NCBI GenBank assembly: GCA_030156435.1
Contig: JASGMM010000014.1
Location: 1 to 35,908, forward strand
Length of the DNA: 35,908 bases
Direction: 5' to 3'
Source of the DNA: Clostridiales bacterium
GTDB taxonomy: Bacteria; Bacillota; Clostridia; Mahellales; Mahellaceae
Shown here: positions 1 through 35,908 of the stretch, piece by piece
Numbering within the stretch: position 1 is the first letter of the stretch
How the letters are laid out: the number at the start of each line of letters is the position of its first letter
Position numbers and translations under genes: made by a program
The notes under the pieces: model-generated
The model's input: only the letters and a program-made list of their open reading frames with translations
The model's database searches: none
What the model was told of the DNA's origin: nothing

Positions 1-30
1 ACTACTTAATTTATTATGAGGAGAGAAAAT

Positions 31-1062
31 ATGACATCGCGTGAAAGAGTGATAAGGGCATTAAAGTTTCAACAACCGGATAGAGCTCCGCGAGATTTGT
101 GGATGCTGCCGGGTATACCCATGTTTAGATCCGACGAATTGGAAGACGTATTGAGTAAATATCCGGTGGATTTCGCCGGGCCTAAATATAGGTATGGCAG
201 AGGGCGTCGTTGTAAAGGCCGGGAAGCTATGGTAGGCAATTACACAGATGCATGGGGCTGCGTATGGCATGTGGCTGAACCAGGAGTGATTGGAGAGGTT
301 AAAGAACCTCCATTAGCTGACTGGTCTGCGTTGGACAGCTATCAGCCGCCATGGGAGTTGCTTGATGAGGCCGATTTGTCAGAGGTAAACCGAAGCTGTG
401 AGCAAACAGATAAATTTGTAAAGGTGGGAACCGAAACGAGACCTTTTGAGAGAATGCAGTTTTTAAGAGGGACTCAAAACCTATTCATAGATTTGGCTTA
501 TGGAACTAAAGAAGTTTACCGTCTTCGCGATATGCTGCATGAGTTTTTTACTAGAGAGATGGAGATGTGGGCGAAAACCGATGTAGATGCCATAGGCTTT
601 ATGGATGACTGGGGCTCGCAGAATGCCTTGTTGATCTCGCCGGAATTATGGCGTTCTTTTTACAAGCCGCTCTACAGGGACTACTGTGATATAATTCATT
701 CGAGCGGTAAGTTTGTATTATTCCATTCGGATGGTAACATAGAAGCAATATATCCCGATTTGATAGAGATAGGGGTGGATGCCGTGAACTCGCAATTATT
801 CTGCATGAACATCGAGAGATTGGCTAAGTTATATAAAGGTAAAATAACATTTTGGGGTGAAATAGACAGGCAGTATATATTGCCATATTGTACACCGGAA
901 GAGGTACGGCAAGCAGTGAGGCGCGTACGTAGAGCCTTGGATGATGGCAACGGCGGCGTTATCGCTCAATGCGAATGGGGTATAAATAATCCCAAAGAAA
1001 ATATCGAGGCTGTATTCGATGAGTGGAGCAAACCACTGGGCGAAATATTGAAAGAAAAATAA
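31..1062 (+). CDS. Uroporphyrinogen decarboxylase (UroD/MtaA) family protein
   Basis: ORF 16..1062; start at 31 preferred (GAGGAGAG RBS then ATGACATCGCGTGAAAG). TSRERVIRALKFQQPDRAPRD N-terminus and HSDGN motif are typical of UroD-like proteins. Confidence 0.85.
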   Translation: MTSRERVIRALKFQQPDRAPRDLWMLPGIPMFRSDELEDVLSKYPVDFAGPKYRYGRGRRCKGREAMVGNYTDAWGCVWHVAEPGVIGEVKEPPLADWSALDSYQPPWELLDEADLSEVNRSCEQTDKFVKVGTETRPFERMQFLRGTQNLFIDLAYGTKEVYRLRDMLHEFFTREMEMWAKTDVDAIGFMDDWGSQNALLISPELWRSFYKPLYRDYCDIIHSSGKFVLFHSDGNIEAIYPDLIEIGVDAVNSQLFCMNIERLAKLYKGKITFWGEIDRQYILPYCTPEEVRQAVRRVRRALDDGNGGVIAQCEWGINNPKENIEAVFDEWSKPLGEILKEK

Positions 1063-1112
1063 GAATTGAAGGTAAATTATTGATGACAGTGACAGATAAA
1101 AGCTACTGGAAA

Positions 1113-1147
1113 TTTGCCTTGAGGTTTTAACTGCTTTATCGTATAAT
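1113..1147. repeat. Left copy of 35-bp direct repeat flanking IS (TTTGCCTTGAGGTTTTAACTGCTTTATCGTATAAT)
   Basis: Identical to 3132-3166; flanks the IS. Confidence 0.95.
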
Positions 1148-1172
1148 CCCATCTTTGACAGTTGAGGGACAT

Positions 1173-1216
1173 AAAGAGCTTGAAACCCATTGGCAATCCT
1201 GGGCTTCAAGCTCTTT
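1173..1216. terminator. Hairpin inside left IS end (AAAGAGCTTGAAACCC / GGGCTTCAAGCTCTTT)
   Basis: 15 of 16 positions pair, 12-nt loop, no strong U-tract. Confidence 0.5.
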
Positions 1217-1241
1217 AGAGTGTATAAAAAAGTTCACAATG

Positions 1242-2996
1242 TCATTTCCCTTTGGTGGTTTTAATAATTTTTTTCATTTCTTTTGTAGTAACAATTTGGT
1301 AATCAGTGTGGAAGCCAAAAGCCTCATGTAAAGCATCAGTAAAATCTGTTCTTGTGTATATCGGTTCATAACCTTCGCCCTTGATTTCCTTAAAATTCAT
1401 CTCTTGCAATTCACTGATAATCTCATGGCAGGTGAATTCTTCATGAAGCCTCTTTTCAAGAAACCTGTAAATAATAAGGGATATAAAGCAGGTGATGAAA
1501 TGTGCTTCTATCCTGTCTTCATTGCTTAGGTATACAGGTCTAGCCTTGAACTCACTTTTCATGATTCTAAAGCATTCTTCTATCTCCCATCTTCTGCTAT
1601 TCACCTTGATAATCTCAGATACATCATCATCTAAGTTCGTACAAACCCCATAAAAACCATCAAAGGCTTCCTCTTTCTTGATTAGATCGGTATCAATGCT
1701 GTATATTTCTTTTTCTGCAACCTCTCCGTCAGCTGTACAGTTTGTCTTATGGATAAATCTCTTGTAATCATTTTGTCTGAATTTCTTTATTGACGCAGGG
1801 TTGTTATCTATCGTTTTTAAAGCATGTTCTATTTGGCATTTTCGTATCTTACGCATGTAATCCCTGTATTTGATAGAGTATGTAACAATCAGCTTCTGCT
1901 CAAGACCATTTTCTTTAATCCAGCGTTCCTTGTAGAAAACCTTAGTCCGCAATTTTTCTTTATCTCTGTCATTAGCTTTTTCTATCATCTCATCAAGTTC
2001 AGAAATATCATATATTTTTTCACTACCCGGAAGCCTCCATCCAGTTGAAGCAAGAGCCCATTTTTTAAGGTGTCCTTTCAATTTTTTGATAGACTGCGTG
2101 GTAATAAAAGCACGATCATCCTTATCATTAAACCTTCGATTATCTTCTGAAGAAAGACCTGCGTCCGTACATATAATGAACTTAGAAAGCCCAAAATCAG
2201 ATAAAATTTTCTTTTCCAAGGGTTTTAATGTAAGCTGTTCATTCATATTTCCTCTATTAATACTAAAAGCAAGAGGCAAGCCATCTCCGTCCATGAATAG
2301 ACCCATCTGAATGATTGGATTTGGCTTGTGTTCTTTTGATGGACCATATTGTTTTTTACCATCTTCTTCAATTTCAAAAAAATAATTAGTGCAATCATAA
2401 TAAAGCACACCAGTATTTCTCTTTGAGATTCTCAGGCTGTTCTCATATAAAGAGGATTGAATAAAATCAGTTTCTTTGGCGAGGTATTCAAGCGCTCTAT
2501 ATATCTGATGCAAATGAAAATTGGGCTGCTCAATAAACTTTTTTGATTCCTCAAATGTAGCAAGTTTAGATAAAGGGAATAGTATCCTGCAATAAATCAG
2601 TCTGGAAAGAATAGAATTCAAATCAAAATTGAATTTGTATTTTCGAGAAATATCTTTGCATATCTTATGCAGTCCAAGTTTATGGTATATCTGCTGCAGA
2701 AAAAGATAGCCGCCGTTAAAGCAATGCCTTTCATCCTTCTCAATACGCTTATATGGCGAATATCTAGCAATAACATCAGGTTCATGCCCTTCTTTTTCAC
2801 GGCGGTTTAGTTCTTCTACATATTCCTTTGCCCATTCGTAGGGGTCTTTGCCATTTAACTTGGTTTTAAGTTCCTCATAGGTTCCAAGCTTTTCTACAAC
2901 CTTGTTAGTACGTTTACCCTTATCGTATACAGATTTTACAACATAGAAGGAAGCAGCATTTTTGGATTTGGAAACCTGAAGTCTCATAATATCCAC
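1242..2996 (-). CDS. IS1634-family transposase (DDE)
   Basis: 584 aa; LYYDCTNYFFEIEEDG, FIICTDAGLSS and RRWEIEECFRIMKSEFKARPVYLSNEDRIEAHF are typical IS1634/IS4-type DDE motifs. Confidence 0.9.
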   Translation of the reverse strand: MDIMRLQVSKSKNAASFYVVKSVYDKGKRTNKVVEKLGTYEELKTKLNGKDPYEWAKEYVEELNRREKEGHEPDVIARYSPYKRIEKDERHCFNGGYLFLQQIYHKLGLHKICKDISRKYKFNFDLNSILSRLIYCRILFPLSKLATFEESKKFIEQPNFHLHQIYRALEYLAKETDFIQSSLYENSLRISKRNTGVLYYDCTNYFFEIEEDGKKQYGPSKEHKPNPIIQMGLFMDGDGLPLAFSINRGNMNEQLTLKPLEKKILSDFGLSKFIICTDAGLSSEDNRRFNDKDDRAFITTQSIKKLKGHLKKWALASTGWRLPGSEKIYDISELDEMIEKANDRDKEKLRTKVFYKERWIKENGLEQKLIVTYSIKYRDYMRKIRKCQIEHALKTIDNNPASIKKFRQNDYKRFIHKTNCTADGEVAEKEIYSIDTDLIKKEEAFDGFYGVCTNLDDDVSEIIKVNSRRWEIEECFRIMKSEFKARPVYLSNEDRIEAHFITCFISLIIYRFLEKRLHEEFTCHEIISELQEMNFKEIKGEGYEPIYTRTDFTDALHEAFGFHTDYQIVTTKEMKKIIKTTKGK

Positions 2997-3131
2997 CTCA
3001 CATTGTTATAATGCCTATATTATACCACGTTGTGACACATTGTGCAATAGTTATTTTTAAAATTTGACAAAAAAATAAACCTATATCAAGGCTTTCAGAG
3101 AATTTTTCTTCTTGCAACTGTCAAAAACCCG

Positions 3132-3166
3132 TTTGCCTTGAGGTTTTAACTGCTTTATCGTATAAT
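3132..3166 (+). promoter_or_regulatory. Right copy of 35-bp direct repeat; contains sigma-A promoter TTGAGG-N17-TATAAT for the downstream glycosidase gene
   Basis: TTGAGG 3138-3143, 17-nt spacer, TATAAT 3161-3166; CDS starts at 3208. Confidence 0.75.
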
Positions 3167-3207
3167 TAAAAATAACATAGATCTTTTATAAAGATGGGGG
3201 TATAAAT

Positions 3208-4905
3208 GTGAATTTTAACTTAGAGCAAGTTCCTTTCAGCCGTTGTGGATCGTATATAGCTTTCTCGTGGTTATCAGAACGCTTTAGAGGTGTCAATGCT
3301 AAAGAAGGGCTTTATTTGCGTACGGTTCATGGCGATGCGGTGTCAAAAGAGATCATGCTGGTAGAGCTTACCGATGGGGGTCGACCCATACCGTTCGAAA
3401 TTAAGGCTATGCCAGAACTGCTTCGTTTAGAAGCTGCGGATGGGTATGTTGAGATATGCATTGCGACCTCCACGGTTATAAGAATAAGAGGCTGTGGTGT
3501 GGGGTTGCGTTTTTCTTCCAGTGAGGAGTCCATGTTCAATAATGCTATCCCATTTAAAGAATACCAGTGGATAATAAACGCTTTTAACAGCAGAGTACAG
3601 CTAATGTTTATACCGTTAAAAGCGCGATTGTGTATGGATGCCCCTTGGGACGGCAGCAAGTGCAGTTTTGTTAAAGTGGATATACTGCCCGATGATACAG
3701 GTTATTTTGAGTGTGCAATTGAAGAATTTTATAGCTCATGGTATCAGCATATCTATGATGATTTTGATGAAAGCGTCAAAAGTGTCAAAGAAGAATTTAA
3801 GGCATTTTTAGGTAAAATGCCGGATGTGTCGGATGAATTTTCTCAGGCTGCTGAGCTGGCGGCTTATATAGACTGGTCATGTATTGTAGAGCCTAATGGA
3901 TTGATAACCAGGCCAGCCATGTTTATGTCTAAGAATTGGATGACCAATGTATGGAGCTGGGATCATTGTTTCAATGCCATAGCTCTTAGCTATAAATATC
4001 CTGAATTGGCATGGGATCAGTTTATGATAATGTTTGATCATCAGGACAATAATGGTGCCTTGCCAGACAGCATTAACGATCGCCTGCCCATATGGAACTT
4101 CTGCAAACCACCTATTCACGGCTGGGCATTGAAAAAGATGATGGATAATACGGATTACATAGATCGTGCTAAACTGGTTCAGGTCTATGAGCCTTTATGT
4201 GATTGGACCAATTGGTGGTTTAATTATCGCGATGATGACGACGATGGCATACCGCAGTATAATCACGGAAACGATTCGGGATGGGATAACAGCACTGTGT
4301 TTGCTGAGAGGCCACCTATTGAAAGCCCCGATTTAGCCGCCTTTCTTATAATCCAAATGGAAACGTTGTCTAATGTAGCGGATAAACTTGGCAGGAAAGC
4401 CCAATCGCGTGTATGGGAACAAAGAGCATCCGAATTGTTGAATAGATTGCTTGAGCATTCGCTAAGGGGCAATAGATTGGTAGCCTTGCAGTCAGAAACG
4501 CATAAACCAATCTCATCCCAAAGCCTATTGCCATTTATGCCCATTATACTAGCCGGACGTTTGCCACAAAATGTGCTGACGGCTACTATCACCGATCTGA
4601 AACAAAGCGGTATAATAACCGAACATGGCTTAGCTACTGAGAGCATCGACAGCCCTTTATATGAGGCCGATGGGTACTGGCGCGGCCCTATTTGGGCACC
4701 ATCTACGATGTTGATGGTGGACGGATTAAAAGAGGCTGGTGATGAGGCCATGGCGCAAGATATATGCAGGAAATTTGCTTGTATGTGTGCAGCCGGCGGC
4801 TTTGCTGAGAATTTCGATGCTTTAACCGGTAAAGGACTGCGTGACAAAGCGTATACTTGGACATCGAGCGTGTTTTTGATCCTGGCACATGAATATCTAT
4901 TATAA
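3208..4905 (+). CDS. MGH1/GH63-like glycoside hydrolase ((alpha/alpha)6 fold)
   Basis: 565 aa; NWMTNVWSWDHCFNAIALSYKYPELAWDQF and YWRGPIWAPSTMLMVDGL motifs. GTG start behind GGGGG. Confidence 0.8.
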   Translation: MNFNLEQVPFSRCGSYIAFSWLSERFRGVNAKEGLYLRTVHGDAVSKEIMLVELTDGGRPIPFEIKAMPELLRLEAADGYVEICIATSTVIRIRGCGVGLRFSSSEESMFNNAIPFKEYQWIINAFNSRVQLMFIPLKARLCMDAPWDGSKCSFVKVDILPDDTGYFECAIEEFYSSWYQHIYDDFDESVKSVKEEFKAFLGKMPDVSDEFSQAAELAAYIDWSCIVEPNGLITRPAMFMSKNWMTNVWSWDHCFNAIALSYKYPELAWDQFMIMFDHQDNNGALPDSINDRLPIWNFCKPPIHGWALKKMMDNTDYIDRAKLVQVYEPLCDWTNWWFNYRDDDDDGIPQYNHGNDSGWDNSTVFAERPPIESPDLAAFLIIQMETLSNVADKLGRKAQSRVWEQRASELLNRLLEHSLRGNRLVALQSETHKPISSQSLLPFMPIILAGRLPQNVLTATITDLKQSGIITEHGLATESIDSPLYEADGYWRGPIWAPSTMLMVDGLKEAGDEAMAQDICRKFACMCAAGGFAENFDALTGKGLRDKAYTWTSSVFLILAHEYLL

Positions 4906-4934
4906 TTGAAGAACATGAGGGTTAAGAGGGAAAA

Positions 4935-6161
4935 ATGATTGTTCGAGAAGATAAGGAAATAATACGAGATCTGGCCAAACAGGTGGCAGAGATAGCCGAG
5001 CTTCCTGTCATGGAAGAGCGCCGCTGCATGTGGAAACAGCATAACCAGCTAAAACGCGTGCGTCCGATGATATTAGTATTCCCTGAAGGTTCGTGGCGTG
5101 AGCTTCTACCGCAATCGGTGCTTCAGTGCCAAGGAGAGGCTGCACGTGGGATAGAATGGGAACTGCGCTGGCGCATATATCAGCATGAATACATACATGA
5201 TGACAGCGTTATAGAGAAAAAATGGGTTGTATCAAAAGCTATCACTACTACCGACTGGGGATTGCAGCCGAAGCATAGGCCAAGCAGCCAAGATACCGGC
5301 TCGTGGGGTTTTATTCCGGTCATCAATGATTACAGCGATCTCAAAAAACTAAAATTTCCCGAGGTACGGTACGACGAAAAAGAAACCATGCACCGGCTGG
5401 AAGAGGCCCAAGATCTGTTCGGCAATATATTGGATGTACAACTCAAAGGCATAGCTCATATTTCGTTTCATCTTATGGACATATATTGTGAACTTCGCGG
5501 TTTAGAGCAAGTGATGTGGGACATGTACGACGACCCTGGCATGTTGCACGAAGCGATGGCCTTTTTAGAAGAAGGCCATCGCAGACTGGTACAGCAATAT
5601 ATGGATCTTAATCTTTTCAGTTTAAATAATGATGAGACCTACCATTCCTCCGGCGGAGTGGGGTATACCGATGAATTACCCAAGCCTGACTATGACCCTG
5701 AAAGAATCAGGCCATGCGATATGTGGGCATCGGCTGAATCTCAGGAGATGGCTCAAGTGTCACCGCAGCAGCACTATGAATTTGTCATGCAATATGAGAA
5801 ACGCCTTTTGGAACCCTTTGGGCTTAATGGTTATGGCTGTTGTGAGGACTTAACCAATAAATTGGATTATGTATTCACCATACCCCATATAAGGAGGATT
5901 TCTATATCACCATTTGCCGATGTTGATAAATGCGCAGAGAAACTGGGCGATAAATATATATTTTCATGGAAGCCAAAGCCTTCGTATCTTGTAGGGAATT
6001 TTGATACTGATTTCATAAAGGAGTATATAAAGCACACATTGGATGTAACCAAAGGCTGCGTTATAGAGATGATATTGAAGGATACTCATACCTGTGATAA
6101 CCATCCTGAACGGTTTACACAATGGACGAACATAGCGCAGGAGTTGGCTAAGGAATATTGA
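4935..6161 (+). CDS. UroD-like (uroporphyrinogen decarboxylase-related) protein of unknown function
   Basis: 408 aa; divergent UroD-like architecture with NGYGCCEDLTNKLDYV. Clustered with glycosidases. Confidence 0.65.
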   Translation: MIVREDKEIIRDLAKQVAEIAELPVMEERRCMWKQHNQLKRVRPMILVFPEGSWRELLPQSVLQCQGEAARGIEWELRWRIYQHEYIHDDSVIEKKWVVSKAITTTDWGLQPKHRPSSQDTGSWGFIPVINDYSDLKKLKFPEVRYDEKETMHRLEEAQDLFGNILDVQLKGIAHISFHLMDIYCELRGLEQVMWDMYDDPGMLHEAMAFLEEGHRRLVQQYMDLNLFSLNNDETYHSSGGVGYTDELPKPDYDPERIRPCDMWASAESQEMAQVSPQQHYEFVMQYEKRLLEPFGLNGYGCCEDLTNKLDYVFTIPHIRRISISPFADVDKCAEKLGDKYIFSWKPKPSYLVGNFDTDFIKEYIKHTLDVTKGCVIEMILKDTHTCDNHPERFTQWTNIAQELAKEY

Positions 6162-6257
6162 GGAAGGTGGTTCTCAACCGCTTCTTTTCAATATAAAAGC
6201 AAGAATATATTAGACTCAGGTATCAATAAGATATATTGTGATGCATGCCTGTTGACG

Positions 6258-6286
6258 TTGCAGCTATGAGATTTAGCTGATATAAT
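6258..6286 (+). promoter_or_regulatory. Candidate sigma-A promoter TTGCAG-N17-TATAAT upstream of the alpha-mannosidase gene
   Basis: Hexamers at 6258-6263 and 6281-6286 with 17-nt spacing. Confidence 0.55.
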
Positions 6287-6332
6287 GATACCAAGGCTTA
6301 TTAAAATTTAAATGATTTTGGAGGTGGGTGTA

Positions 6333-9300
6333 TTGTTGCAAGAAGAATTATTACAAAAATGGATTACCGATCGCATAAACGATGTAGGTAAGGTAATTTA
6401 TAGGAGAAGCACAACGCTAGATGGATGGCAGTTTAAAAGAGGCTATTATGACGCTCCGGACCAATACCGCTATGAGGACCAGGAGTGGGCACCTATAAAA
6501 GTCGGCCAACAATGGGGCAGCCCAGAACAAACCTATTGGTTTAGAAAGATGGTACGCATACCCGATACATATAAAGGCTGCAAAGTCATAGTGTTGATCG
6601 AGCTTGGCGGAGGAGAGGCTCTGCTGTCTATAAATGGAATGCCGTATCAAGGCATAGACAGGAACCATAAATCCGTTGTTTTGACCGAGCATGCCGCCGG
6701 AGATGAACAATACGATATCCTTATAGAAGCTGGCATGGAATGGGGCGAATACGCTGGCAGGCAATTGAGAGGCTTGCCCTTTGAGCCATACACTTTCCGC
6801 GGAGTTACGCTCGCTTGTGTAAATGAAACTGCTTATGAATATTATTTTGACTTAAAGACGATATTTGACTCGGCAGTGGTGCAAAATGATAATGATTTGC
6901 GACAAAGCATGCTCAATAAAGTTAAAGCTTCTTTACAGTCGATAGATGATTACAACGATGATGAACAGATCAAAAAAGCCAGGACTATGCTATGCGACAG
7001 CATAAGCGCGATACGATATGCACGCGGAAACGGTAAACTGCTTTTAAATGGACATTCGCATATAGACACTGCATGGTTGTGGCCGCTTAAAGAGACCGTA
7101 CGCAAATGTGGCCGGACATTTTCTACAGCGCTTCGTCTTATGGAACAATATCCCCAGTATTATTTCATACAGAGCCAGGCACAGCAGTTTGAATATACCA
7201 AACAGTATTATCCCAAACTGTATGAACAGATAAAAACGAGGATAAAAGAAGGACGCTGGGAGCCAACCGGCGGCACATGGGTAGAGCATGACTGCAACCT
7301 CATATCGGGCGAATCATTTGTGCGCCAGATTCTCTTAGGCAAGCGCTTCTTCATGCAAGAGTTCGGGATAGAGCCGAAGGTAGCCTGGTTACCCGATACC
7401 TTCGGATTCAACTGGATCATACCGCAAATCCTTAAAAAGGGTGGTTATGAATATTTCGTTACCAACAAGATAATGTGGATATACGAGAATAAATTCCCTT
7501 ATGACCTGTTTACATGGCGTGGCAATGACGGCAGCGAGATACTGTCTTATTTCCCTACGTCGCCAGGGGGATATAACGGTATGCTTACGCCAAATGAGAT
7601 AAAAGCTACATGGGATAACTTCCGTCAGAAAGAACAAACGGATGAGCTGCTGTATCAGTTCGGATACGGTGACGGAGGCGGTGGCCCTACAGCAGAGATG
7701 CTGGAATACGCCAAACGCCTTACCGATCTACCTGGCATGCCTGAATGTACGACAGGCAGGGCTGATGAATACTTTGAGCGTTTGAGAAATGATATCGATG
7801 CTTTGCCTGTGTGGGATGGGGAGCTTTATTTCGAACTTCACCGCGGGACGTATACGACGCAGGCCAGGAATAAGCGCAACAACCGTAAAGCGGAACTGTT
7901 GTATCGGGAGGCAGAGCTGCTATCGTATCTAGCCAGGATGTATGGACATCCATATGAGCAGGAAACCTTGAACAACGGCTGGAAGAAGATACTGCTCAAC
8001 CAATTTCATGATATAATACCGGGTTCATCCATAACGCCGGTATATGAGGACTCGGCTAAAGACTATGCGGAAGTATTGAGAACAGGCAACGATATAAAAT
8101 CGAAGGCGTTGAAAAACCTGGAAAGCCATATAGACACATCAGGCGACGGCAAGGCTATTACGGTATTCAATTCCTTGTCTTGGCCGGTAACCGCCATGGT
8201 GAGCATAGCCGCCGAGAGCGATAAAAAATATAAAGTCATCGATCGCGACGGCAATATCGTTGATTCTCAGACAATAACCGAAGAAGGCCGAACCGAACTC
8301 GTATTCACCGCTGTCGATGTGCCGTCGATGGGTTATAAAGTATATCATATGATAGAAGAAGAGTCGGTACCTGCCGTTGTTGACATAACGGTGGAAAGAG
8401 AGCATCTCGAGAACAGATTTTTTGCTATAGACATAAACGAAAAAGGATTTATAACATCTATATACGATAAGATAAACGGGCGGCAAGTCTTGCAACCGGA
8501 TAGATGTGGAAATGTTCTCCAGATATTTGAAGATAAACCAGCAAATTGGGAAGCATGGGATATAGACATTTCCTATCGGGATAAGATGTGGGAGGTCGAC
8601 GATATGATCTCATCAGAGATCATGGTTGCAGGCCCAGTAAAGGGGGTACTTCGCATAACCAAACGGTTTAATAAATCCACCATAATCCAGGATATAACGA
8701 TATATAGCGATATACCGCGTATAGACTTTAAAACATCGGTGGATTGGCAGGAAGATCAAAAGCTGCTTAAAGTAGCCTTCCCCGTTGATATAAGGGCTAC
8801 GGAGGCGACCTATGACATATACTATGGTGCCATAAATCGGCCGACGCATTGGAATACGAGTTGGGATAAGGCCAAGTTCGAGGTATGTGCTCACAAATGG
8901 GCGGATCTGTCCGAAGGTGATTACGGCGTAAGCCTATTGAACGACTGTAAATACGGACACGATATTAAAGACAATGTAATGCGATTGACGCTGCTAAGGG
9001 CGCCCATGTGGCCGGACCCCAAAGCCGATAGAGGGTATCACGAATTCACATATTCATTGTACCCGCACAAGGGCTCGTGGAACCAAGGCGGGACAGTACC
9101 TATGGCCTGGCAGCTTAATGCACCGCTTACAGCTATAGCGGCATCGCCTCATACAGGCTCGCTCGCTGCCGAACAATCTCTGTTCTCGGTAGATGCGGAT
9201 AATGTCATAATAGATACCGTAAAGAAAGCCGAGGATAACGGTGACTTAATATTGAGGGTGTTTGAGGCTCTTGGCCAACGCGGCAGGGTCGGCATAAAAT

Positions 9301-9437
9301 GCGCTTTTAATGTACAGAGCGCTGTCGAATGTGATCTGCTGGAGAGGGCACAAGGCGAAGATATACCGGTACAGGCCGGCTCATTTGATGTGTATATAAA
9401 GCCGTACGAGCTGAAAACCTTCAGGTTAAAACTGTAA
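6333..9437 (+). CDS. GH38 alpha-mannosidase
   Basis: ORF 6312..9437; GHSHIDTAWLWPLKET, WLPDTFGFNWIIPQILKKGGYEYFVTNKI and NQFHDIIPGSSI are GH38 motifs. GGAGGTG at 6319-6325 suggests a TTG start at 6333 rather than ATG 6312. Confidence 0.92.
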   Translation: MLQEELLQKWITDRINDVGKVIYRRSTTLDGWQFKRGYYDAPDQYRYEDQEWAPIKVGQQWGSPEQTYWFRKMVRIPDTYKGCKVIVLIELGGGEALLSINGMPYQGIDRNHKSVVLTEHAAGDEQYDILIEAGMEWGEYAGRQLRGLPFEPYTFRGVTLACVNETAYEYYFDLKTIFDSAVVQNDNDLRQSMLNKVKASLQSIDDYNDDEQIKKARTMLCDSISAIRYARGNGKLLLNGHSHIDTAWLWPLKETVRKCGRTFSTALRLMEQYPQYYFIQSQAQQFEYTKQYYPKLYEQIKTRIKEGRWEPTGGTWVEHDCNLISGESFVRQILLGKRFFMQEFGIEPKVAWLPDTFGFNWIIPQILKKGGYEYFVTNKIMWIYENKFPYDLFTWRGNDGSEILSYFPTSPGGYNGMLTPNEIKATWDNFRQKEQTDELLYQFGYGDGGGGPTAEMLEYAKRLTDLPGMPECTTGRADEYFERLRNDIDALPVWDGELYFELHRGTYTTQARNKRNNRKAELLYREAELLSYLARMYGHPYEQETLNNGWKKILLNQFHDIIPGSSITPVYEDSAKDYAEVLRTGNDIKSKALKNLESHIDTSGDGKAITVFNSLSWPVTAMVSIAAESDKKYKVIDRDGNIVDSQTITEEGRTELVFTAVDVPSMGYKVYHMIEEESVPAVVDITVEREHLENRFFAIDINEKGFITSIYDKINGRQVLQPDRCGNVLQIFEDKPANWEAWDIDISYRDKMWEVDDMISSEIMVAGPVKGVLRITKRFNKSTIIQDITIYSDIPRIDFKTSVDWQEDQKLLKVAFPVDIRATEATYDIYYGAINRPTHWNTSWDKAKFEVCAHKWADLSEGDYGVSLLNDCKYGHDIKDNVMRLTLLRAPMWPDPKADRGYHEFTYSLYPHKGSWNQGGTVPMAWQLNAPLTAIAASPHTGSLAAEQSLFSVDADNVIIDTVKKAEDNGDLILRVFEALGQRGRVGIKCAFNVQSAVECDLLERAQGEDIPVQAGSFDVYIKPYELKTFRLKL

Positions 9438-9451
9438 TAGTGATGATACGA

Positions 9452-9507
9452 TGCATTGCGTAGCGGTACATAACCATGATATGGAGGCTGTATCGTTGCG
9501 CAATGCA
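9452..9507. terminator. Stem-loop between convergent mannosidase and pepT genes
   Basis: TGCATTGCG (9452-9460) pairs with CGCAATGCA (9499-9507), with inner CGGTACA/TGTATCG pairing. Confidence 0.45.
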
Positions 9508-9524
9508 AAATATAATCGTGGCGG

Positions 9525-10763
9525 CTAGGATGGCCACGGATATGTGCAGCAATTTATAGCTATGTTTACTATAACCTCAACGGCTTTTTGCATGGATTGA
9601 ACAGGTATATATTCATAGCGGCCGTGGAAGTTGTGCCCGCCGGTGAAAATGTTGGGGGTGGGCAGGCCCATGTATGAGAGGCGTGCGCCATCTGTGCCGC
9701 CGCGTATGGGCAGTATCAGGGGCTGTACGCCGGCTTGCTGCATGGCTGCTTTTGCTATATCTATCGCGTACATATGCCGCTCTATTATCTCTTTCATATT
9801 ATAGTACTGATCGTATAAATCCATACTCACCGTATCGGTACCGTATTTGGCGTTTAGCTTGCCCGCAATGTCCTTCATGAAGTTTTTCCTATCTTCAAAG
9901 CCTTTTTTATCGAAGTCTCTTATCAGATAATATGCGTCGGCATGATCTACATTGCCGTCAAAGTTGTTTATATGGTAGAAGCCCTCGTACCCTTCGGTAT
10001 TTGCGGGTATCTCATCCGGAGGGAGCATATCGTTTAGCTCCATGCCTATCAATACGGCATTTTTCATTTTACCTTTGGCATCACCGGTATGTATGCTCTT
10101 GCCATTTATTTTTATGCGAGCCGCTGCGGCGTTGAAATTTTCATAATTCAGCTCTCCTATTTCTCCGCCGTCGACGGTATAGGCAAAAGCTGCTCCGAAT
10201 TTTGCTGTATCGAATCGGTCAACACCTCGGCCTACCTCCTCATCGGGCGTAAAGCATACTTTAACAGTACCGTGTTTTACCTCGGGATGCTCCAATAAAA
10301 ACTTAACTGCCGTCATTATCTCGGCTACTCCGGCTTTATCGTCAGCGCCCAAAAGGGTGGTGCCATCGGTCACTATAATATCCTGGCCGATATAATTTCT
10401 CAGGTGAGGGAATTCGCTTGGTGAAAGCACAATGCCCATATCGCGGTTTAGTATTATGTCCGAACCGTCGTAATTCTCTATTATGCGTGGTCTTAAATCA
10501 TGGCCCGGCATATCCGGGCTGGTGTCCATATGCGATATAAACCCTATAGCCGGCACGTTTGAGGAAACGTTGGATGTGAGCGTAGCGGTGACATAGCCGT
10601 TTTGGTCAACGCAGGCATCTTTTAGGCCCATATGTGCCAGCTCGTCGGCCAGCACCTGCGCAAATACAAGCTGGCCGTCTGTGCTCGGGTATGCGGGAGA
10701 AATTTCATTTGAGCGCGTATCGTATTTCACATAGCGCAAGAAACGCTGTACCACATCTTCCAT
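9525..10763 (-). CDS. pepT: Peptidase T (tripeptide aminopeptidase)
   Basis: 412 aa; GFISHMDTSPDMPG, GADDKAGVAEIM and FTPDEEVGRGVDRFD metallopeptidase motifs. Confidence 0.93.
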   Translation of the reverse strand: MEDVVQRFLRYVKYDTRSNEISPAYPSTDGQLVFAQVLADELAHMGLKDACVDQNGYVTATLTSNVSSNVPAIGFISHMDTSPDMPGHDLRPRIIENYDGSDIILNRDMGIVLSPSEFPHLRNYIGQDIIVTDGTTLLGADDKAGVAEIMTAVKFLLEHPEVKHGTVKVCFTPDEEVGRGVDRFDTAKFGAAFAYTVDGGEIGELNYENFNAAAARIKINGKSIHTGDAKGKMKNAVLIGMELNDMLPPDEIPANTEGYEGFYHINNFDGNVDHADAYYLIRDFDKKGFEDRKNFMKDIAGKLNAKYGTDTVSMDLYDQYYNMKEIIERHMYAIDIAKAAMQQAGVQPLILPIRGGTDGARLSYMGLPTPNIFTGGHNFHGRYEYIPVQSMQKAVEVIVNIAINCCTYPWPS

Positions 10764-10898
10764 AAATAAACCTTCTTTCCGGAGATAAAGTAAAGTATCT
10801 GGACCTATTATACACCCTATGCGACGGGTTGAAAATATTCGCAGTTCTGCGGCAACTTTGATATAATATTGGCATGAACGAATGAGGAGGAATAAACT

Positions 10899-11372
10899 AT
10901 GCCGGATATGCTTGTCAAATTATATGAACTTCCGCCGGTTCAGCCGGTATTAGAGCAGCAGAAAGCCCAGGGGATAGATATACGCCGGGCTTTGCCACCT
11001 GAGAAACGCGCTGTGGTCGAGTGGGTGGCCGATAAATTCGGCAACGGCTGGGCCAGCGAATGCGACGTGGCTTTTTCCAATCGCCCCGTATCGTGCTTTA
11101 TAGCCGTGAAAGACGGCCAGTTAATAGGGTTTGCCTGCCATGACGCGACGTGCAAAGACTTTTTCGGTCCTACCGGCGTGGATCCTGCCTGCCGCGGTAA
11201 GGGTACCGGTAAGGCACTGCTTTTGGCATGCCTGGATGCCATGGCTGCTCAAGGCTACGCCTATGCTATTATAGGAGGAGCAGGGCCAATGGATTTTTAT
11301 GCTAAGGTTGCGGGTGCTACTGTAATAGATGGTTCAATGCCAGGCATATACAAAGGCATGCTGAAGCTTTAA
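10899..11372 (+). CDS. GNAT family N-acetyltransferase
   Basis: 157 aa; VDPACRGKGTGKALLLACLDAM is the acetyl-CoA binding motif A. Confidence 0.85.
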   Translation: MPDMLVKLYELPPVQPVLEQQKAQGIDIRRALPPEKRAVVEWVADKFGNGWASECDVAFSNRPVSCFIAVKDGQLIGFACHDATCKDFFGPTGVDPACRGKGTGKALLLACLDAMAAQGYAYAIIGGAGPMDFYAKVAGATVIDGSMPGIYKGMLKL

Positions 11373-11401
11373 GCCTTGATGATACATCATCAAGGCTTAA
11401 A
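11368..11401. repeat. 34-bp palindrome containing the stop codons of two convergent genes
   Basis: TTTAAGCCTTGATGAT-AC-ATCATCAAGGCTTAAA, perfect 16-bp arms. Confidence 0.9.
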
Positions 11402-11674
11402 CAGTACATTTATGATGTTTTTAATATCATCGTCTACCACTTTATAGCATACTTCCAAGCCGTCGCGCTGGCCTTCTATAATGCCGGCGCTTTTGAGCTT
11501 GGCCAGGTGCTGCGATACGGTAGACTGGGGCAGGCTCAGGCATTCCTGCATATAAGATACATTGCATTCGTGTTCCATGAGGCCTTTGACTATGCAAAGC
11601 CTGTATGGATGGGCGATAGCTTTCAGCTTTTGTGCCAGTATTTCGTAGCGTTTCAAATCGTCCATATCGATCAC
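11390..11674 (-). CDS. ArsR/SmtB-family transcriptional regulator
   Basis: 94 aa wHTH: LKAIAHPYRLCIVKGL..LSLPQSTVSQHLAKLKSAGIIEGQRDGLEVCYKV. Confidence 0.9.
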   Translation of the reverse strand: MIDMDDLKRYEILAQKLKAIAHPYRLCIVKGLMEHECNVSYMQECLSLPQSTVSQHLAKLKSAGIIEGQRDGLEVCYKVVDDDIKNIINVLFKP

Positions 11675-14140
11675 CTATATGAACAGCGATGCATCGGACT
11701 GCTCAGCTGCTCCGATAAATGATGCCACGCCCCCTATCTCCACGCCGTCTATAAGTTCTTCCTTCTTTATGCCCATTATATCCATGGACATATTGCAGGC
11801 TACTATCCTAACGCCGTTCTTTATAGCCTGCTGGATCAATTCCTCGAGCGAGAAGATGTTTTTTTCCTTCATAAGATGCCGTATAAGTTTAGGCCCTATG
11901 CCAAACATATTCATGCGCGATAACGGCAATTTCATGGAGCCTCTTGGCATCATAGCGCCGAACATCTTACTCAGGAAATCCTTGTGTACCGGCACTTTTT
12001 CAGGTTTGCGCAGTATATTGAGTCCCCAGAAGGTGAAGAACATCGTTACCTTGCGCCCCATGGACGCCGCGCCGTTGGCTATGATGAATGAGGCTATAGC
12101 CTTGTCTAAATCGCCGCTGAATACTATCATGGCTTTGTCATGGCTTTGAGGCTCAGCCTGCTGCTCCTCCGGGAGAACGGCGCTTTTTTGAATGCGGGCT
12201 ACCAATGTGCGCCCTTGCCATGCTATATCCAGCAGCTTGTGGCCCGTGCGCTGGCACCATACCTTTATATCGCCTTCAAATCCGGGATCGCTGGCCTTTA
12301 TTTGCAATACATCACCGGGTTTCATGCCCTGCATGGCATTATATACCTGCATTATGGGGCCGGGGCATTGCAAGCCGCAGGCATCGACCTCTATGGTATT
12401 GCCCGACGGTTTCTCATCTTGTGGGGGGATGGGTGCCTCAACGCGGCTAGAGCTGAAAGCGTCGTCATAGCGGAATATACCTTCATTGCTCTGGCGTCCG
12501 GTTGCAATCTCGTATGTCCTGTACCCGCCGCTCAGATTTTTGACATTGGCAAATCCATGCTGCTTCAATATCCTGCAGGCCAGGTACCCGCGCAGGCCCA
12601 CCTGGCAAAATACCAATATTTCCTTATCTTTGGGTATTTCATCTAATCTGCCTCGCAGGTCATCGACCGGTATATTTATAGCGCTAGCTATTGTGCCCAT
12701 ATTGTATTCCAAGGGAGTGCGTACATCTATGAGCACTGTTTTATCGCTATCGCGCTTATCTACCTCATCCCAGTGGAATACATCGCAATCGCCCTTCAAT
12801 ATATTGGCCGCTACAAATCCAGCCATGTTTACAGGGTCCTTGGCAGATGAATATGGGGGTGCGTAGGCCAGTTCCAGTTTCTCTAAATCATATACTGTCA
12901 TGCCCGCGCGTATAGCTGTGGCTATGACGTCAATACGTTTATCCACACCGTCATAACCCACTGCCTGTGCACCCAATATCCTGCCATCGTCAGGTGAGAA
13001 TATAAGTTTTATGGATATAGGCAATGCATCCGGATAATAGCTGGCATGAGAGTTGGGATGAATTATCGATTTTTGATATTTTATACCGCTGCGCTCAAGT
13101 TGGCGTTCATTATTGCCGGTTGCTGCCACTGTCATATCGAACACCTTGGCTATGGATGTGCCTTGAGTGCCTTCATATATGCTCGATCTGCCCGCTATGT
13201 TGTCGGCTGCTATACGGCCTTGTTTGTTAGCCGGTCCGGCCAGTGGGATTACGGCGTCCTGGCCGCTTATAAAGTCTTTAACCTCTACGGCATCACCTAC
13301 AGCGTATATATTGGGATCAGAGGTGCGCATATATTGATCTACTTTTATGCCGCCGCGCGCTCCTATAGCCAGGCCGGTATCTTTGGCCAGCTTTATATCA
13401 GGTTTTACACCTATGCCCATTACTACCATATCGGTATCTATGCTCTTGCCGCTGTTTAATACGACGGCCAGATGATCGTTCACGGGCTGTATGGCGTTCA
13501 CACCGTCTTTGAGATAAAGCTCGACGTTTTTGCTATGCAGGTGATTGTGTACTATGGCTGCCATCTCATAATCTATCTGGCCCATAATATGATCTGCCAA
13601 CTCCACTATGGTGACATTTATACCGCGGGCGTGCAGGTTTTCAGCCACCTCAATGCCTATAAAGCCTCCACCCACCACTACGGCCCGGCGAGGCTTATGC
13701 TGATCTATATAGTCCTTTATCCTATAGGTATCCGGTATATTTCTCAAGGTAAATACCCGGCTGTCGTCAACACCTGGTATATCAGGCTTTATGGGTTCAG
13801 CACCGGGGGAGAGTATGAGCTTGTCATAGGTTTCGCTGTATTCTTCATTATTCGTTAGATTTCTGACGATTACCTCTTTTTTATCTGGTACTATGCTGAT
13901 TACCTCGCTTTTTGTCCTCACATCTATATTGAAACGCCTGGACATATCTTCAGGGGTTTGTACCAACAATTTATCTTTTTCCTTTATTACGCCGCCTATA
14001 TAGTATGGCAAACCGCAATTGGCGAATGATATATATTCGCCTTTTTCAAAAAGTATTATTTCGGCGTTCTCGTCAAGACGCCTCAATCTGGCTGCAGCCG
14101 ATGCACCACCGGCTACTCCTCCTACTATGATAACCTTCAT
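11675..14140 (-). CDS. Multidomain CoA-disulfide reductase-like flavoprotein fused to rhodanese, TusA and DsrE-like domains
   Basis: 821 aa: FAD/NAD motif VIIVGGVAGGASAAARLRR; rhodanese loop FCQVGLRG; TusA CGLQCPGPI; DsrE-like C-terminus KAMIVFSGDLDKAIASFIIANGAASMGRKV..ACNMSMDIMGI. Confidence 0.92.
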   Translation of the reverse strand: MKVIIVGGVAGGASAAARLRRLDENAEIILFEKGEYISFANCGLPYYIGGVIKEKDKLLVQTPEDMSRRFNIDVRTKSEVISIVPDKKEVIVRNLTNNEEYSETYDKLILSPGAEPIKPDIPGVDDSRVFTLRNIPDTYRIKDYIDQHKPRRAVVVGGGFIGIEVAENLHARGINVTIVELADHIMGQIDYEMAAIVHNHLHSKNVELYLKDGVNAIQPVNDHLAVVLNSGKSIDTDMVVMGIGVKPDIKLAKDTGLAIGARGGIKVDQYMRTSDPNIYAVGDAVEVKDFISGQDAVIPLAGPANKQGRIAADNIAGRSSIYEGTQGTSIAKVFDMTVAATGNNERQLERSGIKYQKSIIHPNSHASYYPDALPISIKLIFSPDDGRILGAQAVGYDGVDKRIDVIATAIRAGMTVYDLEKLELAYAPPYSSAKDPVNMAGFVAANILKGDCDVFHWDEVDKRDSDKTVLIDVRTPLEYNMGTIASAINIPVDDLRGRLDEIPKDKEILVFCQVGLRGYLACRILKQHGFANVKNLSGGYRTYEIATGRQSNEGIFRYDDAFSSSRVEAPIPPQDEKPSGNTIEVDACGLQCPGPIMQVYNAMQGMKPGDVLQIKASDPGFEGDIKVWCQRTGHKLLDIAWQGRTLVARIQKSAVLPEEQQAEPQSHDKAMIVFSGDLDKAIASFIIANGAASMGRKVTMFFTFWGLNILRKPEKVPVHKDFLSKMFGAMMPRGSMKLPLSRMNMFGIGPKLIRHLMKEKNIFSLEELIQQAIKNGVRIVACNMSMDIMGIKKEELIDGVEIGGVASFIGAAEQSDASLFI

Positions 14141-14295
14141 TTATGATACCCTCCGTATCGTTATATTTGTATATTACAATAATACAATATAGCGATCAGA
14201 TTGTCAAATATTTATCGATATTAAATGCCGCTTTATGTAAACTGCAGAATTTTTTATTGCATTGTCTGGTGCTTTGCAATATAATAATGGTTGGC

Positions 14296-14417
14296 ATTAT
14301 AAAGGGGAGTAATTCACCACAATAGTGGTTTTGCCGATCGTCATCACGATATAGCTCTATATCCGGTCGGCAATGAAAAGAATGAGACCTTTATCCGCAA
14401 GGATAGGGGTCTTTTTT
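14296..14417 (+). ncRNA. yybP-ykoY-like (Mn2+) riboswitch candidate with intrinsic terminator
   Basis: ATAAAGGGGAGTA, CGTCATCAC and GAATGAGACCTTTAT blocks; P1 pairs 14299-14305 with 14388-14394; terminator 14385-14412 uses the same 3' P1 strand and is followed by a T-run. Confidence 0.7.
14385..14417 (+). terminator. Intrinsic terminator of riboswitch expression platform
   Basis: AGACCTTTATCC-gcaa-GGATAGGGGTCT, 12/12 pairs including two G-U, then TTTTT. Confidence 0.85.
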
Positions 14418-14454
14418 GATCCCTATAATTCTAAAAATCTTTTTGGAGGATTAT

Positions 14455-15555
14455 ATGGAACAACTGTTACAAGGATTAATGGCTATGACGTGGGGCAACG
14501 TCGTAATGATACTCGTAGGTGGCCTTCTTATATACCTTGCTATAAGGCACGAGTATGAGCCTATGCTGCTTTTGCCTATAGGCTTTGGCGCTATACTGGC
14601 CAATATACCGTTGTCATCGGCGCTCGGACCGGAAGGATTTCTGTCGATTTTGTACGATGCCGGCATAAAGACGGAATTATTCCCAATACTTATATTCATA
14701 GCTGTGGGAGCCATGATAGACTTCGGCCCATTGCTGGAGCAGCCGGTTATGATGTTTTTTGGAGCAGCGGCGCAGTTCGGCGTATTTGCCACTATAGTCG
14801 TGGCGACGCTCCTGGGATTTCCCATAAAAGAAGCGGCTTCTATAGGGATAATAGGAGCAGCGGATGGTCCCACATCAATATATGTCGCAACGAAATTTGC
14901 GGAGAGGCTTGTTGGGCCAATAACAGTGGCAGCTTATTCTTATATGTCGCTGGTGCCCATTATACAGCCGCCGGTTATAAGAGCGCTGACCAGCAAGGAG
15001 GAACGCTGCATACATATGGAGCCCTCTGCCGTGCCGATATCCAAAACGGTAAAGATTATATTTCCTATAGCGCTCACGCTCATAGCGGGTATAATAGCAC
15101 CGATGAGCGTCGGTCTGGTAGGTTCGCTTATGTTCGGAAACCTCATAAGGGAGTGCGGCGTATTGGACAGGTTGTCAAAAGCTGCTCAAAATGAACTGAG
15201 CAACCTGGTCACCCTGCTGCTTGGCATTACCATAGGCTCTACCATGACGGCGGATAAATTTCTGACGCCTGAGACGCTGATGATAATAGGTTTGGGGCTT
15301 GCGGCTTTCATATTCGATACGGCAGGCGGCGTTATCTTTGCCAAGATACTCAATCTGTTCTTAAAGAAAAAAATAAACCCGATGGTGGGTGCAGCTGGTA
15401 TATCGGCTTTCCCGATGTCGGCCAGGGTTATACAGCGCATGGCGCAGAAAGAGGACCCGGGTAATTTCATACTGATGCAGGCTGTCGGTGCCAACGTGGC
15501 CGGTCAGATAGGCTCTATCATAGCCGGTGCCATGGTGCTGGCGCTGGTACCATAA
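14455..15555 (+). CDS. oadB: Sodium-translocating decarboxylase beta subunit (OadB/GcdB family)
   Basis: ORF 14416..15555 with real start at 14455 after GGAGGATTAT; FIAVGAMIDFGPLLEQP, GAADGPTSIYVA and NFILMQAVGANVAGQIGS motifs. Confidence 0.92.
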   Translation: MEQLLQGLMAMTWGNVVMILVGGLLIYLAIRHEYEPMLLLPIGFGAILANIPLSSALGPEGFLSILYDAGIKTELFPILIFIAVGAMIDFGPLLEQPVMMFFGAAAQFGVFATIVVATLLGFPIKEAASIGIIGAADGPTSIYVATKFAERLVGPITVAAYSYMSLVPIIQPPVIRALTSKEERCIHMEPSAVPISKTVKIIFPIALTLIAGIIAPMSVGLVGSLMFGNLIRECGVLDRLSKAAQNELSNLVTLLLGITIGSTMTADKFLTPETLMIIGLGLAAFIFDTAGGVIFAKILNLFLKKKINPMVGAAGISAFPMSARVIQRMAQKEDPGNFILMQAVGANVAGQIGSIIAGAMVLALVP

Positions 15556-15567
15556 CGGAAGGGGTGT

Positions 15568-15687
15568 ATGAATATGGTGACTGAAGCATTGCGCGTGGCC
15601 GCGCTAGGCATGGTAGGCGTGTTCGCCGTTATAACTATCGTTTACGGCGTGATAAAGGTTATGGTTAAGATATCGCAAAAGCAATAA
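15568..15687 (+). CDS. 39-aa OadG-like (sodium pump decarboxylase gamma) micro-ORF
   Basis: MNMVTEALRVAALGMVGVFAVITIVYGVIKVMVKISQKQ*: single TM segment; 12 nt after the oadB stop with a GGAAGGGG RBS. Below the ORF-track length cutoff. Confidence 0.75.
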   Translation: MNMVTEALRVAALGMVGVFAVITIVYGVIKVMVKISQKQ

Positions 15688-15705
15688 GGTTCGATTTATA
15701 TTGTA

Positions 15706-19558
<3,853 letters not shown>

Positions 19559-19740
19559 AGCGGGCCTCGAAAATCCTTATTTATCGATATTGTTAAGTAG
19601 TTTTGCGCGTACCGGGATAATCAGCCCTCTACAATATTCTAGTTCAAAGTCCGCGACGAATCAAGGATATTGAAAAACATCTACATTTCAACTATGCGCA
19701 TATCTACCGGAATATTTATGTGCATTTATGGTACGCGCAA
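19559..19740 (-). promoter_or_regulatory. CRISPR leader with candidate promoter and 11-bp inverted repeat
   Basis: Minus-strand TTGATT (19659-19664)-N17-TAGAAT (19636-19641); TTGCGCGTACC at 19603-19613 and GGTACGCGCAA at 19730-19740. Confidence 0.75.
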
Positions 19741-20031
19741 TTATAAAATGATAGTTCCTTCTTGCTCATACTTCGGTTTTACTCCAAAATGCTCCACCCT
19801 ATGACCCCAATTCTTGCCGAGATAATAGAATCTTAGAGAATCTTTCTCCGAATCAATTATATCCAATAAACGGTTCTTAAAAATTACCAATTGTTCCGGA
19901 TCAAGCAGACATTCAAATACGGATTTCTGAACCCTTTGACCCACATTCTCGCATGCCTTGGCTACATGCCTGAGCCTTTTTTGCCCGCTGCTGTCCTCTA
20001 AATTAACGTCATATGTGATCAAAACCATCAT
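19741..20031 (-). CDS. cas2: CRISPR-associated endonuclease Cas2
   Basis: 96 aa; MMVLITYDVNLEDSSGQKRLRHVAKACENVGQRVQKSVFECLL. Confidence 0.96.
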   Translation of the reverse strand: MMVLITYDVNLEDSSGQKRLRHVAKACENVGQRVQKSVFECLLDPEQLVIFKNRLLDIIDSEKDSLRFYYLGKNWGHRVEHFGVKPKYEQEGTIIL

Positions 20032-20042
20032 AATAAATCACC

Positions 20043-21071
20043 TCATTTCCAATAGAAATGTGGATAGGCGTCTATATCTCCTCTTATATATCGTGCAAGA
20101 AGCAATGCCTGAATATGCGGTAACAGGCCTATAGATACCTTTTCCCCGAGATAGGGATGCAAAATTTCCTCTTTTTTTCGCTTCTGCCATGACGTTATAA
20201 TCACCCTTTTTGCGTTGTCCGTAAGTGAAACACCGGTTACCGTCTGCTTAAAATCATTGCTCGTAAGTTGCTTTAGATTAACTAGCGATAAAGAAAGCCT
20301 GTCAACCAACGGTGAGCGGAACTCCTCCATGAGGTCCAGCGCCAGGCTTGGCCTCCCGGGACGCAGAGCGTGCAAGAATCCCGCAGCGGGATCAAGCCCT
20401 ACACCTTCCAGTGCTGAGCGAACGTCATTTGTGAGCAAGGCATATAAAAATGACAGGATAGCGTTCATATTGTCCATAGGCGGCCGTCTGCTGCGTTCAT
20501 GGAAATAAAATTCATCTTTGTTTACCCTGATTAGATGATCAAAAACGCCGAAATATTTGTTGGCGGCTATGCCTTCTAAGCCCCTTATTTTCTCAATATC
20601 CGTTTCATTGCGAACACTTCTGGCTGTTATTGCCAGTTCATCGGCTGCTTGACTTAAAGCTACGGTTGTTTCATCGTTTATATAATCCCTCGCCGCACGC
20701 ATTAACACGTTTCTGCAATTAGCGATCTTTGATGCAATAAATCCTCTTGCCATAGCGCGCTGGACATCTTGATTATCGATGGCCATATACTGAGCGCGTC
20801 TCAATAGCACATTTCCTCTTACCGCACCTTCAAGCCTTCCGTAGAATTTTCCGTATTCGCTGAAAAACGAAAGGCCGATGCCTTTTTCACCGCAAAAAGC
20901 TAAAAGGGGGGTTGATACAGTAGTATTGCCAAAGCATATTATTGACTCTATAGTATGCACAGGTACACGCACCTTCTCTTCCCCTCCAACATGAACGCAG
21001 ATAGTTTCGCCTTCCTTGGAGATATATGAATTTTCTGTTAAAACATAGAGTACATTAAGTAATTTCTTCAT
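20043..21071 (-). CDS. cas1: CRISPR-associated endonuclease Cas1 (type I-C)
   Basis: 342 aa; LNVLYVLTENSYISKEGE, LEGIAANKYFGVFD and GLDPAAGFLHALRPGRPSLALDLMEEFR. Confidence 0.96.
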   Translation of the reverse strand: MKKLLNVLYVLTENSYISKEGETICVHVGGEEKVRVPVHTIESIICFGNTTVSTPLLAFCGEKGIGLSFFSEYGKFYGRLEGAVRGNVLLRRAQYMAIDNQDVQRAMARGFIASKIANCRNVLMRAARDYINDETTVALSQAADELAITARSVRNETDIEKIRGLEGIAANKYFGVFDHLIRVNKDEFYFHERSRRPPMDNMNAILSFLYALLTNDVRSALEGVGLDPAAGFLHALRPGRPSLALDLMEEFRSPLVDRLSLSLVNLKQLTSNDFKQTVTGVSLTDNAKRVIITSWQKRKKEEILHPYLGEKVSIGLLPHIQALLLARYIRGDIDAYPHFYWK

Positions 21072-21072
21072 G

Positions 21073-21738
21073 CTAATCTTCTCCGCAAGCTTGTTTCCAA
21101 AGCTGATCTAAGTAACTGTTGGTTCTTTTAAGCTTTCCCGGTAAACATACGTCGCGCATGGAGCACTCTCTGCACTTAGGACTTTTAACCGCTAAAGGCG
21201 TATTTCTGCATTGAAGCATTTTGTGTAATTCTGCCGCGCCGCTGATTACCAATTCTCTTAGTTCGCTATTGAATGAGACCTTATTTCTTCTGCGATCGTC
21301 GCCGTAGTAAATAAAGCCGTGATCTATATGGCAACCTATCATCTCTTCAAGGCAAAGCGCCTGAGCGCAGACCTGTACCTCGTACTCCATCTCATTCCTT
21401 TTTTGTCCATGCTTAAATTCTACAGGGCATATTGTCCAAATACCGGGAAGCCATGGTACATTCCCGCAGCCGCTCGATGAGGCATAAAATTCAACACAAT
21501 CGGCTATGCCGGCTATGCCCAACTCAAACGAACGTATATATAAACTATGCGTTATCACATAGTCCGACCTGGATTCGTGGCCGCCGGAATGTACATTTTC
21601 ATGGATAATGGCTCCTTCGACTGTGTGTATATTATCCTGCCACTGTTCTTCCAAAAGCAGAAGTCCGGCACGTCTTGGACAATAATAATATTGCGACAGC
21701 AATGAGATAGATATAAACTCGTCCTCCGTATAACTCAT
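21073..21738 (-). CDS. cas4: CRISPR-associated exonuclease Cas4
   Basis: 221 aa; YYCPRRAGLLLLEEQW, PVEFKHGQ, and C-terminal Cys cluster KCRECSMRDVCLPG. Confidence 0.95.
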   Translation of the reverse strand: MSYTEDEFISISLLSQYYYCPRRAGLLLLEEQWQDNIHTVEGAIIHENVHSGGHESRSDYVITHSLYIRSFELGIAGIADCVEFYASSSGCGNVPWLPGIWTICPVEFKHGQKRNEMEYEVQVCAQALCLEEMIGCHIDHGFIYYGDDRRRNKVSFNSELRELVISGAAELHKMLQCRNTPLAVKSPKCRECSMRDVCLPGKLKRTNSYLDQLWKQACGED

Positions 21739-21779
21739 TGTTTCAACTCCCGTCCTCCGCTTCTACAGTGACAGGCGGT

Positions 21780-22784
21780 TTATTTTACGATCATCCAACC
21801 GCCGTTTTCGTTTGTTTCATTCCATTCGATTTGTATGCCCTTGTCTGTAGGATATGCAAAACCAATATCCACCCCTTTGGGAAGCCGGCTTTTATCCACT
21901 GTCAGACTGTAATCGCCGTAAGTGCGGGCTATGCTTACGCCTTCCTTTCGCTTAATATTGACTAACTCAAACAGTTTATGTGCCGGTGCGCATCCCAGCT
22001 TTGATTGCCTTATTCTTTGGCTTTCATCAGAGTCGGTACCCACGTGGCGGAAAATGATAACGGGAGCTATGGTGGACATCTGGCCTTTGCTGGCGGAGCG
22101 ATCGTGTTCGTACATGTTCAATATGGCCTCCCAAAGAAGCGAAAGATCATCTTCCGAGAATCCTGTGTCGTCGGCCAAATTAGCGCTTATGAAGCCCCTG
22201 CCTTCATAGAGCCCATATGGTATGAGCTGCTTTCTTCCCATGGTCCGCAATTTATCTTCCGGTTGTTCTTTTTCCCATTTCTCATAATCGTCATATGTTT
22301 CAGCGCCTTTGACATCTTGCGTAACAGCCATGCGTGTTATAGAGATATCCAAAGGCAGTATGGGATCTATAGAACGCAGGAAGGTCAGCTGTACCGGTCC
22401 CCTTACCTGTCCGGCATTTGCCCCCGTTGACAGTACTCCGCCGAAAGTCCTTACATCGTAATAGTTTTGGCAAAGCCATTGCTTAGCAGCGTCAATTTTG
22501 TCTTTGGTACCGGCCTTTGCACCATTTGTAACCATTTCATTGGCCTTGGCTATAAACTTGTTTACATTGGTCGATTGCTGAATAATGATGGAAAAAGGCG
22601 GCTGATTTCCTCTTGCTGTTTGTATATAATTTCTTATCCTACGCTTGACAGCCACATCCGAAATCAGGCCGCACATGTCTTCAGGATCGATGCGCGGTGA
22701 GTTTCCGGCATCGGGATCGCCGTTGGGATTTCCGTTTATACATTCAACAAAGTACATAAATTCGTAACGATTGTTTATAGGCAT
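21780..22784 (-). CDS. cas7: Type I-C Cas7 (Csd2)
   Basis: 334 aa; YEFMYFVECINGNPNGDPDAGNSPRID. Confidence 0.95.
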   Translation of the reverse strand: MPINNRYEFMYFVECINGNPNGDPDAGNSPRIDPEDMCGLISDVAVKRRIRNYIQTARGNQPPFSIIIQQSTNVNKFIAKANEMVTNGAKAGTKDKIDAAKQWLCQNYYDVRTFGGVLSTGANAGQVRGPVQLTFLRSIDPILPLDISITRMAVTQDVKGAETYDDYEKWEKEQPEDKLRTMGRKQLIPYGLYEGRGFISANLADDTGFSEDDLSLLWEAILNMYEHDRSASKGQMSTIAPVIIFRHVGTDSDESQRIRQSKLGCAPAHKLFELVNIKRKEGVSIARTYGDYSLTVDKSRLPKGVDIGFAYPTDKGIQIEWNETNENGGWMIVK

Positions 22785-22801
22785 AATAATCCTCCTTATT
22801 T

Positions 22802-23185
22802 TTATAATATATTTTCCTGGCTCTTAGATCTATTTGCCATCATAGCGGCTTTCTGCTGATAATATCCCAAGGCGAAAAGCGCCTGTTCCTCGAGAGTAAG
22901 GGTCGCGGGTATATTGTCGCCTATTCTTGCCATGATATCCGCCATTTGGTTCTCATACCATACTACCAGACCCTTGCTTTCAAGCTTGGCCAAATGATAT
23001 TGGGACAGCCTTATAAGCCTGCCCATGACCAACGCCGGCGTGGTGCTTGCCGCAGAGTAATAGCGCTGTATCACTCCGGCGCCTACGTCGCCTAAAGCGG
23101 ATTGCTGCAGAGAAGCCAATACCGCCATAAGCCTGCCTGTATGATAGGCTGGCGACGGGTGTTCCTTATTTAACTCGGGCTTCAT
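22802..23185 (-). CDS. cas11c: Predicted internally initiated Cas11c small subunit (127 aa, in frame within cas8c)
   Basis: Minus strand AAAGGAGGTG-TTGATTAT-ATG: strong SD 8 nt upstream of in-frame ATG at cas8c codon 477 (MKPELNKEHPSPAYHTGRLMAVL...). Confidence 0.75.
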   Translation of the reverse strand: MKPELNKEHPSPAYHTGRLMAVLASLQQSALGDVGAGVIQRYYSAASTTPALVMGRLIRLSQYHLAKLESKGLVVWYENQMADIMARIGDNIPATLTLEEQALFALGYYQQKAAMMANRSKSQENIL

Positions 23186-24613
23186 ATAATCAACACCTCC
23201 TTTGCTGTCCTCGCGAATGAGCCAGGCTTTGAGCAATGCACAGGCTATTCGATCGAGGTTGATATCATTTTCTGTTTCAGCGTTTAAAACCTTTGATCTT
23301 ATATATCTCAAAGCCCTTTCGGGTACGGATCTCGTCAATGCGGAACCTTCCAAAATACTTCTCCACAACTTGACTATAGAAGAAGATAATTCATTATCTA
23401 TGCGTTTGAATGTATCGCCTGATCTTTCTTTTGGCCTATATCCCACTAATCGTATCAATGCGGCTGAAAGCTTGAAATCATTTGCCAAACCGTTTCCGTC
23501 CGAGCTGATGATCGAGAGATCATCGAACCATTTGCGCATATTAATTACCATGTCTGAAAAATCCCCGCACAGCCAATCTCTGACCATGACCCGGCCGCCT
23601 GAACCCGACAGTTGAAGTATATAGTATTTATTCCGCATAAATTCCGGCCTTTTGCCTTCAACTATTGACGAAAAAAGTCTTTCGACTTTAAGCTTTGCAC
23701 TAGCCTCCTCCATCCCGCTGAGATCATCGCCAAAGAGCAGAATATCGTCTTCGGCCGGTATGGGTTCTTTATACCAATGAAGGAACTTTACCCCGGCAAA
23801 CGGCCTCGGCGCTTTTTTGATGAGATCATTGAGAGCGCTGCTGTAGAGCGCCGCAGAATCTTGCGAGCAAGCCGCGTTCAGCGATTGACGGAGGCCGAAC
23901 GAGGAAAAAGAATCCTTATCAAATGATATAAGGGATGTACCACTGGATTGGCCGCCAACATCCTGTAGTCCAGTTATTTTAAAGTGGTTATATATAGGTT
24001 CTGCAACTTTGCCACTTAGGAAACAAACCATCTTCGGAGCCTCTCCCTTGTTATTTAAAGAGGCTCTGAATTCTCGCCACCATTCATGCCAGCTATCGAG
24101 CTCTACGGGATATATACCTCCTATGCGGAATGTTGCTGAATCGCCGGGCTTGGCCTTTAAACCGCTGAGCCTTGCAACAGCCTTTGCCACCTCATTTTCA
24201 TCTTTGAGAAAGTTTATGCATGGCGATAAAAGCGGTTCATATGCTGATGCCTGTTCCAACAGTTCAATAAAAAAGTTATGTTTTTGTCCGACTTTTTCTA
24301 TATACTTCTTTTTGACGATTTCAGAATCTTCCGTGCTGGCGTTTTTAGCCTTATTTTGGGCTGATTTATCCACGTCCATTTGCAAAATCGATTCCAGAGA
24401 ATCTAAGAGGAAATGACTACGGGTTACGCCGCCTGCGATAAGCTCATTTTGCTCTAGATTAGGGCACATGGGGAAGCTTCGTTTTTCTTTTATCACATCG
24501 ATGAATTCCCCTTTGTCAGACAATGCGATGGTCCAGAGGGCTTCTTTTACCTTAAATCCGCCTTCTGCATTCAAGTGGTTTTTTATAGCATACTGGGCCA
24601 ATTCATAAAGCAT
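22802..24613 (-). CDS. cas8c: Type I-C Cas8c (Csd1)
   Basis: 603 aa Csd1-like; located between cas5 and cas7. Confidence 0.93.
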   Translation of the reverse strand: MLYELAQYAIKNHLNAEGGFKVKEALWTIALSDKGEFIDVIKEKRSFPMCPNLEQNELIAGGVTRSHFLLDSLESILQMDVDKSAQNKAKNASTEDSEIVKKKYIEKVGQKHNFFIELLEQASAYEPLLSPCINFLKDENEVAKAVARLSGLKAKPGDSATFRIGGIYPVELDSWHEWWREFRASLNNKGEAPKMVCFLSGKVAEPIYNHFKITGLQDVGGQSSGTSLISFDKDSFSSFGLRQSLNAACSQDSAALYSSALNDLIKKAPRPFAGVKFLHWYKEPIPAEDDILLFGDDLSGMEEASAKLKVERLFSSIVEGKRPEFMRNKYYILQLSGSGGRVMVRDWLCGDFSDMVINMRKWFDDLSIISSDGNGLANDFKLSAALIRLVGYRPKERSGDTFKRIDNELSSSIVKLWRSILEGSALTRSVPERALRYIRSKVLNAETENDINLDRIACALLKAWLIREDSKGGVDYMKPELNKEHPSPAYHTGRLMAVLASLQQSALGDVGAGVIQRYYSAASTTPALVMGRLIRLSQYHLAKLESKGLVVWYENQMADIMARIGDNIPATLTLEEQALFALGYYQQKAAMMANRSKSQENIL

Positions 24614-24618
24614 TTATA

Positions 24619-25326
24619 TCACCTCCTTGGTTTTATTACCTGACTGCTTGCCCAATCCGGCACCTCCAATACACCGTCTTTAAGCTCAGCCTTGAATAGG
24701 CTTATAAATGGCTCCGCGTAGTCTTTTTGCATATCGTCTAAGTCAAAGACGTCATAAAGCATCCAGCCTATTTCCAGATTTTCTTTTATTGGCTGATGCT
24801 GCATGGAGGAAGGCTCGAAATACGCCGCGAACTCGCGGCATCCGAAATAAGGCTGATAATAGCACTTACCGGATTCTATGCGCCTTTGGGCTTGTTCCAT
24901 AATGCCTTTCAATTTAACCTCAAAACCCTTTCTTGGCTGGATACGGGCATATATCCTGTAACGCACATCTTTTAGAGCCATGGTTTGCCTTTGTGTACGC
25001 CCTTGCTGATCGCTCCCTACTAAATCTTTTGTAGCGTCGGCTATTATAACAGGCGCTTCTGTACCTCCCTTCATAGCCTTGTTAACGGCCGCTTGGCTTA
25101 TCTTGTCCTTCACCTCATTGCGCCTGAGCGCGATGAAACGTATCGGCTTCAGAACCTCAATCCGTTCTATTCTCCAACAGAATTCCTCGGGCTTGACATA
25201 TATGGCATCCAGCAGGCCGCGGGCTGCGGAAGGCGTCATGACGGGGTAGGAGAATCTTTCGACCTTGGCCTCCGGGCGCGTGAAACAAGCCAAATCCCCC
25301 CATGCTTCAATTATAAAATCTTTCAT
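24619..25326 (-). CDS. cas5c: Type I-C Cas5 (Cas5c/Csd5, pre-crRNA endonuclease)
   Basis: ORF 24619..25383; start at 25326 preferred (AGGAGGTGAACGAT-ATG); MKDFIIEAWGDLACFTRPEAKVERFSYPVMTPSAARG. Confidence 0.94.
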   Translation of the reverse strand: MKDFIIEAWGDLACFTRPEAKVERFSYPVMTPSAARGLLDAIYVKPEEFCWRIERIEVLKPIRFIALRRNEVKDKISQAAVNKAMKGGTEAPVIIADATKDLVGSDQQGRTQRQTMALKDVRYRIYARIQPRKGFEVKLKGIMEQAQRRIESGKCYYQPYFGCREFAAYFEPSSMQHQPIKENLEIGWMLYDVFDLDDMQKDYAEPFISLFKAELKDGVLEVPDWASSQVIKPRR

Positions 25327-25339
25327 ATCGTTCACCTCC

Positions 25340-27577
25340 TTACGCTGTATAAAATTGTTCACAATCCGAAATTGATGTATCAAAACCTATATCGGATGAA
25401 TAGGCTTTTTCGTTTAGTAATATATACCATCCGGTGGATTCTCCTTTTTTATCCTTGATCTCCTCCAGATAATCATACACCGAATCATTTTTTTTATCGT
25501 TTATAAATATACCGACCGATAATTGGCGGGCGGCATTCAGCCATTTTCTGTTTATCTCACCTTTACGGGCGATACGGCATAATTCTCTATACGTATCGAT
25601 TTTAGGTTGATATGGTACCAATATATTAACTGTGCGTTGAGGTATCCAATGATATAACTTTGAAACCTCCTGATAATCCTGAGCTTCAATGGCCGCTTTA
25701 AGCTTTTGATTTTTGTCGTCAAGCCTGGCGTCTTTAAAAAATCTGCTATAGTAATCGTTTATGACGTCTGTATTATAGATATCTATGTCGCCCTTTTGAA
25801 GCATTTCTTTCAATACGATCGTCGCTAATTGATAATCCTTTGTGGGATATATTTCTTCGTCGTTCAAAGGTATAAATACATTAATCTTGCCACGGTTGTT
25901 TTTGCCGTTTCTGTTGCAGCGCCCGGATGCCTGTATTATTGCTTCCAGCGGCGCTATGGCTCTGAAAACCGCAGGGAAATCCAGATCGACGCCGGTTTCT
26001 ACGCATTGTGTGGATATAAGGCGGCATGTTTGTCTATCTTCAAGCCTGGCTTTAACCGTTTCCAATACATCGAGCCTATGTGCCGGACACATCGTAGTGG
26101 ATAAATGAAATGTTCCATCGGTTTTATCCAAACATTTATAAAGCTTTTGAGCATGTTTTTTTATATTTACGATAGATAGTACCTGTTTTTGCCGAGTCAG
26201 TTCATCAGCTAATTCTTCCCAAGAGATCCTATCTCTTTGCCATATCACTTCTACCCGCTGGGAGCGATTGAAGAGATCCAATTCCCTTGGCACGATTTCT
26301 TTTGGTGTCCAACCCGAAACGGTATAATACTTGACATCCTGATCCAAAATGCCAAAGGCGGGCTGTGTTGCCGTGGAGAATAAAACAGAACTGCCATATC
26401 CCCCGCAGAGCTCCGAAAGAGCAGCCAATGTGGGTATGACAAGATCGGGGGGCATGGTTTGCGCCTCATCGAACAAAATCACGGATTTTGCCATATTGTG
26501 CAGCCTGCGGCACACCGACGGGCGATTTGAAAATAAAGTCTCGAAAAACTTTACCGTGGTAGTTATTACTATAGGAGCATCCCAGTTTTCGGATAAATAC
26601 CTCAAATAATTATCATCCGGCCACTCCATAAGGCTATGGTCCTCAAGCACATAACCCCTATCGGGTAACGGCTCTAACACATCCTTATATATCTTACCGG
26701 TTTGCTCTATGATATTAAGGAATGGCAATACGAATATTATCCTCTTTAATCCGTTTACTTGCGCATGCTTTAAGGCAAAAGCGAGCATGGCTAAGGTTTT
26801 CCCCGAGCCCGTGGGTGCGGTAAGTGTAAATAAGCCCTTTGGATATTGACCGACTTTTAAGCAGGTATCAAAGAGATCGTTTCTCATCGATGCGATGTTT
26901 GCGCTGGCTTTCGAGCTCGCCTTGATGAAGGCCATGTATTCGCCTAGCCTTTCTAAGTCCCGTTGCGGATTAAGCTCAGCACCTTTTTTTCTAGAAACCG
27001 GAGCCTGGCTTGCAGAGTTAAAATGAGCTTCGGTAGCTATAAAATCCGCATCGACGAGAGCGGAGAAAAGCATGCGGACATAGAGCATGGATGATATATA
27101 ACGCTTATTTATATATTCATTTGTATAATTGCTCGTTATCTGTTCCGGCAAGCTTCCACCGTCTTCATAAAATCTATCAAGCAATAATTCGGTGTTCCTG
27201 CATGAGTATCGTTTGCCTGAAGGTGAGATTTCTTCGTCCATCTTCACGCTTGCCTCAAGGTCTCTGTGGAAGCCGCGCTGTAAACCGTCGTGATGCCCTT
27301 GAATTGCCAGTGCTGCGGCCATACCGCTTTTGCCGTATTTTTTTAGCGCTGCCAGCGCGCCGGGAGTAGCATGATCGACGTGTATCTCTTCATGGCTCAA
27401 TACCTTCTGAAACAGATCGCTGTATTTGCCGATATCATGAAGCAAACCGGTTGTTCTCGCCTCCGTTTCGGCCCCCCAGACCGAGGCATATTCTTCAGCT
27501 AGCTTTGTAACCGCTGATAAATGCTCTATTACCGACTCTTTATAACCGGCGTCATTTTCGGAATGAGCGTAATACAT
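25340..27577 (-). CDS. cas3: CRISPR-associated helicase/nuclease Cas3 (HD + DExH)
   Basis: ORF 25340..27610; start at 27577 preferred (GAAAGGAGGGGGCCG-ATG). HD motif GLLHDIGKYSDLFQ, Walker A TAPTGSGKT, LFDEAQ. Confidence 0.95.
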   Translation of the reverse strand: MYYAHSENDAGYKESVIEHLSAVTKLAEEYASVWGAETEARTTGLLHDIGKYSDLFQKVLSHEEIHVDHATPGALAALKKYGKSGMAAALAIQGHHDGLQRGFHRDLEASVKMDEEISPSGKRYSCRNTELLLDRFYEDGGSLPEQITSNYTNEYINKRYISSMLYVRMLFSALVDADFIATEAHFNSASQAPVSRKKGAELNPQRDLERLGEYMAFIKASSKASANIASMRNDLFDTCLKVGQYPKGLFTLTAPTGSGKTLAMLAFALKHAQVNGLKRIIFVLPFLNIIEQTGKIYKDVLEPLPDRGYVLEDHSLMEWPDDNYLRYLSENWDAPIVITTTVKFFETLFSNRPSVCRRLHNMAKSVILFDEAQTMPPDLVIPTLAALSELCGGYGSSVLFSTATQPAFGILDQDVKYYTVSGWTPKEIVPRELDLFNRSQRVEVIWQRDRISWEELADELTRQKQVLSIVNIKKHAQKLYKCLDKTDGTFHLSTTMCPAHRLDVLETVKARLEDRQTCRLISTQCVETGVDLDFPAVFRAIAPLEAIIQASGRCNRNGKNNRGKINVFIPLNDEEIYPTKDYQLATIVLKEMLQKGDIDIYNTDVINDYYSRFFKDARLDDKNQKLKAAIEAQDYQEVSKLYHWIPQRTVNILVPYQPKIDTYRELCRIARKGEINRKWLNAARQLSVGIFINDKKNDSVYDYLEEIKDKKGESTGWYILLNEKAYSSDIGFDTSISDCEQFYTA

Positions 27578-27701
27578 CGGCCCCCTCCTTTCTAAAGATA
27601 AATTTACCATATAAATAATATCATATCGGCGCTTTATAGCGGTAGCATTTTAAAAATAATGTGGTAGAATATATTTATAAAATAAAAAGGATGTTCTTTG
27701 T

Positions 27702-28967
27702 ATGGCCAAAATAGCTGTAATAGCCGATGATTTAACCGGTGCCAATGCTAGCGCTATATTGCTCAAAGGCAAGGGGTTTACCGCAGCCACTGTCATGGAT
27801 ATGGATGTCTTAGAGGAATATGCGCCTCTATATGACGTGTTGTCTACTACTACCGACAGCCGCAGTATGCCAGCCGAGAGTGCATATAAGAGTGTAAAGC
27901 GCGTGATGGAGCGACTTAAAACCGTTGGGAGGATTGAACTTTTTTGCAAGCGCATAGATACCACATTGCGCGGCAATATAGGCGCTGAAATAGATGCTGC
28001 TTTGGACGCGTTAGATCATCGATATATTGCCGTAGTGGTGCCGGCATATCCTTTATCCGGCAGGATATGCGCCGGCGGCTATGTGCTTGTGGATGATATA
28101 CCCCTCCAGCAGACTGATGTGGCCAATGATCCAAAAACGCCGGTAAGTTCATCCAAAGTCGCCGATATAATATCCAAACAAAGCAGGCGTAAGATCGTAA
28201 ATATAGGACTGGATCAAGTGCTGGCTGGACAGGAGCACTTGTATGACGCGATAAGTAGCATTGGTGCTGGCGGCATAGCCGTGATAGATGCTACGATGCA
28301 AAGTCATATAGACGTGATAGCAAATGCATGTTGCCAAAGCGGATTGCCCATAATACCTGTGGATCCTGGGCCATTTTCGACAGCTATGGCGGCTAATCTG
28401 TACAAAGAAGAGGGGAGAGCTACGCATATATTGTTAATTGCGGGCAGTGTATCTGAGCTTACCAGAAGGCAGGTCGATACTGTCAGCCACAAGCTTGGCG
28501 TCCCTTGGATAGCTGTAGACGTGTCGCTGTTATTGAGCCCCAACAGGGATGCGGAGATACAGCGTGTGTTTGCGGAGGCAGGGCGAGCTTTTCGGCATCA
28601 TCCTATAGTCGGCATAGCTACCGCAATACAAGATGCGCAAATTGTGCGGGTCGAGGATATGCAAGCTGCATCCGCTGTTATAAATAAAGCACTGGCAGAT
28701 ATAACATTGAGTCTATTAAATGATGATAGGCTTGGCATAAAAGCTTTGTATGCGAGCGGAGGCGATGTGACAGCCGCGATATGTGTCGCCATCGGCGCGG
28801 ATGGTATAGAATTAAAAGGCGAGGCATTGCCTCTGGCGACATGCGGCAGATTGATAGGCGGTGAATTTGCTGGCTTACCACTGATTACAAAAGGGGGACT
28901 TGTAGGCGGCGATGATGCCATTATAAAATGCATAGAATATTTAAGAAAGGTGGCAGATGATGGATAA
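27702..28967 (+). CDS. Four-carbon acid sugar kinase (DUF1537, DtnK/OtnK family)
   Basis: 421 aa; [18 protein letters not shown] and C-terminal [14 protein letters not shown]. Confidence 0.9.
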
Positions 28968-29958
28968 GCCTATAATAGCGGTAACCGCAGGCGATCCGGC
29001 GGGTATAGGCCCGGAGATAGCCATAAAAGCCTTAAATCAGGAGGATATATATGAAATATGCAGACCTGTGCTCATATGCGGCTATGACGTAGTGGATAAC
29101 ATCATGCGCATATGCGGCATAGATGCTGATATACATGATATATCCTCTCCTGAACGAGGGGTGTATAAACACGGCATTATAGACCTTATAAACACAGGCG
29201 ATGTGAAAGTTTCGGATATTGAAATGGGTAGGATATCCGCATCATCGGGCACGGCTGGCAGCCAGTATATAGAAAAAGCTGTAGAACTAGCTATAAGTAA
29301 GAAGGTAGATGCGATCGCTACCGGTCCCATAAATAAAGAAGCATGGAAATTAGCCGGCGTGCCATATATAGGGCATACCGAGATGCTGGGCGGTATGACC
29401 GGTGTGGCCGATCCTTTGACAATGTTTCAGGTAAAAGAACTGCGAGTGTTCTTCCTGACGCGCCATGTGTCACTTAAAAAGGCCTGCAGCATGATAACTT
29501 ATGATCGCGTATACGGCTATATAAAACGTTGCGACAAAGCATTGCGGCAGTTAGGCATAAAGCAACCCTGCCAGGCGGTAGCCGGCTTGAATCCGCATGC
29601 CGGCGAGCATGGGCTTTTTGGCGATGAGGAAAGCGCCATTATAGAGCCCGCAATAAAAGACGCGAAGGCAGAAGGCTTTGAAGTATACGGTCCGTTGCCG
29701 GCCGACTCGGTATTTATGTTCGCGCTGCGCGGCTCCTATGATGCTGTATTATCCATGTATCACGATCAGGGGCATATAGCCGCTAAGATGGTGGACTTTG
29801 AGCGTACGGTGGCCCTTACGTTGGGCTTGCCATTTTTGCGTACATCGGTGGATCATGGCACCGCTTTTGATATAGCCGGCAAAGGTATTGCGAGCGCTGT
29901 AAGCATGGCGGAGGCTATACGCGTAGCGGCGCGTTATGCACGTATGTATAGCGCTTGA
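28957..29958 (+). CDS. 4-hydroxythreonine-4-phosphate dehydrogenase family (PdxA2 / D-threonate-4-P dehydrogenase)
   Basis: 333 aa; [17 protein letters not shown]-type N-terminus ([17 protein letters not shown]), [45 protein letters not shown]. Overlaps upstream kinase CDS. Confidence 0.93.
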
Positions 29959-30013
29959 GTCTCTATTGTGGTATAATAGACTTAAAGATTAAATAAAAAG
30001 GGTGAGTGTACAT

Positions 30014-31186
30014 ATGGATAATTTTGAATTTTTAAGCCCTACCAAAATCATTTTCGGCAAGGGTACGGAAAACCAAGTAGGTCAAGAGATAAAGAAATGC
30101 GGGGCAAAGAAAGTATTATTTCATTACGGCGGCGGCAGCATAAAGCGCTCGGGCTTGTATGATAAAATAGTAGCTTCACTGAAAGAAGCCGGCATTGATT
30201 TTATAGAATTAGGCGGCGTACAGCCCAATCCCAGAGTAAGCCTGGTACGCGAGGGTATAAAACTCTGCCGGGATAATGGTATAGACTTTATATTGGCTGT
30301 GGGCGGCGGCAGCGTTATAGATTCGTCCAAAGCTATAGGCGTGGGCGTGCCATATAGCGGCGATGTATGGGATTTTTACGCCGGTAAAGCCGAACCGAAA
30401 GAAACGCTGCCGGTAGGCGTTGTGCTGACCATACCGGCGGCAGGCAGTGAGGCTAGCAAGAGCTCTGTTTTAACAAATGAGGACGGATGGTATAAAAGGG
30501 GCCTTAACGTAGAGATTATAAGGCCTAAATTTGCTATAATGAATCCAGAGCTTACCTTTACTCTCCCTCCTTATCAGACCGTATGCGGAGCGTCCGATAT
30601 AATGGCGCATATAATGGAGCGGTATTTTACTCATACGCCACATGTAGATTTGACCGACAGACTGTGCGAAGGCACGCTCAAGACCGTTATAAAGAACCTG
30701 CCCATAGTGCTCGAGCAGCCAGATAATTATGATGCGCGTGCCGAAATAATGTGGGCCAGTACAATAGCGCACAATGACCTTCTGAGCACCGGTCGCGTTG
30801 GCGATTGGGCATCGCATGGTATAGAACACGAGCTTAGCGGCATATACGATGTGCCTCATGGTGCCGGTTTGGCCGTAGTATTTCCGGCCTGGATGAAGTA
30901 CGTATATAAAGAAGGCGTGGATAAATTCGTGCAATTTGCGGTGCGTGTGTGGAACGTAGATATGGATTTCGAAGATCCCGAGCGTACGGCGCTGGCAGGC
31001 ATAGACAGGCTTAAAGCATTCTATAAGAGCGTTGGTCTGCCAACGTCATTAAAAGAGCTGAATATACCGGATGACAGACTGGAAGAGATGGCCGATAAAT
31101 GTACGGCTGGCGATACTCAGACTACCGGTAATTTTAAAAAGCTTGGCAAACAGGATGTATTGAATATATTAAAGATGATGTTATAG
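30014..31186 (+). CDS. Iron-containing alcohol dehydrogenase (BdhA/YugJ-like)
   Basis: ORF 30002..31186; ATG 30014 preferred. MDNFEFLSPTKIIFGKGTENQVG, GGGSVIDSSKAI and HGIEHELSGIYDVPHGAGLAVVFPAWMKY. Confidence 0.92.
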   Translation: MDNFEFLSPTKIIFGKGTENQVGQEIKKCGAKKVLFHYGGGSIKRSGLYDKIVASLKEAGIDFIELGGVQPNPRVSLVREGIKLCRDNGIDFILAVGGGSVIDSSKAIGVGVPYSGDVWDFYAGKAEPKETLPVGVVLTIPAAGSEASKSSVLTNEDGWYKRGLNVEIIRPKFAIMNPELTFTLPPYQTVCGASDIMAHIMERYFTHTPHVDLTDRLCEGTLKTVIKNLPIVLEQPDNYDARAEIMWASTIAHNDLLSTGRVGDWASHGIEHELSGIYDVPHGAGLAVVFPAWMKYVYKEGVDKFVQFAVRVWNVDMDFEDPERTALAGIDRLKAFYKSVGLPTSLKELNIPDDRLEEMADKCTAGDTQTTGNFKKLGKQDVLNILKMML

Positions 31187-31313
31187 TCATAGACCCCGCG
31201 GCTAAAGCCGGATGCTTGTAAAAGCCCTGCTATGACCCGTCTAAGTGCCACGAGCACTACAATCTATTATGATAATCCCGGTGTGCAGCCCATGGTGTTT
31301 TAGCCATGGGCTG
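31186..31313. ncRNA. Structured intergenic element of unknown identity
   Basis: Helices GTCATAG 31186-31192 / CTATGAC 31230-31236; CGGC-taaa-GCCG 31199-31210; AGTGC/GCACT 31244-31258; CAGCCCATGG/CCATGGGCTG 31286-31313. Confidence 0.4.
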
Positions 31314-31341
31314 TTGTGCCTGTCGTACCAAATGAGCTAGA

Positions 31342-31370
31342 TTGCAAAATGCCCGTCTATGGCGTATAAT
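31342..31370 (+). promoter_or_regulatory. Sigma-A promoter TTGCAA-N17-TATAAT for sua5
   Basis: TTGCAA 31342-31347, TATAAT 31365-31370. Confidence 0.6.
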
Positions 31371-31376
31371 CATTTT

Positions 31377-32429
31377 ATGAAAACAACAGTAATAGACATT
31401 GATCCTGAAAATATAAATGAAGATGCTATAAGGAAAGCTGCTATATTAATAAGAAAAGGCGAAGTAGTAGCGTTTCCGACTGAGACGGTGTATGGCTTGG
31501 GCGCCAATGCCCTGGATGCTTCTGCAGTACATCGTATATTCGAAGCAAAAGGCCGGCCGTCGGATAATCCGCTCATAGTCCATATATGCGATATATCGAT
31601 GCTGGAAGAAGTGGCGGAACATGTGCCATCCAAAGCGCATTTGCTTATGGAGCGATTCTGGCCAGGGCCACTTACTATCATTATGAAAAAACATAAGAAA
31701 ATACCTTATGAAGTTACTGCCGGCTTGGATACGGTAGGTGTGCGCATGCCCGATCATCCCATAGCCTTAGCGCTTATAAGGAGTGCGGGAGTGCCTCTAG
31801 CAGCACCCAGCGCCAATATATCCGGCCGTCCTAGCCCCACAAAGCCCGAACACGTTATAGCCGATATGCAAGGACGCATAGCAGCTATAATAGCCGGGGG
31901 TACATGCAAGGTAGGAGTGGAATCCACTGTTTTGGATTTAAGTGGGGATAATCCTGTGTTATACAGACCGGGTGGTATAACATTAGAAATGATAGAGGGA
32001 GTCATAGGTAAGGTGGATACTGCACCGGGCATATTAAAGCCTGTGTTTGCTGAAGGGGCAGTACCATCGCCTGGCATGAAATACAAACATTATTCTCCTA
32101 AAGCCAGGGTTATAATAGTAGACGGGCCCATTGACAGGGTTATTGCGAGGATAAAGAAGGAAGCCGATGCATATAGGCAAAGGGGTTACAACGTGGGCAT
32201 AATGGCCACTGAGCAAACCAAGGCCATGTATAGCGAATATATGGTCATAGCGGTCGGTGATAGAGAAAAGCCGGAAACCATAGCTGCAGCGTTATTCGAT
32301 ACATTGCGCTTGTTTGACAAGGCCAAGGCAGATGTAGTGCTGGCTGAAGCAGTGGATACGAATGGCGTTGGATTGGCCATAATGAACCGCATGGTAAGGG
32401 CGGCAGGTTTTGATATAATACATGCATAA
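31377..32429 (+). CDS. L-threonylcarbamoyladenylate synthase (Sua5/YwlC/YrdC)
   Basis: ORF 31359..32429; KGEVVAFPTETVYGLGANAL, KGRPSDNPLIVHI, VPLAAPSANISGRPSPT plus C-terminal Sua5 domain. Start at 31377 inferred from the promoter position. Confidence 0.93.
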   Translation: MKTTVIDIDPENINEDAIRKAAILIRKGEVVAFPTETVYGLGANALDASAVHRIFEAKGRPSDNPLIVHICDISMLEEVAEHVPSKAHLLMERFWPGPLTIIMKKHKKIPYEVTAGLDTVGVRMPDHPIALALIRSAGVPLAAPSANISGRPSPTKPEHVIADMQGRIAAIIAGGTCKVGVESTVLDLSGDNPVLYRPGGITLEMIEGVIGKVDTAPGILKPVFAEGAVPSPGMKYKHYSPKARVIIVDGPIDRVIARIKKEADAYRQRGYNVGIMATEQTKAMYSEYMVIAVGDREKPETIAAALFDTLRLFDKAKADVVLAEAVDTNGVGLAIMNRMVRAAGFDIIHA

Positions 32430-32438
32430 GGAGTGTGT

Positions 32439-32906
32439 ATGATAAATTCTATATTATTTGTATGCAGCGGCAATACGTGCCGCAGCCCTATGGCGCAGGC
32501 TATAGCTGAGACCATGTTTAGAAAGGCTGGCAGCGGTTTAGAATCTATAAAGGTCATGTCGGCAGGCATCGCCGCTGTGGATGGACAACCGGCTTCAGCC
32601 AACGCGATAGAGGCCATGCGCGAGATGGGTATGGATATAAGCCGTCATAGAAGTCGTATGTTGAACGGTGAATTGGTGGGACAAGCCGATCTCATACTCA
32701 CCATGACATTACAACATAAACGTTATGTATTGATGATGTTTCCAGAATCATACAACAAGGTCTTTACACTTAAAGAATATACGGATTGCGGTAGTAGTGA
32801 TATATCAGACCCCTTTGGCGGCTCTTTGGAAGATTATAGAGAGTGTGCAGATGAGATACAGCAAGCGTTATCTAGGTTGGTGCAGAAATTAAAACAGGGT
32901 CAATAG
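32439..32906 (+). CDS. Low-molecular-weight protein phosphatase (YwlE-like)
   Basis: ORF 32433..32906; ILFVCSGNTCRSPMAQAIAE P-loop and DISDPFGGSLEDYRECADEI. Confidence 0.92.
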   Translation: MINSILFVCSGNTCRSPMAQAIAETMFRKAGSGLESIKVMSAGIAAVDGQPASANAIEAMREMGMDISRHRSRMLNGELVGQADLILTMTLQHKRYVLMMFPESYNKVFTLKEYTDCGSSDISDPFGGSLEDYRECADEIQQALSRLVQKLKQGQ

Positions 32907-33017
32907 TACTATGAGGCGAACTATTTGCGATGTACTCATTTTTTTCCTTGCTTACCCTCTGATTTTGCCAAACGGTTATTTTACAATTTCCCATGTAAAT
33001 AGGGATTAAAAAATATT

Positions 33018-33046
33018 TTGACACAAATACGGTCTTGTGCTATTAT
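33018..33046 (+). promoter_or_regulatory. tRNA promoter TTGACA-N17-TATTAT
   Basis: TTGACA 33018-33023, TATTAT 33041-33046, 12 bp before the tRNA 5' end. Confidence 0.7.
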
Positions 33047-33057
33047 AAGTATGCAAT

Positions 33058-33079
33058 GGGGATATAGCTCAGTTGGGAG
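33058..33079 (+). pseudogene. 5' fragment of a tRNA gene (tRNA-Ala-like), truncated in the D-arm by the integrated element
   Basis: GGGGATATAGCTCAGTTGGGAG matches acceptor/D-arm of clostridial tRNA-Ala-type genes; continuation TACAACTTGTAG is not tRNA-like. Confidence 0.75.
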
Positions 33080-34733
33080 TACAACTTGTAGTATTTAACA
33101 CCCCCACAGTTTGCATATATTTCTCTATGTCAAGGTTTAAAATTACATCAATTTTATCCCTGTATACCACTACTTTATCTATGATAACAGCTAACATAGC
33201 CTTTTTATGTTCCACATCAACCATGTTAAATTTATCCTCCCATGTATATGCTATTTGGGCAAAATCTTCCAGGCTATTTAGTTTATTTTGCTGATATTCT
33301 AGTTCGGGATATAATTTATCTAATTGAGTTTGTACATTTTTTATGTCATCTTCTTTATCTTTTATGGCTTGTGATAACGTATCGGTATCAAATTTACTTT
33401 CACCAATAAGTGCTAAACCAATTTCTCTCCTTAACTTTGTAAGAATTTCGTAGTTTTTTTTATTTTGCTTATTCAGAGCGTCTATTTGATGGTCTATTTT
33501 TTTTATATTTTCTTCAAATAAGTTATCATTTTGTGAAGGTTCAATGTTTTTAAGTTTGTTTATATAATTAAATACCTCTTGTAATACTGCTCCCTCTATC
33601 CTATTACGGGAATATGTAGTAGGGCCTTCACAAACAGATGCACCTTTGTTAAGTTTAGTAGTACACCGATATGACAGTTTGCATCTCCTATGCACTTCAC
33701 CATTCTTTGTTGTATAATTTATCTGTTTTACCTTGCTTGTCAACGCACCCCCACAATATCCGCAATATATAAAACCTGTCAATAATAAAGGCGACTTTGT
33801 CGGCGTATTAACTTGATATTTCTTTTGCTTATTATAATCTCGTGACTTGCGAATTAATTGTGCTTTATCAAAAGTTTCTTTTGAGATAATTGCCAATTCT
33901 GGATTTTGTGTATTAGATATAAGCCAATCGCTTTCATCAACACATTTAGTTACACCATCTTTACGCGTAGTTTTAGCATAACACATATACCCTGCATATA
34001 TTGGATTCCTGACCATATAATCTATGGTGGAGCGTGCCCACGATTTATCATTATACCCATGCTCTATTAAATAATTAGTTACCCTGGCTATTCCATAACC
34101 CAAATCAGTATAAAGGTGAAATATCAACTTGACAATCTCCGCTTCATCTTCATTAATTACCAATTTTAATAATTCCTTGCCATCTTTATTATACTTGCCG
34201 GATGGTACAGTTTTATAACCAAATGGTGCTTGCCCGCCTCTATATTGACCGTCTTGCACCATTTGCCTGTGTTTGGTGTCAACACGTACCGATGTCTTTT
34301 TGGACTCTCCTTCCGCCTGCCAAAAACGTATAAAATTAATCAAGCTGTCTACGTGCTGCTCAAATTTTTGCTGCCCTTCTACGACAGACCACACTTCTAT
34401 ACCCAACTTGTCAAAATATTCTAATACAAACGGAGTTTCTTCTTGCCTGCGTCCGAGACGGTCGAACATATACACGAGCAATATATCAAACAATCCATTT
34501 TCAGCATCATGTTTAGCCTGTATAAGCTGTTCCCTATTATCGGTTTTTGTTTTGTAGCCCGATATTCCGGGTTCAGTATATTCCTTAACTAATTGCCAAC
34601 CATCATGTTTGTCTATAAATTCCATGCAAGCTTTACGTTGCATGGGGATGTCTTGTATGTGCGTATCGTCTAATTGTTTTTTAGTAGACACGCGATATAA
34701 ACAAGCAACTCGTTTTGCGGGTGTCATGTTCAA
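33069..34733 (-). CDS. Large serine recombinase (integrase) with zinc ribbon and coiled coil
   Basis: 554 aa; CLYRVSTKKQ, LLVYMFDRLGRRQEE, APFGYKTVPSG, CGYCGG zinc ribbon and Lys/Glu-rich coiled coil. Confidence 0.95.
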   Translation of the reverse strand: MNMTPAKRVACLYRVSTKKQLDDTHIQDIPMQRKACMEFIDKHDGWQLVKEYTEPGISGYKTKTDNREQLIQAKHDAENGLFDILLVYMFDRLGRRQEETPFVLEYFDKLGIEVWSVVEGQQKFEQHVDSLINFIRFWQAEGESKKTSVRVDTKHRQMVQDGQYRGGQAPFGYKTVPSGKYNKDGKELLKLVINEDEAEIVKLIFHLYTDLGYGIARVTNYLIEHGYNDKSWARSTIDYMVRNPIYAGYMCYAKTTRKDGVTKCVDESDWLISNTQNPELAIISKETFDKAQLIRKSRDYNKQKKYQVNTPTKSPLLLTGFIYCGYCGGALTSKVKQINYTTKNGEVHRRCKLSYRCTTKLNKGASVCEGPTTYSRNRIEGAVLQEVFNYINKLKNIEPSQNDNLFEENIKKIDHQIDALNKQNKKNYEILTKLRREIGLALIGESKFDTDTLSQAIKDKEDDIKNVQTQLDKLYPELEYQQNKLNSLEDFAQIAYTWEDKFNMVDVEHKKAMLAVIIDKVVVYRDKIDVILNLDIEKYMQTVGVLNTTSCTPN

Positions 34734-34762
34734 CTTCCTCCATAATATACATTTATGCGCCT

Positions 34763-34792
34763 ATTATAAAACTTCTTATATTATAGTGTCAA
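34763..34792 (-). promoter_or_regulatory. Candidate recombinase promoter TTGACA-N18-TATAAT (minus strand)
   Basis: TGTCAA at 34787-34792 and ATTATA at 34763-34768 on the + strand. Confidence 0.5.
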
Positions 34793-34871
34793 CATGTTTT
34801 AATCAAAAATTATGCAACACTTACCATATTTATATGCTTATATATAGACAACAACGGAAGGAGTTTTTAAT

Positions 34872-35120
34872 ATGCAGATTTCAAAGGCTGATAAAATTGT
34901 TGTTACTCCACACGCCTATAAACGTTTTGCCGAAAGGGTAGACGACACCCTGTAAAAAAAACAAATGTTTGGCATTATGGCAGAAGTAGTAAGGAAAGGG
35001 CGTGTTATATACAAGAATAGAATTAGCAGCAAAGGCATTGAAGTTATTGGGCAAAAAAATAAAGGGAAAGCAAATAAGTTTCAGTACAACCGCTTTCCCT
35101 TACCCAATAATCAACAATGA
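34872..35120 (+). pseudogene. Small ORF (82 sense-position codons) interrupted by one in-frame TAA
   Basis: GGAAGGAG RBS; MQISKADKIVVTPHAYKRFAERVDDTL*KKQMFGIMAEVVRKGRVIYKNRISSKGIEVIGQKNKGKANKFQYNRFPLPNNQQ*; same frame on both sides of TAA 34953-34955. Confidence 0.6.
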
Positions 35121-35708
35121 TTATTATTTATCACTTTGGCGTAAATATTCAACAATATGCTAAGTTAGGCAGGGGAAACTTGTTTCCATCTATATATGGC
35201 TGCAAGAATTGCCCATATGAGGGTAAGCTGTATCGTCATGGATTCTATGAAAGAGGGGTTATTACATCTTCCGCTTATTACAGAATACCTGTCTTGCTCC
35301 TAAAATGTCCTGTGTGTGGTAAAACTTACAGTGTTATGCCGGATTGGCTTATCCCATACTTCCAATATTGTTATGCTATTTTTGTATACATTGATATCGG
35401 CATTATTAAAACAGTGGTCTTTTAGCCGTATCGTCTCGGCATTTAACAAAGCGCCGTGTTATATGAGCATTCAATCTGTATCTTCTTACGTTAAACGCTT
35501 TAAGCTCTCTTACAGAGAAATCCACTCCTTCTTTATGCAACTGCAATATTATTATGCCGATAATATGGATATCAATGCCTTTCTTTCCTGCTGTGCCTAC
35601 TGCAAGCTCATCAGCGGTATACAGAGTTTTGAAAAGACCTACAAGCGGTTTAATGTAAGTTTTTACAACTATATGCCATGCTATTTCTTCGCACCGGTGC
35701 GGCATTAG
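35117..35708 (+). pseudogene. DUF6431-like zinc-ribbon protein, frameshifted into two ORFs
   Basis: 35117..35425 (CKNCPYEGKLYRHGFYERGV..RIPVLLLKCPVCGKTYSVMPDWLIPYFQY) continues in the +1 frame (35316..35708, LFLYTLISALLKQWSFSRIVSAFNK..). Junction near the T5 run in GCTATTTTTGTATAC. Confidence 0.6.
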
Positions 35709-35908
35709 AGGGTTTGTAATTGTATGTGGGACCACTATGTCTTTTTGCGTTCTTTTTGCTACTTTTAACAGTTAAATAGGGCTAAAATCATTATATTCTA
35801 TCTATAAGTTATAAACGCTATAATAAAAGTGAGCCAAAAACGGGTCAAACGCTAACGAATTTTTGATCCACTAAAGACTAAAAATCCTGTATTATAGACA
35901 TGAAAAAC

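Follow-up and report, generated by a model that had tools for sequence, protein, structure and literature searches.

A probable phage-derived serine-recombinase element in the D-loop of a tRNA-Ala(CGC) gene, and a recombinase clade found at tRNA D-loops

Serine integrases mostly use protein-coding targets, and their use of tRNA genes is unusual; a first sequence-only reading of this DNA had said as much and the literature agrees (PMC4383910), yet there is a tmRNA precedent (PMC3146451). In the Islander work tRNA genes are not among the known targets of serine integrases (PMC4383910), according to an IME review the site-specific serine recombinases lie in protein genes (PMC5704250), and the tRNA and tmRNA attB sites listed for Mycobacterium abscessus belong to tyrosine integrases (PMC10654092). 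The term tRNA is absent from a survey of large serine recombinases (PMC10083194); neither in that survey (PMC10083194) nor in the IME review (PMC5704250) was a tRNA target for these enzymes found, earlier cases being possible elsewhere in the literature. The ssrA islands of Dehalococcoides are a true precedent and the closest one: there the serine recombinase DsiB sits in the tmRNA gene, its own 3' end overlapping that gene, and its authors suggest the enzyme may be fully functional only in the circle (PMC3146451).

The locus described here lies in a Clostridiales genome (G000), in a window of 35,908 nucleotides, the whole stretch analysed, which is the entire contig C52. It shares with the DsiB islands a serine recombinase in a tRNA-like gene, a recombinase 3' end that overlaps the attachment site and takes its stop codon inside the target, and stacking of islands; the window's recombinase gene runs into its target gene. 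The target differs, being the T-loop of tmRNA for DsiB and the D-loop of tRNA-Ala(CGC) here. DsiB is also a CcrB-like enzyme accompanied by a second small recombinase, DsiA, whereas no DsiA-like small serine recombinase ORF lies beside the recombinase in the window, and the tRNA-Gly-like locus of the DsiB module is not described as replacing the target. With tyrosine-integrase islands (PMC4383910) the locus has in common a tRNA gene as attB, a gene kept in presumably working form and a displaced fragment at the other end. Those islands employ another enzyme family and restore the target by attP overlap, which at the window's right end is one of two possible readings; the 3–7 bp cores, the D-loop cut and (in relatives) the whole spare tRNA set the present elements apart. 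The large serine recombinases of phages, ICEs and IMEs (PMC10083194, PMC5704250) provide the same domain architecture, an attachment site by the C-terminal end of the integrase and short crossover identity; their described targets are protein-coding genes, often dispensable, and sister enzymes of the tRNA-associated clade do use protein genes (a tepA-like protease gene and radC). We consider it probable (roughly 0.8) that a phage-derived serine-recombinase element split the tRNA-Ala(CGC) D-loop, that a complete tRNA at its far end keeps the function, and that its clade mostly uses tRNA D-loops.

The split tRNA gene and the recombinase that reads into it

The left junction comprises the following features of the window.
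31359–32906, plus strand: host-flank genes for threonylcarbamoyl-AMP synthase (Sua5) and a low-molecular-weight tyrosine phosphatase (Pfam Sua5_yciO_yrdC, LMWPc)
33018–33046, plus strand: promoter of the split host tRNA gene, TTGACA-17-TATTAT (11/12 consensus positions; conserved in G001 and G002)
33058–33079, plus strand: 5' 22 nt of the host tRNA-Ala(CGC) gene, cut in the D-loop, left junction (attL), from intact orthologues in G001 and G002 and from rejoining
33069–34727, minus strand: large serine recombinase (Pfam Resolvase, Recombinase, Zn_ribbon_recom; PHROG integrase family 95)
33074–33079, no strand: TGGGAG, predicted crossover core, common to the host tRNA, the left junction and the unsplit site of a phage (alignment with phage L185 and relatives)
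33080–33100, no strand: element-side attachment arm beside the core, TACAACTTGTAG..., which aligns with the phage arm and is unlike the host

The sequence GGGGATATAGCTCAGTTGGGAG (33058–33079) forms the start of a tRNA-Ala(CGC) gene, its first 22 nt, and has no second match in the genome at up to three mismatches. That a tRNA 5' part ends abruptly here, as the sequence-only reading proposed, is confirmed at the orthologous loci of two genomes of the same genus, G002 (a complete genome) and G001, which are identical to the window through base 33079 and then continue into an intact tRNA-Ala(CGC). The upstream gene and the promoter before the tRNA are the same in the window, G001 and G002; the Sua5 and phosphatase genes lie upstream of the split tRNA, and the phosphatase gene likewise precedes the intact one in both relatives. 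When the window's 22 nt are joined in silico to the remaining 54 nt of the G002 gene, a good tRNA-Ala(CGC) results. ARAGORN and Rfam find no tRNA in the window because just 22 nt of one are present there. The 3' continuation had been expected to start AGCGC and reads AGTGCC in the relatives, a minor difference.

The recombinase ORF is listed from a TTG at 34733; the ATG at 34727 matches the phage start and is probably the true one. Its product of 552–554 aa matches PF00239, PF07508 and PF13408, all above cut-off, and thus combines Resolvase catalytic, Recombinase and zinc-ribbon domains in more than 400 aa, as expected of a large serine recombinase; the catalytic-serine motif YRVST is invariant in the recombinase alignment. 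The gene ends ...AGT TGT ACT CCC AAC TGA, in which the TGA is the complement of D-stem bases 33069–33071 and CCC AAC likewise falls within the tRNA 5' part. Two earlier suggestions, that tRNA DNA supplies the P-N-stop terminus (A/CT CCC AAC TGA, the slash marking the junction) and that the att junction lies inside the recombinase ORF, are both upheld: only the first base of ACT is element DNA (33080), and the stop codon falls in the tRNA D-arm.

An unsplit form of the site is found in the viral contig IMGVR_UViG_3300034683_000229 (G391, L154/L185), whose recombinase is 66% identical to the window's and adjoins replication genes (DNA polymerase, UvsX-like recombinase, ribonucleotide reductase). 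Over a 938-bp stretch that spans the upstream region and the code for the N-terminal part the two DNAs are 88.6% identical, against 64% in the 3' part of the recombinase gene. The gene (window 33600–34727 against L185) is thus a mosaic in appearance, with a similar catalytic part and a DNA-binding half that looks as if exchanged. Both have AGTTGT.CTCCCA at the att site (TGGGAG on the plus strand) before they diverge, the window into the host tRNA and the phage into its own DNA. The phage protein has 17 residues beyond CPP (IYHTFAPTLTYQTVIQF) and the window protein one beyond CTP (N), making the phage C-terminus 16 residues longer. The idea that excision changes the C-terminus therefore stands in part: the unsplit, attP-like form does encode a longer, different end past the common core, which supports a C-terminus altered by integration, and excision would presumably swap one end for the other. 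Directly after the stop codon of the phage recombinase lies a complete antisense tRNA-Ala(TGC) with its own promoter.

The far end of the element

The element extends past the end of the window onto a second contig, C51, with the following features.
34872–35116, plus strand: small phage-like gene remnant, starting MQISKADKIVVTPHAYKRFAERVDDTL and then a stop; the region up to here is 88.6% identical to phage G391
35117–35425, plus strand: DUF6431 ORF (Pfam PF20020), presumed older-transposon debris inside the element
35803–35809, no strand: TATAAGT, IS target duplication, with its second copy on C51
35810–35908, plus strand: left end of an IS21-family insertion at the contig break, the element continuing on G000:C51
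G000:C51:7244–7318, minus strand: complete tRNA-Ala(CGC) with its own promoter, from a tRNA search of the genome

The last 99 nt of C52 are common to the end of C50, and the first 98 nt of C51 (reversed) to the start of C36; these shared terminal sequences are the two ends of an IS21-family element, full 2.8-kb copies of which occur in G002. Target duplications pair C52 with C51 (TATAAGT) and C50 with C36 (AGTTAGAG), and since those flanking the junction match, C52, the IS and C51 are almost certainly contiguous. In window orientation C51 carries ∼1.2 kb of element DNA with a promoter at its end, then the complete tRNA-Ala(CGC), then host DNA, and the flank directly after the CCA of this tRNA is the one that follows the tRNA in G002. 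The expectation that no restored tRNA would be evident is thus contradicted; the tRNA is not lost, because C51 carries a complete tRNA-Ala(CGC), the sole one found in genome G000, with its own promoter and followed by the host downstream flank. A lone 3' fragment of the split tRNA, which should have lain at the other end, was not found in genome G000.

Two weak tRNA matches, at C18:10766 and C16:46687, were considered as the missing 3' half and rejected, each being the 3' end of another tRNA. These fragments without a 5' part (C18:10766–10810 and C16:46687–46740; L032, L036) are likely attachment scars of other islands. Separately, tRNA-Arg(ACG) and tRNA-Thr(TGT) are present in several copies on C24, C62 and C95, and the low-scoring tRNA-like sequences beside them (C62:3733–3806, C95:4638–4707) may be scars of another tRNA-targeting element.

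Excluding the IS, the element measures ∼3.9 kb, and no phage structural or replication genes were recognised, from ORFs or Pfam, in the part within the window. It may nonetheless be a phage remnant, given the 88.6% identity over 938 bp between its recombinase region and a contig that carries phage replication genes. The present element may also be immobile, as the attachment site on its right has been changed or lost and it contains an IS and debris of an older transposon.

By analogy with the phage, the right end should read spare tRNA, arm, GGGAG, host 3' half, whereas C51 shows a complete tRNA and host flank alone. We lean towards a whole tRNA borne by the element and a recombination between the matching tRNA 3' ends that deleted the outer attachment arm together with the host 3' half, rather than towards a tRNA that the crossover itself rebuilt. 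Both halves of the C51 tRNA diverge from the host tRNA. In the 3' half 8 of 54 positions differ, compensatory pairs included, whereas the flank has ∼4 differences in 80 positions (P about 0.005), and motifs in the D-arm, variable loop and T-loop are common to the C51 tRNA and the tRNA-Ala of the phage. This 3'-half divergence and these common motifs favour the element-borne tRNA, which leaves unexplained that the C51 promoter is close to that of G002.

A somewhat less probable account, still a serious one, is that attP carries a promoter and a tRNA 5' half to which crossover at GGGAG adds the host 3' half, regenerating a working chimeric tRNA whose 3' half has since diverged. The order on C51 (promoter, 5' half, GGGAG, 3' half, host flank) fits this exactly and makes an extra deletion unnecessary; a fusion of the C51 5' half with the 3' half of the host keeps a tRNA-Ala(CGC) fold, and the scheme resembles tyrosine-integrase islands, which rebuild their target with a 3' half. 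If it holds, the GGGAG in the C51 tRNA would be the attR core. Against it stand the excess of 3'-half differences over the flank while the G001 and G002 tRNAs are identical, the phage-like motifs, and the whole spare tRNAs of relatives. It is very improbable that the host ancestor had a tandem tRNA-Ala(CGC) pair, the element entering the first and C51 holding the second: the host-like promoter of the C51 tRNA would suit such a history, but G001 and G002 have a single tRNA at the locus, the DNA upstream of the C51 promoter is unlike the host, and the separate 3' half of the split gene is not found in the genome.

Some 150 bp upstream of the C51 tRNA-Ala promoter lies GTACAACTTG (L107), a sequence that appears again near the right end. 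Of its ten bases, nine make up TACAACTTG, found next to the left core at window 33080–33088; it may be an attachment-arm relic, or chance.

Relatives of the recombinase and their tRNA targets

Relatives with 33–45% identity were gathered from ∼960 genomes together with viral, phage and plasmid records, and the arrangement proves not to be a one-off: D-loop splits recur across the recombinase clade. Halves of tRNA-Asn(GTT) 3' type follow the recombinase in G018, G052, G196, G274, G076, G194, G103, JAFTLK010000235 and the Ruminococcus albus 7 plasmid pRUMAL02; tRNA-Ala halves lie by it in G315, G445, G596, G642 and G050, and D-loop-cut tRNA-Pro(TGG) and tRNA-Val(GAC) in G175 and G758, respectively. 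In a maximum-likelihood tree the tRNA-associated recombinases form one group of 26 rows with moderate support (SH-aLRT 92), neighboured by an enzyme that targets radC and by a sister group with eight members, for most of which the target is a tepA/Clp-like protease gene. Among 25 assessable clade members, 21 have tRNA sequence near the recombinase gene and four have no tRNA nearby; a strict D-loop split (Ala, Asn, Pro, Val) is present in 15 of the 25 and in none of 32 outgroup and sister rows (Fisher P about 1.5e-7, indicative only, the members being related). For G018 the left end of the element was not found over 53 kb, and a probable pair of tRNA-Asn 5' half and complete tRNA lies on another contig, C59.

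Several further arrangements were observed alongside. Sister-group recombinases L194, L195, L197, L201 and L202, from several genera, end in code for the tepA/Clp-like serine protease. At L179 (G103:C41, ∼10775–10962, minus strand) the tRNA-Asn 3' end together with its terminator is present in three tandem copies beside the recombinase, possibly footprints of repeated integrations. The related outgroup serine recombinases L089, L090 and L095 adjoin an intact tmRNA, a tRNA-Leu/tRNA-Gln pair and two tRNA-Ser genes, and are perhaps a second tRNA-associated group.

Could another mobile element, a tyrosine integrase or a transposon, have split the tRNA, the serine recombinase merely lying nearby? 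A tyrosine recombinase fragment does occur near one relative, on pRUMAL02, and the window element contains an IS21 and older transposon debris. We regard this as the least likely of the explanations, and very improbable, because the junction lies inside the recombinase gene in the window and, in most relatives, no more than a few hundred bases from the 3' end of that gene, the cut is always in the D-loop and within a monophyletic serine recombinase group, and the unsplit phage site carries the shared core at the corresponding position of its integrase gene. For the window itself we discarded a tyrosine-integrase reading, since the junction has a serine recombinase and no tyrosine integrase. 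The serine recombinase thus presumably made the cut.

Three relatives have both element ends on one contig: G758 (2 kb), G175 (38.5 kb) and G642 (∼100 kb). The G175 element occupies 38.5 kb between C2:50938 and 89479; rejoining its flanks over TTGGTAG gives a tRNA-Pro(TGG) to which the element's spare tRNA-Pro is identical. Rejoining over GGGAG in G642 gives a tRNA-Ala(GGC), from which the spare differs in its 3' half. The 2.0 kb of G758, a complete genome, run from the host tRNA-Val 5' half through a complete tRNA-Val(GAC), a terminator-like hairpin and the recombinase to the host tRNA-Val 3' half; here the recombinase ends K-S-S-L-I-stop in the tRNA 3' half, so that the tRNA gives the last codons and the stop in the orientation opposite to the window's. 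The G758 host tRNA seems to have decayed, the rejoined sequence having no clear anticodon.

In G758, G315, G175, G050, G445, G596 and G642 a complete tRNA begins 61–202 nt downstream of the first base of the split 5' half. A promoter matching 10–12 of 12 consensus positions precedes the split half in G758, G315, G175 and G050, where matches in the spacer (7–8) are at background; in G445, G596 and G642 a promoter before the split half is not clear. The strong promoter before the split half, with background matches alone in the spacer, suggests that in these four the spare tRNA is transcribed from the host tRNA promoter. The window element and the phage, by comparison, have a tRNA with its own promoter, on the other side of the attachment site. 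The complete tRNA of G050 lies behind two tandem copies of 5' half plus arm, which is what entry of a second element into the first one's spare tRNA would produce.

Proposed mechanism and significance

We propose that the attP of the element, whose core TGGGAG lies in the 3' end of the element's own integrase gene, would recombine with the host tRNA-Ala(CGC) gene, which has an identical core in its D-loop. The tRNA would be split after nucleotide 22, and the integrase would then read into the D-arm and take its stop codon there, while host function would be preserved by the complete tRNA-Ala(CGC) at the far end, which has a promoter of its own. In several clade members an element-borne complete spare tRNA would land just downstream of the broken 5' half, under the captured host promoter. 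We think it fairly likely that this D-loop-specialised serine integrase clade follows a break-and-replace strategy, destroying the target tRNA and bringing a complete tRNA of the same anticodon, often promoterless, under a captured host promoter; the spare would be a fresh target, hence stacking, and in some members the C-terminus rewritten by the tRNA might switch activity between circle and chromosome.

A clade-wide specificity for the D-loops of several tRNA species would alter searches for genomic islands, as tools that limit tRNA islands to tyrosine integrases would miss such elements. It points to integrases that target a highly conserved bacterial site, and raises the testable question of how an element affords a broken tRNA gene by whole replacement rather than by overlap. 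The tRNA-encoded C-terminus, finally, would offer a handle on whether integration alters the activity of the enzyme.
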